From positions 62,001 to 126,000 of the forward strand of contig JADBKP010000005.1 of assembly GCA_014896315.1 (NCBI GenBank): a stretch of 64,000 nt of DNA. Reading direction: 5' to 3'. Source of the DNA: Limnochordales bacterium. GTDB lineage: Bacteria > Bacillota > Limnochordia > Limnochordales > DUMU01. Positions 1-64,000 of this stretch are shown piece by piece (within the stretch, counting starts at the first letter, position 1; each line of letters starts with the position of its first letter). The position numbers were made by a program, and so were the translations under genes. The notes under the pieces are model-generated. The model was not told the origin of the DNA. It did no database searches and saw only the letters and a list, made by a program, of their open reading frames with translations.

Positions 1-1
1 C

Positions 2-703
2 CAGGTAGACAGCAGCTCCGGGGGTACGGTCGGCCCGCTCCCAATAAGCAGTTGGTGGCAGCAAGTGGAGGAGTCCCCGGTCCGTTGCCCGGATCCGGAT
101 GCAAGCCAGCGGATGATGGCGGCTATTGACCGGGCCCGGGAGGCAGGGGATACCCTGGGCGGTGTTTTCCAGGTGGTGGTCGAGGGTCTGCCACCCGGAC
201 TGGGTAGCCATGTTCAGTGGGATCGCCGCCTGGATGCACGTCTGGCCGCGGCTGTTATGAGCATTCCTGCGATAAAGGGCGTAGAGGTCGGGATTGGCTT
301 TGCTGCCGGTTCGCGCCCCGGTTCGCAGGTCCATGATGCCATAGCCTTTGACCCGCAGCGGGGAGTGTACCGGCTGACCAATCGGGCTGGCGGCCTTGAG
401 GGTGGCATGACCAACGGCGAGCCTCTGTGGTTGCGGGCCGTGATGAAGCCCATCGCCACGCTGATGCGGCCGCTGCCGTCGGTTCACATTGACACGGGGG
501 AGAGTGCAGCGGCAGCGGTGGAACGGTCAGATGTTTGTGCCCTGCCGGCGGCTGCCGTGGTGGGGGAGGCGATGGTGGGCTGGGAGCTGGCCCGTGCCTG
601 GGTGGAGAAATTCGGGGGCGACTCGCTGGCGGAGATGGAACAGAATGTCCGAAATTACAAGGAAGCCTTGCGGCGGTACATCGGCGTTGAGTGGGCCGAC
701 TGA
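2..703 (+). CDS. aroC: Chorismate synthase, C-terminal part (cut by window edge)
   Basis: Last step of the shikimate pathway, converting EPSP to chorismate with reduced FMN. The frame is open from base 2, so the N-terminal part lies outside the window. Visible family signatures are [10 protein letters not shown], the [18 protein letters not shown] block and [11 protein letters not shown], in the order expected for the C-terminal half of AroC. It is followed directly by the fused aroK-aroB and aroQ, an aromatic amino acid operon typical of Firmicutes. The stop at 701-703 lies inside the 5' part of the next gene, suggesting translational coupling. Confidence 0.95.
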
Positions 704-2498
704 TTCCCTCCTGACCCGGCAGGACCGCGTCCGGGTCCTGGGAGCGCGGCCGCAGCGCGGGCCGGGAATAGTGCTGATCGGATTGATGGGGGCGGGCAAG
801 AGCACCGTCGGGAGGCTGTTGGCGGAGGAGACAGGACTTCCTTTTGTCGACCTGGATGCCTGGATTGAAGAGCGGGCTGGCCTGACCGTCGAACGCATCT
901 TTGCTGAGCTCGGCGAGGAGAGCTTTCGCCGGATGGAGCTGGAAGCCCTGCAAGCACTGGCCGCCGGAGGGGGAGCGACTGCTTCGGATCGCGGGCTGGT
1001 GGTCGCCACCGGTGGCGGTACTCCCTGCCGGGAAGCGGCCTGGCCGCTCCTGCACCAGCTGGGAATGGTCGTCTGGCTCAAGGTCGATCCGGCCCTGGCA
1101 GCAGAGAGGCTGGTGCAAAAGGAGGGGGAGGTGGCGGCACGACCGCTCCTGAAAGCGGTACTGCCCGGGCAACAATCGGCCGGCGAGGGGGCGGCCAGAT
1201 TCCAGGCGATTCTGGTCCGGCGGCTGGCAGAGCTGCTGGCGGAGCGTGCCGGCTGGTACTCCCGGGCGGATCTCCATCTCTCAACGGCGCAGGCATCACC
1301 TGCCGAGTTAGCCCGGACGATTGCACAGAGTTGGAGGTGCCGGCTTGCGGTGCGCACCATCTCGGTTTCTCTTGCTTCCCGTTCATACGAAGTAAAGATC
1401 GGCCGCGGCCTGCTTCAGAGCGTCGGACCACTCCTGCGTCAGCTTTCTGCGGCCGGATCCGCCCTGCTTGTCACCAACCCGACAGTAGCCCGTCTTTACG
1501 GTGATAAGGTTTGCCGTTCGTTGGCGGAAGCCGGTTTTACCGTTTACCAGTTGCTGATGGAGGATGGTGAAGAGCACAAGAACCTGGCAACCGTCAATCT
1601 GCTCTACGAGAGGGCGGCGGCCGTAAGGGCCGAACGGGAGTGGCCGGTAGTGGCGCTGGGGGGCGGGGTCGTTGGTGACACGGCCGGGTTCTTTGCAGCC
1701 ACCTATCTGAGGGGGCTTCCGTTTATCCAGGTCCCCACCACCCTGCTGGCACAGGTGGATGCCAGTGTGGGGGGGAAGGTGGGGGTGGATCTGCCATCGG
1801 GCAAGAACCTTGTAGGAGCATTCTACCAACCCCGGGCGGTTATTGTAGACCCCCAAACGCTCGCCTCGCTGCCGGCACGTCAACTCCGCTCCGGGATGGC
1901 GGAAGTGATCAAGACTGCCGCGCTTGATGGAGGGGAGTTGCTGGACCTGCTGAAAACTGCTACTCCCTCCCTTCTCAGTGGGGTGGCGGGGAAGGAGGAG
2001 CCGGAGGAACTGTGGGAAAGGATCCTGGAACTCTCCATTGCCTACAAGGCCCGGATAGTGGAGACTGACGAACAAGAGACGGGAGGCATGCGGAGGGTAC
2101 TCAACCTTGGCCACACCGTGGGACATGCTCTGGAGGCCCTGACCGGCTACCGGGCTTACACCCATGGGGAAGCAGTAGCCATTGGGATGGTTGTCGCCCT
2201 CCGGCTTAGCCGGTTGTTTGCGGGACTTGCGGCGGAAGAGGAAGAGAGGATCGTCGGGCTTCTTGAGGGCTGCGGTTTGCCGCTCGTACCTTCGGCCTGG
2301 CGGCCCGAGTCCGACTGGGAGCGCCTGGCGGCGCTGCTATTGCGGGACAAAAAAGTGCGTGCCGGCGAGATCAACTTCGTCCTTCTGCGTGAACCAGGTA
2401 AGCCGCAGGTGCAGCCGCTCCCGCTGGCGGCGGTTCGGCAGGTGCTGGACGAACTCTGGCCGGTGACCGCCGACTCCGCCGAAGAGGGGCGAGGGTGA
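645..2498 (+). CDS. aroKB: Fused shikimate kinase / 3-dehydroquinate synthase (AroK-AroB)
   Basis: One uninterrupted frame encodes both enzymes. The first roughly 230 residues are a shikimate kinase with P-loop GLMGAGKST, the D-x-D region [10 protein letters not shown] and the ATGGG loop. From base 1350 on, the sequence is a full 3-dehydroquinate synthase with the NAD-binding [19 protein letters not shown] segment and zinc ligands in [11 protein letters not shown] (Glu), [11 protein letters not shown] (His) and [11 protein letters not shown] (His). The start is uncertain: ATG 645 has GGAG ten bases upstream and overlaps aroC by 59 bp; TTG 687 and GTG 771 are alternatives, and the kinase fold only needs sequence from about 765. 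A GTG at 1350, preceded by GGAGG at 1333-1337, sits at the natural N-terminus of AroB and could restart translation. AroKB fusions are known in other bacteria. Confidence 0.93.
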
Positions 2499-2502
2499 GG
2501 AG

Positions 2503-2955
2503 ATGGGTTTGCACATTTTGATCCTGAACGGGCCTAACCTCAACTGGCTGGGGCGCCGGGAGCCCGGAATTTACGGCAGCACGAGCTGGCCGGAGATCCA
2601 GGCAGAGCTGGAGGAGTACGCTGCTGCCCGGGGGGTAACCATCACCTGCCGCCAGTCAAACCACGAGGGTGTACTGATCGACATCTTGCAGGAGGGGGCG
2701 GACGTCTTTGACGCAGTGGTGCTGAATGCGGGAGGACTTACGCATACCAGTGTGGCACTGCGAGATTGTGTAGCGGCTCTTCCGGTACCGGTGGTGGAAG
2801 TTCACCTGAGCAACGTCTATGCCCGGGAGGAGTTTCGCCACCGCTCCCTCCTTGCACCAGTTGTCGCCGGTCAGATCTCGGGCTTCGGTCCGCTCTCGTA
2901 CCGACTGGGGTTGGAGGCGGCCATAGCCCTGGCGGAGAAGAGAAAGCGGCGGTGA
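2503..2955 (+). CDS. aroQ: 3-dehydroquinate dehydratase, type II
   Basis: Dehydrates 3-dehydroquinate to 3-dehydroshikimate in the shikimate pathway. The 150-residue length and the motifs are typical of the dodecameric type II enzyme: GPNLNWLGRREPGIYG near the N-terminus carries the catalytic Arg and Tyr, SNHEGVLID follows, then NAGGLTHTSVAL and VEVHLSN with the catalytic His. ATG 2503 is preceded by a GGTGAGGAG ribosome-binding site and lies four bases after the aroKB stop, so the genes are surely co-transcribed. Confidence 0.97.
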   Translation: MGLHILILNGPNLNWLGRREPGIYGSTSWPEIQAELEEYAAARGVTITCRQSNHEGVLIDILQEGADVFDAVVLNAGGLTHTSVALRDCVAALPVPVVEVHLSNVYAREEFRHRSLLAPVVAGQISGFGPLSYRLGLEAAIALAEKRKRR

Positions 2956-2979
2956 CCGCGTAAGGAGGGGCATCAGACC

Positions 2980-4074
2980 ATGGCCTATTGCCGGGGAGAA
3001 GCGCAGGTAAGCGGGAGGCTGGCCCGCCTGCGGGCGGGCTTGCGGGAGCGTGGCGCAGACGCTATTCTTGTGTTCGGCCTGGAAAACATGCGCTATCTTA
3101 GCGGGTTTACGGGCGACAGCGGGGCGGTGCTGATTTCGGAGACCGCTGCGGTGCTGATCACCGATTTCCGCTATGTCGAGCAAGCCAGGGAAGAGGCGCC
3201 CGGCTTTCGGATTGTGAAACACGACGACTTTTTCGAGACGCTGGCGGGCGAGGTGCGAGGGCTTGGTCTGAGATCCCTGGCGTATGAGGGTGACAAGGTC
3301 TCGGTGCGGCGCTTTGCTCGGCTGCAGGAGGTGCTGCCCGAGGTTAGCTGGGTGGACCAGAATGGCCTGGTTGAGGGATTGCGAGCTGTCAAAGATGAAG
3401 AAGAACTGAAGTTTATTGCCGAGGCGGCCGCCATCGCCGATCAGGCGTTCACCCACATCCTCCAGTACGTGCGGGAAGGTGTGACGGAGCGGGAGATCGC
3501 CCTGGAGCTCGAATGGTACCTCAAACGCCACTCCGAAGGTCCCGCATTCACCACCATCGTGGCCTCAGGACCCCGTGGCGCACTTCCTCACGCGCAGCCG
3601 ACTGATAAGGAGTTGCGTCGGGGGGAACTGGTCGTTTTGGACTGGGGAGCAGTTGTGAATGGTTACCATTCAGACATGACCCGCACGGTGGCGGTGGGTG
3701 CGGCCGACGCGAGAAGCCGGGAGATCTACGAGATAGTACTGCGGGCGCAACTGGCAGGACTGGAAGCTGTGCGTCCGGGGAGATGCGGCCGTGAGGTGGA
3801 TGCGGTGGCCCGGGAGGTGATTGCGGCCGCAGGGTACGGCGAGTATTTCGGACATGGACTGGGGCATGGGGTCGGTCTTGCCATTCATGAAGATCCGCCC
3901 CGGCTCTCTCCTCGGGGCGAGAGCTTGCTGGCCGCAAACATGGTAGTAACTGTTGAGCCCGGCATCTACCTGCCCGGCTTTGGGGGAGTACGCATCGAGG
4001 ATCTGGTCGTGGTTACCGACGAGGGCGCCCGGCGTCTTTCACAGTCGCCCAAAGATCTTATGATTGTTGGATAG
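2980..4074 (+). CDS. M24 family Xaa-Pro aminopeptidase
   Basis: Cytoplasmic metallopeptidase that removes an N-terminal residue preceding proline. The N-terminal creatinase-like domain (residues about 1-130, with LENMRYLSGFTGDSGA) is followed by the pita-bread catalytic domain. Metal ligands are visible as Asp in VLDWGAVVNGYHSDMTRT (two Asp), His in GHGLGHGVGL, Glu in VTVEPGIYLPG and Glu in GGVRIEDL. ATG 2980 has AGGAGG upstream. The position between aroQ and efp is conserved in Firmicutes, where the gene is variously called pepP, pepQ or yqhT. Confidence 0.93.
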   Translation: MAYCRGEAQVSGRLARLRAGLRERGADAILVFGLENMRYLSGFTGDSGAVLISETAAVLITDFRYVEQAREEAPGFRIVKHDDFFETLAGEVRGLGLRSLAYEGDKVSVRRFARLQEVLPEVSWVDQNGLVEGLRAVKDEEELKFIAEAAAIADQAFTHILQYVREGVTEREIALELEWYLKRHSEGPAFTTIVASGPRGALPHAQPTDKELRRGELVVLDWGAVVNGYHSDMTRTVAVGAADARSREIYEIVLRAQLAGLEAVRPGRCGREVDAVAREVIAAAGYGEYFGHGLGHGVGLAIHEDPPRLSPRGESLLAANMVVTVEPGIYLPGFGGVRIEDLVVVTDEGARRLSQSPKDLMIVG

Positions 4075-4153
4075 GTTAATGTGGGAACGAGCCAGGGAGA
4101 CCGCAAAGTAGAGCGGTGTCCCGGGTTCAGAGGGTGAGCAGGAGGGAACAAGC

Positions 4154-4711
4154 GTGATCTCCAGCAACGACTTTCGTACGGGTCTAACCATCGAGGTCGA
4201 TGGCGAGATCTGGAGTGTCATCGAATTCCTGCATGTAAAACCGGGAAAGGGTTCAGCCTTCGTACGGACCAAGCTGAAGAACGTCCGTACGGGCCAGGTG
4301 ATCGAACGCACCTTCCGTGCTGGCGAGAGGGTTAATCTGGCTCACGTCGAGTTGCGCCCCATGCAGTATCTCTACCAGAGCGGCGACGACTTCGTCTTTA
4401 TGGATATGCAGAGCTATGAGCAGATTACCCTCTCCCGGGACAAACTGGGTGATGCTCCCAAGTACATGAAGGAAAACATGGAGATTGGTGTTCAGATGTA
4501 TCAGGGCCAGCCAATCGGCGTTGAGCTTCCCACTTTCGTAGAGCTGAAGGTGGTGGAGACCGCACCCGGCGTACGGGGAGACACGGCTGCCGGAGGTGGC
4601 AAACCGGCCACTCTCGAGACCGGCGCTGTGGTTATCGTGCCGCTTTTCATCGAAGAAGGAGATATCATCCGGGTCGATACCCGCACCGGTGAGTACCTGT
4701 CGCGAGCCTGA
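4154..4711 (+). CDS. efp: Elongation factor P
   Basis: EF-P relieves ribosome stalling at polyproline stretches. The 185-residue protein has the KOW-like N-terminal domain with [17 protein letters not shown], whose loop Lys is the usual modification site, then two OB domains ending in [17 protein letters not shown], the canonical C-terminus. The start is GTG 4154 with a GGAGG site in GCAGGAGGGAAC. The 80-bp gap from the peptidase gene holds no obvious terminator. Confidence 0.97.
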
Positions 4712-4811
4712 ATGGTTCTATCCCTTGCCAGACCGGGGCGAACGTGCCGGGTTGCCGTATCCGCGCCGCGGGAATACTGACCGCGGGGATGAACCACAGG
4801 GGGTGCCACCA

Positions 4812-5357
4812 ATGGAGAGTGTACGGGAGAAGATTGCCTATGTGCGGGGGTTGATTGACAGCCAGCGAGCGCAACTGGAAGCCTCAGGGAATCTGCGGCT
4901 GTGGGAAGCGTTGGTCGATGCGCTGGAGAGCGTTGATGCTGAGCTGGCCAACCTGGATAATGCCATAGACGACCAGTATGAGTATCTGACCGCCATGGAC
5001 GAGGACCTGGCGGATCTAGAAGATGAAGTCTATGGTATCCAGGAAGAAGCCGACGAGGACGGCTCAACGAAGGAGGACGAGACGGCGGATACGGTCCTTG
5101 CCGATGACGGGGAGGGCGCGATCCGCACCGTCGGCGTGCGTGCCGGAGCGCAGGACGGCAGGGGAGAGCCGGACGGTAACCCCACCTTTGTCGCGGTGGA
5201 GTGCCCACACTGCCACGCCCGCCTTTTCGTAGAAGAAGAGTTGCTTGACGAGCCCGACGTTCAGGTGTCTTGCCCCGAATGCGAACATCCGGTCTACACG
5301 GGTGAGGCTTATCACGAAATTGGTGCGGTAGCCCGCAACGGCAAGACAAAGCCATGA
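4812..5357 (+). CDS. CD1247-like N-terminal domain protein with zinc ribbon
   Basis: A 181-residue acidic cytoplasmic protein of unknown function. Residues about 1-75 are a helical, probably coiled-coil domain (ESVREKIAYVRGLIDS, then repeated acidic heptads). A poorly conserved acidic linker follows. The C-terminus has two CxxC knuckles, CPHCHARLF and CPECEHPVY, suggesting one bound zinc. The architecture and the position between efp and spoIIIAA match a conserved Firmicute family named for its C. difficile member. ATG 4812 follows an AGGGGG site. Longer starts upstream read into the end of efp and look non-coding. Confidence 0.8.
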   Translation: MESVREKIAYVRGLIDSQRAQLEASGNLRLWEALVDALESVDAELANLDNAIDDQYEYLTAMDEDLADLEDEVYGIQEEADEDGSTKEDETADTVLADDGEGAIRTVGVRAGAQDGRGEPDGNPTFVAVECPHCHARLFVEEELLDEPDVQVSCPECEHPVYTGEAYHEIGAVARNGKTKP

Positions 5358-5458
5358 CCGTGTGGGCGGTCTGCGGCCTGCGACCGCGAGCGGGCTTGGT
5401 GAGCGACGCACCGGCTATACAGGGCAGGTCTAACATGCCGCGGCCGTGCATATCTTGT

Positions 5459-5501
5459 CCCTTGCCCGGACCGGTACAAGCCGCCGGGCAGGGGGCTTTT
5501 T
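5459..5501 (+). terminator. Possible intrinsic terminator before spoIIIAA
   Basis: TGCCCGG and CCGGGCA can pair around a spacer of about 15 bases and are followed by GGGGCTTTTTC just before the chosen spoIIIAA start. It could separate the housekeeping transcript from the mother-cell spoIIIA operon. The loop is large and the T run is close to the start codon, so support is weak. Confidence 0.35.
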
Positions 5502-5502
5502 C

Positions 5503-6483
5503 ATGCCTGTCCCGGAATCCGTACTGTCGGTCTTGCCCGACCGGGTCAGGGGCTGGCTGGCCGACCTGGCACAAAGATCGCCTCAAACCACCGATACCCT
5601 GGAGGAAATACGGCTGCGGGTGGGGCAACCCGTTCAACTGGTGGGAGCAGGCGGCGAGGGCTTCCTCCGGGAGACTGGCCAGCTCACCTCCGACCCGCGC
5701 TCTGCCCCCCCCGTGACAGCAGCCGAGGTGGGCGAGACGGTGCGCCGGGCGAGCCGGCATTCGGTTTACGCGTACGAAGAGGAGATTCGCCAGGGTTTTC
5801 TCACCTTGCCGGGCGGACACCGAATGGGAATCGCCGGCCGCTGCGTGATGGTAGCCGGGCAGCTCAAAACCATCGACCCGGTAAGCGGGTTGAGCCTGCG
5901 TCTGCACCGGCAGTTCACCGGGTTGGCTGAGCCGCTCCTGCCCAAAATCCTTTCTCCGACCCCCCCTTATGTCCACTCCACTCTTATCATCTCGCCTCCG
6001 GGCGGAGGCAAAACGAGCCTCTTGCGAGATCTCGCTCGTCTCCTGAGCGACGGTGGCCCTCTGCCGGGAGGGCCGTCCTTTCCCGCCCGCAAGGTTGTGA
6101 TTGTCGACGAACGTTCAGAGCTGGCCGGCTGCTGGCAGGGCATACCGCAGCTTTCCGTTGGCTGCCGTACCGATGTGCTCGACCGCTGTCCGAAGGCGGA
6201 GGGCATCATTATGAGCCTGCGGGGGATGTCGCCCGACGTGATCGTTACAGATGAGATCGGCCGTCCCGAGGATCTGCTGGCCCTGCAGGAGGCAGAAAAC
6301 GCGGGAGTGGCCGTGCTCGCCAGCGCCCATGGCGCTAGCTGGGAAGAGGTGGTGGAACGTCCGGCGTTGCGTCCCCTGCGGGAGGCCCCTTTCTTCCGAC
6401 GGGTGGTGGTGCTCAGCCGCCGGCGAGGGCCGGGGACGGTAGAGAAGGTTTTCCATCCTGCCCGTCCAGCCGGCACGGTCTAG
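5503..6483 (+). CDS. spoIIIAA: Stage III sporulation protein AA (secretion-type ATPase)
   Basis: Predicted ATPase powering the SpoIIIA-SpoIIQ channel between mother cell and forespore. It resembles type II/IV secretion ATPases, with Walker A SPPGGGKTSLLRD around residue 165, a Walker-B-like VVIVDERSEL and VIVTDEIG later. Length is 326 residues from ATG 5503, which has GCAGGGGG upstream; GTG 5446 would add 19 residues across the putative hairpin and is less likely. First gene of the eight-gene operon, expected to be under sigma-E control. I could not identify a convincing sigma-E promoter. Confidence 0.95.
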   Translation: MPVPESVLSVLPDRVRGWLADLAQRSPQTTDTLEEIRLRVGQPVQLVGAGGEGFLRETGQLTSDPRSAPPVTAAEVGETVRRASRHSVYAYEEEIRQGFLTLPGGHRMGIAGRCVMVAGQLKTIDPVSGLSLRLHRQFTGLAEPLLPKILSPTPPYVHSTLIISPPGGGKTSLLRDLARLLSDGGPLPGGPSFPARKVVIVDERSELAGCWQGIPQLSVGCRTDVLDRCPKAEGIIMSLRGMSPDVIVTDEIGRPEDLLALQEAENAGVAVLASAHGASWEEVVERPALRPLREAPFFRRVVVLSRRRGPGTVEKVFHPARPAGTV

Positions 6484-6546
6484 CCGACCGCACCGCGGCA
6501 TAGAGATTCGGAAGGACAAGCGAGAAAACAGGAGGGGACGGGCGGG

Positions 6547-7083
6547 GTGGAAAACCTGGCTATCTGGTTCAAGGCGGTCGGTGCCGTGCTGGTGCTGGCT
6601 GCCGGTGGGGCAGGCGGCTGGATCATAGGCCGGGGTTATCAGGAACGCCCGGCCGAGTTACGGGCAGTGCGCCAGGCGCTGACGGGGCTGCGGAACGAGA
6701 TACTCTACCGGTCCGCTTCGCTCGGCCAGGCCTGGAGTGAGGTGGCGCGGCGGACGCCTCCGCCGGTGAACCGGCTGTTTGCCGTGGCGGCCGAAAGCCT
6801 GGAAAAGGGGGAGGCCGGCAGCGCCTCCTTTGCGTGGGAGAGAGGGGTCGCGTCCCTGGCCACCGTCTCGTCGTTGACCTCCTCAGATCTCGAGATCCTG
6901 CGGGCGCTGGGGCAGGGGCTGGGGAACTCGGGGCGGGACGGGCAGGAACGGGTCCTCACCCTGGCTGATCAGGAGTTGCTGGCAGCGGAAGCGGCAGCCG
7001 ATGCTGAGCGGGAGAAGAACGCCCGCCTCTGGCCGTATCTGGGTGTAGCCCTGGGGGCGTCCTTAGTCCTCCTGTTGATCTAA
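6547..7083 (+). CDS. spoIIIAB: Stage III sporulation protein AB
   Basis: A 178-residue membrane-associated component of the mother-cell side of the SpoIIIA channel, related to GspF-like platform proteins. It has an N-terminal hydrophobic segment (VLVLAAGGAGGWIIG), the family block ERPAELRAVRQALTGLRNEILY, and a C-terminal hydrophobic helix (YLGVALGASLVLLLI). GTG 6547 follows an AGGAGGG site. The 60-bp gap after spoIIIAA shows no terminator. Confidence 0.93.
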   Translation: MENLAIWFKAVGAVLVLAAGGAGGWIIGRGYQERPAELRAVRQALTGLRNEILYRSASLGQAWSEVARRTPPPVNRLFAVAAESLEKGEAGSASFAWERGVASLATVSSLTSSDLEILRALGQGLGNSGRDGQERVLTLADQELLAAEAAADAEREKNARLWPYLGVALGASLVLLLI

Positions 7084-7096
7084 AGGAGGCTGTGCC

Positions 7097-7294
7097 GTGG
7101 ACATCACCTTGATCTACCGCATCGCCGGGGTCGGCCTTCTGATCTCCATCCTAAACATCGTGCTCAAACAGGCCGGCCGGGAGGAACAAGCCCACATGCT
7201 CACCCTGGCCGGAGTGATAGTGGTTCTGATCGCAGTAATCCAGTTGATCAGCCGCCTTTTCTCCGCGGTGGAGCAGGTGTTCCAGGTCTTTTAG
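7097..7294 (+). CDS. spoIIIAC: Stage III sporulation protein AC
   Basis: A small 65-residue integral membrane protein of the SpoIIIA complex. Two hydrophobic helices flank the conserved central segment LKQAGREEQAHMLTLAG. Length and motif match SpoIIIAC well. GTG 7097 has AAAGGAGG upstream, 13 bp after spoIIIAB. Confidence 0.95.
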   Translation: MDITLIYRIAGVGLLISILNIVLKQAGREEQAHMLTLAGVIVVLIAVIQLISRLFSAVEQVFQVF

Positions 7295-7317
7295 TTTCGG
7301 GTGCGGCCAGGCGGGGG

Positions 7318-7716
7318 GTGGGATGCTTGAGCCCGCTTTATCCAGTCATCGGTGCTACCCTGCTCACCTTAGTGATCGTTACTCATCTGCGCCGCGATGG
7401 GCCTGTGCTGGCCATGGTCACATCGCTTGCCTTCACAGTGCTGTTGCTCTTTTTCGTGCTTCCCCGGGTGGGCCAGATCGTACGGCTGCTTGAGGAGCTG
7501 TCCTCCCGTGCGGGCGTGCGCTCCGGTTACCTGGCAGTACTCTGGAAAGCCATTGCCATCAGCTATCTGACCTCCTTTGCCGCGGAGCTAAGCCGCGACG
7601 CAGGCGAGAAAACCATCGCCTCCGGCGTGGAGCTGGCGGGCAAAGTGATGGTGCTCCTTACAGCACTGCCGGTGGTGGTGGCCATCCTCGACCAACTGGT
7701 GGAGCTGCTGCCATGA
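7318..7716 (+). CDS. spoIIIAD: Stage III sporulation protein AD
   Basis: A 132-residue membrane protein, paralogous to SpoIIIAC in its second half, with about four hydrophobic segments. The segment AISYLTSFAAELSRDAGE is the family signature, with EKTIASGVELAGKV following. GTG 7318 is the likely start. Its stop overlaps the spoIIIAE start by four bases (ATGA), implying coupled translation. Confidence 0.94.
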   Translation: MGCLSPLYPVIGATLLTLVIVTHLRRDGPVLAMVTSLAFTVLLLFFVLPRVGQIVRLLEELSSRAGVRSGYLAVLWKAIAISYLTSFAAELSRDAGEKTIASGVELAGKVMVLLTALPVVVAILDQLVELLP

Positions 7717-9020
7717 GCGGTAAGAGGCGGTCCAAGCCACGGAGAATCCACATGCTCTCGCCGTTGCTTGTGCCAGCGCTCTTGGCGGCAGCTTCGGTGC
7801 TGCTACCGGCAAAGGATCCGACAGGTGCGCACCTGTACCCGGTGGCGCTGGCGTTCGGGGTGACGTCCGGCGGGTGGCCGGCCGGTGCGGCCCCGGCTGC
7901 CACGGGAGGGATGGAGTCGGCCGGGCAACAGGAGCTCCTGCAGCAGACCGTCGAGCGGCAGGCCGAGGCCCTGGATCTGACCGGCATCGAGGAGTTTGTT
8001 GCCGGCCTGGACCAGGAGGTGCGGGCAGTCTTCCCCACCACCGACTGGGGGGAACTCCTGCGCCGCGGGGGCCCGGGGCTTGACCTTCCCGGTCTCTTGC
8101 AGGCCGCGCTGGCGGCGGCGGTGGCCGACGTGGTGGGGGGCAGCCGCATCCTCGTGCAGCTGTTACTGGTCAGCATCCTGGGGGCGCTTGTCACCCTCCT
8201 GCAACAAGCCTGGGAGTCCAGCACCGCCCGGGAGGTCTCGTTACTCGCCCTGGTCCTGATAATCATTTTCCTTTCGCTGCAGGCCCTGCGGACGGCTGTG
8301 GGGGTGGCCTGGGCGGCGACCGAGCAGATGACTGGTTTCATGTACGCGCTGGCTCCGGTACTGACGACGCTGCTGGCCGGCCTGGGGGCTGTATCCTCCG
8401 CCACGCTGCTCCACCCGCTCTTTCTCGCGGTGGTGACAGGAGTAGGGCTGGCGCTCCGCAACGTAATCCTGCCGCTGGCGTTGCTCGGCCTTGCCTTTCG
8501 CCTGGCAGGGACTCTGGCGCGGGATCTCCCCCTCTCGCGCCTCGCGGCTCTGGCCCAAACCCTCAGCCTTACCGCCCTCGGATTGGGGTTCACCCTTTTC
8601 TTTGGTGTGCTGGCCATTCACGGGGCGGTGGCGCCCGTAACCGATTCGCTGGGATTGCGGGCGGCGAAGTTCCTGAGTAGTTCTTTCATCCCGGTCATGG
8701 GCGGCATGTTTGCCCAGGCCCTCGACGTGGTGGTGGGCGGGTCGCTCTTGCTGCGGAACGCCGTGGGGGCATTTGGCATGGCAGCGGTGCTGGTACTAGT
8801 TCTCTTTCCCCTGACCAAACTGGGTCTCTTTGTCATCGGTTTCAAACTGGCCGCCGCCCTGGCACAGCCCGTGATCGACCCCCGCCTGCTCGAAGTGATG
8901 GGGGCGGTTGAGAACACCCTTGTTTTTATCGCCGTCTGTGTTGGTGTGGCCGCGCTCATCTACTTTTTGATGATCCTGATTACCGTCGCTGTCGGTTCGT
9001 TTGCCGCCAATCTTGTTTAA
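7713..9020 (+). CDS. spoIIIAE: Stage III sporulation protein AE
   Basis: The large multi-pass membrane component of the SpoIIIA channel, 435 residues. The N-terminus has a signal-like hydrophobic segment, a variable linker rich in Ala and Gly, and a conserved soluble stretch (TGIEEFVAGLDQEV). At least seven hydrophobic segments follow from about residue 145 on. ATG 7713 overlaps the spoIIIAD stop. Family assignment rests on operon position, length and topology. Confidence 0.93.
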   Translation: MSGKRRSKPRRIHMLSPLLVPALLAAASVLLPAKDPTGAHLYPVALAFGVTSGGWPAGAAPAATGGMESAGQQELLQQTVERQAEALDLTGIEEFVAGLDQEVRAVFPTTDWGELLRRGGPGLDLPGLLQAALAAAVADVVGGSRILVQLLLVSILGALVTLLQQAWESSTAREVSLLALVLIIIFLSLQALRTAVGVAWAATEQMTGFMYALAPVLTTLLAGLGAVSSATLLHPLFLAVVTGVGLALRNVILPLALLGLAFRLAGTLARDLPLSRLAALAQTLSLTALGLGFTLFFGVLAIHGAVAPVTDSLGLRAAKFLSSSFIPVMGGMFAQALDVVVGGSLLLRNAVGAFGMAAVLVLVLFPLTKLGLFVIGFKLAAALAQPVIDPRLLEVMGAVENTLVFIAVCVGVAALIYFLMILITVAVGSFAANLV

Positions 9021-9034
9021 GGAGGTGAGGCGAC

Positions 9035-9634
9035 CTGCAGTTCATTCTTGACTGGGCGGAACGCATCATCATTCTGGCAGTCCTTCTCGCCGCCGGCGAC
9101 CTGCTCGTACCGGAGGGGAGGGTGCGCGGGGCGGTGCGGCTGACGGCGGGATTGATCATACTGCTCGTCATGCTCGAGCCGGTGATGCTACTGCTGAACG
9201 GTGGGCTTGAGGAGATGGTGGCGCTGGTGAAGGAGGTGGGTGATGAAGCGACAGGGGAGGGGCTGGCAGGCCTGTCACTTTCCGCGACCGATGCCGAGGC
9301 GGCAGTGCGGCAGGGGGAAGCGGTCTGGCGGGCGGGGTGGGAACCGCTGATTGCGGCAGCTTATGCCCGGCTTGACGAGCAACTGGCCCGGGAGATCAGG
9401 GATCGCTTTGGAGAGACGGCAACGGTAAGGAGCGAGTTTACCTCGGACGGCGCTCTGTCGGAAGTGAAGGTGAGCCTGTCCGGCCCTTTTACCCCAAAGG
9501 GGACAGATGCGAGCGAGATCCGGCGCTGGCTGTGCGACCGGCTGGCGGTGGCAGAGTCACAAGTCGTGGTGGTGCGTGAACCATCGTTCCCGCAGGAGAC
9601 CGCCTCGGAGATGGAGGGAGCTGGGATTGAGTAA
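9035..9634 (+). CDS. spoIIIAF: Stage III sporulation protein AF, apparent CTG start
   Basis: SpoIIIAF has two N-terminal transmembrane helices and a soluble domain. The first helix is encoded upstream of the first conventional start codon: from CTG 9035 the protein begins LQFILDWAERIIILAVLLAA, exactly the family-type N-terminus. An in-frame stop at 9026-9028 leaves only CTG 9035 or ATT 9044 as possible starts. GGAGG at 9021-9025 is nine bases from the CTG. Starting at GTG 9122 would delete helix one. The second helix is LTAGLIILLVMLEPVMLLL. The gene overlaps spoIIIAG by 8 bp. Confidence 0.9.
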   Translation: MQFILDWAERIIILAVLLAAGDLLVPEGRVRGAVRLTAGLIILLVMLEPVMLLLNGGLEEMVALVKEVGDEATGEGLAGLSLSATDAEAAVRQGEAVWRAGWEPLIAAAYARLDEQLAREIRDRFGETATVRSEFTSDGALSEVKVSLSGPFTPKGTDASEIRRWLCDRLAVAESQVVVVREPSFPQETASEMEGAGIE

Positions 9635-10364
9635 GGTTACGCTACGTCTCAACCAGACACAACTGCGGCTTTTGCGCCAGGTAGCAGCTGTAGCTCTGGC
9701 TGGTCTCTTCCTGCTCCTGCTCGCCCGTACGAGCTCCTTTACGGGACAAACCTACCGCATCGGCAGCAGCGGTCTGAGCGACGGGAGCGACTGGGATACA
9801 CCGGCTGCTACGCCAGGGCATGGCGCTCCCGCGGCGGGTGTGGGCCAGGCCACAGCTGAACGGGCCGATCTCGGAGAGGGTGGCTCGGCCTTTCCTGCCG
9901 CAGGCGGCAGTGCCGTCCCATCTTCGCGGTCGGAAGCAGAAGCGGAGCGACAACGGCTGGAGAGCCTGCTTGAGGCAACGCTGAGCCATGTGAAAGGAGC
10001 GGGCCGGGTGGAGGTATTCCTCACCCTATCCGACGAGGGGCGACTCGAGGTTATGTCTAGCGAGACGCGGGAGATAAGCCGGAGCGAGGAAAAAGAGGGG
10101 CAGCAGCAACGCACTTCGCTGCAGGACCGCATGACCCGCCAGCCGCAGCTTGTGCGGAGCGGCCAGCAAGAGGAACCTGTGGTTACCCGCCGACTGCGGC
10201 CGGAGGTGGCCGGTGTGCTCGTCCTGGCGGAAGGGGCGGGGCGGGAAGAGGTGCGGCTGCAACTCCTCGAGGCGGTAGCCACGGCGCTTGGTATAGCCGA
10301 ACACCGGGTGGCAGTCCTGCCTCTGGCGACCGCGGCGTCCGTGGCCGGCACGGGCCGAACCTGA
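9627..10364 (+). CDS. spoIIIAG: Stage III sporulation protein AG
   Basis: Forms the large ring of the SpoIIIA channel in the intermembrane space. From TTG 9627, preceded by GGAGGGAG, the protein has a short basic N-terminus, one transmembrane helix (AAVALAGLFLLLLA), a low-complexity linker to about residue 95, and the conserved ring-building domain: LLEATLSHVKGAGRVEVFLTL and then PEVAGVLVLAEGA. The 245-residue length is normal. It overlaps spoIIIAF and precedes spoIIIAH. Confidence 0.93.
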   Translation: MSKVTLRLNQTQLRLLRQVAAVALAGLFLLLLARTSSFTGQTYRIGSSGLSDGSDWDTPAATPGHGAPAAGVGQATAERADLGEGGSAFPAAGGSAVPSSRSEAEAERQRLESLLEATLSHVKGAGRVEVFLTLSDEGRLEVMSSETREISRSEEKEGQQQRTSLQDRMTRQPQLVRSGQQEEPVVTRRLRPEVAGVLVLAEGAGREEVRLQLLEAVATALGIAEHRVAVLPLATAASVAGTGRT

Positions 10365-10437
10365 GCGTTTCGGGTGAGCGGGCAAGGGAGCATGAAAGGA
10401 CGAGCAACGGCGTATTTTCTGGCAGGAGGGATGCAGC

Positions 10438-11088
10438 GTGTTCATTGTGGTAGAGAGGTGGATTACCCGCACAGTACTGGGTCTGATCGTCGTGGTCATC
10501 CTGACGGCCGCCTTTATCTGGGGCAGCGGTGGCAACGACCAGCCCCCCGGCTCTGAGCCAGGGGATGCCCGCTGGACTACTAACACCGGTACGGACGACT
10601 TGCAAGCAACTCCTGCCAGTACAAGCTCCCAGGCTGGGGCTGACGGCGTGACGTCGGCGCCGGCAGAAGTGGCCGCCATTGGCCGGACCGATTCACAGGC
10701 GAGTTCGGATGCGGAGGCGGTCACGGCCGGGACGACGGGAGACTTTTTCGCCCGCTTCCGTCTGGATCGCGCCCGCACCCGCAGCCAGCAGATGGAGCTC
10801 TATACCCGCATGCTGTCGGACGCAAGCGTGGACGCGCAGGCGAAGGAGGAAGCCCAAAAGGAGCTGATGGTGTTGGCGGCGCAGGAGGAGAAGGAAACGG
10901 CCGTGGAGAACCTCTTGCGCGCACGCGGGTATGACGAGGCTCTGGTAGTCTTGGACCAGCGAGGAGCGACGGTCGTCATCCCTGATGAGGTGATGACCAG
11001 GGAGAAGGCTGCCCAAATCGGTGAGTTGGTGCAGCGGATGACGGGTGTCCCGCTCGATTCCATCTCGATCCTGCCCGTAGGGGTGTGA
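10438..11088 (+). CDS. spoIIIAH: Stage III sporulation protein AH
   Basis: The SpoIIIA subunit that docks with forespore SpoIIQ across the intermembrane space. It has an N-terminal transmembrane helix (TVLGLIVVVILTAAFIW), a variable linker, and a YscJ/FliF-like domain from about residue 100 (FARFRLDRARTRSQQMELY, then VLDQRGATVVIP and LVQRMTGVPLDSISILPV). GTG 10438 has AGGAGGG upstream. Last gene of the spoIIIA operon; a strong unrelated promoter starts 22 bp after its stop. Confidence 0.94.
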   Translation: MFIVVERWITRTVLGLIVVVILTAAFIWGSGGNDQPPGSEPGDARWTTNTGTDDLQATPASTSSQAGADGVTSAPAEVAAIGRTDSQASSDAEAVTAGTTGDFFARFRLDRARTRSQQMELYTRMLSDASVDAQAKEEAQKELMVLAAQEEKETAVENLLRARGYDEALVVLDQRGATVVIPDEVMTREKAAQIGELVQRMTGVPLDSISILPVGV

Positions 11089-11109
11089 TTGCTATCCAGC
11101 CCGTCCAGA

Positions 11110-11138
11110 TTGACATGGGTTCAGGGAAAAAATATAAT
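11110..11138 (+). promoter_or_regulatory. Consensus sigma-A promoter for accBC
   Basis: TTGACA at 11110-11115 and TATAAT at 11133-11138 are separated by exactly 17 bases: a perfect vegetative promoter. It sits just after spoIIIAH and so lets accB-accC and the downstream housekeeping genes escape sporulation control. Transcription should begin near 11145. Confidence 0.9.
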
Positions 11139-11178
11139 CAATTAGCCATAGACTATCCCGCAGGCGGGGTGTCGCAGC

Positions 11179-11209
11179 TCAGGTTGGGCGGCGCCAACCT
11201 GAGTTTTTC
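11179..11209 (+). terminator. Intrinsic-terminator hairpin in the accB leader
   Basis: TCAGGTTGG pairs perfectly with CCAACCTGA around a six-base loop and is followed by GTTTTTC. It lies downstream of the consensus promoter and about 40 bases before the accB start. It may simply end spoIIIA transcripts, but every transcript from the accB promoter must also cross it, so it is a candidate attenuator. Confidence 0.75.
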
Positions 11210-11248
11210 GTATTGGTGGGTACGCCAGTGGGAGGACAAGAGACCGTC

Positions 11249-11794
11249 ATGGGTTTTTCACTGGATGACGTCAAGGAATTGATAAAACTGCTCGACGCTA
11301 CACAGATCGTCGACTTTCAGCTCGAGCTGGAGACGGGGGCAAGGCTTATCATACGCAAAGCCGGTGCCCAGGTACCCGCCCCCGCCGGTGCGGGTCTGCG
11401 ACCAGAAAGCGACGAGAGCGACGCGGAAGCCCGGGGCACAAATGGAGCCGGCCCGGGCATGGTTAGGAAGGTTGCGGCCACTTCCGATCCCGGCGAGCCC
11501 CGGACGGCGGGTGAACCGGCCGGGGGCGGTGAGGCCGGGCGTGGCGGCTCCAAGCTGATCGAAGTGACCGCGCCCATCGTGGGAACCTTCTACCGCGCCC
11601 CTTCTCCCGGGGCCGAGCCCTTCGTCTCTGTGGGTGACCACATCGAGGTCGGCCAGACGCTCTGCATCATCGAGGCTATGAAGCTGATGAACGAGATCCA
11701 GGCCGAGGTTGCCGGCCGCGTGGTAGCCGTCACGGCCGAGGACGGCCAGCCGGTCGAGTACGGGCAGACGCTCTTTCTCGTGGAGCCTGACTGA
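11249..11794 (+). CDS. accB: Biotin carboxyl carrier protein of acetyl-CoA carboxylase
   Basis: Carries biotin between the carboxylase and carboxyltransferase halves of acetyl-CoA carboxylase. The N-terminal helix ([22 protein letters not shown]) is typical of AccB. A Gly/Ala/Pro-rich linker follows, then the biotinyl domain with the biotinylation motif EAMKLMNE near residue 145. ATG 11249 is the natural start ([11 protein letters not shown]), with GGAGG 13 bases upstream. The first gene of accB-accC. Confidence 0.96.
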
Positions 11795-11824
11795 GACGGC
11801 CGGGTGTGACGGGGGTGTGAATCC

Positions 11825-13438
11825 GTGTTCCGCAAGATTCTCATAGCCAACCGGGGCGAGATTGCCGTCCGAATCATTCGCACCTGCCGCGAGATGGGGA
11901 TCGAGACCGTGGCCATCTATTCGCAAGCCGACCGCGATGCGCTCCACGTCCAGCTGGCGGATGAGGCCATCTGTGTCGGCCCGGCTGCGTCGTCCAAGAG
12001 CTATCTCAACGTCACCAATATCGTCTCGGCGGCCATGCTGACGGGGGTGGATGCAGTTCACCCCGGGTACGGGTATCTGTCAGAACGGGCCAGCTTTGCG
12101 GAGATCTGCGAGAGTCACGGCCTGGTTTTCATAGGTCCGCCTCCCTCGGTGATCGAATTGATGGGTGACAAGGCGGCTGCCCGGCGGCGGATGCGGGAGG
12201 TGGGACTGCCGGTTCTTCCGGGCAGCGACGGTCCGGTCAAGAACCTGGCCGAGGCGCTGGAGGTGGCGGAGAAGATCGGTTATCCGGTCATGATCAAGGC
12301 GGTAGCCGGCGGCGGTGGCAAGGGCATGCGCTTGATCAAGAATGCCGAGGACATGCGCCGGCTCTTCCCGCTGGCTCAAGCCGAGGCGGCGGCGGCCTTC
12401 GGAGATGGTTCGCTATATGTGGAGAAGTACCTGGAGGCGCCCCGGCATATCGAGATCCAGATTCTGGCCGACCGGTATGGAAACGTGGTCCATCTAGGCG
12501 AGCGGGAGTGTTCTCTGCAGCGCCGTCACCAGAAGATCCTCGAAGAAGCGCCTTCGAGTGTCCTGACCCCTGCTGAACGGGAGCGGCTGGGCGCTCTGGC
12601 GGTGCAGGGGGCGGCGGCTGTGGGTTACGTGGGTGCGGGGACGATGGAGTTCCTCATGGACAACCGTCGACAGTTTTACTTTTGCGAAATGAACACCCGC
12701 ATCCAGGTGGAGCACCCGGTAACTGAGATGATTACCGGTATCGACCTGGTCCGGGAGCAGATTCGTATCGCTGCCGGGGAGAGGCTGGGTTACACCCAGG
12801 AGGATATTAAGTTTAACGGCCATGCCATTGAGTGCCGGATCAACGCGGAAGATCCGGACGCCGATTTCCGGCCCTCTCCTGGCCTTATACAGTTCTATCA
12901 CGCCCCCGGGGGATATGGGGTGCGGGTGGACAGCCATATTTTCAGCGGCTACGAAGTCCCACCCCACTACGATTCGCTGCTGGCCAAGCTGATCTGCTGG
13001 GGCAAAGATCGGCAGGAGGCGATCGCCCGGACCCGCCGCGCCCTGGCTGAACTGACGGTGGAGGGGATTCGGACCAACATCGGGTTGCACCGACGAATAT
13101 TGCAGGAAAAGCGGTTCATCAACGGCGAACTCTCAACCCGGCTCCTGGAGGATATCTTGCGCTCCCCTCAGCTGGTGACCGCTCCGGCGGGACAGGCCGG
13201 GCAGGAAGGCATGGCTCTGGTCCGGGGAGAGGTGTTGGCGGACGGAGTGGCGGCAGCGGGAACGGTAGCTGCTGCACAGGATGCGAGCGTGGGTGCAGGG
13301 GAAGCCAGCGGAGAGAACCGGGATGAGGCCGGCGGTCCGAGGACCGTCCCTGGTGAGGTCCAGGCGGCGGCGCCGCTGGCTACAGCGTCGGAAGAGGCGC
13401 GGACGGAGACCGTATCCGTTCGGCTTGCCGAAGCTTGA
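11825..13438 (+). CDS. accC: Biotin carboxylase of acetyl-CoA carboxylase
   Basis: ATP-dependent carboxylation of biotin on AccB. The ATP-grasp fold is complete: FRKILIANRGEIAVRIIRTC at the start, the glycine-rich KAVAGGGGKGMR loop, the HIEIQ segment, ERECSLQRRHQK and EMNTRIQVEHPVTE. The enzyme normally ends near residue 450. Here about 85 further residues, rich in Ala, Gly, Glu and Thr, follow ILRSPQLVTAP. They look like a disordered tail with no recognised domain. GTG 11825 is the start. Confidence 0.96.
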   Translation: MFRKILIANRGEIAVRIIRTCREMGIETVAIYSQADRDALHVQLADEAICVGPAASSKSYLNVTNIVSAAMLTGVDAVHPGYGYLSERASFAEICESHGLVFIGPPPSVIELMGDKAAARRRMREVGLPVLPGSDGPVKNLAEALEVAEKIGYPVMIKAVAGGGGKGMRLIKNAEDMRRLFPLAQAEAAAAFGDGSLYVEKYLEAPRHIEIQILADRYGNVVHLGERECSLQRRHQKILEEAPSSVLTPAERERLGALAVQGAAAVGYVGAGTMEFLMDNRRQFYFCEMNTRIQVEHPVTEMITGIDLVREQIRIAAGERLGYTQEDIKFNGHAIECRINAEDPDADFRPSPGLIQFYHAPGGYGVRVDSHIFSGYEVPPHYDSLLAKLICWGKDRQEAIARTRRALAELTVEGIRTNIGLHRRILQEKRFINGELSTRLLEDILRSPQLVTAPAGQAGQEGMALVRGEVLADGVAAAGTVAAAQDASVGAGEASGENRDEAGGPRTVPGEVQAAAPLATASEEARTETVSVRLAEA

Positions 13439-13461
13439 AAGCCGTAGCAGGAGGTGTAAGG

Positions 13462-13848
13462 ATGCCTGACATCGAACGGAGTGCCATGGGAGAGCTTCAT
13501 ATTGCCAACGAGGTCGTCAGCATCATCGCCGGTCTTGCCGCTACCGAGGTACAGGGTGTTGCCGGAATGAGCGGAGGAATTGTGGGCGGTATCGCGGAGA
13601 TGCTGGGCCGGCGGAACCTGTCCAAAGGTGTAAAAGTAGAAGTAGGGACCGAACAGGCTGCGATCGACCTTTACTTGATTGTGGAGTACGGAGTGCGAAT
13701 CCCGGAAGTGGCGGCTCAGGTTCAGGAGAACGTGAAACGAGCGGTGGAGAACATGACCGGGTTGCAGGTAGTTGAAGTGAACGTTCATGTTCAGGGAGTA
13801 CACTTCCCGCAGGAGGAGCGGCCGGAGGAAGCGCCGCGGGTACGGTGA
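13462..13848 (+). CDS. Asp23/YqhY family protein
   Basis: A 128-residue Asp23/Gls24-family protein, the type encoded beside accC in Firmicutes and implicated there in tuning acetyl-CoA carboxylase activity (family knowledge). Signatures are GELHIANEVVSIIAGLAATEV, the central GVKVEVGTEQAAIDLYLIVEYG and VVEVNVHVQGV. ATG 13462 has AGGAGG upstream. It precedes an AmaP-like membrane anchor, the usual partner of Asp23 proteins. Confidence 0.92.
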   Translation: MPDIERSAMGELHIANEVVSIIAGLAATEVQGVAGMSGGIVGGIAEMLGRRNLSKGVKVEVGTEQAAIDLYLIVEYGVRIPEVAAQVQENVKRAVENMTGLQVVEVNVHVQGVHFPQEERPEEAPRVR

Positions 13849-14414
13849 GCGTCGTTGACAGGATCCTGGAAGGAATAGCGTTTCTTTTCTTCTTCGCCCT
13901 TGCGGTGGTGCTGGTGGTAATCGCACTGGGGTGGGACCCCACCCCCACCCTGGTCTACTGGTTACCGCTGCTGGTGGCCGAGACCACGACCCGCTGGGTG
14001 ATAGGGGCCGCAGGTCTACTGCTTCTGGTGCTCGGGGTTTACTTCCTCACTCGGGCCACTGCCGGCGGTAGTGCTGAGGGGAGCATTCTGCTGGAATCCC
14101 CGAGCCAGACGGGCGAGGTGCGGGTGGCGCTGCGGGCTGTCGAATCCCTGATTTACCGGACCCTTCGTCAGGAGCGGGGCGTACGGGAGAGCGAGGTCAA
14201 GCTGCGCCACCAGGCGGAGGGCATATCGGTGGGAGTGCATCTGGTGGTCGAGCCGGATATCTCCATCCCCGACCTTACCAGATCGCTGCAGCGGCGTATA
14301 GCCGATTACGTGCAACAGACTGCCGGCGTACCTGTAACCGAGGTGAGGGTGCTGGTACGTAACGTTAGCCGGTCGCCGCGTCCAGAAAAAGCATCGGGTT
14401 CAACCAGATCCTAG
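13845..14414 (+). CDS. amaP: Alkaline shock response membrane anchor protein AmaP
   Basis: A membrane protein of 189 residues with two N-terminal transmembrane helices (residues about 10-30 and 50-68) and a soluble Asp23-like domain (EVRVALRAVESLIYRTLR through VTEVRVLVRNV). AmaP anchors Asp23-type proteins at the membrane in staphylococci. GTG 13845 overlaps the preceding stop by four bases, so the pair is translationally coupled. Confidence 0.87.
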   Translation: MSVVDRILEGIAFLFFFALAVVLVVIALGWDPTPTLVYWLPLLVAETTTRWVIGAAGLLLLVLGVYFLTRATAGGSAEGSILLESPSQTGEVRVALRAVESLIYRTLRQERGVRESEVKLRHQAEGISVGVHLVVEPDISIPDLTRSLQRRIADYVQQTAGVPVTEVRVLVRNVSRSPRPEKASGSTRS

Positions 14415-14426
14415 GGAAGGGACGAT

Positions 14427-14684
14427 GTGGACGTGGGCCGGGATCCGGAGGAGCTCTCTTCTTCTTTCTGGCTGGAGTTGTGGCGGCGCCGCCGGGGTAG
14501 ACTGGTGGGTAGTATCGTCGGCCTCTTTTTTGGGCTGGTGGTTATAATTTTTGGTTTTGTTGCCGGGCTTTTCCTGTTTGCTTGCACGCTGGCCGGCTAC
14601 GCGATCGGCCGGCGTATCGATGAAGAACAGGATATACTGGGAATGATCCAGCGGGTCTTTCATCCTCGTAGCCGGGACCGCTAG
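14427..14684 (+). CDS. DUF2273-type small membrane protein
   Basis: An 85-residue protein with two adjacent hydrophobic helices (VGSIVGLFFGLVVIIFGFV and AGLFLFACTLAGYAIG) and charged ends. The size, topology and place right after amaP match the DUF2273 family that accompanies Asp23/AmaP proteins. GTG 14427 is the start. Function unknown; probably part of the same membrane-anchored complex. Confidence 0.8.
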   Translation: MDVGRDPEELSSSFWLELWRRRRGRLVGSIVGLFFGLVVIIFGFVAGLFLFACTLAGYAIGRRIDEEQDILGMIQRVFHPRSRDR

Positions 14685-14762
14685 AGCGGTCGGTACCGGC
14701 GGACATGGCCGTGACGGGAGTGGAAAGTCCAGGACGTGTTGGATAAGGCGCGGTGAGTCTTG

Positions 14763-15182
14763 ATGACCCGACACGAAGCACGACGGCTGGCACTTCAGGC
14801 TCTCTACCAGGTTGACCTTGTCGCCGCACGTCCCGATATCGCCTTACAGCGGACTGCCAGAGTTTTGCAAAAAGAGGGAGAAGAAGGTTTGGAGTTTGCG
14901 GCCGAGGTGGTGCAGGGGGTTTACAACCACCTTGCAGAGCTGGACCGGTGGATAGAGAGGTATGCCGTCGACTGGTCGGTGGACCGGATGGCGGTGGTCG
15001 ACCGCAATCTGCTGCGTATGGCACTTTACGAGATCATCTACCGGACCGATATCCCGCCGGCAGCAGCCGCCTCGGAAGCAGTTGAGCTGGCCAAGGAGTT
15101 CGGCGATGTAGATTCACCACGCTTTATCAACGGCATCATCGGTAGTTTCTTGCGGGAACAGGCCGATCTGGTGAAGCCGTAA
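14763..15182 (+). CDS. nusB: Transcription antitermination factor NusB
   Basis: RNA-binding antitermination factor that works with NusE/S10 on boxA, mainly in rRNA transcription. The 139-residue all-helical protein has the start block TRHEARRLALQALYQVDL, the central WSVDRMAVVDRNLLRMALYE and the C-terminal EFGDVDSPRFINGIIGSF, all family signatures. ATG 14763 is preferred over TTG 14760; the ribosome-binding site is weak (AAGGCGCGGTGAG). Confidence 0.95.
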   Translation: MTRHEARRLALQALYQVDLVAARPDIALQRTARVLQKEGEEGLEFAAEVVQGVYNHLAELDRWIERYAVDWSVDRMAVVDRNLLRMALYEIIYRTDIPPAAAASEAVELAKEFGDVDSPRFINGIIGSFLREQADLVKP

Positions 15183-15230
15183 GTCCGGAGACCAGCTTTG
15201 CCGGCCAGCAGCCTGAGGCGGGATCGACCA

Positions 15231-16334
15231 ATGGCCGCCGAGTCATGCCGTGTCATACTGGGCATAGATACCAGTGCTTACACCACCTCGCTCGCCTTCT
15301 TCAGTGACGAGGGACGCCTCCTGTGGGAGGAGCGGCAGCGGCTTGCGGTGGCCTCCGGCCGGCTGGGACTGCGCCAGTCGGAAGCCGTGTTCCAGCATTT
15401 GAATGTGCTGCCCGAGTTGTTGGAGAGAGCCTGCGCCTACCTGCGGCCGTTTCTGGGACTGGTGGCGCAGTCAGGGGACGGGTCGGCGGACGGACTGGCA
15501 AAAACGGTGGCGGGCCTGCCCTTGCCGGTGGTAGCGGTGGCCGCCAGCACCCAGCCCCGGCCTCGTCCGGATTCCTACATGCCGGTCTTCCGGGTTGGCG
15601 AGAGGTTGGGCCGGGCTGTTGCCGCCTTCGCCGGTGCCCCCTTTTTCGCCTTGAGCCATCAGGAAGGGCACCTCCTGGCAGCCCTGTACGAAATCGCCAC
15701 CGCCAGCAACGGCAGCTTTCCCACCGAGTTCCTGCTGCTTCACGTCTCCGGCGGCACCACGGAGTTACTGCACGTCCGCCGCGATCCGTCCACCATGCGC
15801 TTCCACAGCGTGGAACTAGGCGGGTCGGCCGACTTGAAGGCCGGCCAGTTTGTAGACCGGGTGGCATTGGCCCTCAACCTTCCGTTTCCGGGCGGCCCTC
15901 ACCTTGAGAAGTTGGCAGAGGCCGCCGCGTCGGATAAGCTGGAAGAGGTCGCCGACAGAAGCATCCGCGTCCGTCTGTCTGTGGCCGGATCCGGCCTGCG
16001 TATCAGTTTCTCCGGCCCCGCCACTCAGGCGGAACGGTTGATCGCCCGGGGCGTGCCGCCCGAAGTGGTGGCAGCAGCAGCTCAGGACTGCCTGGTGGGA
16101 AGCCTCAGGGAACTGGTGATGGCGGGATGGGCCGCCCGGCCCGGGTTACCGTTGATCGTGGTGGGTGGTGTGGCGGCTAATCGGGCTTTGCGCAGGGCGC
16201 TGCAGGAGCTGGCGGAGGCGAGGGGCCTGGCTGTCTACTTTGCCTCACCGGAGCGCAGCACCGACAATGCCGTCGGGATCGCCTTTGGTGGCTGGCAGTT
16301 GTGGAAGTGGGGGAGGAAGCTGACCGGTGTCTGA
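15231..16334 (+). CDS. Kae1/TsaD-like protein (second Gcp family)
   Basis: A 367-residue ASKHA-fold protein related to the tRNA threonylcarbamoyltransferase TsaD. It starts ILGIDTSAYTTSLAF rather than the usual TsaD opening, and keeps the metal-binding HxxGH (HQEGHLLAA), VSGGTTELL and the C-terminal VGGVAANRALRRAL. The position between nusB and xseA is a recurring Firmicute location for such a TsaD paralog of unknown role. It is unlikely to be the main TsaD. ATG 15231 is preferred over TTG 15198. Confidence 0.82.
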   Translation: MAAESCRVILGIDTSAYTTSLAFFSDEGRLLWEERQRLAVASGRLGLRQSEAVFQHLNVLPELLERACAYLRPFLGLVAQSGDGSADGLAKTVAGLPLPVVAVAASTQPRPRPDSYMPVFRVGERLGRAVAAFAGAPFFALSHQEGHLLAALYEIATASNGSFPTEFLLLHVSGGTTELLHVRRDPSTMRFHSVELGGSADLKAGQFVDRVALALNLPFPGGPHLEKLAEAAASDKLEEVADRSIRVRLSVAGSGLRISFSGPATQAERLIARGVPPEVVAAAAQDCLVGSLRELVMAGWAARPGLPLIVVGGVAANRALRRALQELAEARGLAVYFASPERSTDNAVGIAFGGWQLWKWGRKLTGV

Positions 16335-17628
16335 AATCTACACCGTCGAACCGTTATCGGCCCGATTTGCTGATTTTCCCGTGCCTGCTGCTGGCCAGGC
16401 GATACTTTCGGTCAGCCAGTTGACGGCGATGATTCGCGAAAGGATCGAAGGGTATCCCCCCTTTCGGGCGCTGTGGGTGCGCGGGGAGATCTCCAATTTC
16501 AAGCAACACACCTCCGGTCACCTTTACTTCACTCTCAAAGACCGGGGAGCGATCTTGCGTTGCGTCATGTTCCGGTCGCAGGCGAGCAGGTTAAACTTTG
16601 TACCGAAAAACGGCCTGGAAGTGATTGCCGCAGGGTCCCTCAAAGTCTACGAGAGCGGCGGCGAGTACGAACTGGTGGCGGAGGCGCTGCTGCCGGCCGG
16701 TATCGGCCAGTGGTACATCCGGTTCGAAGAGCTGAAAGCTAAGCTGGCGGCCGAAGGGTTGTTTGCCGCGGAGCGGAAACGACCGCTACCGTACTTCCCC
16801 CGGCGGGTCGGTGTGGTCACTTCTCCGACAGGGGCGGCTATTCGGGATATTATCAAGGTGCTCAGCCGCAGGGCGGCCGGGGTTGAGGTCTTGGTATCTC
16901 CGGCACTGGTACAGGGGGAAGAGGCGCCGGCCTCCATCATCAAGGCACTGGAACGGCTGATTCCCTGGCGACCCGATGTGGTGATCGTGGGACGAGGTGG
17001 CGGCTCCCTCGAGGATCTGCAGGCCTTCAACGATGAGAAGCTGGCGCGGGCGATCGCCGCCTACCCCTTCCCGGTAGTCTCGGCGGTCGGTCACGAAATC
17101 GACTTCACCATTGCCGATTTTGTGGCCGATCAGCGGGCGCCTACTCCGTCAGCCGCGGCGGAGATGGTCGTTCCCGACCGGCGGGAGCTGCTTGAGCGGG
17201 TCGCGGGGTTGGGCCGCCGGCTGCAGCTCGCGGTGCGCCGAAACTATGAGAAACGTCGACTTACGTTGGATGGGCTCTTGGCCCGCCCGTGGTTTCGGCG
17301 GCCGCTGGACATGGTTGATCTGCGACGCCGCCGGCTGGACGAGCTCTGGCCGCGAGCCGAAGTCTGTATGGAAGCCCGGATAGCGGGCGGCCGCCAGCGG
17401 CTGGCTGTGCTTGCCGGGCGGCTTGAGTCCCTCAACCCGCTGGCAGTTTTAAGCAGGGGGTACGCGGTTTGCCAGCGTCCGGATGGCCGCCTTGTCAGCC
17501 GGGCGGCGCAAGTAGTTCCCGGAGAAGAACTGAGGATCTTGCTGGTGGATGGTGAGGTCGGCTGCCGGGCCGAGAGCGTCTCCCTTAAGACAAGGGAAGG
17601 GGGTTATCCGTTTGCCGTCGGAGAATGA
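16327..17628 (+). CDS. xseA: Exodeoxyribonuclease VII large subunit
   Basis: Large subunit of the ATP-independent single-strand exonuclease ExoVII. It has an N-terminal OB domain (LWVRGEISNFKQHTSGHLYF), the catalytic domain with GVVTSPTGAAIRDI, VIVGRGGGSLEDL and VSAVGHEIDFTIADFVAD, a coiled-coil region, and the closing LSRGYAVCQ segment. The 433-residue length is normal. GTG 16327 overlaps the preceding stop by 8 bp; xseB begins inside the 3' end. Confidence 0.96.
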   Translation: MSEIYTVEPLSARFADFPVPAAGQAILSVSQLTAMIRERIEGYPPFRALWVRGEISNFKQHTSGHLYFTLKDRGAILRCVMFRSQASRLNFVPKNGLEVIAAGSLKVYESGGEYELVAEALLPAGIGQWYIRFEELKAKLAAEGLFAAERKRPLPYFPRRVGVVTSPTGAAIRDIIKVLSRRAAGVEVLVSPALVQGEEAPASIIKALERLIPWRPDVVIVGRGGGSLEDLQAFNDEKLARAIAAYPFPVVSAVGHEIDFTIADFVADQRAPTPSAAAEMVVPDRRELLERVAGLGRRLQLAVRRNYEKRRLTLDGLLARPWFRRPLDMVDLRRRRLDELWPRAEVCMEARIAGGRQRLAVLAGRLESLNPLAVLSRGYAVCQRPDGRLVSRAAQVVPGEELRILLVDGEVGCRAESVSLKTREGGYPFAVGE

Positions 17629-17923
17629 GGTGCAGCCTTCGTTTGAAGAGTCGCTGGCCAGGTTGGAAAAGATTGTTGAACAACTGGAGACGGGCGAGAA
17701 CTCGCTGGCCGAATCGCTGCAGCTATTTGAAGAGGGTATCAAGCTCGTTCGCCTGTGCAATGAGAGGTTGGCAGCGGCAGAGTTGCGCATCCGGCAGTTA
17801 ACCGAGATGCCTGACGGTACTGTGAGCGCCGTTCCCTTTGCGGTCACGCCGGAGTTGGGCGTTCAGAATCGAGAAGCTTCCACAAGCAGTAAGGATGGAG
17901 GCGGAGAAGGCGTCGATGAGTAG
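17612..17923 (+). CDS. xseB: Exodeoxyribonuclease VII small subunit
   Basis: The small helical subunit of ExoVII. Family signature SFEESLARLEKIVEQLETGE followed by LAESLQLFEEGIKLVRLCNERL. The C-terminal tail of about 35 residues is longer than usual. The start is TTG 17612 (AAGGGAAGGGGG upstream) or GTG 17630; both overlap xseA or directly follow it. The 3' end overlaps ispA. Confidence 0.93.
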   Translation: MPSENEVQPSFEESLARLEKIVEQLETGENSLAESLQLFEEGIKLVRLCNERLAAAELRIRQLTEMPDGTVSAVPFAVTPELGVQNREASTSSKDGGGEGVDE

Positions 17924-18848
17924 GTTGACCGGTCCGGAAGAGCTGCCCGGCTGGGAGGAATTGCGGAAGCTGGTGGACGCGGCGGTGGCGGCGGCGGTGT
18001 GCGCCGAGAACTTCCCTCCCCGCCTCTGGCAGTCGATGCTGTATACGGCAGGTTCGGGAGGGAAGCGACTGCGGGGAAGCCTGGTCCTGGCCAGTTGTGC
18101 GGTGGCAGGAGGAGACTGGCGACGGGCGCTGCCGGCAGCCGTGGCGGTCGAGTTGATCCACGCCTACTCCCTCATCCACGATGATCTCCCGTTAATGGAC
18201 GATGACGACTTTCGCCGCGGTCGGCCTACCAACCATAAGGTTTTCGGACCGGCGGTGGCTCTCCTGGCTGGTGATGCCCTGCAAGCGTATGCTTTTGAGG
18301 TACTGGTCGATCAGGCAAACGGTGCGCCCCCCGAACTGCAGCTGGCCTGGGTGCGGGAGCTGAGCGCGGCGGCGGGGCCCGGGGGGCTTGTGGGCGGGCA
18401 GCTTGTCGACTGGGAGGTAGAAGAGGGGCGCTGGCAACAGCTGGCGGAGGGAGAGCTGGCGGCAGCGGGAATGCTGGAGTATGTCCACCGGCACAAGACG
18501 GCAGCCCTGATCCGGGCGGCGGTACGCATGGGTGGGCTTGCCGCCGGGTTGCGGGAGGAAGACGACGTTCTGGTAAGGCTTGGGGTGTACGGGGCCGAGC
18601 TTGGCCTGGCCTTCCAGATAACAGACGACCTGCTCGACGAGGTGGGCGATCCGGAGGCGACGGGCAAGGAGGTAGGCCGGGACAGGCGGCGGGGAAAGCT
18701 TACGTACGTGGCCCTCTATGGGGTGCCGGTAGCACAAGCGGCGGCCCGCCGGGCAGTTTGGCGGGCGCAGGAGGCCCTAACGCCTTTGGGGGAGCGGGGG
18801 TTACCGCTGGTTCAACTGGCAGAGCAGGTTCTGGCACGTACCCGCTAG
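17916..18848 (+). CDS. ispA: Polyprenyl synthetase (farnesyl/geranylgeranyl diphosphate synthase)
   Basis: Chain-elongating isoprenyl diphosphate synthase. Both aspartate-rich motifs are visible: the first as HDDLPLMDDDDFRRGRPT, the second as FQITDDLLDEVGD, with GGKRLRG near the N-terminus binding IPP. Length is 310 residues from ATG 17916, which has GGAGAAGG upstream and overlaps the xseB stop. It completes the xseA-xseB-ispA cluster. The exact chain length of the product cannot be read from sequence alone. Confidence 0.94.
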   Translation: MSRLTGPEELPGWEELRKLVDAAVAAAVCAENFPPRLWQSMLYTAGSGGKRLRGSLVLASCAVAGGDWRRALPAAVAVELIHAYSLIHDDLPLMDDDDFRRGRPTNHKVFGPAVALLAGDALQAYAFEVLVDQANGAPPELQLAWVRELSAAAGPGGLVGGQLVDWEVEEGRWQQLAEGELAAAGMLEYVHRHKTAALIRAAVRMGGLAAGLREEDDVLVRLGVYGAELGLAFQITDDLLDEVGDPEATGKEVGRDRRRGKLTYVALYGVPVAQAAARRAVWRAQEALTPLGERGLPLVQLAEQVLARTR

Positions 18849-18849
18849 G

Positions 18850-18878
18850 TTGACCGGGGCGGGCAGCCATGGTATAGT
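18850..18878 (+). promoter_or_regulatory. Sigma-A promoter of the OLE-like RNA
   Basis: TTGACC at 18850-18855 and TATAGT at 18873-18878 are separated by 17 bases. The -35 starts right at the end of ispA. The predicted start near 18885 coincides with a perfect 7-bp hairpin (CACAATT/AATTGTG at 18887-18905), as expected for a structured RNA with its own promoter. Confidence 0.8.
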
Positions 18879-18884
18879 AGCACG

Positions 18885-19563
18885 TGCACAATTATCGCAA
18901 TTGTGGCTGATTCAGTATCCTAGTGCGGCAACGCACCGGCGAAGGCGGCCCTAAAAAGCCGTCGCTGGCATACCAATGAAGTCCCTGGCAGTGGCTGGAG
19001 ACGCCCAGTCTCGGGTCGCTGCTGGGGGTTAAGGAGCGGGGGCGATCCGCAACGGCATGCGGGCGTTGACCCCCTCTCCGCGGAGACCCTACGCCGTGGT
19101 CGGGGGCGGGCTTGTCCTGCCTGCTGCCGGCTATGGCCTGGGAATGAACCTGCATCCGGTCGGCGAAAACCGGCTGGGTGCAGTGTAGCCTGCCTTGCGT
19201 GGCCCGGTGGGAAAGAGGTTCCGAGGCTTGTCCCGCAGGCCGGGGACAAGATGCTCGCTGCTCGGCAAAACCGGGTTGCTAAAGAGGCTAGCCGGTGCGG
19301 GGCTGTTTGAGGAAAACTCCTAGGCTGACCCGAATGGGGGTAGGCCGGGATTGCGGTGTGGTCTAAGTGGTAATCCAGCCGCGCTCTGGGCGACCGGGCG
19401 CAGCAGCCGGAAAGGGGAAACCGCCCTGCCGGCGACGGCGGGGAGGGCTGTTGGGAAAACCTGCTGGACCTCAAGCCACAATGTTTACCGGTCCTACTAT
19501 CAGCCAGTCTCGCCCCGCGAGGGGGCGCATTCTTGCACCCGCAAAGCTGCGGGTGCTTTTTTC
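18885..19563 (+). ncRNA. ole: OLE RNA (ornate large extremophilic RNA) candidate
   Basis: An 840-bp gap between ispA and the next gene contains no credible protein. It is bounded by a sigma-A promoter and a perfect intrinsic terminator, giving a transcript of about 680 nt. It holds many GC-rich inverted repeats, for example a 7-bp stem at 18887-18905 and GTGCG-GCAA-CGCAC, a GNRA tetraloop hairpin, at 18923-18936. The order ispA, long RNA, small membrane protein, dxs is the published context of OLE RNA, a roughly 600-nt RNA of anaerobic and extremophilic Firmicutes that binds the membrane protein OapA. Assignment rests on context, size and structure; no covariance search was run. Confidence 0.85.
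19535..19562 (+). terminator. Intrinsic terminator of the OLE-like RNA
   Basis: GCACCCGCA and TGCGGGTGC form a perfect 9-bp stem with a four-base loop (AAGC), followed by six T residues. It defines the 3' end of the long RNA and separates it from oapA. Confidence 0.93.
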
Positions 19564-19617
19564 ACCAGGCATACCTGCCAGGCTTGCACAGTAACAGGAT
19601 CGGCCCGGATCAGACCA

Positions 19618-19640
19618 GATCGGATCGGATCGGATCGGAT
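19618..19640 (+). repeat. Short tandem repeat of GATCG
   Basis: Four complete copies of GATCG plus a partial fifth lie between the RNA terminator and oapA, with further GGATC-like units just upstream (19598-19612). The tract sits about 50 bases before the oapA start. It could be slippage-prone; no function can be read from it. Confidence 0.85.
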
Positions 19641-19687
19641 TGAGCTGTTCTCTTTTTGCTGCCTGGGAGTGAGGAAGGGTACCGGAA

Positions 19688-20269
19688 GTGGTTAAACGTT
19701 TTCTGGTAGTGGGAGGACTGGTGTTTCTGGCCTCGCTGCTTCTCACAGGGTTCACCCAGGAGGCAGCTGCAGCGGTGCCGCCCTTGCCCGCCGCTTCGCT
19801 TCTGATTCTGGTGATCGCCAGTGGCATCTTCTTCGATGTCATAGGGGTGGCGGCTGCTGCCGCTTCCGAAAAAGATCTGCACGCTCTGGCGGCGGACCGG
19901 GTCCCGGGTGCGGTTCAGGCGATCCGGCTGGTACGGAGGCGGGACCTGGTAGCGACGGTGACTTGCGATATGATCGGTGATATCCTGGGAACCATAGGAG
20001 GAGCTATGGGGGCTACTCTCGCGGCCCAGTTATCCCTGCCGGGGGTCCTGCAGGAGACGGTGGTTCGCTCGGCCTTAATCGTTGCGGCCACGGCGGGGCT
20101 TACGGTGGGCGGAAAGGCCGGGTTTAAGCAAGTAGCCTTACGTTATAATCAGGATATTGTGTTGCTACTGGGCAGAGTTCTCGCCCTGGTGGAAAGTGTG
20201 GTCGGCCGGTCGCTCTTGAATGATAGAAGGGCCGGTCGCCGGATCCGGCGACGAGCGAGGAGGCGGTAG
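19688..20269 (+). CDS. oapA: OLE-associated membrane protein OapA (DUF21/CNNM-like)
   Basis: A 193-residue membrane protein with four or five hydrophobic segments. After an N-terminal signal-anchor-like helix come a helix with GIFFDVIGVAAAAAS, the soluble stretch LHALAADRVPGAVQAIRLVRR, and helices starting DLVATVTCDMIGDILG and VVRSALIVAATAGLTV. The pattern recalls the DUF21 domain of CNNM/CorC magnesium transporters. OapA binds OLE RNA at the membrane in Bacillus halodurans. The C-terminus is strongly basic (RRAGRRIRRRARRR), fitting RNA contact. GTG 19688 follows GAGGAAGGG. The dxs gene starts one base after its stop. Confidence 0.87.
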   Translation: MVKRFLVVGGLVFLASLLLTGFTQEAAAAVPPLPAASLLILVIASGIFFDVIGVAAAAASEKDLHALAADRVPGAVQAIRLVRRRDLVATVTCDMIGDILGTIGGAMGATLAAQLSLPGVLQETVVRSALIVAATAGLTVGGKAGFKQVALRYNQDIVLLLGRVLALVESVVGRSLLNDRRAGRRIRRRARRR

Positions 20270-20270
20270 G

Positions 20271-22208
20271 GTGCGGCTCCTTGATCAGATTGATTCCCCG
20301 GGGGACCTGCGCCGGCTTTCCCGGACGCAGCTCCAGCAGCTCGCACAGGAGCTGCGCGAGGAGATCATCAACATTGTCTCTACCAACGGGGGACACCTTG
20401 CGCCCAACCTTGGTGTCATCGAACTGACGCTGGCGCTGCATACCGAGCTGGATACCCCCCGAGACAAGCTGATCTGGGATGTGGGACACCAGACCTATGC
20501 CCACAAGTTGCTTACCGGAAGGAAAGATCGGTTCGCCACCCTCCGGAAACAGGGAGGGCTTAGCGGGTATCCGCGCCGGGATGAAAGTCCGTACGATCCC
20601 TTTGGCGCGGGGCACGCGAGCACCTCTATCTCGGCCGCGCTCGGCCTGGCGGTGGCCAGGGATCAACTGGGGGAGAAATACCGGGTCGTGGCGGTGATAG
20701 GCGATGGTGCCCTCACCGGTGGCATGGCCTACGAGGCCCTCAACCATGCCGGACAACTGCGGACGCAGCTCCTTGTCGTTCTCAACGACAATGAGATGTC
20801 CATCTCCCGGAACGTCGGGGCAATAGCCCACTATCTAAACCGGTTGCGCCTCGAGCCCGGCTACAACCGGGCCAAGACAGACCTCAAGGCCCTGGCCGAA
20901 CGTCTGCCGGGCGGCCGGCGGGCATTTGACCTTGCCTCGCGGGTTAAGGACTCGGTCAAGTACATGCTGCTGCCGGGCGCTCTCTTCGAAGAGCTCGGCT
21001 TCGCCTACTTCGGGCCGCTGGACGGCCACAACATCGAGGAGTTGCGGCAGGCGCTCCGCTATGTGCTCAAGCTTAATGAACCCGTGTTGCTGCACGTGAT
21101 CACCCAGAAAGGTAAGGGATACCGTCCCGCCGAGACAGATCCCGCCCGTTATCATGGAACGGCGGCTTTTGACCGTTCAACCGGTCGGGCGACCGCCCAA
21201 CCCGCCGGGCCTTCCTACTCGGCAGTCTTTGCCGACACTCTTATCCAGCTGGCTGCGGAGGACTCCCGCATTGTCGCCATCACGGCCGCCATGCCGGAGG
21301 GCACAGGCCTGGACCGCTTCGCCAGGGTCTATCCCAACCGCTTCTTTGACGTGGGTATCGCTGAACAGCATGCAGTCACCTTTGCTGCCGGTCTGGCTGC
21401 GGGCGGCCTGCGACCGGTGGTGGCCATTTACTCTACCTTTCTTCAGCGAGCCTACGACCAGATCATTCATGATGTCTGTCTGCAGCGTTTGCCGGTTGTC
21501 TTTGCCATCGACCGCGCCGGGCTGGTCGGAGAGGACGGTGCTACCCACCAGGGGGTATTCGATCTGGCCTTCCTGCGGGCGATACCAAATCTCATCCTGG
21601 CTGCTCCCCGCGATGCCGAAGAGCTGCGCCAGCTCCTGCGCACCGCCTTGGAAGCCGACGGGCCCTTTGCTATCCGCTACCCACGGGGAACGGCGCTCTG
21701 GCGCAGGGGCGAGGTGCCTTCCCCGGAAGTCCTTGCCCAGCCGATCGAGCCGCTGGTGGTGGGTCGCGGTGAGGTCCTGGCCGAGGGTTCACGGGTGGCT
21801 CTGGTCGCATACGGAGCGATGGTGGAGCCGGCATGGCAAGCGGCAGCGTTGCTGCGGCAGACAGGAGTTACGGCCACGGTGGTCAATGCTCGTTTTCTCA
21901 AACCGCTAGACGAGACCCTGCTCCTGCGGATTGGTCGCGCCCATTCCCTTGTGGTCACCATCGAGGAAGGAGTACTAGCCGGAGGGTTTGGCAGTGCCGT
22001 CCTGGAGTTGTTCTCCAGTCACGGCCTGCAGGTGCCGGTATTGCGGCTCGGAGTGCCGGACCGTTTTATCGAACACGCCTCTCAGGCTGAGCAACGGGAG
22101 GCGCTGGGATTGAGTGCCACCGCCATCGCAGCGGCGGTACGGGAGCAGCTGGCAGCGGGCGATACTGCGGAGATCCTGCCGCCGCGATTGGTGTCGGTCG
22201 TGCACTGA
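20271..22208 (+). CDS. dxs: 1-deoxy-D-xylulose-5-phosphate synthase
   Basis: Thiamine-diphosphate enzyme starting the MEP isoprenoid pathway from pyruvate and glyceraldehyde-3-phosphate. Visible blocks are [33 protein letters not shown], the ThDP motif [15 protein letters not shown] through [17 protein letters not shown]-type [12 protein letters not shown], and the transketolase-like centre [22 protein letters not shown] 20271 has GAGGAGG upstream. The 645-residue length is normal. It shares a cluster with ispA, linking both genes to isoprenoid synthesis. Confidence 0.97.
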
Positions 22209-22215
22209 GACGGCG

Positions 22216-23046
22216 ATGAACGCGGAGAAGAAACGCCTGGACGTGGCTTTAGTGGAAGCCGGGTTGCTCCCGAGCCGCGAGGCGGCCCGGAGGCTGATTC
22301 TGGCGGGTCAGGTGCGTGTGGACGGCCGGATCGTGGACAAGCCGGGGACGAAAGTCGCTCCGGACAGCCACCTGGAGGTAGTCGGGCCGACCAATCCTTA
22401 TGTGAGCCGCGGCGGCCTGAAACTTGCGGCCGCCCTGGCCGCCTTCCCGGTGCAGGTCGCCGGGGCGGTGGCCCTTGACGTAGGCGCCTCTACCGGCGGT
22501 TTCACGGACTGCCTGTTGCAGCATGGAGCTCGCCTGGTTTACGCCGTTGATGTTGGCTGGGGCCAACTTGCCTGGAAGCTACGCCAGGACCCGCGGGTGC
22601 GGGTGCTTGAACGGACTAACATTCGCTACCTCAAGCCGGAGGCCCTTGGCGGCGAGAGACCGACGCTGGCCACCATCGATGTCAGTTTTATCTCCCTGCG
22701 GTTGGTTTTGCCTGCAGTTTACGGGCTGGTGTTGCCGGGAAGCGCCGTGATTCCCCTTATAAAGCCCCAGTTTGAGGCAGGACGAGGGCAAGTGGGGAAG
22801 AAAGGAGTAGTACGGGATCCGCAGGTGCATCGGGAGGTCCTGTTAAAAGTTGGGGACTTCGCCCGTGAGTCCGGCTTCCTGCTGCGTGGGCTGATCGCTT
22901 CGCCGATCTTGGGACCGGAAGGGAACCGGGAGTTTCTGGCCTGGTTCGAAACAGTGTCGCCCGCGGCTGAGTCCCCGGAGGGCGGCTTGACGCGGGAGGA
23001 GTGGTGTGAATTGACTGAGCGGGTGGTGGGTGAAGGTGGGGAGTAA
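22216..23046 (+). CDS. tlyA: TlyA family rRNA 2'-O-methyltransferase
   Basis: An N-terminal S4 RNA-binding domain ([30 protein letters not shown]) is followed by an FtsJ-like SAM methyltransferase domain ([18 protein letters not shown], then [13 protein letters not shown] and [10 protein letters not shown]). TlyA proteins 2'-O-methylate rRNA; some were named hemolysins. ATG 22216 has only a weak ribosome-binding site. The gene lies between dxs and nadK as in many Firmicutes and overlaps nadK by 17 bp. Confidence 0.94.
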
Positions 23047-23920
23047 TCCCATCACGCGCGTGGGGATCTGGCCCCACCCGCAGAAGCATGAGGCGCTCCG
23101 GCTCGCCCGAGAACTGATCTTGCAGCTGCAGGCGAGAGGAGTTGCCGTCTGGCTCACCGAAGAGGGACGAGCGCGTCTTACCGGTGTAGACGTGCAAGGG
23201 GTTTGCGAACCGCAGGATATAGGCAAGCAGGTCGAGTTGCTGGTGGTGCTGGGGGGAGACGGTGCGCTGCTTTCGGCCGCGCGTGCCGTGGCCCGTCAGG
23301 AGGTGCCGTTGCTCGGGGTCAATGTCGGCCATCTCGGGTTTCTGACCGAGCTGGAGAGCGGGGATGTCGAGGGGGCCCTGGAAAGGCTCCTTGCCGGTGA
23401 TTTCCGGCTGGACAGCCGCCTGATGTTGCACTCGCGGGTCGAACGCCAGGGCAAGATCGTAGCCGAGCACCTGGCCCTCAATGATGTGGTGATCACACGG
23501 ACCACCTTCGCCAGAATGATCCGCCTGCGGACTTTTGTGGGCGGGGAATTTGTGGTGGAGTACATGGCTGATGGGATGATCGTGGCGACGCCGACCGGTT
23601 CAACAGCGTACTCGCTCTCCGCAGGGGGGCCGATAGTCAGCCCGGACGTGGAGGCAATGGTGATCACAGCCATCTGCCCACACACGCTGGCTGCCCGTTC
23701 ACTGGTCGTCCCGCCTCGGGAAGAGATAGTCATCGAATTGGCCGGGCGCGACGAGGGGATGCAGCTGACTGTTGACGGTCAGGAGGGAGTGGCGCTGAGG
23801 AACACGGACCGGTTGCTGGTAGAGGTTGCTCCTTACCGGACCCGGCTCGTACGTCTGCACACCCGCAGCTTCTATACTCTGTTGCAAAGCCGGCTGCGCC
23901 GTCAGCCTGGAGAATGGTAG
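23030..23920 (+). CDS. nadK: NAD kinase
   Basis: Phosphorylates NAD to NADP. The catalytic GGDG motif is in [14 protein letters not shown], followed by [10 protein letters not shown], the NE/D-type motif [10 protein letters not shown] and [17 protein letters not shown], the conserved block of the second domain. Length is 296 residues from GTG 23030; GTG 23036 is an alternative. It overlaps tlyA and is followed by argR. Confidence 0.96.
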
Positions 23921-23947
23921 CGGCCCTGGAAGGAGGCGGCAGAAAGC

Positions 23948-24439
23948 ATGACTAAGGAAAGGCGGCAGGCGGCCATTCTACGGCTGATTCGCACCCACCG
24001 TGTCGAGACGCAGGAAGAATTGGTGGAACTTTTGGAAAAGGAAGGTATTCCCGCCACCCAGGCCACAGTTTCCCGTGACATTAAGGAACTGCGCTTGATA
24101 AAGGTGAAAGCAGGAGATGGTAACTCTTACTATGCAGTAGCTCCCAACACGAGTGCCGGTGACCTGGTGCAGCGGGCGCGCCGGGCCTTCCAGGATTATG
24201 TAATCCATATGGATTGGACTGGTAACCTTGTGGTGCTGCGCTGCCTCTCCGGGACGGCTTCCACCATCTCCCAGCTCCTAGACGACCTGAAATGGGATGA
24301 AGTGACGGCTACTCTGGCGGGAGATGACACGGTGCTGGTAATAGTGAAGCGGCCGGAAGAGGAAGGTGCATTGCCCGAGTGGGAGCCACTGCGGACCGTG
24401 TACAGGCGACTGCAGGAGCTGCGTGAACCTACCGCTTAA
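23948..24439 (+). CDS. argR: Arginine repressor / AhrC
   Basis: Arginine-dependent regulator of arginine metabolism. It has an N-terminal winged helix (ILRLIRTHRVETQEELVELL, then ATQATVSRDIKELRLIKV) and a C-terminal oligomerisation and arginine-binding domain, including CLSGTASTISQLLDD and LAGDDTVLVIVK. ATG 23948 has AAGGAGG upstream. The place between nadK and recN is conserved in Firmicutes. The tail is slightly longer than usual. Confidence 0.96.
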   Translation: MTKERRQAAILRLIRTHRVETQEELVELLEKEGIPATQATVSRDIKELRLIKVKAGDGNSYYAVAPNTSAGDLVQRARRAFQDYVIHMDWTGNLVVLRCLSGTASTISQLLDDLKWDEVTATLAGDDTVLVIVKRPEEEGALPEWEPLRTVYRRLQELREPTA

Positions 24440-24525
24440 GCCCGGCGGTTTCGGATCTCAAACCCGGAGCACGGACCCGGCACCGGTTGATATCGCCAGG
24501 CTCGCCGGGGTAGGTGGTGAGATGG

Positions 24526-26319
24526 GTGTTGACCGAACTTCATATCCGCAATTTTGCTCTTATCGAAGAAGTTTCCCTGAATTTCGGTCCGGGACTGACG
24601 GTGCTGACCGGTGAGACTGGTGCTGGCAAGTCCATCATCGTCGATGCTCTGCTGCTTGCCCTGGGAGGCCGGGGAGGCAGCGAGCAGATTCGCGAGGGTG
24701 CTTCGGCCTTGCTGGTAGAGGCGGTTTTCGACCTGAGCCGGGCGATACCCGAAGAAGCCCTGGACGGCCAGATCCCGCCCACCGGTTTGGCGGCCTGCTG
24801 GCGGCTCCTCTCCGATCTGGACCTGCTGGATGCCGATGACCCCGAGACGGTGGTTCTCGCCCGGGAAATCTTGGCGTCGGGCCGCAGCCGCTGCCGGATC
24901 AACGGTCGGCTTGTGCCGCTCCGGGTGCTCGGCCAGATCGGAGCGACCCTGGTGGAGTGGTTGGGACAGCACGAGCACCAGTCACTGCTGCAGCATGAAG
25001 TGCAGCGGGCGCTGCTGGACCGTTTTGGCGGCGAAGAGCTGCTGGCAGAGGCCAGGACCGTCTACCGGCTCTACCAGGAACTATCCCGAGCAGCAGAGGA
25101 ACTCAACCGGCTGCAGATGGCCGAAGCAGCACGGGAGCGGGAGCTGGACCGGCTCCGCTACGAGATGGGTGAGATCGATGCGGCTGGCCTGCGAGAGGGC
25201 GAAGATGAGGAACTGCTGCGCGAGGAGAAGAGGCTGCAGCATGCCGCCCGTTTGCTGGAGGCCGCCAACCGAGCCTACGCGTTGATTTACGAAGGTGGCG
25301 AGGGTGGACGCGAGGCCGCTCCTGCCTCTGATGCCTTGAGTCTGGTAGGTCAGGCAGTTTCGCTGCTGGAGACGGCTTCCAGACTGGACGGTGAGGTCAG
25401 GCCGGTTCTCCAGCTTCTGCAATCCGTCGAAGAAGGTCTGACCGAAGCCGCTTCTGCCCTGCGCCGTTATCGCGAGGGGCTGAGTACCGACCCGGAACGG
25501 CTTGAGCTGGTGACGTCCCGTCTCGATCTGATCCGGCGTCTCGGTCGCAAATATGGTAATGGCGTGGCTGCCATACTCAACTATCGCCGGGAGATTGAGG
25601 CCCGGATCGCCGAACTTGAGCGGAGTGCGGCGCGGGTGGAAGAACTCGGCCAACAGGTGGCCAGGTTACAAGAGGCTCTGGTGCAGGCAGCGGCGCGGCT
25701 CACCGCTTTACGGCAGCGGGCGGCGGCACGGCTGTCCGCAGAACTTCCTGCCAAGCTGAGCAAGGTAGCGTTGGAGCAGGCCCGCTTTGAGGTACGTCTC
25801 TTGCCGCTGGAGAAGGCGCCTTCACCGGCGGTGGGAGTGCCCGTCGGGCCATACGGGGCGGAACAGGTCGAATTCCGCTTCTCAGCCAACCCGGGCATAT
25901 CTCCAGAGCCGCTGGCGAAGGTTGCCTCCGGGGGAGAGCTCTCCCGGGTGAGCCTGGCGCTCAAGACCATCCTGGCTGCCGCCGATGCCACACCGGTGCT
26001 GGTCTTCGACGAGGTGGAAGCGGGGGTGGGCGGGCGGACGGTGCTGCGGCTGGCCGAGGTTCTGATCGAACTGGCCCGTCACCACCAGGTGCTCTGTATC
26101 ACTCATGCCCCGATAGTGGCTGCCCAGGCGCAGGCTCAGTGGGTTGTGGAGAAGGTGGTCAGCGATGGGCGAACGCACGTCCGCGTGCGGCAGGTAGAGG
26201 GAGAGGAGCGGTTGCGCGAGATCGCCCGCATGCTGGGCGGTGATGCCGATGCCGCTGTGGTCCGTGAGTATGCCCGTCGGTTGCTGGGCCATCAGGAGGC
26301 GAGTGCGGCTACCCAGTAG
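24526..26319 (+). CDS. recN: DNA repair protein RecN
   Basis: SMC-like ATPase acting early in double-strand break repair. The N-terminus LTELHIRNFALIEEVSL is canonical and sets the start at GTG 24526. Walker A is TGETGAGKSIIVDA, a long coiled coil spans roughly residues 160-370, and the C-terminal part has the ABC signature ASGGELSRVSLALK and Walker B PVLVFDEVEAGVGG. The 597-residue length is slightly above typical. Confidence 0.96.
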   Translation: MLTELHIRNFALIEEVSLNFGPGLTVLTGETGAGKSIIVDALLLALGGRGGSEQIREGASALLVEAVFDLSRAIPEEALDGQIPPTGLAACWRLLSDLDLLDADDPETVVLAREILASGRSRCRINGRLVPLRVLGQIGATLVEWLGQHEHQSLLQHEVQRALLDRFGGEELLAEARTVYRLYQELSRAAEELNRLQMAEAARERELDRLRYEMGEIDAAGLREGEDEELLREEKRLQHAARLLEAANRAYALIYEGGEGGREAAPASDALSLVGQAVSLLETASRLDGEVRPVLQLLQSVEEGLTEAASALRRYREGLSTDPERLELVTSRLDLIRRLGRKYGNGVAAILNYRREIEARIAELERSAARVEELGQQVARLQEALVQAAARLTALRQRAAARLSAELPAKLSKVALEQARFEVRLLPLEKAPSPAVGVPVGPYGAEQVEFRFSANPGISPEPLAKVASGGELSRVSLALKTILAAADATPVLVFDEVEAGVGGRTVLRLAEVLIELARHHQVLCITHAPIVAAQAQAQWVVEKVVSDGRTHVRVRQVEGEERLREIARMLGGDADAAVVREYARRLLGHQEASAATQ

Positions 26320-26453
26320 GAAGGACGCAAGGGCGAGGAAACTCGCCGCTCCGGCCAAAAATAGCTGGTAAACCCTGCCCATAATCCGCAGCGCCGCCGG
26401 ACATGCTACTGCTCGAATCAGGCCGCCCGGAGGGCGGTGAGAGGAGGGCGGGC

Positions 26454-27797
26454 ATGTCAGGCGGGAGACTCGGGCGTCTGCTTCTGGCTTTCCTCGTCCT
26501 GACCAGCTTTGCCGGCTCGGTAGTTGGCTGGTCGGTCTGGCAATACCCGGCGTCCCTGCGTTTATTCCCGGACGAACCGTTACCTATTGCCTCTGCGTTT
26601 CCCCTGTCTGTCTCCGCCTCACCTGTGGCCGGTCAGAACACCAGCTTGCCGGCCTCATATCAGCTGGATATTCGTGTGGGGCGCTGGACTCTTCGTACCG
26701 TCGATCTGGAGGTAGTCGCTCCCAAATCGGTCATCCCGGGGGGAGATGCTATCGGGGTCTTGCTTGCTCCCCGAGGCCTGATAATCTCTCGTCACCAGCC
26801 GTTAACCGGTGCCGACGGCAAAGAGTACTACCCGGCCAAGGAAGCCGGCATTGAGGTGGGGGACGTGCTGGTGGAGATTGAGTCGCGCCCGGTGGAGACG
26901 CCGGCCGATGTGTCACTGCTGGTAGACGCTTACGGCGCTAGGGGAGAGGATCTGGACATAACCCTGATGCGGAATGGAACGCTTATCCGGACTCGGATCC
27001 GGCCCGTGGCGGTGCAGACACCCCGGCCCGACGGTTCAACCCGGATCACCTACCTGCTCGGTCTGCTGTTGCAGGAGCCGGTGGCCGGAGTGGGGACCCT
27101 CTCCTTTATCGACCCGGAAACGGGAATCTATGGGGCGCTCGGCCACATGGTAGTAAGCAACAATGGCAGCCCACTGCCGATGGTGGCGGGGCGCATCGTC
27201 AGCGCGTACATCACGGGGATTCAACCGGGATGGAGGGGATTGCCGGGCGAGAAGATCGGGGTGTTCGATGACCGGCAGAATCTCCTTGGTAGCATCGAGA
27301 AGAATACCCGGTTCGGTATATTTGGCCATCTCTACCCCTCCGCCAGTGCGGCTATAGCTGCCCGCAAGGTGGCGTACTCCGGTTCGGCAAGCGGGAGCTC
27401 CTCGAAAATACCGGTGGCTTTGGCCCGTGAGGTCAAGCCCGGACCAGCCCACATCCTGACGGTACTGCACGGGCGCGAGATCGAGGCATTCTCCGTTCAG
27501 ATCGAGAAGGTCACCCGCCAATCCCGTCCCGACGATAAAGGGTTGGTTGTGCGGGTAACTGATCCTCGCTTGCTGCAGCAGACCGGAGGAATCGTGCAGG
27601 GGATGAGCGGAAGTCCGATAATTCAGAATGATAAACTGGTTGGAGTCATAACGCACGTTTTTGTCAACGACCAGACGCGCGGATACGGGATTCTGGCGGA
27701 GTGGATGATGGCCGAGGCCGGTCTCTGGCGGTCGGATTCTGGCCGCTCGGAGGAGCAGAACTCCTTGCCAGAGGATGAACGGCTCCCCGCTGCCTGA
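26454..27797 (+). CDS. spoIVB: SpoIVB peptidase (S55), sigma-K checkpoint signal
   Basis: Forespore-secreted serine protease that triggers pro-sigma-K processing by cleaving SpoIVFA in the intermembrane space. It has an N-terminal signal-anchor helix, a PDZ domain (residues about 120-200, GIEVGDVLVEIESRPVETP) and the S55 catalytic domain with His in GALGHMVVS and Ser in GIVQGMSGSPIIQ. ATG 26454 has GAGGAGGG upstream; ATG 26403 would add a charged extension. CATAATC at 26379-26385 might be a sigma-G -10, but a matching -35 is unconvincing. The spo0A gene follows. Confidence 0.94.
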   Translation: MSGGRLGRLLLAFLVLTSFAGSVVGWSVWQYPASLRLFPDEPLPIASAFPLSVSASPVAGQNTSLPASYQLDIRVGRWTLRTVDLEVVAPKSVIPGGDAIGVLLAPRGLIISRHQPLTGADGKEYYPAKEAGIEVGDVLVEIESRPVETPADVSLLVDAYGARGEDLDITLMRNGTLIRTRIRPVAVQTPRPDGSTRITYLLGLLLQEPVAGVGTLSFIDPETGIYGALGHMVVSNNGSPLPMVAGRIVSAYITGIQPGWRGLPGEKIGVFDDRQNLLGSIEKNTRFGIFGHLYPSASAAIAARKVAYSGSASGSSSKIPVALAREVKPGPAHILTVLHGREIEAFSVQIEKVTRQSRPDDKGLVVRVTDPRLLQQTGGIVQGMSGSPIIQNDKLVGVITHVFVNDQTRGYGILAEWMMAEAGLWRSDSGRSEEQNSLPEDERLPAA

Positions 27798-27928
27798 GTG
27801 TGGCGCCTGTAGAAGGCAACTGGAAGCGGGCAGGAAGCCGGGGACTGAAGTCGAAGGACATGCAGTGGCAGAGCCGTCCTCATCCGCACGGGATCCGCAC
27901 GGATAGTCGAGGAGGCGAGTCCTGGTCC

Positions 27929-28708
27929 ATGACAGTCGGCAAGCCGATAGGACTGCTCGTTGCGGATGCTGACCGCAACTTTACCGACCAGTTCACGGAA
28001 TATCTGCGAAAGACTTATCACCCTTTCGTTCTCCTGGGAGTTGTAACCGATGGTCCTTCCGTAGTCCGGGCGTGTGAAAGGCAGCAGCCCGACATTCTGC
28101 TACTTGATCTCGTCTTGCCGGAGTATGACGGTCTTGCCGTTCTCGAGCAGCTTAAGGAGCGTACCTTCCTTGACCGAACAAAGCTCGTCATCCACACGGC
28201 GCTTTACGATGAAAGTGTGGTCACCCGGTGTGTTACAAATTACCGGGTGGCCTACTTTGCCGCCAAACCGTTGCAGTTGTCGCTTCTGCTCGCTCGTCTG
28301 CGCGAGGTAGCCCGGGGGGAGTTGCCGGCCGGCGTAGGAGATGAGATGGTGCGGGGCGTCCGTCAGCTGGAAGAGGCGGCTATGGATCACCTGACTCGGC
28401 TCGGTATCCCCGCCCATTACAAGGGATACCAGTACCTCAAGGATGCAATCCGCCTGACGGTGGTTTCGCCGGAGCTGCTCTCTCCCATAACCAAGCGGCT
28501 CTATCGCATCGTGGCGGAACGCCATGCTACCAGTCCGGATCGTGTAGAACGCTCGATACGTCATGCTATCGAGACTGCCTGCACCCGGGGGAACCTCGAG
28601 TTCTTGCAGGCGCTCTTTTCCTACAGCGTCGACCGGGAGCGGGGTAAGCCCTCGAACTCCCTCTTCATCGCCCGCCTGGCCGACAAGATTCGGGTCGAAT
28701 CCCGATAG
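27929..28708 (+). CDS. spo0A: Stage 0 sporulation protein A, master response regulator
   Basis: Master regulator of sporulation entry, activated by phosphorelay or kinases. Receiver domain: acidic pair in LLVADADRNF, phosphorylation site in ILLLDLVLPEYDG, Lys in YFAAKPLQ. The sporulation-specific DNA-binding domain includes GYQYLKDAIRLTVVSPELLS, ITKRLYRIVAERHATS and VERSIRHAIETA. Length is 259 residues from ATG 27929; AGGAGGCG lies about 13 bases upstream. The spoIVB-spo0A pairing is conserved in spore formers. Confidence 0.96.
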   Translation: MTVGKPIGLLVADADRNFTDQFTEYLRKTYHPFVLLGVVTDGPSVVRACERQQPDILLLDLVLPEYDGLAVLEQLKERTFLDRTKLVIHTALYDESVVTRCVTNYRVAYFAAKPLQLSLLLARLREVARGELPAGVGDEMVRGVRQLEEAAMDHLTRLGIPAHYKGYQYLKDAIRLTVVSPELLSPITKRLYRIVAERHATSPDRVERSIRHAIETACTRGNLEFLQALFSYSVDRERGKPSNSLFIARLADKIRVESR

Positions 28709-28763
28709 AAAACGGACTCCCGGTCCATGTTAATCAGGGAAGACCCGCAGAGAGGAGCAGACC

Positions 28764-28796
28764 GGCAGGACACAGGTATATCCTGGTGTCCTTGCC
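28764..28796 (+). terminator. Hairpin after spo0A, possible terminator
   Basis: AGGACAC-AGG pairs with CCT-GTGTCCT, extended by GGC/GCC, giving a stem of about 13 bp with two single-base bulges and a tiny loop. No T run follows, so it is either a weak or factor-assisted terminator or an RNA-stabilising hairpin before steA. Confidence 0.5.
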
Positions 28797-28832
28797 CTCC
28801 CTGCCCCTCCCTGCGAGAGGGGAGCTTGCAGC

Positions 28833-29981
28833 ATGGCCGGGAAGAGCATTACCGTGCGCGGCCCGGCTCGCCTTGGCCGCCGAACCAAGGAGTTGGTCCA
28901 GCGGCTCGCGCCGGGCGATATCGCTGTTGTCGACCATGCCGACCTGGATGTGGTAGCGGCCGAAGCGCTGTTGAAAGCCGGCGTTGCTGCCGTGCTCAAC
29001 ACCCGTCCCTTCATCACCGGGAGGTTTCCCCACCACGGCCCAGATGCGCTGCTGGCGGCCGGCATCCCACTCCTTGAAGATATTGACCCGGCCATATTCG
29101 ATCGCGTCCCTGACGGCGGCGAGCTTCTCATCGATCACCTGGGGCACGTAGTTCACGCCGGACGGCTCATAGCTCGAGGATCTTTCTTCGGTGAACGGGA
29201 GGCTGAACGGCGGCGCGAGCGAGCGGAGGAGTATCTCGACCAGGCTTTGCTCCGCTTTGTGGAAAACACCCTCGATTACGCCCGAAGGGAAAAAGAGAGA
29301 CTGCTCGGACCGGTATCACTCCCTGCCCTGCCGCTGAACCTGAAGGGGCGACAGGTGGTGGTGGTGGTGCGTGGTCCGGGGTTCCGCCAGGATCTGGCGG
29401 CGATCACTCCCTATCTTGAGGAGGCCCGGCCGGTGTTGATCGCCGTGGACGGAGGGGCCGACGCCTTGCGGGAACTGGGATACCGGCCGGACCTGATTGT
29501 CGGTGACATGGATTCTGTCAGTGACCGGGCACTAGAGGAGTGTCCCTGTGTGGTCGTGCATGCCTATCCGGACGGCAGGGCACCGGGACTGGCACGCCTT
29601 GAGCAACTAGGCCTAAAGTCGCGAGCCCGTGTAGCTCCCCTGACCGGCACCAGCGAAGACCTGGCCCTGTTGCTGGCCGCCCAGGAAGGCGCCTCTCTGA
29701 TCATTCTGGTCGGCGGACACAGCAACCTCGTGGATTTCCTGGAGAAGGGGAGGCAGGGGATGGCCAGCACTTTCCTGGTCCGTCTCAAAGTCGGCCCGCG
29801 GCTTGTGGATGCGCGGGGCATCAGCGAGCTGTATGCCGGGCGACGGGAGCGCCGGCGGGACGTGGCGCTGGTGGCTTTTGCTGCTCTTTTCCCGGTTCTG
29901 GTACTTATCTCACTCTCCCCCTTCTGGACCGGCCTGGCCCGGCTGGTCCGCATTTGGCTGCGATGGAGGCTTGGGGTGTGA
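28833..29981 (+). CDS. steA: Putative cytokinetic ring protein SteA
   Basis: A 382-residue protein of the SteA family. Its central region (about residues 180-320) resembles a thiamine pyrophosphokinase fold (VLIAVDGGADALRELGYRPDLIVGDMDSV), and a hydrophobic C-terminal helix (VALVAFAALFPVLVLISL) anchors it in the membrane. In corynebacteria SteA and its partner SteB act in cell division and envelope separation. Here too it is followed by a SteB/MctB-like gene, supporting a common role. ATG 28833 has GAGGGGAG upstream. Confidence 0.9.
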   Translation: MAGKSITVRGPARLGRRTKELVQRLAPGDIAVVDHADLDVVAAEALLKAGVAAVLNTRPFITGRFPHHGPDALLAAGIPLLEDIDPAIFDRVPDGGELLIDHLGHVVHAGRLIARGSFFGEREAERRRERAEEYLDQALLRFVENTLDYARREKERLLGPVSLPALPLNLKGRQVVVVVRGPGFRQDLAAITPYLEEARPVLIAVDGGADALRELGYRPDLIVGDMDSVSDRALEECPCVVVHAYPDGRAPGLARLEQLGLKSRARVAPLTGTSEDLALLLAAQEGASLIILVGGHSNLVDFLEKGRQGMASTFLVRLKVGPRLVDARGISELYAGRRERRRDVALVAFAALFPVLVLISLSPFWTGLARLVRIWLRWRLGV

Positions 29982-30039
29982 GGGCCGGCCGGGAAAACTA
30001 GAGAAAAGCCATAGAGCTGCTGTGTGGGGGGAGTTACTG

Positions 30040-31089
30040 TTGATCCGCGGTCGTCTGCCGCTAGCGACTCTGGTGGCAATCTTTGCCTCTCTGGGCCTCG
30101 GGCTCATGATCGGGGCAGCCATTTCCGGCAGCGACGCGACCTGGCTGCGCCAGCAGGCGGTATTGAGCAATCTCGAGGCAGAGGTGGCGCGGGTCAGATC
30201 GGCACAGGATCAGCTGACCCAGCGGCTGCACGACGAGGTTGCTGCCCGGCAGGTAGCAGAGAGCGCTAACCATACCTTGCTGGAATGGGCGGTTGCCGAC
30301 CGGCTGTCCGGAGAACGGATCGCTCTTCTCTACACTTCTCCCGCCGCAGCGCAGGCATCGCAGCGGCTGCGACAACTCCTGCAGCTGGCCGGAAGCCAGG
30401 TGGTGTACGAGGAGCGCCTCGACACGCTGGCGGGCGGTAGTTCCGCTGTGGCCAGGTTGGTGGCGGAGATCGCGGCGACTTCTGCCGGCGGGCGGGAGGC
30501 TGGGCCGGGTGGTTCGGATTCGAATACCGAAGTACCGCCAGCCACAGGAGCCTCCCGGCCATCCTTGCCGTCACCAGCACCGGGAAGCCCGGCGGCAGCG
30601 GAGCGGAGGCAGCCTGAGACGGTTGGGCGCGCCGCAACCACCGGCTCTCTGGTGATGCTAGTTCTTGCCGCCGGGACGAAGGCGGCAGATTCGGCGACCG
30701 CGACGATGGGGGGCGCTGCTGTTGATACCGAACAGGCCGTTCTCAACCAGCATCGACAATTGCTGCATGCGGCGCGCGAGCAGGGGATTGAGAGGATTGC
30801 TCTGGGCATCTTCAGGAAGAGTAGTCAGATCCCCGACATTCCCGACTCGCTGGTCCAGCTGTATCTGCGGCAGGAGGCGCTGGTCGTGGACGGGATGGAG
30901 AAAAGTGGTGGGCAGGCTGCGCTGGTACTGGGATTATGTGTCGGGGTCCGCGGGCTGGTTGGCGCATTTCCTGATGCAGTGCTGATTCCGGCCTATCCCG
31001 GGCCATCCCTGCCGGTGCACGGGCAGATTCAGCAGAGGACCAATGAGGAGGCAAGACGGGAGCGGGGACAGGAGGTTGGGTTTGGGTGA
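30040..31089 (+). CDS. SteB/MctB-like copper transporter family protein
   Basis: A single-pass envelope protein: one N-terminal transmembrane helix (ATLVAIFASLGLGLMIGAAI), a coiled coil (LSNLEAEVARVRSAQDQLTQ), and a domain matching the family annotated as copper transporter MctB. Pairing with SteA suggests the SteB cell-division role rather than copper transport. The region around residues 150-200 is a Pro/Ser/Ala linker. TTG 30040 has GGGGGGAG seven bases upstream; GTG 30022 is an alternative. It overlaps the next gene by four bases. Confidence 0.83.
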   Translation: MIRGRLPLATLVAIFASLGLGLMIGAAISGSDATWLRQQAVLSNLEAEVARVRSAQDQLTQRLHDEVAARQVAESANHTLLEWAVADRLSGERIALLYTSPAAAQASQRLRQLLQLAGSQVVYEERLDTLAGGSSAVARLVAEIAATSAGGREAGPGGSDSNTEVPPATGASRPSLPSPAPGSPAAAERRQPETVGRAATTGSLVMLVLAAGTKAADSATATMGGAAVDTEQAVLNQHRQLLHAAREQGIERIALGIFRKSSQIPDIPDSLVQLYLRQEALVVDGMEKSGGQAALVLGLCVGVRGLVGAFPDAVLIPAYPGPSLPVHGQIQQRTNEEARRERGQEVGFG

Positions 31090-31817
31090 GGGTGAGTGCG
31101 GTAATCCCGGCTTATAACGAGGAAGAGAGGGTGGCCGATACAGTACGGGCGTTACTTGGCTCACCGTTGATAGATGAGGTGGTGGTGGTCGATGACGGCT
31201 CCCGCGACCGCACGGCGATCCGGGCGGCTGCAGCCGGCGCACGGGTAGTATCCCTGCCGCGCAACCGGGGCAAGTCTGCCGCACTGGCGGCCGGTGTGCG
31301 GGAGGCGCAGGGAGAAGTGCTCCTTTTCGTCGACGCTGATGTGGGCAGGAGCGCGGCGCTCTTGCCCCTGCTGCTCGGGCCGGTCCTGGCCGGAAAGGCG
31401 GACATGGTGATTGCCGACCTGCTGCCCCCGGTTGCTACCTCCGCCGTCCGCCACCGGACCAGGGGAGGTGGTTTTGGCCTGGCGGTAGGGGCCGCAGCCC
31501 GGGCGGTGCGGGAACTGACCGGCTGGCAGCCCCGTTCACCTCTCTCGGGGCAGCGAGCTCTGCGGCGCGAGGTCTGGGAGAGAGCCAGCCCCCTGCCGCC
31601 CGGCTTTGGCGTTGAAGTGGCGCTCACCATCCGTTCACTGTTGCAGGGATTCCGGGTTATGGAGCTGCCCGTCGCCTTTGAACACCGGGTCACTGGCTGG
31701 GATTGGCGCAGCATCTACCACCGGGCCAAACAGTGGTGGGCGATCCGGCGGGCCATCCGGATTTGCCGCCGGGAAGCTCTAAGCGATAAAGGGGGAGGGG
31801 TGCCGTGGATGCAGTGA
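31086..31817 (+). CDS. GT2 family glycosyltransferase
   Basis: A GT-A fold glycosyltransferase. It has VSAVIPAYNEEERV at the start, the nucleotide-binding VVVVDDGSRDRT, the metal-binding DxD in LLFVDADVG, and a late SGQRALRREVWE segment typical of polyprenyl-phosphate sugar transferases. No transmembrane helix follows. It lies between the SteB-like gene and a MraY/WecA-like gene with overlapping ends, so it probably works in a lipid-linked glycan pathway. Confidence 0.87.
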   Translation: MRVSAVIPAYNEEERVADTVRALLGSPLIDEVVVVDDGSRDRTAIRAAAAGARVVSLPRNRGKSAALAAGVREAQGEVLLFVDADVGRSAALLPLLLGPVLAGKADMVIADLLPPVATSAVRHRTRGGGFGLAVGAAARAVRELTGWQPRSPLSGQRALRREVWERASPLPPGFGVEVALTIRSLLQGFRVMELPVAFEHRVTGWDWRSIYHRAKQWWAIRRAIRICRREALSDKGGGVPWMQ

Positions 31818-32707
31818 GGCCAACAGGTCTCCCTGTTAACGGTTGGTGGAGCCTGGTGCTGTTGCTTACGACGGCAGCAGTACTAGCTACCCGGTTGTGG
31901 ATACCACTTGTGGCCGGCATGCTGGAACGAGGAGGCTTGCTATCCACTAACTTCCAGGGACGCAGACTGCCAACCGGCATGGGCCTTGGCTTTCTGGTAC
32001 CGCTGCTGGCCGCACTCGGATTGGGGACCGTAACAGGGGTGCTTGCTGCTCCCGTAGGGTTGAGCCTGCTCTTTGCTCTCTCAGCCCTGGCTTTCCTCGG
32101 TTTTGTAGATGATGTCTGTGGCGACCACACCCACCGGGGGTGGGCCGGCCACTGGCGGGCGCTGCAGGCGGAGTCCTTGGTCACCACCGGCCTTTTCAAG
32201 GCTGCCGGCGGCGGTTTTGTTGCCCTGGTGGTCTCGGTGACGGGAATCGGCCTCAGGGACGGGCCGCCCTGGCTGTCGGTGCCGGTAAGTGCCCTCTTTC
32301 TCGCCCTGGCCACCAACAGCCTCAACCTGTTCGACATCCGCCCGGGCCGGGCGATCAAAGCCTTTCTGGTCGCGCTGCTCCTGCCCCTGGCATCTCTGCT
32401 GACAGCCCTGCCACCGTCTGCCGGTTCACAGGTGGGAGCAGTGCTCCTTTGGACGGCGGCGACCGTACTGACATATGCACCCCGGGATCTGCAGGCGCAG
32501 GTAATGATGGGTGACACAGGAGCGAACCCTCTCGGATTCCTGCTGGGGGTCGGGTGGGTGGCCTGGCTGCCCTTCTGGGCCGAGCTGGCGGGTGTGATAG
32601 CTTTGCTCTGGTTTCAGCGCTTTGCGGGGCGGGCCTCTCTGTCCGGACTGATCTCCCGTCATGCCTGGCTGGCCCGATTGGATGCTTGGGGAAGGCCCCC
32701 AGGATGA
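31805..32707 (+). CDS. MraY/WecA-like phospho-sugar transferase
   Basis: A polytopic membrane enzyme of the polyprenyl-phosphate N-acetylhexosamine-1-phosphate transferase family. Motifs are FLGFVDDVCGD (catalytic Asp pair), NSLNLFDIRPGRA (NxxNxxD) and MMGDTGANPLGFLLG. About nine hydrophobic segments are visible. The 300-residue length is short for MraY and it lies outside a division cluster, so a WecA/TagO-like role or a specialised paralog is more likely. GTG 31805 lies inside the end of the GT2 gene. Confidence 0.87.
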   Translation: MDAVRPTGLPVNGWWSLVLLLTTAAVLATRLWIPLVAGMLERGGLLSTNFQGRRLPTGMGLGFLVPLLAALGLGTVTGVLAAPVGLSLLFALSALAFLGFVDDVCGDHTHRGWAGHWRALQAESLVTTGLFKAAGGGFVALVVSVTGIGLRDGPPWLSVPVSALFLALATNSLNLFDIRPGRAIKAFLVALLLPLASLLTALPPSAGSQVGAVLLWTAATVLTYAPRDLQAQVMMGDTGANPLGFLLGVGWVAWLPFWAELAGVIALLWFQRFAGRASLSGLISRHAWLARLDAWGRPPG

Positions 32708-32986
32708 GACCGGGAACGCACAAAAAACGCCTCGCCTGCCTATCCCTTGAACTGTTCCAAACATAAACAAGGGAGGCGGGCGCTCCCTCCGGTCACCTCC
32801 CGGAAGTCGATGCTGGCAGGAGATGGGTTACCATTGTCGAATTAGAAAACCTGTTATGCCCTGGCACGGCCGCTCCTGAACTGACGTCGGTCGGCATACG
32901 TCTAGGACAAGTGCATAGTAATGGGACGAGGCGGGCATGGACATCGACTAGTACCGGATAAACCAGATGACGGGAGAGGTGACCTC

Positions 32987-33652
32987 GTGGGACGAGCCGT
33001 TCAACACCTGAAAGATGTGGTGATTTTCCTCGGGATAGCCGCGGTCTGCATCGGCCTGACACAGTTCGATGCACTGGCTGCCAGTGACACGCAGCCACCG
33101 CCCCGGTACTACCACGTTCAGCCGGGTGATACCCTGACTTCTATTGCCCGCCGCTTCGGACTTACGGTAAAAGACATTGTAGCCTGGAACAAGATTCCCA
33201 ACCCCGATTTCATCAAGGTAGGACAGGTACTGGCACTCTCACCTGCACCCCACCGCGAGCTGCCGGCACGCGGTTCACTACGTTACAAAGCTGATGAGGA
33301 AGAGGTAGAGCTTCTGGCGCGGCTCGTGCAAGTTGAGGCAGGCTCGGAGGCGTATATCGGCCGGGTCGCAGTCGCGGCGGTGGTAGTCAACCGGCTCCTC
33401 TCTCCGGACTTTCCCGATACCATAAGGGATGTCATCTATCAACCGGGTCAATTCCCACCCGTGGCATCCAGTCGTTTTGCCAGTACGGTTCCCGATCGTC
33501 TTTCCCGGGAAGCAGCCCTGGCTGCCCTGGCCGGCGAGGATCCCACCGGAGGAGCGCTGTACTTCTACAATCCCCGGCTTGCCGCCAATCCCGAATATTG
33601 GTCCACCCGTCCGGTGCTCGCGGAGATTGGCAATCATGTCTTTACCCTTTAG
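32987..33652 (+). CDS. LysM and SleB-type cell wall hydrolase
   Basis: A secreted 221-residue hydrolase. An N-terminal signal helix (VVIFLGIAAVCIGL) is followed by one LysM peptidoglycan-binding domain (YYHVQPGDTLTSIARRFGLT through VGQVLAL) and a SleB/Hydrolase_2 catalytic domain with ARLVQVEAGSEAYIGRVAVA. SleB acts as a lytic transglycosylase on spore cortex. GTG 32987 has GGGAGAGGTG upstream; upstream in-frame starts lack a signal peptide context. A second SleB-type gene follows. Confidence 0.88.
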   Translation: MGRAVQHLKDVVIFLGIAAVCIGLTQFDALAASDTQPPPRYYHVQPGDTLTSIARRFGLTVKDIVAWNKIPNPDFIKVGQVLALSPAPHRELPARGSLRYKADEEEVELLARLVQVEAGSEAYIGRVAVAAVVVNRLLSPDFPDTIRDVIYQPGQFPPVASSRFASTVPDRLSREAALAALAGEDPTGGALYFYNPRLAANPEYWSTRPVLAEIGNHVFTL

Positions 33653-33876
33653 GGGGGCATGTCATTGACCCGCACCGGCATGTTGCAGGGCAACCCCCAT
33701 TCGCGGCGGACGTACTGCTGCCGGTTCACTGCTTCTGGCTTCTCTTGCTAAACCCCCTCTGCAGCTGTTATAATATCCACGCAATTGTCAGAATACTCCG
33801 ATAACAAACGGCGCTCGCCCGTCGGAGGTAGTCAGCCGGGGCTTTACAGCGCGGCAGAAAGGGGGAGGTCTTGGTG

Positions 33877-34593
33877 ATGCTCTGGCTCAGCGGGCGCCTG
33901 GGGGGAAAGCGCCGGTCGGCGATGTTCCTTCTGGGACTCCTGGCTTTGAGTTCTTTGATTCCCGTCCTGGTGCTGGCCGGAGAAGTGCAGCTCCCCCCCG
34001 ATGAGCCCAAACTAGCACCTGGCCGGAGCGAAACGGCAGCATCGCCGTCTCTCTCTTCGAAGCCGCAACCGCAACCCCAGTCGCCACGCCAGCCCGAGAA
34101 GAATCGCGACCGCGATTTGCGGACGGCAGAGCACCAGCACCGGGAACGGGGGCGGACGTCTGAGGCATCTCAGCCCGCTGCTGGGCAAGCCGCAATGACG
34201 ACTAGTTCTCGGACCGACGTGCCGGCCCGGGGCTGGTTGACCCCGGCCGAATGGGAACTGCTCGCCCGGGCGGTCTATGCCGAGGCGCGCGGCGAACCCC
34301 TCGAAGGGCAGGTGGCCGTGGCGGCGGTGATTCTCAACCGCCGGGATGATCCGCGCTTCCCTGACCGGATTGCCGACATCATCTATCAGCCAGGAGCGTT
34401 TGAAGCGGTGGCGGATGGGCAGATCAACCTGAAGCCGGATGCGAATGCTTATCGGGCTGTAGCCCTGGCGCTGAAGGGTTGGGATCCGACCAACGGAGCG
34501 CTCTACTACTGGAATCCCGCCCGCACCACGAACCGGTGGATTTGGAGCCGACCAGTACTCCGTGTCATCGGGCAGCACTGGTTTGCCCGCTGA
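33877..34593 (+). CDS. SleB-type spore cortex-lytic hydrolase
   Basis: A second secreted SleB-family protein of 238 residues. It has a signal helix (AMFLLGLLALSSLIPVLVLA), a long charged low-complexity linker (residues about 35-110), and a Hydrolase_2 domain: LLARAVYAEARGEPLEGQVAVA, FPDRIADIIYQPGAFEAV and GALYYWNP. It lacks the LysM of its upstream neighbour. ATG 33877 is preferred because GGGGGAGG is eight bases upstream; TTG 33871 and GTG 33874 are also in frame. Probably germination or cortex remodelling. Confidence 0.87.
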   Translation: MLWLSGRLGGKRRSAMFLLGLLALSSLIPVLVLAGEVQLPPDEPKLAPGRSETAASPSLSSKPQPQPQSPRQPEKNRDRDLRTAEHQHRERGRTSEASQPAAGQAAMTTSSRTDVPARGWLTPAEWELLARAVYAEARGEPLEGQVAVAAVILNRRDDPRFPDRIADIIYQPGAFEAVADGQINLKPDANAYRAVALALKGWDPTNGALYYWNPARTTNRWIWSRPVLRVIGQHWFAR

Positions 34594-34684
34594 ACGGGAC
34601 GGCTGCAGACGGCCCGTAATCGGCAGTCCCCAAGAACGTCGGCGGGTTTTTTCACATGTAAATAAAGTGACGCAGATGATGCGG

Positions 34685-34706
34685 TTTTACAGACATTTTA
34701 CAGACA
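34685..34706 (+). promoter_or_regulatory. Tandem 11-bp direct repeat upstream of the ROK regulator
   Basis: TTTTACAGACA occurs twice in perfect tandem, followed by TT, about 75 bases before the ROK gene. The 11-bp period places both copies on the same DNA face. It could be a regulator-binding site, perhaps for autoregulation. Confidence 0.5.
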
Positions 34707-34780
34707 TTAAGCAGAAACTTTGCCCTATGTGGAAGGAAAGGTGCGGTCCAGGGCGAAATCTCCCGTCCGGAAGTGATGCT

Positions 34781-36121
34781 ATGGCTGGGACGGCGGAACA
34801 GCGCTGGACCGGACGGCATAAGCGGCTTTTCCAGCTGATCGCCTCCCGCCCTGGCTGGACCAGGCAGCAACTGGCGGAAGCCACCGGTTGGAGCGGAGCT
34901 GCGGTCTGGCAGGTGAGTAAGGATCTGATCGAGGCGGGGTTCGTAGCGGCTGAGGGTCAGGGACCTTCGCGTGGAGGCCGCCGGCCGACCTTGCTGACGC
35001 TGGCAGGGGACAAGTACCTGCTGGCGGTGGTACGGGTCCATGGAAACAGGCTGCTTGAGGCGCGCTGGTTGACCGCAAACGGCCGTCTCTTACAGGGGTT
35101 GCCGGCGCAGATCAGCAGGTGGGAGGAGGGAAGCGACCTGGTGGCCTGCCTGGCGGAGCTTGTGCAGGCGGGAATGCGCCGTCTGCCGGCGGACCTGACC
35201 CCCGTGGGAGTGGCGCTGATCCTGCCCGGGCTCGTTGACCGCGGGGGCAGGCTGCTCTTCTCCTCGCCCCTGGGTCTGAAAGACTTCCCGGTCAGCCGGG
35301 CGCTGGGTGATCGGTTGGGACTGCCGGTGGTGGCCGGCAACGACGTGGATCTGGCGGCCCTCGCCGAAAGCCGCTGGGGAAAGGGTCGGGACGCCCGCAG
35401 ACTCATCTACCTCTGGGTCGACCAGGGTATAGGCGTCGGCCTGGTGTTCGACGGACGCCTCTACCTCGGGAGCCACACCAGTGCCGGTGAGCTAGGCCAT
35501 TTTACCGTCGACCCCTCCGGTGCGCTCTGCCGGTGCGGCAACCGTGGCTGCCTGGGAGTGACCGCTTCAGAGCCGGGGCTTATCGGCCAGGCATCGCGTC
35601 TCATCTGGGTTGACCAGCAAAACGAGCTGCGCCGCTTAACCGGTGGCGACCTCAACCGGCTAAGCCTGCAGCAGGTGGCCCGGGCGGTGGGGGCAGGCGA
35701 CCCGCTGGCACGGCAGATGGTGGACCAGGCACTCGACCATCTGGGACTGGCCCTGGCCAACCTGGTTAACCTGCTCGGGCCAGATCTGATCCTGGTGTCG
35801 GGGAGCGTTTATGAAATGGATCCCCGACTGGTCATGGGGCGTCTGCAAGCAGCTGTCACCAATCACAGCTTGCCGGTCTTCCGCGAAGCGGTTCGTCTCG
35901 AGGCAGCTGCACTGGGTGAGGAAGGTCGGTTCATGGGGGGTGTGGCTCTCTTTCGCGAAGTAGCTTGCGCAGCGCTGTGGGCGAAGGTAACGGGCGGTTC
36001 GGCCAGGGAGACGGATCTCCGTTCAGGTGCGACCAGGGAGGGAGCGACGGAGTGGACTTCGACGCGGGGTATGGCAAAAGCAGGCGGGTGGACGGATCCG
36101 GCTGCTGGTGGAGACTGGTGA
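34781..36121 (+). CDS. ROK family transcriptional regulator (NagC/XylR type)
   Basis: A sugar-responsive repressor. The N-terminal winged helix (RLFQLIASRPGWTRQQLAEA, SGAAVWQVSKDLIEAGFV) is followed by a ROK domain with DQGIGVGLVFDG, the signature HTSAGELGHFTVDP and the zinc motif CRCGNRGCLG. The last 45 or so residues beyond FMGGVALFREV are a divergent tail that overlaps the next gene by 70 bp. The start at ATG 34781 is chosen from domain boundaries; ATG 34727 is an alternative. The ligand is unknown; downstream are a secreted phosphatase-fold protein and a solute-binding protein. Confidence 0.88.
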   Translation: MAGTAEQRWTGRHKRLFQLIASRPGWTRQQLAEATGWSGAAVWQVSKDLIEAGFVAAEGQGPSRGGRRPTLLTLAGDKYLLAVVRVHGNRLLEARWLTANGRLLQGLPAQISRWEEGSDLVACLAELVQAGMRRLPADLTPVGVALILPGLVDRGGRLLFSSPLGLKDFPVSRALGDRLGLPVVAGNDVDLAALAESRWGKGRDARRLIYLWVDQGIGVGLVFDGRLYLGSHTSAGELGHFTVDPSGALCRCGNRGCLGVTASEPGLIGQASRLIWVDQQNELRRLTGGDLNRLSLQQVARAVGAGDPLARQMVDQALDHLGLALANLVNLLGPDLILVSGSVYEMDPRLVMGRLQAAVTNHSLPVFREAVRLEAAALGEEGRFMGGVALFREVACAALWAKVTGGSARETDLRSGATREGATEWTSTRGMAKAGGWTDPAAGGDW

Positions 36122-36996
36122 TGGCTTTCGGTTTGGCGTTGGGGATCGGGAGTGCTGCCTGGTTCGCCAATGGTCCGGCACTGGCAGAGACGGAGGATTG
36201 GGGTCAGTCCCCAGGTCAGGAGGGCGGGGTCTTGCGGGTAATGACCTTCAACATCCGCCACGGTGAAGGGCTGGACGGCCGTGTGGACCTGGCCCGCGTG
36301 GCGACTGTCATCAAAGAGGTAGCACCAGACCTCGTTGGCTTGCAGGAAGTAGACCAGAATTGGAGCTTCCGCTCGCAGTTTGTGGAACAGGCCGCCTGGC
36401 TGGCGAGGGAGCTGGGCATGGAGTTTGCGTTCGCTCCTGCCCTGCACCGCGGATCGTTGTTGGGGGCAGACGGAGGGTATGGCAACGCCCTGCTTAGCCG
36501 TTATCCCATTCTCCGCAGTGAGACGATCATTCTGCCCCGCCTTGATACCCGGGAGGACAGGAGTCTCCTGATTGCTCAGGTTAAGGTGCCGAATGGCCTG
36601 GTCCAGGTTGGAGTGACCCACCTGGGGCTGAGCAGTAGGGAGAGGCTGCAGCACGTTCGGGTTATCCGGGAGAAGCTCTTGACGTTCGGGCTACCAACCA
36701 TTCTGATGGGCGACTGGAATGCTAGACCGGACTCGCCCGAGGTAGTGGCGGTAACGGAGTGGTTGGCCAGCGTGACCGCTGGGGGAATGTGGCCCACCTT
36801 CTGCTACAACTCCCCGGACGGCAAACCCAACGTGCAGATAGACTACATCTTTGCTTCGCCCGAATTCAAGGTGGCCGGTGTCCGGACTGTACCTACGGAT
36901 GCCTCCGACCACTGGCCGCTGGTGGCGGAGTTGCAGCTTAGCTTCGGATCCGTATCGGCGAAGGGAGGTGAGGGGAAGCAGGCAGAGGGGGAGTGA
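36052..36996 (+). CDS. Secreted endonuclease/exonuclease/phosphatase family protein
   Basis: An EEP-fold metal-dependent hydrolase with a signal peptide (helix MAFGLALGIGSAAWFA, likely cleavage after PALA). The catalytic blocks are MTFNIRHGEG (Asn), VGLQEVDQNW (Glu), MGDWNARPDS (Asp and Asn), VQIDYIFAS and ASDHWPLVAEL (Asp-His). This subfamily includes secreted phosphodiesterases; the substrate could be a nucleic acid, phospholipid headgroup or inositol phosphate. GTG 36052 has GGGAGGGAG upstream and lies within the end of the ROK gene. Confidence 0.87.
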   Translation: MDFDAGYGKSRRVDGSGCWWRLVMAFGLALGIGSAAWFANGPALAETEDWGQSPGQEGGVLRVMTFNIRHGEGLDGRVDLARVATVIKEVAPDLVGLQEVDQNWSFRSQFVEQAAWLARELGMEFAFAPALHRGSLLGADGGYGNALLSRYPILRSETIILPRLDTREDRSLLIAQVKVPNGLVQVGVTHLGLSSRERLQHVRVIREKLLTFGLPTILMGDWNARPDSPEVVAVTEWLASVTAGGMWPTFCYNSPDGKPNVQIDYIFASPEFKVAGVRTVPTDASDHWPLVAELQLSFGSVSAKGGEGKQAEGE

Positions 36997-37073
36997 GCAG
37001 AGGAGCGAGGCGATGGCAACGGTATCGGTAGACAAGCCTGGCAACTCGGAGATATGCAAGGGAGGCAATCTTT

Positions 37074-38357
37074 ATGGCGAGAAGAGGCTGGGCTGTCCTG
37101 GGAGCAACGCTATTGGCCTGCGGTTTGGCGGCAAGCGCGCTGTTACCACCTTCGCCTGTCAGGGCGGCTACCTCCAAACCCATCGTGATTGAGCACTGGC
37201 AGCATTCGTCTCCCGCTCGCAACGCGGTGCTGGAGAAGTTGGCTGAGGAGTTTAACAAACGGAATCCGGATATCCGGGTCAAGTTGCAGTTTTACGAGCT
37301 GAGCGAGTACTTCACAAAAGTTACGACCGCACTCGCTACCGGCCTGGGCCCGGACGTCTTCCAGGTCCGTTCCGGGAACGTACCGGTTTATTGGGCCGCC
37401 AAAGCGCTCCAACCCCTCGACGAGAAACAAGTGACCGCCGCCCAGATAGAAAAGGAGTTCGTGCCGGCAGCAATCTACCATTTTAAACACGAGGGCAAGT
37501 ATTACGCGCTGCCCGTTGATGCCCAGACCATTGTGATGTTCTACAACATCAAAGTCCTCGAAGAGGCCGGGATCGATACCCGCAGACCGCCGCAGACCTG
37601 GGATCAGGTGGTTGAGTATGCCCGGAAGATCTATAAGAAGGACGCAAGCGGCCAGACCCGGATCGAAGGGGTGGCGACCGGAGGGTACGGTCCTGTCCTG
37701 GGGACCTTGATGATCCAGGCTGGAGCAACGCTATGGAACAAGACAACAAACCTGCCCGATTTCAGCACGCCTCAGGCGGCAGCCGGGTTTCAATTTGCTG
37801 TCGACCTCGTTATACGGCATAAGGTCGAGGATCCCGGCATGGACCGATGGAGGGCCTTTCGCAATGATCAACTGGGGATGGTTTGGGCTCACCCGGCCAT
37901 GATCGGCAGCTTCCGTACCGGTAATCCGGTACCCGAATTCGGCATCGAGGAGGCACCGGCAGCCCAACCGGGAGGGACCCGGGCTTCGCTCATGACAAAC
38001 TGGGCGCTGGTGATCTCGAAGAAAGCTCCGCAGGAGGCAGCCACCAGGTGGATCCGGTTTGTCACTTCACCGGAAGCGACGCTCCTCTACTTTGCCTCCT
38101 CCGGCGATCTGCCGTTGAGGCAGGCCGAACTTGACCGAGCCGAGTACATCACAGACCCGCTCTACCGACCCGTGATCGCTTCGGTGAAAGCTGCTGTGCC
38201 CGCGCCCTGGGTTACGCCAAGGCTCTGGGATGAGCTCTTGCGCAAGGCGTGGCAGCTGGTGACCGGCGCAGGCTGGGCACCGGCGCAAGCCATGAGCTGG
38301 CTTCATGAGCAGGCGATCATCGCCGAAAAGGCAGAACGGAGCAAGACCACGCTCTAG
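37074..38357 (+). CDS. ABC-type sugar solute-binding protein
   Basis: An extracellular solute-binding protein of the sugar family (family 1), 427 residues. The signal peptide ends near PVRAATS; no lipobox Cys is seen in the cleavage region. The mature part has IEHWQHSSPARNAVLEKLAE, LGPDVFQVRSGNV, YYALPVDAQTIVMFYN and the late ATRWIRFVTSPEAT. No permease or ATPase gene is adjacent, so the transporter must be encoded elsewhere. The ROK regulator upstream suggests carbohydrate control. Its start lies 78 bp after the EEP gene. Confidence 0.9.
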   Translation: MARRGWAVLGATLLACGLAASALLPPSPVRAATSKPIVIEHWQHSSPARNAVLEKLAEEFNKRNPDIRVKLQFYELSEYFTKVTTALATGLGPDVFQVRSGNVPVYWAAKALQPLDEKQVTAAQIEKEFVPAAIYHFKHEGKYYALPVDAQTIVMFYNIKVLEEAGIDTRRPPQTWDQVVEYARKIYKKDASGQTRIEGVATGGYGPVLGTLMIQAGATLWNKTTNLPDFSTPQAAAGFQFAVDLVIRHKVEDPGMDRWRAFRNDQLGMVWAHPAMIGSFRTGNPVPEFGIEEAPAAQPGGTRASLMTNWALVISKKAPQEAATRWIRFVTSPEATLLYFASSGDLPLRQAELDRAEYITDPLYRPVIASVKAAVPAPWVTPRLWDELLRKAWQLVTGAGWAPAQAMSWLHEQAIIAEKAERSKTTL

Positions 38358-38506
38358 GCGTGTGGCAAGGCTTGTTGGGAAAGCGAGGGTCGGCTGTGGA
38401 GACCGCTCCCAGGGCACTAGGATTATCGCTGGCGTGGTGGTTCCGGGCGGGGCGGCATCCACGGACGTCCGGCCGGTAAGGAAGATGAGATAAGGAGGTC
38501 TTGGGA

Positions 38507-39385
38507 ATGAAAAGAGGTCCTAGGCTGAGCACTTCTGTGGCGGCCCTCGCGGTGGGGGCGGTAGGTCTGGTGCTGACGGTGGCGGCAGCCACCGCTCTCG
38601 CTCCCCTGGCTGAGGCAGCCGGGTGGTCGACGCCTGTTCTTTGGGAGCACTCCGGCGATGGGACGGACAGGATGCCCTGGATCTATGGGAATACGCTCTA
38701 CCTTGTCTGGGGACGGTACGACATCTACTACTCGACGTACGACGAGGCTCTGGGCAGCTGGTCCGAACCGCAGCCGGTTCCGGGGGCTGTCAACACCAGT
38801 GCTAACAACGAGATCAATCCGGTAGTGGTGGGAGGCGGCAAGGTCCTCTACTTCGCCCGCTATAATCCGCTGACCGACTACGACTTCTACCGCAGTGAGT
38901 GGGACGAAGAGAAGGGCGAGTGGGGCGAGCCGGTCAAGATCGAAGCCTGGAGCACCGACGCGCAGGAGTGGGATCTCTGGGTGAACGAGGATGAAACCGT
39001 TGCCTACCTGACCTCCAGGGGTTCTTTTGGTGGGCAGGCCGGTCTGGGTGGCCAGGACGTCTGGAAAAGCGTCAAGGTGAACGGGCAATGGACCACTCCC
39101 GTCAACCTGGGGGCGCCGATCAACACTCCTGGTGATGAGTGGAGCATCTTCGTCGGGCCAGACGGAAAGATCTACATTGACAGCAACCGGGAGGGCACTG
39201 TCGGCAAAATGGATATCTTCGTGGCTGCCGATGAGAAGAGTGCTCCGCAGAGCTTGGGAGTTCCCATAAACGGCCCGACTGACGAAAGAGAGTTGGCTTT
39301 CAACGATAAGTGGCTCTTTATCTCCGCTATCGATCGGGACGGCCGCAAGGGCTACGATATCTACGTTGCTCGCTGGCAGGACTGA
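38507..39385 (+). CDS. Secreted beta-propeller protein (PD40/TolB-like repeats)
   Basis: A 292-residue exported protein of unknown function. The signal peptide covers residues about 1-42. The mature part has repeated blade-like units with PWIYGNTLYLVWGRYDIYYS, NPVVVGGGKVLYFARY, ETVAYLTSRG, GQDVWKSVKVNGQWTTP and DKWLFISAIDRDGRKGYDIY. These resemble PD40 repeats of TolB-like or sialidase-like propellers. ATG 38507 has AAGGAGG upstream. A strong terminator follows at 39425. Confidence 0.75.
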   Translation: MKRGPRLSTSVAALAVGAVGLVLTVAAATALAPLAEAAGWSTPVLWEHSGDGTDRMPWIYGNTLYLVWGRYDIYYSTYDEALGSWSEPQPVPGAVNTSANNEINPVVVGGGKVLYFARYNPLTDYDFYRSEWDEEKGEWGEPVKIEAWSTDAQEWDLWVNEDETVAYLTSRGSFGGQAGLGGQDVWKSVKVNGQWTTPVNLGAPINTPGDEWSIFVGPDGKIYIDSNREGTVGKMDIFVAADEKSAPQSLGVPINGPTDERELAFNDKWLFISAIDRDGRKGYDIYVARWQD

Positions 39386-39424
39386 AAAGCTGCCGTGACA
39401 GACGAACCGAGTCAGACACGAGCC

Positions 39425-39452
39425 GCCGGGGAGCTTCCCCGGCATTCTTTTT
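39425..39452 (+). terminator. Intrinsic terminator after the propeller gene
   Basis: GCCGGGGA and TCCCCGGC form a perfect 8-bp stem with loop GCT, followed by ATTCTTTTTC. It ends the ROK/EEP/SBP/propeller group before the deacetylase. Confidence 0.9.
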
Positions 39453-39537
39453 CGGTACGGGCTTCTTGCCGTCACTCAAGTCCCGTCAAGATGCCCGTCA
39501 TGGCAGCATAGGTTTCCAGCTGAGAGGTGAGTCTGGC

Positions 39538-40515
39538 ATGCGCACGCTCTGGGTGGTGGTCAACGGCCGTCGGCTCCTGGCCGGTCTCTGCCTGCTCTTT
39601 GTCCTGCTCTTTCTCGCCTGGTTGCCGGGGGGAATCGATCGCTGGCGCCGGGCCCGGTTTGGCGTGGCGCCCGGAGTAACGCTGGCCGGCCAGCCGGTGG
39701 GAGGCTGGTGGGAACCGGAGGTACGGGAACTGGTCCTCACGTTGGCCGAAGAGATGCGGACCGAGCCCGCCGATGCGGCGATCACGTCTTCCGGGACCAT
39801 CGCGCCGTCCCGTGCCGGACGCCGGGTGGACGTGGACACGACGGTGCAGGCGGTCCTCAACGCGCAGGCGGGTGAGAGTGTCGAGCCCGTCTTTGTCGAA
39901 GTGCCACCCGCAGTTACCGAGGCTTACTTCACGCCCGTCTACCGCGGCGACCCCTCCCGGCCCCGGATCAGCCTGGCGATCAATGTCGACTGGGGAGCCG
40001 ACGTTCTGCCGGAGATGTTGCGCACCCTGGATGAACTGCATCTGCGGGTTACCTTTTTTGTTACCGGGCGGTTTGCCCGCAAATTCCCGGACCTGGTGCG
40101 ACAGATGGTCCGTGCCGGCCACGAGCTGGGAACCCACGGCGCGGAGCACGTTCACCCCAGTCTGTTGACCAACAGCGAGCTGGATAAGTTGATCAGGGAA
40201 GGCGCGCGTATTCTACATGATATTGCCGGCGTGGAGACCAACCTCTTCGCGCCCCCCTATGGCGAGGTCAACGAACGGATAGCCCGCCGGGCCGGCCAGC
40301 TGGGCTTCCGCACCATCATGTGGACCATCGATACAGTAGACTGGACCAAAAAGAGTGCGGACGAGATTCAGCAACGGGTGCTCTCCCGCCTGGAGAATGG
40401 TGCGATCGTGCTGGCCCACCCCATGCCGGAGACCGTCAAGGCACTGTCGCCGTTGGCAGCGGCTGTGCGCGCCCGGGGCTTCACTTTCGTGCCGGTGGGG
40501 GAGATCCTGGAGTAG
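39538..40515 (+). CDS. Polysaccharide deacetylase (NodB/PdaB-like), membrane-anchored
   Basis: A carbohydrate esterase family 4 protein of 325 residues. An N-terminal membrane anchor (LLAGLCLLFVLLFLAWLPG) is followed by a stretch of about 100 residues without a known domain, then a NodB domain: LAINVDWGADVLPEML in place of the usual TFDDG, FFVTGRFARKFP, ELGTHGAEHVHPS (two metal His), FAPPYGEVNE, MWTIDTVDW and AIVLAHPM. The pattern fits sporulation-type deacetylases of the PdaB/YlxY group, which make muramic lactam or modify septal wall. ATG 39538 has GAGAGGTGAG upstream. Confidence 0.87.
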   Translation: MRTLWVVVNGRRLLAGLCLLFVLLFLAWLPGGIDRWRRARFGVAPGVTLAGQPVGGWWEPEVRELVLTLAEEMRTEPADAAITSSGTIAPSRAGRRVDVDTTVQAVLNAQAGESVEPVFVEVPPAVTEAYFTPVYRGDPSRPRISLAINVDWGADVLPEMLRTLDELHLRVTFFVTGRFARKFPDLVRQMVRAGHELGTHGAEHVHPSLLTNSELDKLIREGARILHDIAGVETNLFAPPYGEVNERIARRAGQLGFRTIMWTIDTVDWTKKSADEIQQRVLSRLENGAIVLAHPMPETVKALSPLAAAVRARGFTFVPVGEILE

Positions 40516-40527
40516 CGGCCGGTCGGG

Positions 40528-41082
40528 TTAGCGGCGCCGCCGACGATGCTGCCGGCGGCCTGACCGACCAGCCAGGCGAGCCTCGTGTCGCCGCCGCCGG
40601 CGGCTTACCAGCCGGGCGGCGGCAAAGAGGAAGAGGGAGAGGGCCACCCAGCCGGTAAAAAAGGCCATCGAATGGCCTGCCTGCGGGCTTCCGGTCAGCT
40701 GGGAACGGACCAACCAACCGGCCCAGGCTACGCCAACACCGGTGGCCAGCCAGAAGAGAAGGTATCCGGCACTTCCCATGGCCAGCCAAAACCCTGGTGG
40801 AGACGGTGAAGCGGTTTTCGGATCTCCCGTAGCCGGCAACTGTACGGCCAGCCAGCGCCTGTAGGCGGCGTAGACGAGGAGAAGGTAATACCCCCACAGT
40901 CCGGCTGCCGCCAGGAGATGAAATCCCCGCACGGGCCTGTCCGTCGCGATCAGCCCTGCTTCGACGCCGAGCAGTACGAGCCCGCTCGCCAATGCATGCC
41001 GGCGGATGATCTGCCTGTACTGCACCTCGCTACTTAACCTCACCTGAAGCCAGTTTACACGGTACGCAATGAACGAACCCAC
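40528..41082 (-). CDS. Membrane protein of unknown function with Arg-rich tail
   Basis: A 184-residue protein with about four hydrophobic helices (LVLLGVEAGLIA, LLAAAGLWGYYLLLVYAAY, AGYLLFWLATGVGVAWAGWLV, FFTGWVALSLFLFAAARLV) and an extremely basic end (RRRRRHEARLAG, ending in RRRRR). I do not recognise the family. It begins 6 bp after the double P-loop ATPase gene on the same strand, so the two are probably one operon. Its end converges on the deacetylase gene, 12 bp away. The start GTG at 41082 lacks a strong ribosome-binding site. Confidence 0.68.
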   Translation of the reverse strand: MGSFIAYRVNWLQVRLSSEVQYRQIIRRHALASGLVLLGVEAGLIATDRPVRGFHLLAAAGLWGYYLLLVYAAYRRWLAVQLPATGDPKTASPSPPGFWLAMGSAGYLLFWLATGVGVAWAGWLVRSQLTGSPQAGHSMAFFTGWVALSLFLFAAARLVSRRRRRHEARLAGRSGRRQHRRRRR

Positions 41083-41088
41083 CTGAAG

Positions 41089-42264
41089 TTACTTCGCCTT
41101 TCCAGGGCTTGCTTCCTCCGACGCAAAATCAGATATGGCGAGGATGCGTCCCTCTACGTCCGACTGCAGACGTTCAAGGGCAGGAAAATTCATGCTGTGT
41201 ACGTAGTATGCTTCCAGCCGGTCGTGGAGGTGCTTTGCCTGTTTCAGGTGGGCAATGGCGAGGTCCGAAAGCTCGGTTGCCCATCGCCGGGCAGTTTCCA
41301 GGGCGGCAGTCTCGGATTGGACCAGCCGTGTATCCAATCCTCCGTCCAGGTCTATGACCAGGTCGTTCGGCCGGGGAGGGAAAGGATGGATAGCGGTACT
41401 GGTCACGACCCCTGCCTTCAACGCGGGAATCCAGATGTGCTCTGGCCGCTCCGGACGCAGGGCGTCACAGTAGAGTTCACAATCGTAGCCCTGTGCGGTA
41501 ACAAAGTCGGCCAGCCGTGCCACCAGGGTGCTCTTGCCGGTTCCCGGAGCCCCCCGTACCACCACCAGGTGGGCCGAGCCACCGAAAAGGTCGGGCAAGA
41601 AGCTGCGGTAACCAGAAGGGGTGATCGCGGTGGCGAAAAGGCGCCGGATCCTGCCCTCCTTAGGCGTATCCGCGCCCGGCAGCTGCGAGCTCTGCCGGCC
41701 AGCCGCGCGCATCGCCTCCCACAGGTACGCAGCGGCTCTGGCCCATGCCCGGCGGGCAAAGGCATGATCCATAGCCTGTTCGTAGACGGCTGCTTGCTCC
41801 TCACGCATGAGCAGGGCGGCGCGCAGATACCAGTAGGCACGGGCGAAAAGGGAGCTGATCTCCCGGGTCAGCAGGGTGATCTCGTCCCGGGAAGCGGCTA
41901 GCATCGCCTCGTCCCAAAATTCTCCCAGATTGATGATCTCATCGACCGCGCCGGGGAATCTCGGATCGATCACGTGAGGAGCAGTCCCATCCACTATTGC
42001 TATGCCAATTTCGGGGAAGAGTATCCCGTCCAGGGAGTCTGGATCCGAGGAACAGTGAAAGTATTCGACCGTCCACCCCCGCCAGTTGAACTTTTCACCT
42101 ATTCGTCGCATAAAAGTGGATTTGCCGGTACCTGGGCCACCCTTAAGCACGAATACCCGTCGCGGTGAAGCCGGTATCAGATACTCGTAATACGAAAAGA
42201 ATCCCTGAGGGGTGTTATTACCGGCAAACAGATGACGTACCGGAGCGGTTGTGTTTTCTGCCAT
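41089..42264 (-). CDS. Double P-loop ATPase, PRK06851-type
   Basis: A 391-residue protein with two homologous P-loop NTPase halves. The first Walker A is LKGGPGTGKSTFMRRIG (residue about 40), the second VRGAPGTGKSTLVARLA (about 235). It opens with RHLFAGNNTPQGFFSYYEYL, echoed by RRLFATAITPSGYRSFLPDL in the second half, a clear internal duplication. The family is widespread in Firmicutes and of unknown function. ATG 42264 (minus strand) has GAGGAGG upstream. The gene is divergent from glnR, with about 185 bp between starts. Confidence 0.85.
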   Translation of the reverse strand: MAENTTAPVRHLFAGNNTPQGFFSYYEYLIPASPRRVFVLKGGPGTGKSTFMRRIGEKFNWRGWTVEYFHCSSDPDSLDGILFPEIGIAIVDGTAPHVIDPRFPGAVDEIINLGEFWDEAMLAASRDEITLLTREISSLFARAYWYLRAALLMREEQAAVYEQAMDHAFARRAWARAAAYLWEAMRAAGRQSSQLPGADTPKEGRIRRLFATAITPSGYRSFLPDLFGGSAHLVVVRGAPGTGKSTLVARLADFVTAQGYDCELYCDALRPERPEHIWIPALKAGVVTSTAIHPFPPRPNDLVIDLDGGLDTRLVQSETAALETARRWATELSDLAIAHLKQAKHLHDRLEAYYVHSMNFPALERLQSDVEGRILAISDFASEEASPGKAK

Positions 42265-42393
42265 TAAGTTTGAACCTCCTCATCTGCTTTCTCGTGAAAT
42301 GTGCAGTACCAGGATATGAGCCTCGCCTGTACCCGGTTCCTATTCCATAAAACGCACATTTGGTTGACATGCGAGAGACAAGTTTACATATCG

Positions 42394-42423
42394 TTGACAA
42401 ATATCATTCCGCTCTGTTATGAT
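42394..42423 (+). promoter_or_regulatory. Sigma-A promoter for glnR-glnA
   Basis: TTGACA at 42394-42399 and TATGAT at 42418-42423 are 18 bases apart, 25 bases before the glnR start. Similar hexamers TTTACA (42383) and TTGACA (42364) lie upstream in phase with the helix and could be tandem promoters or protein-binding half sites. No clear TGTNA-N7-TNACA GlnR box was found. Confidence 0.75.
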
Positions 42424-42448
42424 GCCGGTACTGGGAAGGGGGGTAGCT

Positions 42449-42982
42449 ATGGCGGAAGGTCGCGCGGACTTGCCGGTATATCCCATCGGCGTGGTGGAGA
42501 AGTTGACCGGGCTCTCCGGCCGGCGGATTCGCTACTACGAGGCAACGGGATTGGTCGTCCCGGCGCGAACTAAGGGGAACCAACGCCTCTATTCGCCGGC
42601 CGATGTCGACCGCCTGCTCAAGGTGAAAGAGTTGCTCGGCCAGGGGCTTAACATTGAGGGAGTCCGGGCTGTGCTGAAGAGGTTGGACGGGGAGGCACTG
42701 GCCGGGGACGAGGTAAGCCCCCGCGGTGATAGGCCGACCGACCGTCAGAATGATGCGCTTTCGTCGGAGGTCGGAGAGTACGGGGACGCTACCCTGGATG
42801 AGTTGGCCGTATTCGCCACCGGGCAGCTTTCCGGTCTCCGCTCTCGCGAGATGCTGGCTGCCGGGCGACGTCTAAACTCCCTTTATCCGGTGACCAATCA
42901 GGCCGAGCTCACCCGAATCCTCCACAAGCGGGGAGGCCTTAGCGATTCCGGGGGGGCCGTTCCCAAAGTAGCAGGAAGATAG
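42449..42982 (+). CDS. glnR: MerR-family regulator GlnR
   Basis: A nitrogen regulator of the GlnR/TnrA group, 177 residues. The N-terminal winged helix (YPIGVVEKLTGLSGRRIRYY, TKGNQRLYSPADVDRLLKV) is typical of GlnR; the C-terminal tail is variable. GlnR normally represses glnRA when glutamine is plentiful by binding feedback-inhibited glutamine synthetase. The glnA gene follows directly, matching the classical glnRA operon. ATG 42449 has GGAAGGGGGG upstream; the longer frame from 42419 starts inside the promoter. Confidence 0.88.
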   Translation: MAEGRADLPVYPIGVVEKLTGLSGRRIRYYEATGLVVPARTKGNQRLYSPADVDRLLKVKELLGQGLNIEGVRAVLKRLDGEALAGDEVSPRGDRPTDRQNDALSSEVGEYGDATLDELAVFATGQLSGLRSREMLAAGRRLNSLYPVTNQAELTRILHKRGGLSDSGGAVPKVAGR

Positions 42983-43002
42983 AGTGATAGAGTGATAGAG
43001 TG
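42979..43002 (+). repeat. Triple 8-bp tandem repeat between glnR and glnA
   Basis: ATAGAGTG occurs three times in perfect tandem, starting at the glnR stop codon and ending about 32 bases before glnA. It is a short AT-richer island in GC-rich DNA. It could arise by slippage or affect glnA expression relative to glnR. Confidence 0.85.
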
Positions 43003-43034
43003 ATTGACGGAAAGCAGGGGGCGGGCAGGAGGAG

Positions 43035-44363
43035 ATGGGGTTCAGCATCCAGGATGTCATGCGCCTGGTCGCGGAGCAGGACGTCCGGTTCATTCGCCTG
43101 CAGTTTACCGACATTCTCGGTATAGTCAAGAATGTGGCTATTCCCGCCAGCCAACTTGAGCGAGCCTTCAACAACGAAGTTATGTTCGACGGTTCTTCCA
43201 TCGAGGGGTTTACTCGCGTGGAGGAGTCGGACATGAACCTGCGGCCCGACCCGACCACTTTCGCCCTTTTGCCGTGGCGTCCCCGGGAGAGCGCCGTGGC
43301 GCGACTGATCTGTGACGTCTACAACCCGGACGGTTCACCCTTCGCCGGCGATCCCCGTCATGTGCTGCGGCGGGCGCTGGATGAAGCGGCGGCCATGGGA
43401 TTTTCTGTTCAGATCGGGGCTGAGTGCGAGTTCTTCCTTTTCCATCGTTCGCCGGAGGGCAAGCCGCTTCCGGTTACCCACGACAAAGCAGGCTATTTTG
43501 ACCTCGAACCGGTTGACCTGGGTGAGGATGCCCGACGGGATATTGTCATTACGCTGGCAGAGATGGGACTGCAGGTTGAGGCCTCGCACCACGAGGTAGC
43601 GCCGGGCCAGCATGAGATAGATCTCGGCCCCTGTGACGCCCTGGCCGCTGCCGACCAGTTGGTAACCTTGAAATTCGTGACCCGGACTATTGCCGCCCGG
43701 CACAACCTGCACGCCACCTTCATGCCCAAGCCGCTTTTTGGTGTTAATGGTTCGGGCATGCACGTCCATATAGCCCTCTTCCGGGAGGGACGGAATGCTT
43801 TTTACGACCCGCAGAGGGAGCACCAGCTGAGTGAGACCGCTCTGCGATTCCTGGCGGGGTTGCTCTACCACGCCCGAGCCTTCACGGCCATCACCAATCC
43901 GCTGGTCAATTCTTACAAGCGGTTGGTGCCCGGGTACGAGGCGCCGGTTTACGTCTCCTGGTCCGTTCAGAACCGCAGCACGCTCGTACGCGTCCCGGCG
44001 GCGCGTGGTGAGCATACCCGGTTAGAGTTGCGTTCGCCCGATCCAGCTTGTAATGCGTACCTGGCCCTTGCGGTACTCATCCGGGCCGGCCTCGATGGTA
44101 TACGCCGCCGGCTTGAGCCGCCTCCGGCGGTCAACCGTAATATCTACACGTTGAATCAGGCCGAAAGGGCGGCGCTGGGGATCAAACGGCTCCCCCGCTC
44201 GCTGGATGAGGCGCTGGAGGCTATGGAGAACGATCCCTTAATGAAAGAGGCGCTTGGCGAACACGTCTACTCTCATTTTCTCGCTGCAAAGCGCATAGAA
44301 TGGGATATTTACAGCAGCCAGGTCTCCAACTGGGAGCTGGACCAATACCTGGGGGTCTTTTAG
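43035..44363 (+). CDS. glnA: Glutamine synthetase type I (first copy, with glnR)
   Basis: ATP-dependent synthesis of glutamine from glutamate and ammonia. The 442-residue length fits the GSI-alpha class. Signatures are [20 protein letters not shown] (with the regulatory Arg of GSI-alpha), AECEFFLF, the ATP-binding KPLFGVNGSGMHVHIALF and [19 protein letters not shown]. No adenylylation Tyr motif of the beta class is evident. It is co-transcribed with glnR. A second, closely similar GS lies at 47935-49266 on the other strand. Confidence 0.97.
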   Translation: MGFSIQDVMRLVAEQDVRFIRLQFTDILGIVKNVAIPASQLERAFNNEVMFDGSSIEGFTRVEESDMNLRPDPTTFALLPWRPRESAVARLICDVYNPDGSPFAGDPRHVLRRALDEAAAMGFSVQIGAECEFFLFHRSPEGKPLPVTHDKAGYFDLEPVDLGEDARRDIVITLAEMGLQVEASHHEVAPGQHEIDLGPCDALAAADQLVTLKFVTRTIAARHNLHATFMPKPLFGVNGSGMHVHIALFREGRNAFYDPQREHQLSETALRFLAGLLYHARAFTAITNPLVNSYKRLVPGYEAPVYVSWSVQNRSTLVRVPAARGEHTRLELRSPDPACNAYLALAVLIRAGLDGIRRRLEPPPAVNRNIYTLNQAERAALGIKRLPRSLDEALEAMENDPLMKEALGEHVYSHFLAAKRIEWDIYSSQVSNWELDQYLGVF

Positions 44364-44371
44364 GCGGAATA

Positions 44372-45181
44372 CTATCGCCGGCGAGCGATCCAGACCGAAT
44401 CAGTACTCATTTCCGTCAGGGGTTCGTGGTGGAAGCCCCCAAACACCTGCAGCACTTCAAATCCGGCCAGGCGGAGAAGGAGTGTACATTCAGACGGGAA
44501 AAGGTACCGGATTGAGAAGCTGCTGTAGATGCGCTGGGCCGGTTGTCCGTTTTCATCGAGCAGTTCAAAGAAGAGATGATCATCCACGCGCTGTTCGAGA
44601 CGGTCTACTTCGGTAGCCTCCCATAGAAGAAACGGTCGTCCCGTACGGGGATGCAGGTAACGCCCGCGAAGATGGTAAGAAGTATCCTCGGACGCAATTA
44701 ACTGATGGTCCGGGAGGAAGAAGTCGAAAATGAACCTGCCCCCGGGCAGAAGGTGTTCCCTCACACAGGCCAGAGTGGCCAGTTGTTCTTCCTGCGTCAG
44801 GCAGTGAAGGAAAGTGCGGTACGGCATGATGATCAGCGGGAACTGCTGGCCGAGCGAGAAGTTACGCATATCTCCCTGGATGAACTGTACCTGACCTCGC
44901 AACTGCGGCTGGCTGCGCCGCCGGAATTCGGCCTCCTGAAGCATGGCCGAGTGGTATTCCAGGCCGACAACGGACAGACCGGCGCGAGCCAGGGCGAAGC
45001 TGATGCGCCCAAGACCTGAACCGATCTCCAATACAGGTCCCCCGGTGCGGGTAGCTTGCGCCTGGTAGAACGAGATGTCCCCGGGGACTCCCGGCGAGGT
45101 AGCCTCATAGAGATCCGGCCAGTTGTAGTAGCTGTTGGCGAAAGGTGGAGCGGCGGGAGCCGCAGGTGTCTCTTTCTCCAT
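44372..45181 (-). CDS. Class I SAM-dependent methyltransferase
   Basis: A 269-residue methyltransferase with motif I VLEIGSGLGRISFALAR, motif II VVGLEYHSAML, FIQGDMRNF and LIIMPYRTFLHCLTQEEQ. The later region resembles small-molecule methyltransferases, with the family-wide LLPGGRFIFDFFLP. The substrate is unknown. ATG 45181 (minus strand) has AAAGGACG upstream. It converges on glnA, with 8 bp between stops, and is divergent from the NamZ-like gene. Confidence 0.87.
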   Translation of the reverse strand: MEKETPAAPAAPPFANSYYNWPDLYEATSPGVPGDISFYQAQATRTGGPVLEIGSGLGRISFALARAGLSVVGLEYHSAMLQEAEFRRRSQPQLRGQVQFIQGDMRNFSLGQQFPLIIMPYRTFLHCLTQEEQLATLACVREHLLPGGRFIFDFFLPDHQLIASEDTSYHLRGRYLHPRTGRPFLLWEATEVDRLEQRVDDHLFFELLDENGQPAQRIYSSFSIRYLFPSECTLLLRLAGFEVLQVFGGFHHEPLTEMSTDSVWIARRR

Positions 45182-45293
45182 GCAGGTCGTCCTTTCTTAC
45201 ACTTTTTCTCCCCTCACGCAATTTGCATGTCCTTCCCAGGAATGGTAGGGAAGAGAGCGAATCCTGTATAGGAGATGGCTTGGGGGTGGGTGC

Positions 45294-47087
45294 ATGCGCC
45301 TGGGGATCGACAGGCTCCTTGCCGAGGGGCTGAGCCGGCTGCGGGGACGCCACGTAGGGATCCTCACCCATGCTGCCGCTGCCTCTGCTCATCCCCTGCT
45401 GGGTGACCCGCTTGAGCTGTTACTTGACTTGGGCCTGAAGGTCGACGCACTCTTTACCCCCATGCACGGTTACTGGTCCGATCTGCCCCAGGACGAGGAT
45501 CGCCCTCTCCGTTTAAGTTACTACGGGGTACCCGTCTTTTCCCTGCACGGAATCGGTCGAAGGCCGACTGCTGCAGTGATGAAAGATCTTGACGTGTTGT
45601 TGATCAACGTGCAGGTCCTGGGCTGCAATATCAATGCCCACCTCTACACCCTGGCCCGGTGCCTCGAGGTCGCCGGCGAGCTGGGCATTGAGGTGGTGAT
45701 CCTCGATCGCCCCAACCCTGTTGGCGGTGAGCGGGTCGAAGGCCCGCTTGCCCACCCGTTCCTCTTCCCCGAGCGGGGGCAGTACCGCCTGCCGTTACGT
45801 CACGGCCTCACCGCGGGTGAATTGGCGTTGATGCTGAACGAAGAGTACCGGCTGGGTGTCGCCCTCAGCGTGATTCCTATGGAGGGCTGGCGGCGAGGAA
45901 TGCTCTGGCAAGACACCGGCCTCCCCTGGCTTGCTCCCTCGCCGGCGCTGCCTACCGCGGAAGCGGTCCTGGCGTATGGCGCAACGGTGTTCGCGGAGAA
46001 GTCGGGAGTGAGTGTGGGGCGGGATACCTACTGTCCCTTTACCCGCCTGGGAGATTCCTGGATCACCGATCCCTTCCGGTTGGCCTATGAGCTAAACCGG
46101 CGAGTAGGGCAGGCAGTCCGTTTTCGCCCGGCCTTCTTCCGCAGCGTGGACCGCCAGCAACGCCTGGGCGGGGTCGAAATGCACATCCTTGACCCACACC
46201 GGTTTGAGTGGTTCGAAACCGCCCTCGCGTTGATCCAGGTTTTCCAGGAGTTTGCCGGGAACCGGTTCAACCCGAGGTTTGACCTACTGGCAAACCCGGC
46301 GGTCGCAGAGATGATCAAGCAACGTCGTCCCGTGCCGGAGATAAAGGCAATGGTGGAATCCGAGCTTGCTCCCTGGCTGGATCTGCGGCGCCGCTATCTC
46401 CTCTACGGTGACAGCGAGCAGCAGCGCTTACCTCTTTTGTGGATGGGAGATTCGCTTCCGGCAACCGGCGTTGGGACAACTCTGCGGCGGCCCTTCCTCA
46501 GTCTGCACCCTCTCCAGCTTTATCTTTCGCCAGGTGAAGCGCAACCACTGCAGCTTCTGTTTATAGACGAACAGGGAAGGCGTACCCTTCCGCCTTCCGA
46601 GGAGATCGGCTGGTCGGTGGAGGGTGAGGAAGCTCTGGCCCGAGTTGAGAGAGCCCCGCTGGGCAGGCAAGGACCGCAGGCGAAAGTGGTAGGTGGGCCC
46701 CGGACGGGTTCGGGATTCCTGGTTGCCCGCTGGCGGGAATGGGAGGTACGACGCAGGTTGGAAGTGCTGCCCCTTGTTGTCTCCAACATTCGGGTTGGAG
46801 TACACCCGGGATATGTCCGGATGGTGATAGACCTCAACCGCGAGGCAGCTTATGAGTGGCGGCTTGAGACGGGCATCCTGCGCATTACCTGCTACGGGCG
46901 GTTGGGCGGCAAGCTAAACCCGGAGGGCGGCGAAATGGTGCTGGCCGATCCGCTGATCCAGAGGATCACCTATTCCAGCGAGCCCTCCGGGTTGATAACC
47001 TTCGAGGTATATCTCACCAAGCCTGTGGCGGTAGATACACCGTACTACGACAGGCGCATAGTCTTTGATCTTATGCCGCTCGGCTAA
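45294..47087 (+). CDS. NamZ-type exo-N-acetylmuramidase (DUF1343) with AMIN domain
   Basis: Residues about 1-365 form a DUF1343/NamZ domain, an exo-lytic beta-N-acetylmuramidase involved in muropeptide recycling. Visible blocks are GRHVGILTHAAA, FTPMHGYWSDL, LINVQVLGCNINAHLYTLA, VVILDRPNPVGGERVEGP and AEKSGVSVGRDTYCPF. A middle beta-rich segment follows. Residues about 495-597 match an AMIN domain (VSNIRVGVHPGYVRMVIDL, ending RRIVFDLMPLG), which in envelope proteins binds peptidoglycan. No signal peptide is present at ATG 45294, and the upstream frame is not hydrophobic. That is odd for a protein with a cell-wall targeting domain. Confidence 0.85.
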   Translation: MRLGIDRLLAEGLSRLRGRHVGILTHAAAASAHPLLGDPLELLLDLGLKVDALFTPMHGYWSDLPQDEDRPLRLSYYGVPVFSLHGIGRRPTAAVMKDLDVLLINVQVLGCNINAHLYTLARCLEVAGELGIEVVILDRPNPVGGERVEGPLAHPFLFPERGQYRLPLRHGLTAGELALMLNEEYRLGVALSVIPMEGWRRGMLWQDTGLPWLAPSPALPTAEAVLAYGATVFAEKSGVSVGRDTYCPFTRLGDSWITDPFRLAYELNRRVGQAVRFRPAFFRSVDRQQRLGGVEMHILDPHRFEWFETALALIQVFQEFAGNRFNPRFDLLANPAVAEMIKQRRPVPEIKAMVESELAPWLDLRRRYLLYGDSEQQRLPLLWMGDSLPATGVGTTLRRPFLSLHPLQLYLSPGEAQPLQLLFIDEQGRRTLPPSEEIGWSVEGEEALARVERAPLGRQGPQAKVVGGPRTGSGFLVARWREWEVRRRLEVLPLVVSNIRVGVHPGYVRMVIDLNREAAYEWRLETGILRITCYGRLGGKLNPEGGEMVLADPLIQRITYSSEPSGLITFEVYLTKPVAVDTPYYDRRIVFDLMPLG

Positions 47088-47088
47088 C

Positions 47089-47895
47089 TCAATGGTCGGG
47101 CGGCAACGGGCAGATGGGCGCGGGCCGGCGCTTGTGTTCGCTTCTCCGCATCAGTGCCTGGATGCGCTCCGTCACAGCCGGGGATAGACTGCGACCCAGG
47201 AGGTAGCTGTCCAGCTCGGCATAGGTGATGCCCATCTCCTTTTCGTCGGTCTGTCCTGGCCAGAGTCCGGCCGAGGGGGGTTTGTCGATTATTGACTGAG
47301 GTATGTGCAGCCACCGGGCCACTGCCCGCACCTGGGCTTTCACCAGGTTGCCGAGGGGCAAGAGGTCGACGCCGCTGTCTCCGTACTTGGTAAAATAACC
47401 GACCGCCAGTTCACTGCGGTTTCCGGTACCGACTACCAGGTAATGGAGCAGGTTGGCATAAAAGTACAAAGTCAGCATTCGCAGCCTCGGCTTCAGATTG
47501 GCGAGGGCCAGGCGCTCGGTGGCCGCATCAATCGCATCAACCTCGCGAGTCCAGCTTGCACCGGCACTTGACTGCAGGAGTTGCAGCAAGTTATCGTAGA
47601 CCCCACTCAGGTCGACGGTTAACGTCTCCAGGCCAAAATGGCGGGCAACGAGTTCGGCGTCCTGGATGTCCTGGGGCTGCGAATGGCAGGGCATGATAAC
47701 TCCCAGGCTCCGGCCCGGCGCCGCCCGGATGGCCAGTCCCGCCACTACGGCCGAATCGATGCCGCCACTTAGCCCAAAGATCAGGCCCCGTGCTCCGGAC
47801 TTTCTTAGCTCTTCTCTAAGCCAGGAGATGATCCAGTACCCCAGCCTTTCCGCTTCTTCATTGCTCACATAAGGCTCTGCAACCAATCCTTCCAT
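47089..47895 (-). CDS. nadE: NAD+ synthetase
   Basis: Amidates deamido-NAD to NAD. The PP-loop motif is IFGLSGGIDSAVVAGLA, followed by IMPCHSQPQDIQDA, the conserved YFYANLLHYLVVGTGNRSEL and YFTKYGDSGVDLLPLGNL, and DKPPSAGLWPGQTDEKEMG. Length is 268 residues, the short ammonia-dependent form without a glutaminase domain. ATG 47895 (minus strand) has GGGGGGAG upstream. It lies downstream of the second glnA on the same strand, 40 bp from its stop, possibly co-transcribed. Confidence 0.96.
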   Translation of the reverse strand: MEGLVAEPYVSNEEAERLGYWIISWLREELRKSGARGLIFGLSGGIDSAVVAGLAIRAAPGRSLGVIMPCHSQPQDIQDAELVARHFGLETLTVDLSGVYDNLLQLLQSSAGASWTREVDAIDAATERLALANLKPRLRMLTLYFYANLLHYLVVGTGNRSELAVGYFTKYGDSGVDLLPLGNLVKAQVRAVARWLHIPQSIIDKPPSAGLWPGQTDEKEMGITYAELDSYLLGRSLSPAVTERIQALMRRSEHKRRPAPICPLPPDH

Positions 47896-47934
47896 GGCAG
47901 ATCTCCCCCCGTGTTCTCGCAGAGAATCAGGCAG

Positions 47935-49266
47935 TCAGAAGACACCCAAGTACTGATCGAGCTCCCAGCGGTGCACCTGGGTGCGGTAGAGATCCCACTC
48001 GATTCGCTTGGCCGCCACGAAATGGTTGAGCACGTGGTCGCCCAGGGCGTCCCGCACCACTTTATCCTGTTCCAGCAGGTCGATCGCTTCCGCCAGGCTG
48101 CCGGGTAGCTCGGTGATGCCCGCGCTCCTTCTCTCCTCCTTGGTCATTTCGTAGATATTGCGATCCATGGAAGGCGGAGGAGTCAGCTTCCGCTTGATGC
48201 CATCCAGCCCGGCCTTGATAATCACGGCAAAGGCCAGATAGGGGTTACAGGACGGGTCGGGTGAACGGAGTTCGATACGAGTTGCCTTGCCGCGTGCCGC
48301 CGGCACACGAATCAGGGCGCTCCGGTTTTGAGCCGACCAGGAAACGTAGACGGGAGCCTCATAGCCGGGGACGAGACGTTTATAAGAGTTGACGAGCGGG
48401 TTGGTTATCGCCGTGAAGGCGCGGGCGTGCTCCAGCACTCCTGCAATGAAGTGAAGTGCCACTTCGCTCAGCTGGTAGGGGCCGGTGGGATCAAAGAAAG
48501 CGTTCTCGCCGTCCCGGAAGAGGGAGATGTGCGTGTGCATGCCCGAGCCGTTGATGCCGAAGATCGGTTTAGGCATGAAAGTGGCATGCAAGCCGTGCTG
48601 CTGGGCAATGGTACGGGTGACGAATTTGAAGGTGGTGACCCGGTCGGCCGTGGTCAGGGCGTCATCGTAGCGGAAGTCGATCTCATGCTGCCCGGTGGCC
48701 ACCTCATGGTGGGAGGCCTCGACTTCAAAACCCATCTCCTCCAGGGCGATCACTATATCGCGCCGGGTCGCCTCCCCGAGGTCTACCGGAGCGAGGTCGA
48801 AATAACCGGCATTGTCATGAGTCTTGGTTGTGGGCTCGCCCTCCGGTCCGGTGCGGAAAAGGAAGAACTCGCATTCCGGCCCCGTGTTGACCGTATATCC
48901 CATTTCGGTTGCCTCTTCCAGAACACGCTTGAGTACGAAACGGGGATCGCCCGAGAAGGGCTCACCGTTTGGCCGGTAGACGTCGCAGATCAGACGGGCC
49001 TCTGCCGCCTCCCGCGGCTTCCAGGGGAAGAGCGCCCAGGTGTCGTATACAGGACGCAGGTTCATGTCGGACTCTTCGATCCGGGTGAAGCCCTCGATCG
49101 AGGAACCATCGAACATGATTTCGTTGTCAAGAGCTTTCTCGAGCTGGCTGACAGGAATTGCCACGTTTTTGACTATACCGAGAATATCGCTAAACTGGAG
49201 GCGGATGAAGCGGACGTTGGATTCCTTGGCGAGCCGGATAATGTCTTCTTTGCTGTAACGCGACAT
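47935..49266 (-). CDS. glnA: Glutamine synthetase type I (second copy)
   Basis: A 443-residue GSI-alpha enzyme closely similar to the glnR-linked copy, sharing [62 protein letters not shown] and the C-terminal [10 protein letters not shown]. All active-site blocks look intact, so both copies should be active. It is read from its own promoter on the minus strand, with AGGAGG before the ATG, and nadE follows. Two GSI copies 3.6 kb apart suggest duplication with different regulation. Confidence 0.96.
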
Positions 49267-49303
49267 GTTGGGTCCTCCTGCCCGAGGGATTAATGTTAGC
49301 TAG

Positions 49304-49332
49304 ATGATATTGGCCGGTTTAGGCGATGTCAA
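49304..49332 (-). promoter_or_regulatory. Sigma-A promoter of the second glnA
   Basis: On the minus strand TTGACA (49332-49327) and TATCAT (49309-49304) are 17 bases apart and about 40 bases before the glnA start. The element lies in the short divergent region shared with the response regulator gene, whose start is only 17 bases beyond the -35. Confidence 0.8.
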
Positions 49333-49348
49333 GATGGTGGGAGGTTTT

Positions 49349-50254
49349 ATGACAGAAAAAGATGTGAACGCAGCGGGCGGGGACCAGCTGGCGGCGCGGG
49401 AGGAGGTGCCCGGCCGGCGCCCGGCGGAACGGGGGCGGGTTCTGGTAGTGGACGATGAGCCCAACGTGGTGGAACTGGTCCGCCTCTATTTGACCCGGGA
49501 AGGGTTTTTGGTCCTGGAGGCGTCCGACGGTGAGCAGGCGCTGGCAATGGCGCGAGCAACCCCGCCTCCTGATCTGATGATCCTGGACCTGATGTTGCCG
49601 GGCTTGGACGGTTGGGAGGTTTGCCGGCGGGTGCGTTCCTTCTCGTCGTTACCCATCATCATGCTCACCGCCCGCGGTGAGGATATCGACCGGATTGTCG
49701 GCCTGGAGCTGGGTGCCGACGATTACCTGGCCAAACCGTTCCATCCGCGGGAGTTGGTAGCACGGGTCAAGGCAGTTCTGCGCCGGGTGCAGTCCGGTGC
49801 AGGCCAGGGATGGGCGGCGGTTGCCGGCGGGGGTGAAGGCGGGACTGCTCAGCGGGAGGATGCCCGGGGAATCGCCTCGGTCGCTGCGCCAGGGGCGGCG
49901 GGAGCAACAACCGCAACCGGCCCGGCAGAGCTGTCAACCCTGAAATATCCCGGGCTGGTCATCGACCGGTTGGCCCGGGAGGTGTGGGTGGAAGGTGAAC
50001 GGGTAAACCTGACACCGAAGGAGTTTGACCTGCTCTGGCAGCTGGCCTCTTCGCCTGGCCGTACGTTCACGCGAGAGGAATTGTTGGAACTGGTGTGGGG
50101 CTACGACTTTTTTGGCAGCGACCGGACGGTTGATGTCCACATCAAGCGGCTGCGCGAGAAGTTGGAACGGCATCACGACGCTCCCCGCTACCTCCAGACG
50201 GTGTGGGGGATAGGATACAAGTTCGACCCGCTGGCCGGTCAGGGGCGGGGGTGA
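49349..50254 (+). CDS. OmpR/PhoB-family response regulator
   Basis: A two-component regulator of 301 residues. Receiver: VLVVDDEPNVVELV (acidic pocket), LMILDLMLPGLDGWEV (phosphorylated Asp), MLTARGED and DDYLAKPFHPREL (Lys). The C-terminal winged helix has LTPKEFDLLWQLASSPG, TREELLELVWGYDF and RTVDVHIKRLREKLE. An unusual linker of about 50 residues rich in Gly and Ala separates the domains. ATG 49349 has GGGAGG upstream. Its partner kinase follows within 25 bp. Confidence 0.94.
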   Translation: MTEKDVNAAGGDQLAAREEVPGRRPAERGRVLVVDDEPNVVELVRLYLTREGFLVLEASDGEQALAMARATPPPDLMILDLMLPGLDGWEVCRRVRSFSSLPIIMLTARGEDIDRIVGLELGADDYLAKPFHPRELVARVKAVLRRVQSGAGQGWAAVAGGGEGGTAQREDARGIASVAAPGAAGATTATGPAELSTLKYPGLVIDRLAREVWVEGERVNLTPKEFDLLWQLASSPGRTFTREELLELVWGYDFFGSDRTVDVHIKRLREKLERHHDAPRYLQTVWGIGYKFDPLAGQGRG

Positions 50255-50278
50255 GGGATTACGAAGCGTACCCTTTTT

Positions 50279-52174
50279 GTGCGCTTGTTCGTGAGTTACC
50301 TGGTGATCATCCTGGTGACAGTCCTGGTCTCCGGGTCTTTACTCTCGTACTTCGTCAGTAACTACCTTTATCGGGAACGGCGGCGGCAGATCATCGTCCA
50401 GTCGCAGGAGATCTCCTTGCTGATCTCTGCCGCGCTGGGGATGCCGGGAAGCCCGATAACGATCATCGGTCTGACCGATACTTTTGACCGGCTGCTCGGG
50501 GCGGCCGTTCTTGTGGCGGACACGGAGGGAGACGTTGTCATCACCTCCCGCCGCTACCGGTCGGAGCGAGGAACCCGGTTGTCCTCCGCCGACATGGACA
50601 GGCTGCGCGCAGGGGAAATGGTGGTGCGCACCTACTACGACACCGCCATTAACGAAAATGTGTTCAGCGTCAGTGTCCCCATCTGGGTACAGGGGCGGCT
50701 CGCGGGAGCAGTGGTTGTGCGCACACCGCTTGCGGGCATGGCTGCGACCTTGCGCGGCATCCGTTACGAGCTGGGACGGGCGGCCCTGATCGCCGTCATC
50801 GTGTCCATACTCATGGGCCTGACCCTCTCCCGTCGCATATCGGGTCCGTTGCGTGATGTGACCCGGGCCACGCGAGAGCTTGCTTCCGGCAATTACGGTG
50901 TCACCGTGCCGGTACGGGGCAGTGACGAGCTGGCCGACCTGGCTTCATCTATAAACGAACTCTCAGCCCGGCTGAAGGAGACCATCAACGCCCTCATCCG
51001 GGAGAAAAGCCAGACCCAGGCTATTCTTGCCAGCATGGCGGAAGGGGTTGTCGCAATCGATGCGGAGGGCCGGGTCTTGCTTGCCAATGAACCCGCTTGC
51101 CGCCTGCTTGGCCTGCCGCCCGGGTCGCTTGGGCATGTGGACGAGCTCGGGCGGGTGTTGGCGGGAGAGCCCTGGGCCGAAGAGTGCCAGGCGGGCTCTG
51201 CCATTCGGGAAGCGCTGATCAAAGTGGTGAGAGAGAACCGGGCGGTCCAACTGACGGTGGAAGCTGCTCGAGGGGCGCAGCTCTCGGTGGCAGCCTGGCC
51301 GGTGCGGGGGGGCGGTGGCAGTTCACAAGGGGCAGTGGCGTTGCTGCGAGACATAAGTGAGGAAGTTCGCCAGGAACGGAACCGGCGGGAGTTTCTTGCC
51401 AGTATCTCCCATGAACTAAAGACGCCGCTTACCTCGATCCGCGGCTTCTTGCAGGCGCTGGTGGACGGGGTGGTGAGTGATCCGGACCAGGTCAGCCGGT
51501 ATTATCGTCTCATGCTGGAGGAGACGTTGAGGCTTATCCGGCTGGTCAATGACCTGCTCGACCTTTCCCGCCTCCAGAGCGGCGTTCTCAAGCTAAGACG
51601 CGAGAAGGTGGAGATTGCTGAGCTGGTGCAGGAAGCGGTTGCCCAGATGCTGCCCGCCAGCGAGGAGAAGGGGGTTGTTCTGGAAACCAGCGTGGAGGAG
51701 GGCCTGCCAGTCATCTCCGCCGACCGGGACCGGCTCAAGCAGGTGTTGATTAACCTGGTGGACAATGCGATCCGGCACACCCCCTCCGGTGGCCTGGTGA
51801 AGATCACTGCCGGACTGCTGGAAGAGGAGACGGGCAAGGCCGACCCGGGGTTGGGCAAAGGAAGTCCCCCCGTCAATGCCCGGCCCGCTGTGGTGGTTCA
51901 TGTGAAGGACACAGGACCCGGAATCCCTTTGGAAGAGCAGCCCCGTATCTGGGAGAGGTTCTATAAGGTTGACAAGAGCCGGCGGCGGACCGGGGGTGGC
52001 ACGGGACTGGGGCTTGCCATTGTGAAAGAGCTGGTGGAGTTGCATGGCGGTCGTGTCGGTGTAACGAGCATGCCGGGGATGGGTGCCGATTTCTGGTTTA
52101 TTCTTCCGGTTTACTCGGAAAGCACCACTGATGGAGGCGACCGTTTATTGATGGATACGGTTGCCGATAGTTGA
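50279..52174 (+). CDS. Membrane sensor histidine kinase (HAMP-PAS-HisKA)
   Basis: A 631-residue kinase resembling the ResE/PhoR/WalK group. Two transmembrane helices (residues about 5-25 and 165-185) flank an extracytoplasmic sensor region. Then come HAMP, a PAS domain (ILASMAEGVVAIDAEGRVLL), the H-box FLASISHELKTPLTSIRGFL and a catalytic domain with N-box VLINLVDNAIRHTP, G1 VHVKDTGPGIP and G2 GGGTGLGLAIVKEL. The start is uncertain: GTG 50279 lacks a nearby ribosome-binding site, while TKRTLFV just upstream in frame looks like the natural N-terminus and would need ATT 50258 or ACG 50261 next to GGTGAGGG. Confidence 0.92.
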   Translation: MRLFVSYLVIILVTVLVSGSLLSYFVSNYLYRERRRQIIVQSQEISLLISAALGMPGSPITIIGLTDTFDRLLGAAVLVADTEGDVVITSRRYRSERGTRLSSADMDRLRAGEMVVRTYYDTAINENVFSVSVPIWVQGRLAGAVVVRTPLAGMAATLRGIRYELGRAALIAVIVSILMGLTLSRRISGPLRDVTRATRELASGNYGVTVPVRGSDELADLASSINELSARLKETINALIREKSQTQAILASMAEGVVAIDAEGRVLLANEPACRLLGLPPGSLGHVDELGRVLAGEPWAEECQAGSAIREALIKVVRENRAVQLTVEAARGAQLSVAAWPVRGGGGSSQGAVALLRDISEEVRQERNRREFLASISHELKTPLTSIRGFLQALVDGVVSDPDQVSRYYRLMLEETLRLIRLVNDLLDLSRLQSGVLKLRREKVEIAELVQEAVAQMLPASEEKGVVLETSVEEGLPVISADRDRLKQVLINLVDNAIRHTPSGGLVKITAGLLEEETGKADPGLGKGSPPVNARPAVVVHVKDTGPGIPLEEQPRIWERFYKVDKSRRRTGGGTGLGLAIVKELVELHGGRVGVTSMPGMGADFWFILPVYSESTTDGGDRLLMDTVADS

Positions 52175-52187
52175 ACGAAAGGATAGA

Positions 52188-54674
52188 ATGAGAAGAAAAT
52201 TACAAAAGGTTGACCGGCCGGGGCGGCGAATTACCCTGGGGGAAGGGGGTCGCCGTACCGTGAAGCGCCGGTTCAGTCTGCGGGCCGCCAAGCCAGAAAG
52301 GCGCCGGTGGGCGATTGTAGGCGCTCTCCCCATCATGTTTGTGGTTCTCCTCTGGGGCTCGGGAACGCTCTGGCTCAATAGGGGCCCTCTGCCGCAGTTG
52401 CTGGCCGCCACAATAGACGCCAGCCTTAAGGCGCAGCTAGGACCGGGCTACCAGGTAGACACCAGTTTGCCGCGGTTTGTCGCCCCCAACCAGGTTTATG
52501 TAGATAAGATTCGCGTAAGTGCAACTGCCGCGGAAAGCAGTCCTGTTCTGCTGCGGGGGTTGAAAGTTATCTTCCACTGGCGTGTACTGGCAGGCGAAGT
52601 ACTCGGCCGGGTTTGGGACCGCGCCAGGGCAGCGGCCAGTCCGGCAGAGCCTGCCGGCCCTGATCTGGAGGAGGATGATGATAAAGGTTTGGGCGCGTTC
52701 GACGCCCTGCCTGCGTCTATTTCCTCACTCACCATACGGGAGTTAACCCTTGACGTAGCGGAGGTACCTTTTCTCGACGTCAACGGGCAAAAGGGTACGG
52801 GAGCGGAGAGCCCCTCCGGGCCCGGGAATGAGGGTGAGGGAGAAGCAAAAAAGGGGTGGACAGGCTTACTGTTCGACAGTCAGACTCTGGCGAGGTGGCT
52901 GCAAAGCCTTCTCCGGTGGCGGCAGCAGACTCCCGCTAACCTGTCGGTTCAGACGCTGAGATTGTACAGGGAGGGCGAGGAGTTTCTCCACCTGATGGAC
53001 GTCCGGCTGCTGCCGAAAGAAGGCGGGATGGATATCGTGGCGAAAACAGACTGGCGACGGGCAAGGCAACCCGGCTGGCCGGTCCGTGCTCTGGCATCCT
53101 GGAAGATCAGCATCCTGAAACAAGAGCCCCAACTCCCAGAGCAGCAAGATCACAAGCTCCTTCCCCGGCTTGAGATCGAAGGTGAGTTGGCCGGCCCCGG
53201 TGAGATCAGCAACGATAAATGGTCAGTTTCGCTAGAGCAAGCAAGCGTGACCGCTTTCTGGCAGGGCGAGGAACTCTACGTCGACCGGCTACTTCTGGCC
53301 GATGATGAGGCCCGTGTAGTCCTGGAAGGGGTACTGCGCCCGGGCGCAGGCGGTGACTGGCGTAATGCGCGCCTTGTGCTGGCTGTGGAGGCGGACAGAG
53401 TGCGCCTCCCCGAGCAGCTGGAGTTCCTGGCCTCCTACGGCGTGGCGGGGACGGCCGATCTTACAGGAAGGCTGGAGGGCAGCTGGTCTCGTCCTGTACT
53501 TGCGGGCAAGGTGACCGGCAAGACGGGACGCCTGTTTGACCGGCCTTTTCGCGAACTCACCGGCGAAATCCGGGTTGACCGTGAAAGTTTCGTCTTCCAC
53601 GACGCCATAGTGATTGGTGAGGCGTGGGCAGGCTCGGCTCACACCCGCTACTTGCTGGATGGCAAGATCACTTATGCCCGTCCGGAGTCGGGACGCCCGG
53701 CGATCCTGCAGCTGACGGTGTCAACCGAACGGGGGAGAGTGGAGGAGTGGTTGCCTGCCTTCGTTCCCGCTCTTTGTGAGTTACAGGGGCAGGTACGAGG
53801 CTTCTTGCAGGTGAACGGGTTTATGGGGGACCTGGGCGTAAGTGGCGAGCTGGAGCTTGTCGACGGTAGCTTTCGCAATATTCCGTTCGATTCCTTGCGC
53901 GGGCGTTTCAGCTGGCGGCCGGAAAGGTTGCGGTTGGAGAGAGCCGAGTTGCGGTTGGGAACGGTAGCGGTGACTGCCAGCGGCAACGTTGGGCCGGCGG
54001 GTTTGTTGGCCCTGGATGTAACGGGCAGGGGGGTGCCATTGGAGCTCGTCTATGCTGTAGCCGTACCCTCCGATCGCGCCGGGACAGACGCCGGGACAGA
54101 CGTATGGAGCCGGTTGGCGGCCGGCGTCCGGCAGTGGCGGCAGCGCGATCCGGATCTGAGTCATCCGGTGGCTGGCAACGTCAGTCTGAATGGCAGGATT
54201 ACCGGCAGTCTCGTCCGACCGGCACTTGTGGCCACGGTCAGCTCAACCCGGCTGCGAATAGGATCGGTCGAGTTCTCCCGTTCCAGCGGACAGCTATCCT
54301 GGGATGGGGAGGATCTGACTATACCGTTGTTCTACCTGAGCCGTGCAAACGGTGGCATCTACAGCCTGCAGGGCGTGGTACGCGGCCTTCGGCAGGCGCC
54401 CATCCTTGACCTGCAGCTTGAGATCAGCGGTGAACCGGTTCCGGACTTGATCGAGATTCTCGGGGGACCTGCCCGTGATCTCCGCTTCGTCCGGCTCGCC
54501 CTGGCGGAAGGTTGGTTCTATGGCCGGGCTCACCTGGCCGGCTCTCTGACCAAACCGCAGGCTGTGGCCACGTTCTCTCTCGACGAAGGGAAGATCCTGG
54601 GAAGGCCCCTCCAGCTGAGACTGGACCTGAGGTATGCGGATGGGAGGGTTAGAGTGGAGCGCATTAGTCGGTGA
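52188..54674 (+). CDS. TamB/AsmA-like envelope protein
   Basis: An 828-residue protein with one N-terminal transmembrane helix (AIVGALPIMFVVLLWGSGTLWL) after a basic cytoplasmic segment. A long region of beta-strand repeats follows, typical of the AsmA/TamB (repeating-groove) superfamily, for example GVAGTADLTGRLEGSWSRP, GQVRGFLQVNGFMGDLGVSG, GSFRNIPFDSLRGRFSWRPE and GNVSLNGRITGSLVRPAL. These proteins bridge inner and outer membranes in diderms for lipid or protein traffic. The C-terminal DUF490 barrel-interacting domain of TamB is not evident and the protein is shorter. ATG 52188 follows AAAGGAT, 13 bp after the kinase stop. Confidence 0.8.
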   Translation: MRRKLQKVDRPGRRITLGEGGRRTVKRRFSLRAAKPERRRWAIVGALPIMFVVLLWGSGTLWLNRGPLPQLLAATIDASLKAQLGPGYQVDTSLPRFVAPNQVYVDKIRVSATAAESSPVLLRGLKVIFHWRVLAGEVLGRVWDRARAAASPAEPAGPDLEEDDDKGLGAFDALPASISSLTIRELTLDVAEVPFLDVNGQKGTGAESPSGPGNEGEGEAKKGWTGLLFDSQTLARWLQSLLRWRQQTPANLSVQTLRLYREGEEFLHLMDVRLLPKEGGMDIVAKTDWRRARQPGWPVRALASWKISILKQEPQLPEQQDHKLLPRLEIEGELAGPGEISNDKWSVSLEQASVTAFWQGEELYVDRLLLADDEARVVLEGVLRPGAGGDWRNARLVLAVEADRVRLPEQLEFLASYGVAGTADLTGRLEGSWSRPVLAGKVTGKTGRLFDRPFRELTGEIRVDRESFVFHDAIVIGEAWAGSAHTRYLLDGKITYARPESGRPAILQLTVSTERGRVEEWLPAFVPALCELQGQVRGFLQVNGFMGDLGVSGELELVDGSFRNIPFDSLRGRFSWRPERLRLERAELRLGTVAVTASGNVGPAGLLALDVTGRGVPLELVYAVAVPSDRAGTDAGTDVWSRLAAGVRQWRQRDPDLSHPVAGNVSLNGRITGSLVRPALVATVSSTRLRIGSVEFSRSSGQLSWDGEDLTIPLFYLSRANGGIYSLQGVVRGLRQAPILDLQLEISGEPVPDLIEILGGPARDLRFVRLALAEGWFYGRAHLAGSLTKPQAVATFSLDEGKILGRPLQLRLDLRYADGRVRVERISR

Positions 54675-54773
54675 ACCAAATGGTTGTCGCTAGCAACAGT
54701 TGGCCTAAATGCTAAAATTTCCTTCGGGGCTACTGCAACAACCGATTGGATGAGAGGCCGGGGGGGCGGCCGG

Positions 54774-56512
54774 ATGGAGCGGGAGTCCGTGCCTTCACTG
54801 TCTGCTGATTTTGCGTCTGGTCCGCAAGGCGAGAGCGCGTGGGCACTGGTGCAGGCCTTGATTGAGGCATCCGAGGCTCGCGAGCCCCTCGCCCGTGGCC
54901 ATGCAGCTCGGGTCTCGTTCTATGCCGGGCTGATAGGCCGCGCGCTTGGTTTGAATGCGGATCAGGTGCGGGCGCTGGAAGTGACCGGTTTGCTGCACGA
55001 CGTGGGAAAGATTGGCGTCAGTGACAGCATCCTGCGAAATGCCCACGCGCTCAAGCCCGAGGAAGCGCTGCTTTACATGGAGCACGCGGTGATCGGGGCG
55101 TCGATTCTGGAAAAACACCCGTCCTTGCAGGTTCTGGCACCGCTGGTTCGTTGCCACCATGAGTGGTATGCGGGGGGTGGTTTCCCGGACGGACTGGCAG
55201 GGGAAAGCATACCGGTAGGTGCGAGGATTATAGCGATTGCTGACGCTTTTGACCTGTTGACAATGGTCTCGCCTTTTGGCGGACCCCGTCCCTGGCAGGA
55301 GGCTCTCCGTCGTCTGAAAGAGCTGGCCGGTCGCCAGTTCTGGCCGCAGGGGGTGGAAGCCTTATGCCAGCAGGTTGAGGAGGACGCGCGGGCTGGGAAA
55401 GAATACCTGCGGTCACTCACGGGCAGCGTATATGAGCCTCCCGGAATCGTTACGGCAAGCAACATACCTATTAATACTGCCGGTGAATGGCGCCTTTGGG
55501 AGACCGGGGTCGGGCCCCTTGCTCCCGCACACACCAAATCGCTGGTCATCCTCTACCGCGTGGCGACGGCAGTGGGCGCGGTTCTCAATCTGCCGCAGAT
55601 GCTACAGAACGTTGTCGAGATCATCCAGCAGGAGCTCGGGTATGCCGATGTGGCCGTAGTGCTCCTTGAGCCCGCGCAAGGACACCTGACCGTGGCAGCC
55701 GGGGGCGGCGCATATCGTTCGCTGGAGGGCTTCCGCTTCCCCAGCAATGAGGGATTGAGCGGGCAGGCTCTGCGGCAGGGCTCGATGGTCTACGTGCCCG
55801 ACGTCTCGCGCAGTGCGGAGTACCTGCCGCTGACCAACCGGACGCGAGCTGAAGCAGTGATTCCCCTGATCGTTGAAGGGCAGCCGACTGGAGTTCTGGT
55901 GGTGGACAGCCCCCAGGTAGCCGGCATCAAGCCCGATGATCTGCAGGCACTCCGCCTGGTCTCCAATGAACTGGCAACAGCTATTGCCGCAGCCCGCAAG
56001 TACCAGGACGCAGCCACCGCCTCTACCGTTGATGGGCTGACGCAACTGTATAATCACCGGTACTTTTACGACCGGCTCGAGCAGGAGATCGCCCGGGCCT
56101 CCCGTTACAACCACCCGTTGCAGGTGGCAATCCTGGATCTTGATGGGCTTAAGCCTGTCAACGACCGATTCGGCCATCTCACCGGTGACCAGGCTCTACG
56201 GATGATAGCTCAGACTCTACGAGCAAACACCCGGTCCAGCGACGTCCTGGCCCGTTACGGTGGCGACGAATTTGCCATCATCTTTCCGGAGACCTCCCGG
56301 GAGGGAGCCTGGCGGACACTCTGTCGTATCGGCGATGCCCTTGAGCACGGTTCCCTTGAAGTAAACGGGACCACGTAAAGCTGGGCGGTATCAGCTACGG
56401 CCTGGCCAGCTTCCCGGATGAGGCATTGACAGCCCGGGACCTGGTCAACCTGGCGGACCAGCGGATGTATGCGATGAAGCAGGAGAAGGATGCGAACCGT
56501 TCACAGACGTAG
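54774..56512 (+). pseudogene. HD-GYP, GAF and GGDEF signalling protein, frameshifted near the end
   Basis: A cyclic-di-GMP protein with HD-GYP first (LLHDVGKIGV, then CHHEWYAGGGFPDGLAGESI; GFP replaces GYP), a GAF domain (residues about 265-410) and a GGDEF domain with an intact ARYGGDEFAIIFPE. The main frame stops at 56376-56378 after EVNGTT. The missing end of the GGDEF domain continues in the next frame from 56375 (VKLGGISYGLASFPDEALTA, then NLADQRMYAMKQEKDAN) to TAG 56510-56512. One missing base near 56373 would restore it. This is either a real mutation or a sequence error. The start ATG 54774 is provisional. Confidence 0.87.
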
Positions 56513-56535
56513 TGGGCCGACCTGACACCATCACG

Positions 56536-58104
56536 TTACAGTGGGTGTTGCAGCGTGTCGACGGGGGCGAAGTCGTCGGTTAGCAAAGGTGCTCGCTCAA
56601 GCTGCTTCCGATCCGTCCACTCCGGGGATTCCACCAGTGTAGTGGCATAAAGGTGTACATCTTCCTTAATCTCGCCCGTCTCCCGCAAGGAGTGAGCTTT
56701 CTCTACCCATTCCTGCCGGCTCAGGCGGCGGTCGGAGCGGTTGGCAACCAGAATCACGTTCCTTTCCTCCCAATCCCCTTTTCCGTACCAGCCTCCGACC
56801 GGGAAGAGGTAAACCTGGGCAAAGACGGAAGCAAAGGTGCGGGTCATAGCGCGGAGGAGCTGGCTGCGATCCCCGGCCAGAGCACCGATGATGTTGGAGA
56901 CCACGACGCCGTCAGGACTGAGGATGCCGGCCAGCGATTCTACGAACTCCCGGGTGGTGAGGTGGTAGGGAATGGCGTCGGCAAAGTAGGCGTCGACGAC
57001 GATGATGTCGTACGGGCTGGCCTCACCCTGCCGGATCTTCCTTTGTTTTTTCTCCACAAACAAACGCCCGTCCTGAACGGTGATCTTCAGTCGGGGGTCG
57101 GCCGGGAGCTGAAAGAAGCGGCGGGCGACCTTTACCACTTCGGGATCGATCTCGACCACATCGACTTGCTCAAGGCTGGGATAGTCGTGAAGAAAGCGGC
57201 TGGGTGCCGAGCCGCCCCCCAGACCAATGAAGAGGGCGCTGCGCGGCTGCGGGCAGGCGACAACCCCCAGGTGGAGGTAAGAGGTGTAGGCAAAAGCCAT
57301 GCGTAGCGGATCATTCACGTAGATGGCACTCTGATAAGAATTGTCAAAATGCAGATGGCGTACGTCGCCTTCCTGGTCCACTGTGAGGTTGTGGTAGAGA
57401 GTGTCGCGGGAGTAGAGGAGCCTGGCTGTCCCGGGGGCGTGGGGGCCGGCCTGGAGGGGGACAAACCGCCAGGCAAGTATCAGGAGTATGGCCACAAGAA
57501 GGCTGGCCGTGGCCAGGGTCCGACTCATGCGCCGGTGCTGCGCCGCGGCCAGAAAAGTTGCGGCGGCGAGGAGCAGCAGAATCAGCCCGAGCATGTGGAT
57601 GATGTTGCGTACTCCAAGCGCCGGTATGAGGAAAAACGAGGTGATCAGGGTTCCCAGAATGCTGCCGGCGCTGGATATGGCGGAGAGCCGGCCGGCGGTT
57701 CCTCCGATAGTTGTCAGGCTGTGACTGGCCAGCTTAACTGAGTAAGGTGAGATGGCGGCGAGGAGGGTGCTGGGGAGAAAGAAGAAAACCAGCGCGGCGA
57801 TGAGGGAGCCGGCTCGCGGGCCAAGCTCCGCCAGGGAACGGTTGACCGGGACGCTCCAGAGGGGGAGGAAGCCTATCAGCAGACCGGCGGCTGCCAGGAT
57901 TATCCCCATAGCGCTGAGACTGGGCCGGCGATCGGCGATTCGCCCCCCAAGGTAGTAGCCGAGTGTCAGGGCGGTCATGACCACTGTGATCAGGGCTCCC
58001 CATACGTAGATGGACGTACCAAAGGTGGGGGCGAGGAGGCGGCTGCCGATCATCTCCAGGCCCATCAGAACCGCACCGCTGAGAAAGACGATGACGTAGA
58101 GCAA
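56536..58104 (-). CDS. Fused membrane transporter / spermidine synthase-like protein
   Basis: A 522-residue protein. The first half has about seven transmembrane helices (YVIVFLSGAVLMGLEMIGSR, then VWGALITVVMTALTLGYYLG); the second half is a spermidine synthase-like Rossmann domain with ALFIGLGGGSAPSRFLHDYP, VDVVEIDPEVVKVARRFF and IIVVDAYFADAIPYHLTT. The aspartates expected for aminopropyl transfer are only partly conserved, so the substrate is uncertain. The start is TTG 58104 (minus strand) after AAAGGGG. It is convergent with the HD-GYP gene. Confidence 0.88.
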   Translation of the reverse strand: MLYVIVFLSGAVLMGLEMIGSRLLAPTFGTSIYVWGALITVVMTALTLGYYLGGRIADRRPSLSAMGIILAAAGLLIGFLPLWSVPVNRSLAELGPRAGSLIAALVFFFLPSTLLAAISPYSVKLASHSLTTIGGTAGRLSAISSAGSILGTLITSFFLIPALGVRNIIHMLGLILLLLAAATFLAAAQHRRMSRTLATASLLVAILLILAWRFVPLQAGPHAPGTARLLYSRDTLYHNLTVDQEGDVRHLHFDNSYQSAIYVNDPLRMAFAYTSYLHLGVVACPQPRSALFIGLGGGSAPSRFLHDYPSLEQVDVVEIDPEVVKVARRFFQLPADPRLKITVQDGRLFVEKKQRKIRQGEASPYDIIVVDAYFADAIPYHLTTREFVESLAGILSPDGVVVSNIIGALAGDRSQLLRAMTRTFASVFAQVYLFPVGGWYGKGDWEERNVILVANRSDRRLSRQEWVEKAHSLRETGEIKEDVHLYATTLVESPEWTDRKQLERAPLLTDDFAPVDTLQHPL

Positions 58105-58219
58105 AGCTATTCCCCTTTCCCTGCCTCAGGATTCGCCTGAAGGCAGAGAAATCCTGCAGACGGAGTACATGGACCGGCCGGAAGCATCTGTCGACGTTTC
58201 AAGGGAATGACTATGTTTG

Positions 58220-58248
58220 TTCACAATTTGGCCATACATTGGTGTTAT
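58220..58248 (+). promoter_or_regulatory. Possible sigma-A promoter of the HtrA protease
   Basis: TTCACA at 58220-58225 and TGTTAT at 58243-58248 are 17 bases apart in the 250-bp divergent region. Four to five of six bases match at each element. It would give a leader of about 100 bases. Confidence 0.45.
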
Positions 58249-58354
58249 CCTGAGACCGTGACGGAAAACGGGCGCGTAGTGAGCTGAGCATTGTTGCCTG
58301 TTCCCGAAGATCGCAGGTAATGCCGATCAGCAGCGACCAAGGGGGTTTTGGAGT

Positions 58355-59647
58355 ATGCGGAGCGTCAGGCAATGGTTCAGTAAACAGACAGCGGTAGGTG
58401 TCACCATCGCCCTGATTGCTTTCTTCGCCGGTGCGATACTGGTGTCAAAGGGCTATATCCCGGCGCCCATAGATCGCGCTTACACGGAGGGCAGCGCGGA
58501 TGGTGGGGCCGGCGGTTTGGTGGCGGAAGGCGGTTCAGCCGGAGTGAATACGGCCCTCTCCGCTGGCGTGCAGGCTTTGACGAGCAGCGGCATACCGATG
58601 ACGCAGTACACAGTGGCCGATGTGGCCGATAGGGTCTCGCCCTCGGTCGCATATATAGAGGTACGGTACTCGGCCCAGTCGGTGGCCGGGCGGGGACGGG
58701 CTCGCATCACCGATCCCTTTGATGAGTTCTGGCGCTACTTCTTCTTTGGTCCCTCCCAACCCCTAACCGAAGAGATCCAGCCTTCGGTGGGTAGCGGTGT
58801 GGTAGTCAGCTCTGATGGGTATATCCTCACCAACCAGCATGTCGTGGATGTGCCGGCAGGACTCAAGGTGAGCAAGATCTCGGTTACCATTCCCGGTTAC
58901 GATGAACCGCTCGAAGCCGAGCTGGTGGGGGCGGATCGTGAGCTCGATCTGGCAGTCCTGAAGGTGAATCCGAAGCGGCCGCTGCCGCAGGCCCGGTTGG
59001 GTGACTCCGACGCGGTTCGGGTTGGCGAGTGGGTAGTAGCCATTGGTAACCCCTTTGAGCTGGACCACACAGTGACCGTGGGTGTTGTGAGTGCCAAGGA
59101 TCGCGAGTTGGAGATCCCCGACGAGCAGGGGACCGTGCGCAGGTACAAGCAGCTGATGCAGACCGACGCGGCCATCAACCCGGGGAACTCGGGCGGTCCG
59201 CTGGTCAACCTGCGGGGTGAGGTAATCGGCATTAATACCGCCGTTTTGGACTCCAGCGTCGGGCAGGGCATCGGCTTTGCCATCCCGATCAATGCCGCCA
59301 AGAACATGATCAACCAGGTACTAAAGAGCGGCAAGTACGTACGACCCTGGATCGGCATCTCCTACGGCCCCCTTACTGATGAGGTCCGGGAGTACTTCGG
59401 TATTCCCAAGTCGGTAACAGGGGTCATCGTGGGTGAGGTTTATCCCGACAGCCCGGCGGCGAAAGCAGGGCTCAAGAGCGGGGATGTGATCACTGAGGTC
59501 AACCGCAAGAAGATAACCGACCAGGATACTTTCGGTCAGGCGATCGCCAATATGAAACCCGGGGATCGGTTGAGCTTCCTCCTCTGGCGGGACGGCAAGA
59601 TCCAGGTGGCTACGGTAACAGTAGGCGAACGGCCAGCGGATCTCTGA
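58355..59647 (+). CDS. HtrA/DegP-type S1C serine protease
   Basis: Membrane-anchored or periplasmic quality-control protease of 430 residues. An N-terminal hydrophobic anchor (VGVTIALIAFFAGAILVS) is followed by a low-complexity linker, the trypsin-like domain with His in YILTNQHVVD, Asp in RELDLAVLKV and Ser in NPGNSGGPLVNL, and one C-terminal PDZ domain (VIVGEVYPDSPAAKAGLKSG). The catalytic triad is intact. ATG 58355 has AAGGGGG upstream. It neighbours two putative outer-membrane protein genes, consistent with envelope protein quality control. Confidence 0.94.
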   Translation: MRSVRQWFSKQTAVGVTIALIAFFAGAILVSKGYIPAPIDRAYTEGSADGGAGGLVAEGGSAGVNTALSAGVQALTSSGIPMTQYTVADVADRVSPSVAYIEVRYSAQSVAGRGRARITDPFDEFWRYFFFGPSQPLTEEIQPSVGSGVVVSSDGYILTNQHVVDVPAGLKVSKISVTIPGYDEPLEAELVGADRELDLAVLKVNPKRPLPQARLGDSDAVRVGEWVVAIGNPFELDHTVTVGVVSAKDRELEIPDEQGTVRRYKQLMQTDAAINPGNSGGPLVNLRGEVIGINTAVLDSSVGQGIGFAIPINAAKNMINQVLKSGKYVRPWIGISYGPLTDEVREYFGIPKSVTGVIVGEVYPDSPAAKAGLKSGDVITEVNRKKITDQDTFGQAIANMKPGDRLSFLLWRDGKIQVATVTVGERPADL

Positions 59648-59731
59648 CGGGGGACAGCCAGACAGGGTTGAGGTCAACCGCCGTGAGGCGGGGGTTCGGC
59701 CGGCAGGAGAATCAAATAAACTAATACGGCA

Positions 59732-59774
59732 GGCAGCCGGAGTGGTTGAACACTCTCCGGCTGCCTTCGTCTTT
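59732..59774 (+). terminator. Intrinsic terminator after the HtrA gene
   Basis: GGCAGCCGGAG and CTCCGGCTGCC form a perfect 11-bp stem with a 12-base loop, followed by TTCGTCTTT. Clear end of the htrA transcript, 85 bases after its stop. Confidence 0.85.
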
Positions 59775-60402
59775 AGCTACCGAGTGAATGAGGTGGTGGA
59801 CGAGCCGGTGGAGAGGAGGCTTCTGTTCACCCGGATGAGTGACCAGATGCTGCCTGGCGCGGCAAGAGTTTCACCGCTTCTAGCAGCAGGAATACTGAAG
59901 CCCAGCTAGAAATCTTGTAGCGGTCAAACGGACAGGCGAGCCCGAGACCCGGGGTGTCGGAGGTGATGATAGAAACAGGAGGCGGTAGCCTGGCGCAGGG
60001 ACGGGATGACGGATGATCCCGCCCGACCCCCGGGAAGCCGGCAGGTCAAATCGTGGCAAGATTTTGAAAGTTTTTAGAGTTTACCCCGGTAGCGTGAGCC
60101 CTCTTGAGGAAGGAGGTGAACCCGAGTGTGCGGAGGGCAGGCGCGAAAGGGTAAAGGGACGCAGAGCCAGTGGTCGTAGTCGTCGGGAGGAGAAGTGGGA
60201 GAGGAAACAAGGCAACTCTCTGGCCATATCCTCCCGCAATGCAGCAACACTTGTGGCGCTAATCGGCAGCAGTTGAGCTTGGGTTGTTACTCTTCCCCGA
60301 AGCAGCGGACGAAGCAGTATCCAAAGCGCAAACGCTGCGTCCCGTTTCTATATAGCTCGTACATATACCAAGCACTCGCAGCACACATCAAGGGGGATAT
60401 CC
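59775..60402 (+). other. Long non-coding leader upstream of the first barrel gene
   Basis: About 630 bases without a convincing gene. Contents: an inverted repeat around 60041-60070 (TCAAATC with GATTTTGA), a strong Shine-Dalgarno-like element GAGGAAGGAGGTG at 60106-60118 that recurs before the second barrel gene, and an AT-rich stretch with TATATA near 60351 just upstream of the coding start. No clear -35/-10 pair was found. The element at 60106 could serve a tiny leader peptide or be part of a structured RNA. Confidence 0.5.
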
Positions 60403-61623
60403 ATGAAGAAGCTAGCAGCAGTCGTATCCGCAGCTCTCGTTGTGGCCATGGCCGCACCCGTGGTGGTAGCCGGCCCGACGCTGAGCGGTTCTCTCGAAGG
60501 TAAGATCACCTGGAATCAGGGTCAGGATCCTCAGTCTGGAGCCAACCTCGACCTCAAGCTCGGCTTCCAGGCTGGCGACAGGACCAAGGCGGTTCTCGAA
60601 CTCTCCCCGGTCATCGATGACCAGAATGCCTGGGGAGTGGATATCGACAACATCGGCATAACCAAGGCGTATGTCGAGACCCAGGGCCCCTGGTTTAACG
60701 GTGGTCCCGAGGTGACCACCCGGCTGGGTGACCTCGACATCGATTACTCGCCGTATGTTGCTACCATTCACTCCACCGAGGGTAAGACCCGCGGTATCAG
60801 CGTGAGTGGGCTCCGTATAGGTGGGTTTGATGTCGCCGCATTCCATGCCTGGGACAGCAATGCCGGTGCGTCCGAGTACCGTCTGCTGAACGGTCAGGCG
60901 AGCGGTGCTCGGGTCGCTACGCAGATCGCGGGCATCAACCTGGCGGTCACCGGTGTGGTCGAGGGTGAGGACGCGGCCGTGGCTGTGGAAGGCTCGACCC
61001 AGGTACTGCCCAACGTCACGCTGGGTGGTGCGCTGGCGCGGGACTTCGCCCACCGGGCCAACCTGTACCGGGTGAACGCCGCGATCCAGCCGGTCAGCAA
61101 CCTAACTCTGAAGGCCGAGTACGGGCGTGTGCCTTCGATCTATGCTCCGCTCTATGCCTACGAGAATGATGACGACAGCTTCGTCACTCAGACTCGGGGC
61201 AAGGCGGTCATCGGTCTGAACGCCCAGACGCAGCAGGCCGGCTTCAACCTTGGCGCCGGTGTCAAGCTGGCCCGGGCTGAGGGTGCGCGGCAATTCAGCC
61301 GGACTGAGACCACCTTTACCGCCGGCCGCAGCGTCAGCCTCATGGGTATGCCGGTCGAGGCCAACTACACGCTGACCATCGACGGCAACAACCAGATCAA
61401 GCATGAGCTGGCCGGCAAGACCACGCTCAGCCTGGTCCCGCAGCTCCAGAACGTGACCCTCGACGGCAGGGTGACGATGCAGAATAGCGAGCTGACCTAC
61501 GAGGCCAACGCCGGCTACACCGCACCCAACGGTATGACGTTCGGGCTGCACTATGCCAGCCAGGCCACTGACACCTTGCCAGCTGGTCTGAGCGCTGATG
61601 CTGGTCTGAAGGTCGAGTTCTGA
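60403..61623 (+). CDS. Putative outer-membrane beta-barrel protein (porin-like), first copy
   Basis: A 406-residue exported protein. The signal peptide is KKLAAVVSAALVVAMAAPVVVA, cleaved before GPTLSG. The mature part is a succession of alternating-hydrophobicity strands, for example LDLKLGFQAGDRTKAVLEL, LTLKAEYGRV and VTLDGRVTMQNSELTYEANA, and ends LSADAGLKVEF. The terminal Phe in an alternating strand matches the beta-signal of outer-membrane barrels recognised by BamA. No SLH domain, unlike the OmpM of Negativicutes. ATG 60403 has AAGGGGGAT upstream. I do not recognise a specific family. Confidence 0.75.
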   Translation: MKKLAAVVSAALVVAMAAPVVVAGPTLSGSLEGKITWNQGQDPQSGANLDLKLGFQAGDRTKAVLELSPVIDDQNAWGVDIDNIGITKAYVETQGPWFNGGPEVTTRLGDLDIDYSPYVATIHSTEGKTRGISVSGLRIGGFDVAAFHAWDSNAGASEYRLLNGQASGARVATQIAGINLAVTGVVEGEDAAVAVEGSTQVLPNVTLGGALARDFAHRANLYRVNAAIQPVSNLTLKAEYGRVPSIYAPLYAYENDDDSFVTQTRGKAVIGLNAQTQQAGFNLGAGVKLARAEGARQFSRTETTFTAGRSVSLMGMPVEANYTLTIDGNNQIKHELAGKTTLSLVPQLQNVTLDGRVTMQNSELTYEANAGYTAPNGMTFGLHYASQATDTLPAGLSADAGLKVEF

Positions 61624-61645
61624 TCGGCCACCAGAGCAGTAGCGG

Positions 61646-61700
61646 CTGAGCGGATGACCGCTCAGTGTGTGGAAGACCTCCGGGTTTCCCGGGGGTCTTC
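61646..61700 (+). terminator. Double hairpin terminator after the first barrel gene
   Basis: A perfect 8-bp hairpin, CTGAGCGG and CCGCTCAG with a four-base loop (61646-61665), is followed by a 13-bp stem, GAAGACCTCCGGG and CCCGGGGGTCTTC with loop TTT (61672-61700, one G-T pair). The tail TCGTTCTTGT is only moderately T-rich. Confidence 0.8.
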
Positions 61701-62177
61701 TCGTTCTTGTACCCTTCGTGCCTTTCTGCGACCCGGCGTATCTTGGTTCTTCCCGAAGTCACCCCCCAGAGCAAGGCGACCAACACCACGGCAAGAAGAT
61801 TTCGACATGTCCTGTCCCCCTTCCTGACCGGGAGAAGTTCGGTATAATGGGGTACGAGTCCCGCCCGAAAAAACTTTTTCCGGATGGGCTAGCATCTGGC
61901 AGGAAGTTTGGCGAGCGGGACGAATAAGTAAGCATGGTACGCGAGCGAGTGGTGGCACTCGCCTGGCGTGCAAATCTTGCCGTCTCCTGGCGCGCGGAGA
62001 GGAAGGAGGTGTACTCGGTTTGGCCGTGCGTGGGGCAGACGGTGAGTTCCGGAGTCCAAAGACCGGCCCGGTGGTGAATTCAAGGAAACAAGGACTACTT
62101 GATTTCCCGCGGGAAGGTACAGGCCTCCGGATAGCTTGAAAACACATCCCCCAATACCAAACTGAGGAGGCGTAGAC
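61701..62177 (+). other. Leader of the second barrel gene with candidate structured RNA
   Basis: No convincing gene in about 480 bases. A perfect -10 hexamer TATAAT at 61843-61848 suggests transcription from about 61855, though no good -35 is seen. GTCCCGC (61859-61865) can pair with GCGGGAC (61915-61921), and GCGAGTG-type segments near 61942-61965 form another hairpin. GAGGAAGGAGGTG at 61999-62011 repeats the element seen before the first barrel gene. The leader of about 320 nt is long enough for a riboswitch or thermosensor. Confidence 0.5.
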
Positions 62178-63524
62178 ATGAAGCGACTCTCTTTTGTGTT
62201 GGCGCTAGTGGCCGTCCTTGCCGTTGCCGGTACGGCTAGTGCCTCGCCGACTATTCACGGGACTGCCAAACTGACCCTTTCGGGCGACACGGCAACCCTC
62301 AAGAATGGTCCGAACATCAGCTTTAGCCTTGGTTGGGACAACAGCCTGTCCGCCAGTGGCGAGGGGTGGTCCCTGAGTGGGAAGATGCAGATTCCTGACG
62401 GCAACGCAACTACCCTGAACTTTTACGACTGGAAACTCAACGTAAAGGCGGGTCTCCTCGACGTTACTGCAGCTAACAACGTAGATATCGGGTCCATCTA
62501 CGATGCAGCAGCGATCATTGACTGGCCTGGGGTCCCTGGGAATCCGTCCGGCAATCATCTGCGGGTAAAGCTGCCGGTAGGACCCCTGTCTGTTACCTAC
62601 GACAAGGCTACTGCACAGTACGTACTGGTCGACATACCCAAGGGTGTGGCTGCGCCGCTGGCGTTTGGCGCTATAGCGCGGGTCGGGGTGAACAATCCCA
62701 CCGCAGTAGTCCACACCACCTGGGAGATGGCAAACGGTATCGTGTTGAAAGCTTCGGCTGGGCAGACGAGCAATGCTGAGGATGGTCTCGCCTATGGTGC
62801 GACGCTTACCATCCCGGTGACGTCGAACTTGGAGGCCTACCTTGTCGGAAAGCGGTGGGGTACTGGCTGGGCCGAGCCCGGTGCTCCTGGAAACACGCGG
62901 ACACTCGCCCAGCTGACGTACAAGCAGTCGCAGTACAAGGCCGTTGCCTACTTCTGGCGTCAGGTCAAGACGGATGATGGAAGTCTGACCGGGTTGAAGA
63001 ACTACGGTTCTTTGAGCTTCGTGCAAGTCAGCGGGGACAATCTAGACTGGTTCAACCCGGACTACGACTACAGCTGGGATCCGTACGCCTCGCCGGGTTC
63101 AGCTGGCTACAAGAACCTGAAGGGTCTCGCATTCTACGCTCGGTACGGGCACGACAAGACCGACAAGCCCAACCCGGACGCGGATCCCAACCCCAACCCG
63201 ACCAAGCTGCACTTGGCGGTGGGTGCTCCCGTGGTGAAAGACAGAGCGTGGGCCAACGCCTATGCTGAACTCACTGGGCCGAGCCTCAAGGGGGCCGAGT
63301 ACTGGGGCCACCTGTACGTGAAGCTGAGCGACAAGCTCAACTCCACGACAAAGGTGAAGGTTGCCGACTACACCAACGCCCAGTCCGAGACGGTCAAGGG
63401 TGTTGCGGTCTGGAACAACCTGTCGTACTCCGTCTCCAGCACGGCCTCGGTTGCTCTTGACCTGACGAAAGAGCTCAACACGTCTAACGTGGGCTATACC
63501 CTTACCTTCAGCGTGAATTACTGA
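62178..63524 (+). CDS. Putative outer-membrane beta-barrel protein, second copy
   Basis: A 448-residue exported protein with signal peptide KRLSFVLALVAVLAVAGTASA cut before SPTIHG. The mature part is strand-rich (ISFSLGWDNSLSASGEGWSL, LRVKLPVGPLSVTYDKATAQ, GVAVWNNLSYSVSSTASVAL) and ends NVGYTLTFSVNY, a C-terminal aromatic strand as in outer-membrane barrels. A loop-like insert near residue 335 is Asp/Pro/Asn-rich. It does not look closely related in sequence to the preceding barrel. ATG 62178 has GAGGAGG upstream. Confidence 0.73.
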   Translation: MKRLSFVLALVAVLAVAGTASASPTIHGTAKLTLSGDTATLKNGPNISFSLGWDNSLSASGEGWSLSGKMQIPDGNATTLNFYDWKLNVKAGLLDVTAANNVDIGSIYDAAAIIDWPGVPGNPSGNHLRVKLPVGPLSVTYDKATAQYVLVDIPKGVAAPLAFGAIARVGVNNPTAVVHTTWEMANGIVLKASAGQTSNAEDGLAYGATLTIPVTSNLEAYLVGKRWGTGWAEPGAPGNTRTLAQLTYKQSQYKAVAYFWRQVKTDDGSLTGLKNYGSLSFVQVSGDNLDWFNPDYDYSWDPYASPGSAGYKNLKGLAFYARYGHDKTDKPNPDADPNPNPTKLHLAVGAPVVKDRAWANAYAELTGPSLKGAEYWGHLYVKLSDKLNSTTKVKVADYTNAQSETVKGVAVWNNLSYSVSSTASVALDLTKELNTSNVGYTLTFSVNY

Positions 63525-63556
63525 TAGGAAGAGGAGCCTTCCTTGGACGCGCAGGG

Positions 63557-63582
63557 GCCCCCGGGTCGACCGGGGGCTCTTT
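63557..63582 (+). terminator. Intrinsic terminator after the second barrel gene
   Basis: GCCCCCGG and CCGGGGGC form a perfect 8-bp stem with loop GTCGA, followed by TCTTTC, about 33 bases after the stop. Confidence 0.8.
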
Positions 63583-63652
63583 CGCGTACGCGCGGGCGTG
63601 GAGGATGCGTGGGCCGCGCTGCAAACGGCGGCACGAGGAGCCGCAGATCGGC

Positions 63653-63673
63653 TAGAATTGGGCTGGTGCCCAA
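63653..63673 (+). promoter_or_regulatory. Inverted repeat, possible operator of the transporter gene
   Basis: TTGGGC and GCCCAA form a perfect 6-bp inverted repeat with a TGGT spacer (63658-63673), directly abutting a -10-like TAGAAT (63653-63658) and about 30 bases before the transporter start. No T run follows, so an operator is more likely than a terminator. Confidence 0.4.
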
Positions 63674-63701
63674 AACGCGGTAGGAAGGGTCAGATCGAGG
63701 A

Positions 63702-64000
63702 ATGGCTTGTGATGCAACCGGCAACCGCCGGAGGGAGCACAATAACGCATGTCCAAACCTGGTGCTGATTTTCTGGGCAATTGCTGTTTGTGCGCTACCC
63801 ACCTATGTCCTGAGTGCGGTCCTGCCTGACATAGCGGAGACTTTGCGCGTGCCCTTGTCTCAGGGCGGTGCGGTCTATGCTGTCGGCCCGTTGCTTGGTT
63901 TTGCGCTGCTTGGGGCCACGGCCTTTGTCGTCGGCCAAACGGGCAAAGAACCGCTATTCGCCACCGGGCTTGCCATTCTCGCTGTGTCCATGGTCGGCCT
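63702..64000 (+). CDS. MFS transporter, N-terminal part (cut by window edge)
   Basis: The frame from ATG 63702 is open to the window end, giving 99 residues. After a polar start come a first transmembrane helix (LVLIFWAIAVCALPTYVLSA), the MFS-typical VLPDIAETLRVPLSQGGAVY and a second helix (AVGPLLGFALLGATAFVVG), then a third beginning. The pattern resembles drug or sugar efflux transporters of the DHA1 type. AGGAAGGG lies 12 bases upstream. Substrate unknown. Confidence 0.8.
   Translation, partial: MACDATGNRRREHNNACPNLVLIFWAIAVCALPTYVLSAVLPDIAETLRVPLSQGGAVYAVGPLLGFALLGATAFVVGQTGKEPLFATGLAILAVSMVG

Follow-up and report, generated by a model that had tools for sequence, protein, structure and literature searches.

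A full-length OLE RNA locus with an OapA orthologue in a predicted double-membrane bacterium of the Limnochordia

OLE RNA is, to our knowledge, among the largest structured bacterial RNAs without a known biochemical function. It has been found in 2,822 Bacillota genomes and is missing from the Negativicutes, and Fernando and Breaker suggested that it is relevant to Gram-positive cell-wall biology, a tie that rests partly on its absence from these Gram-stain-negative bacteria (PMC11332333). Lyon and Breaker argue that one helix of the RNA, P3, spans the membrane, and that a second RNA domain might reach the peptidoglycan (PMC12265935). A long non-coding gap in the genome of a Limnochordales bacterium, within the 64-kb stretch of DNA analysed here (the window), raises the question of whether it holds such an RNA and, if so, what an OLE ribonucleoprotein (RNP) would be doing in a cell that appears to have two membranes.

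The gap spans positions 18849–19687 (839 bp; all features of the locus given below lie on the plus strand). It is flanked upstream by an ispA-type farnesyl diphosphate synthase gene (17838–18848; NCBIfam FPPsyn, 293.7 bits against a cut-off of 275; start codon uncertain) and downstream by a gene for a membrane protein of 193 aa, after which comes dxs, encoding 1-deoxy-D-xylulose-5-phosphate synthase (20271–22208; TIGR00204, 861.6 bits; GTG start at 20271 inferred). The original prediction had described a coding-free gap of 840 bp between these isoprenoid genes and called it an OLE ribonucleoprotein locus. An Rfam cmscan search bore out the RNA call, matching OLE (RF01071) at 18891–19519 with 403.7 bits (E 4e-115; gathering score 50 bits) and covering model positions 1–616 of 616 from end to end. 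OLE is the sole Rfam family matched within the window and is present as one copy in the host genome, and the OLE model found no match in any of 14 control genomes. The locus is a genuine copy of this giant folded bacterial RNA.

Transcription signals frame the match on both sides, as had been predicted. A sigma-A-type promoter with an extended −10 element (TTGACC-17-TATAGT; 18850–18878; 10 of 12 matches in a pattern scan) precedes the OLE gene, and an intrinsic terminator lies at 19535–19562, with a 9-bp stem (19535–19556) followed by T6. Of 47 distinct homologous upstream regions, 37 have a promoter ahead of the conserved CAGUA motif; in 36 it holds the same position, with the −10 box starting 25–40 nt upstream of CAGUA, whereas shuffles gave 1.2 on average and at most 5. 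These bacteria therefore conserve a promoter dedicated to OLE. The predicted primary transcript, whose start is taken from the −10 box and whose end is taken from the terminator, runs from 18885 to 19562 (approximately 678 nt) and has a predicted folding energy of −365 kcal/mol (z −9.9 relative to 20 shuffles). The unconstrained minimum-energy fold recovers a large part of the OLE architecture, with P3 and the long P9 among the recovered helices. Of the earlier proposal of an RNA of about 680 nt with room for an extra domain, the length agrees with the predicted transcript and the domain did not hold. At 629 nt, the match exceeds the 616 model positions by 13 nt; no insertion in the covariance-model (CM) alignment is larger than 12 nt, and the one of that size lies in a hairpin loop. 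The added length consists of a predicted 5′ leader hairpin (CACAAUU-AUCGC-AAUUGUG; 18887–18905) overlapping the unpaired start of the model (Rfam positions 1–53), a predicted 3′ hairpin (CGCCCC-GCGAG-GGGGCG; 19511–19527) in the interval from the OLE core to the terminator, and the terminator itself. Near-perfect tandem 5-bp units (ggatc/gatcg) were also observed at 19617–19640, between the terminator and oapA.

Motif scans and the CM alignment located the protein-binding and dimer-contact elements described for OLE. The 5′ strand of P2, CAGUAUCCUAG (18913–18923), pairs with 19319–19327, the helix name being assigned from PMC12265935, where one of the two published OapA-site regions lies in or near P2; the two strands were found by motif scan in 52 of 52 and 48 of 52 loci. 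The k-turn bound by OapC (PMC9723947) comprises a J4a/5 half in the region of CCAAUGAAG (18972–18984) and a second half, UUAAGG (19029–19034); on inspection of the alignment both halves, AUGAAG and UUAAGG, are present, and the C-helix pairs are C-G and C-G. Four loops with dimer-contact roles taken from PMC12265935 are all present in the window RNA: the P4 loop CCUAAAAA (18950–18957), the P5.1 loop (19001–19008) and its kissing partner in the OLE dimer, the P6.1 loop CAACGGCAUG (19050–19059), and the palindromic GGCC loop of P9 (19237–19242; also seen in the fold). These loops recur in 48–51 of 52 loci by motif scan. A GGCGAC hairpin loop (19431–19436) lies in the region that we take as P13, the published OapB-binding site (PMC12265935). 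Among the homologues, the OLE RNA of a gut Clostridia metagenome-assembled genome (MAG) spans 845 nt (L005, 3104–3948), more than 200 nt above the usual length.

The proposed membrane-crossing helix, P3/P3.1, has its 5′ strand at 18924–18941 and pairs with approximately 19290–19308, as supported by duplex prediction, covariation, and the minimum-energy fold. Here the predicted duplex has 14 bp (−30.8 kcal/mol), with 5 and then 9 bp on either side of an AA/GG internal loop. Both P2 and P3 are unpaired in the Rfam OLE model. Across eight P4-side pairs of P3 in 41 distinct homologues, 296 of 328 cells were canonical, compared with a maximum of 227 in shuffles and 152–179 in slid controls. Most positions carry several pair types across homologues, and the helix therefore shows strong covariation that is independent of the Rfam structure. 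Its length is fairly constant, mostly 12–16 bp, while its base composition is unconstrained and its sequence varies freely. A seemingly longer P3 in the class (mean 14.4 bp) than in other OLE RNAs (13.1 bp) rested on nine outside sequences and one outlier and was dropped.

The 193-aa protein is encoded at 19688–20269 with a GTG start, ending just before dxs. It is 33–62% identical to ten homologues, all encoded in OLE loci, with 23 invariant columns in the alignment, and OLE lies upstream at all 11 homologue loci recovered by protein search. By this sequence evidence the protein is an orthologue of OapA, as the original prediction had it, and not a member of an unrelated family. NCBIfam holds no OapA or OapB model that fits. 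The DUF21-like motif noted earlier fared less evenly: the Pfam CNNM model scored 20.5 bits, below its gathering score of 28.4, but the predicted fold supports the assignment. The AlphaFold2 model (pLDDT 88) had as its six best PDB matches in Foldseek the CNNM transporters MtCorB and CorC, with probabilities falling from 1.00 to 0.51 and modest E-values (MtCorB, best, probability 1.00, E 0.013; CorC, probability 0.84, E 0.56). The model thus supports an OapA made of a CNNM-type membrane domain without CBS and CorC domains. Identity as an MpfA transporter was ruled out, the protein being too short for CNNM, a CBS pair, and CorC_HlyC, with only a sub-threshold CNNM match. Apparent in-frame TAG codons in oapA of three relatives (G023, G026, and G027) were set aside after the G023 and G027 loci were checked; both genes are intact, with the TAG outside the coding sequence.

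The published partners of OLE appear to be encoded elsewhere in the genome. A gene between rpoC and rpsL specifies an 87-aa L7Ae-like protein matching OapC (best PDB matches YbxF, E 4.7e-14), and bS21 is encoded as well (PF01165, E 7.6e-23). The gene immediately after map specifies a protein of 110 aa whose best PDB match, though a weak one, is OapB (7k9b; E 0.0087), and from this match and the gene position the protein is probably OapB. The locus thus resembles the Halalkalibacterium halodurans OLE RNP in its full-length RNA, adjacent oapA, set of OapC, bS21, and probable OapB genes, and isoprenoid and DNA-repair gene neighbourhood. It differs in a host that is diderm with LPS genes and has two MpfA-type proteins. 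Whereas the H. halodurans cluster is polycistronic (PMC12265935), the OLE gene of the window is preceded by a conserved promoter of its own and separated from oapA by a terminator. With the OLE dimers solved by cryo-EM from Clostridium acetobutylicum and a second Clostridium species (PMC12286853, PMC12265935) it shares the P4, P5.1, P6.1, and P9 loops and the k-turn sequence, but it has a GC-rich 14-bp P3, the 5′ leader hairpin, and a diderm host. OLE variants 1 and 2 of the TANB77 and RF39 clades (PMC11332333) belong to the same RNA class; unlike them, with P7–P9 shortened or missing and often no OapB site, the window RNA is full-length in a genome encoding OapC and probable OapB.

Taken together with work on H. 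halodurans, we consider it very probable that the locus encodes an inner-membrane OLE RNP that acts with OapA to tune divalent-cation and stress responses. The RNA would be made from its own promoter, end at its own terminator, and fold into the conserved OLE architecture, probably dimerising via the P4, P5.1/P6.1, and P9 loops. OapA would hold it at the inner membrane and supply a CNNM-like ion-transport module, and OapB, OapC, and bS21 would bind it as they do in H. halodurans. The OapA model matches the membrane domains of the MtCorB and CorC relatives of MpfA but lacks the CBS and CorC domains of these Mg2+ transporters, for which RNA may substitute; in such an arrangement, OLE with OapB, OapC, and bS21 would replace the regulation that MpfA carries in protein domains, and the RNP would most likely tune Mg2+/Mn2+ handling and stress responses. 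The identities of the RNA and OapA, the partner genes (OapB probable), helix covariation, promoter, gene orders, and diderm genes come from the present analysis, and membrane localisation, dimerisation, partner binding, and the cation and stress role are carried over from the H. halodurans publications.

The host sets this system in an unusual cellular context. In its 2.59-Mb genome (96.8% complete), LpxD, LptF/G, and LptA-type genes follow the gene for a 605-aa BamA that has both POTRA and Omp85 domains; with LpxC, which is also encoded, they make up a gene set indicative of a diderm with LPS. Spo0A is encoded in the same window downstream of the OLE locus (approximately 28385–28690), with a second Spo0A_C-domain protein on contig C17. 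The outer-membrane and LPS genes and Spo0A bear out the earlier guess of a diderm sporeformer. We surveyed 68 genomes of the class, inferred as Limnochordia, and found OLE in 60, Omp85 in 66, LpxC in 31, and OapA in 58. OLE and Omp85 occur together in 58 genomes and OLE and LpxC in 26, and all eight OLE-negative genomes also lack OapA. Thus an expectation that outer-membrane hosts lack OLE, as the Negativicutes do, does not hold in this class. No link between LpxC and OLE was found among the class genomes, with OLE present in 26 of 31 with LpxC and 34 of 37 without (p 0.45). In six families (f11–f16) LpxC was found in no genome while nearly all keep Omp85, which suggests an outer membrane without standard LPS. 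Three single-contig genomes of the same order (3.31, 3.02, and 3.82 Mb; two belonging to one family, the third to a different one) have loci with 71–73% GC. Limnochordia diderm walls have been described by electron microscopy, and exactly three closed genomes of cultivated Limnochordia are reported, two of them in one family (70.96 and 69.48% GC; PMC11456536). Cultured members of the class include Limnochorda pilosa, Geochorda, and Carboxydochorda.

If P3 does cross the membrane, the second RNA domain would be placed between the two membranes in the window host. Alternatively, P3 is a structural helix like any other, all of the RNA is cytoplasmic, and having a second membrane makes no difference to OLE, a reading to which we give slightly better than even chances. 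It agrees with the equal frequency of OLE in genomes with and without LpxC and with the unconstrained base composition of P3, and we know of no precedent for a charged helix in a bilayer. It runs against the cryo-EM-based argument for a membrane-spanning P3 (PMC12265935) and against the combination of constant length and free sequence, which fits a spacer of fixed length, though also any helix. On whether the RNA crosses the membrane, we lean slightly towards no. The more far-reaching proposal is that in Limnochordia an inner-membrane OLE RNP, with P3 crossing, places its OapB-binding second domain in a genuine periplasm, opposite the outer membrane, and that OLE is an ancestral envelope-stress and cation device predating outer-membrane loss rather than a thick-wall adaptation; we regard this as unlikely.

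The relation of OLE to the MpfA transporters bears on whether the RNP is still needed in this host. In the class, OLE-positive genomes carry on average 0.53 MpfA-type CorC_HlyC copies and OLE-negative genomes 1.38, and two or more MpfA genes occur in 6 of 60 OLE-positive compared with 4 of 8 OLE-negative genomes (p 0.013, uncorrected for relatedness and with eight negatives). Within one genus, three OLE-positive genomes have no MpfA, and two OLE-negative ones have one and two. The family of the window is an exception to this pattern, as the host (G000) and two relatives (G055 and G056) all carry OLE and two MpfA. In the host these are complete MpfA-type (CNNM-CBS-CorC) genes, approximately 8 kb apart on opposite strands (G000:C14:242394-251705; L024). 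Because they run against the usual anticorrelation, OLE may be partly redundant in this host. A stronger form of this idea, that the RNP in this family is redundant or starting to decay and that two full MpfA-type transporters can replace it, seems distinctly improbable to us. It would account for the three genomes with both systems, for OLE scores in the genus (404 and 391 bits) that are among the lowest full-length scores of the class, and for OapA residue N93, nearly invariant, being C in the window protein; yet the conserved loops, P3 helix, and partner genes are all intact, as are the promoter and terminator, and a neighbouring high-GC family is also low-scoring but has fewer MpfA. The trade-off with MpfA, which recurs in the class with clear exceptions, this family among them, helps to test whether both systems are interchangeable.

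Gene order speaks to how the RNA acts. OLE stays beside ispA and dxs while the position of oapA varies. At one locus the order is reversed to ispA-oapA-OLE-dxs (L062, 4272–5757), and two families have OLE, or the genes that flank it, at the ispA-dxs site with no oapA there (L067 on contig C36 of G005, L068 of G006, and L071/L072 of G004). The oapA genes of G004 and G006 lie on other contigs, that of G006 next to a gerA-type spore germination operon on the opposite strand; G005 (99% complete) has a full-length OLE with no detectable oapA. Because OLE keeps its place while oapA may sit on either side of it or on a separate contig, the RNA most likely acts in trans. That it is instead a cis-acting leader, a riboswitch or attenuator controlling oapA and dxs, is hardly tenable: a terminator does separate the RNA from oapA, and at most loci OLE comes before oapA-dxs, but we rejected this reading on the variable oapA-OLE order (upstream in L062, and on another contig in G004 and G006 with OLE still beside ispA), and it is also opposed by conservation of the full OLE architecture including helices of no regulatory need, by a promoter dedicated to OLE, and by the abundant membrane RNP reported for published OLE (PMC12265935). 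In two Oscillibacter MAGs (L007 and L008), OLE was seen approximately 2.4 kb upstream of oapA rather than adjacent, and the usual xseA, xseB, and ispA neighbours were not found within the retrieved stretch.

The Halanaerobiales are another diderm Bacillota lineage. Our literature search, which took in a minority of subscription papers, found no paper pairing OLE RNA with Limnochordia or with Halothermothrix, and in the OLE literature so covered the word diderm occurs in one paper, in a reference title only. Limnochordia go unnamed in PMC11332333; they were probably part of the GTDB data used there, and as data their carriage of OLE may therefore not be new. The window locus adds a member to the known OLE kind, and its interest comes from the double-membrane host. 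Since the host and nearly the whole class carry outer-membrane genes, OLE cannot be peculiar to Gram-positive cells with a single membrane, and its carriage by approximately 90% of such a class weakens the Gram-positive-wall argument. The three cultured species offer an experimental system in which any RNA domain located beyond the inner membrane would be confined to an isolatable periplasm, and with these double-membrane relatives both the membrane topology of OLE and its supposed link to the Gram-positive wall can be put to the test.

Follow-up and report, generated by a model that had tools for sequence, protein, structure and literature searches.

The OLE RNA gene of a Limnochordales bacterium joins a family-wide promoter to a lineage-specific terminator-like hairpin

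Among bacterial RNAs whose biochemical function is not known, the OLE RNA is one of the largest. In Halalkalibacterium halodurans, the OLE RNA (RF01071) is directly followed by oapA, and the excerpt of PMC9723947 that deals with this locus reports, citing Ko and Altman 2007, that ole possesses its own promoter inside a larger operon. An excerpt of PMC11332333 describes the 3' end of the H. halodurans RNA as processed. The locus described here, from a Limnochordales bacterium, shares with H. halodurans the RNA family, the position of oapA and a promoter proper to the RNA, and differs in that its 3' end could be set by an intrinsic terminator.

The window, by which we mean the whole 64-kb stretch of DNA that was analysed, carries a genuine OLE noncoding RNA gene at positions 18891–19519 of the + strand, on which the genes and elements of this locus given below are also located. 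The gene matches the full Rfam model RF01071 (1–616) with a covariance-model score of 403.7 bits, compared to a gathering threshold of 50 (E 4e-115). OLE was the sole Rfam family detected in the whole 64 kb, and one copy exists in the genome. The preceding gene, ispA (polyprenyl synthetase, 17916–18848; Pfam PF00348, E 8.6e-51), ends with a TAG stop codon at 18846–18848. Downstream are found oapA (19688–20269), an ORF with a GTG start assigned to the OLE-associated membrane protein A, and dxs (20271–22208; PF13292, E 6.8e-122). These genes belong to an operon-like run composed of xseA, xseB, ispA, the OLE RNA, oapA, dxs and a gene with an S4/FtsJ domain. The label xseA was given from position and the label oapA from position and literature, the similarity of the latter product to CNNM being weak (E 4e-4, below the cut-off). 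The window oapA is homologous to the gene present at that place in relatives, an oapA homologue following OLE in 132 of the 139 loci. The window OLE gene is of the ordinary full-length kind, in the usual order ispA-ole-oapA-dxs. Elsewhere in the genome, the gene for OapC (YbxF) was recognized as encoding an L7Ae-family protein (PDB YbxF, E 4e-14) between genes read as rpoC and rpsL. A KOW-like ORF between genes read as map and infA, with OapB as its sole PDB match (E 0.0087), is a candidate for OapB. With oapC and a candidate oapB found, this organism probably possesses the full OLE RNP.

Generic consensus scans of the 5.5 kb between positions 17000 and 22500 found one promoter-like site (0.7 expected) and one terminator-like site (3.9 expected). 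Both results were at chance level and the scans were rejected as proof; the loci of relatives were therefore collected, to let comparison decide. The 139 OLE loci, including that of the window, were oriented by two conserved OLE anchors. They constitute a non-random sample, as most were best-scoring matches and 60 were hand-picked for family diversity among the matches listed. The 60 held-out loci were chosen among the matches listed before their sequences were seen. Phage records gave no match.

The promoter elements noticed in the sequence-only reading, TTGACC and TATAGT separated by 17 nt, are present upstream of OLE. The -35 hexamer TTGACC (18850–18855) begins one nucleotide past the ispA stop codon and the -10 hexamer TATAGT covers 18873–18878. 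A TG located one base ahead of the latter, which that reading had not mentioned, makes it an extended -10 (18870–18878, with TGG at 18870–18872), and the predicted transcription start is at approximately 18884–18886. In a sister species of the window's genus, a perfect TTGACA-17-TATAAT is found at OLE. Three of the 139 loci (L049, L052 and L055) were dropped from the comparison as their upstream sequence was too short. A -10 with at least 5/6 matches was present within approximately 95 nt of the GYGCAGTAT anchor in 124 of the remaining 136 loci (39% in base shuffles), most commonly 26–30 nt ahead of the anchor. The combination of TGn with such a -10 was observed upstream of OLE in 113 of 136 loci, compared to 5.75% when the bases were shuffled and to 3 of 134 loci in a distal stretch, and in 83 of these 113 loci the best -35 started with TTG. 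The held-out loci behaved similarly, with a -10 of at least 5/6 in 56 of 60 and the additional TGn in 48 of 60. The existence of a promoter proper to OLE is strongly supported by this conservation, which makes the promoter, in evolutionary terms, a real feature of the whole family. The extended -10 is its most constant part. We propose that this promoter, of the sigma-A type and with an extended -10, would start the RNA approximately 20 nt ahead of the helix that closes the molecule.

This closing helix, 8 bp long in the window, is formed by the pairing of the two ends of the OLE RNA, TGGCTGAT at 18904–18911 on the 5' side with ATCAGCCA at 19499–19506 on the 3' side. The structure line of Rfam RF01071 leaves the corresponding positions unpaired. 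The helix covaries across loci: when each family was represented by a single locus (n=70), its mean length was 10.84 bp within the own locus compared to 7.27 bp with partners taken from other loci, a value as high as 10.84 bp being obtained in 0 of 300 permutations. One of the 139 loci (L052) was left out of this count. The 5'-3' closing helix marks the boundaries of the OLE RNA. Published OLE models may already hold this helix; their stem numbering starts before P3. A slight enrichment in T was visible beyond the helix, with a T content of 0.41 at 4–11 nt compared to about 0.28 further on, and T-run starts at offsets 4–7 standing at 0.09 compared to about 0.04. This signal was too weak to claim that the closing helix and a T run act together as a long-range terminator. 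Three loci (L023, L024 and L037) show a T7 run a few nucleotides past the helix, as if the helix could serve as a terminator stem.

The 9-bp stem followed by T6 that had been described behind OLE is also present, and occupies positions 19535–19562 (stem-loop 19535–19556, T6 19557–19562). Seven of its nine base pairs are GC, the loop is 4 nt long and the hairpin energy is -17.1 kcal/mol. The GC-rich stem, the short loop and the immediate U tract are those of intrinsic (Rho-independent) terminators. Unlike typical members of that class, the window hairpin lies within a conserved operon, where it separates a noncoding RNA from the gene of the protein that binds this RNA. It ranks third strongest among the 15 + strand candidates of the 64-kb window. 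When the gap was shuffled, a hairpin-T call of any strength was obtained in 290 of 5000 cases and one as strong as that of the window in 11 of 5000. These results support the terminator as a sequence feature, real in the lineage of the window.

Seven of the 139 loci (L008, L014, L018, L021, L037, L044 and L048), with no oapA in the fetched stretch, were dropped from the terminator comparison. One of them, L008, shows a strong hairpin with T5 behind OLE (-24.7 kcal/mol). Most of the 132 loci compared have a short gap between ole and oapA and no terminator. A terminator-like hairpin with a T tract was found in 17 of the 132 gaps. The reverse strand gave one such site in 132 gaps, and shuffles gave 1.17 per 132. 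The terminator-bearing gaps were distributed over 9 of 68 families, and 15 loci from 7 families reached -10 kcal/mol or better. In family f1, to which the window belongs, the terminator is present in the window and in L033; L032, from the same genus as the window, has a GC hairpin without T tract, so that conservation of the terminator is not strict, even among near relatives. In family f9, it exists in all seven loci, with an identical stem and varying loops. The terminator is thus a lineage feature, which probably arose several times, and is not general to OLE genes.

With 177 nt as measured in this analysis, the ole-oapA gap of the window is the second longest of the 132 (median 38). It had been stated that only a GATCG tandem tract lies between the terminator and oapA, which proved wrong. 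The interval is 125 nt long (19563–19687) and the tract, with a GGATC period and 8.8 copies, fills just 19597–19640. The rest includes GAGGAAGG, which resembles a ribosome-binding site, ahead of the oapA GTG at 19688. The core of the tract, GATCGGATCGGATCGG, was found nowhere else in the genome, and the tract is not in the corresponding gap of L032.

No terminator was found in the window between ispA and the OLE promoter, and upstream terminator-like sites exist in 6 of the 117 loci having an ispA-like gene upstream. Transcripts of ispA can therefore run into OLE, and operon read-in is possible. The same observation suits a scheme in which OLE would chiefly be processed from a long ispA-ole-oapA-dxs transcript, the promoter being minor and the hairpin a processing or stability element. 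The H. halodurans cluster gives a polycistronic RNA, and the 3'-end processing of OLE reported there in an excerpt of PMC11332333 points the same way. However, the OLE promoter is family-wide, and a pure processing hairpin would not need a clean T6 directly after a perfect GC-rich stem; we consider this scheme rather improbable. As to the claim that OLE is an independent transcript and does not derive by processing from an ispA-dxs operon, the separate start is supported, whereas independence from the operon is overstated, given the missing ispA-OLE terminator. The transcript should be termed "additional, separately started" and not "independent". The elements read from the letters were thus correctly called, the promoter being general and the terminator a lineage-specific variant, and the conclusion on operon independence was too strong.

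The downstream genes had been said to need readthrough or another start. Apart from that of OLE, no promoter-like site passed the scan of 17000–22500. By the rule of this analysis, a second promoter was also missing from each of the 17 gaps with a terminator. Of the two proposed sources of oapA and dxs, readthrough would therefore be the likelier. A candidate inside oapA (20122, GTTTAA-16-TATAAT) was rejected, with its poor -35 and its location within coding sequence. In L063 and L065, both of family f46, TATAAT directly follows the terminator; this arrangement fails the second-promoter rule and might represent a second oapA start, so that a start of oapA downstream of the terminator may still occur in general.

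The terminator is located no more than approximately 30 nt from the closing helix, and the gene of the OLE-binding protein comes directly after. This proximity would fit a conditional, attenuator-like hairpin, with OLE folding or a bound protein deciding whether the polymerase enters oapA. Yet the predicted fold of 19495–19570 contains no competing pairing, as a hairpin at 19511–19527 and the terminator coexist in it (MFE -33, z -3.3). In the absence of a competing fold, conditional attenuation was rejected, and we judge it very unlikely.

The best explanation, which we hold with good confidence, is that of an ordinary OLE gene with its family-wide promoter, to which an intrinsic terminator would have been added between OLE and oapA in the window lineage. 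Most transcripts derived from the promoter would then end near 19562, and the terminator would most likely yield an OLE-only transcript of approximately 680 nt. The oapA and dxs genes would be expressed via readthrough and via transcripts entering from ispA. As most relatives are without terminator, OLE would in those species either be split off from oapA through RNA processing or remain on one RNA with it.

The 5-, 6- and 7-mers present in the 44 nt past the OLE 3' anchor were counted, with one of the 139 loci left out as its flank was too short. TACATA was the top hexamer by z-score, with an occurrence in 26 of 70 families compared to 2.9 in shuffles. It was found in 43 of 138 loci (L002, L031, L077, L106, L231 and L247 are examples among all loci examined), whereas each of its 18 single-base variants was found in at most 4 of the 138. 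In eleven further stretches of 44 nt, the first 300 nt upstream and the last at oapA, it occurred in 0–3 of 135–138 loci. The location of the hexamer was steady relative to the closing helix, at -2 to +14 nt from its end in 40 of 43 cases, and its distance to the oapA start varied from 19 to 116 nt. The motif therefore belongs to the end of OLE and not to the start of oapA. In the held-out loci, TACATA was present in 20 of 60, corresponding to 12 of 26 families and to 2 of the 8 families new to the analysis; its variants were found at most 3 times and the control stretches gave 1–2. The motif was also present in 8 of 44 additional new loci, which came mostly from four families. Its presence is clade-dependent. 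Inside the OLE body, avoidance of TACATA was weak and was not retained (1 seen compared to 5.6 expected), 12 of the 60 anagrams, TACATA included, showing 0–1 occurrences; the held-out OLE bodies contained it once in 34,237 nt.

In excerpts of the corresponding articles, B. subtilis EndoA is reported to cleave at U^ACAUA (PMC11780869) and UACAUA is given as the cleavage site of a Symbiobacterium MazF (PMC10893535). The hexamer that ranks first immediately past OLE, and which many relatives carry there, is identical to this site, and cleavage of OLE transcripts at it is hypothetical. With each family represented by one genome, a MazF-family protein was found in 63 of 70. Its presence did not track the motif: PF02452 (E at most 1e-30) was detected in 23 of 26 motif-bearing genomes compared to 36 of 44 lacking it (p 0.52). 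Among the matches listed, no paper was found that links OLE RNA in this way to MazF or EndoA; one staphylococcal phage paper contains "OLE RNA" and "MazF" once each, and OLE RNA stands alongside EndoA or UACAUA in none of the 12 papers listed out of 52. In the window, neither TACATA nor TACAT occurs between 19507 and 19687, so that the 3' end there is without a site of the EndoA/MazF type. The motif was not the opposite of the terminator either, with 3 of 15 strong-terminator loci compared to 38 of 117 others (Fisher p 0.39), and the two are therefore not mutually exclusive. The motif is observed, as are its location, its specificity and its recurrence in the held-out loci; the enzyme and the cut are inferred. 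We tentatively propose, as a reading that may well prove mistaken, that in many Bacillota EndoA, the chromosomal MazF-type enzyme, cuts OLE from the ole-oapA transcript at a UACAUA located up to approximately 14 nt past the closing helix, and that the window lineage swapped this cut for an intrinsic terminator. The pattern suggests two routes to the OLE 3' end, cleavage in many lineages and termination in the window.

The covarying closing helix, which is not in the Rfam model, offers a natural boundary for OLE constructs. The two ends of the RNA appear to be governed differently: a promoter shared across the family sets the 5' end, and the 3' end differs by lineage, with a terminator in a minority that includes the window and probably cleavage elsewhere. 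The UACAUA motif points to one specific, deletable enzyme, which makes the origin of the OLE 3' end directly testable. If the proposed cleavage is true, the supply of OLE and the oapA mRNA would be tied to a stress-linked toxin-antitoxin RNase.
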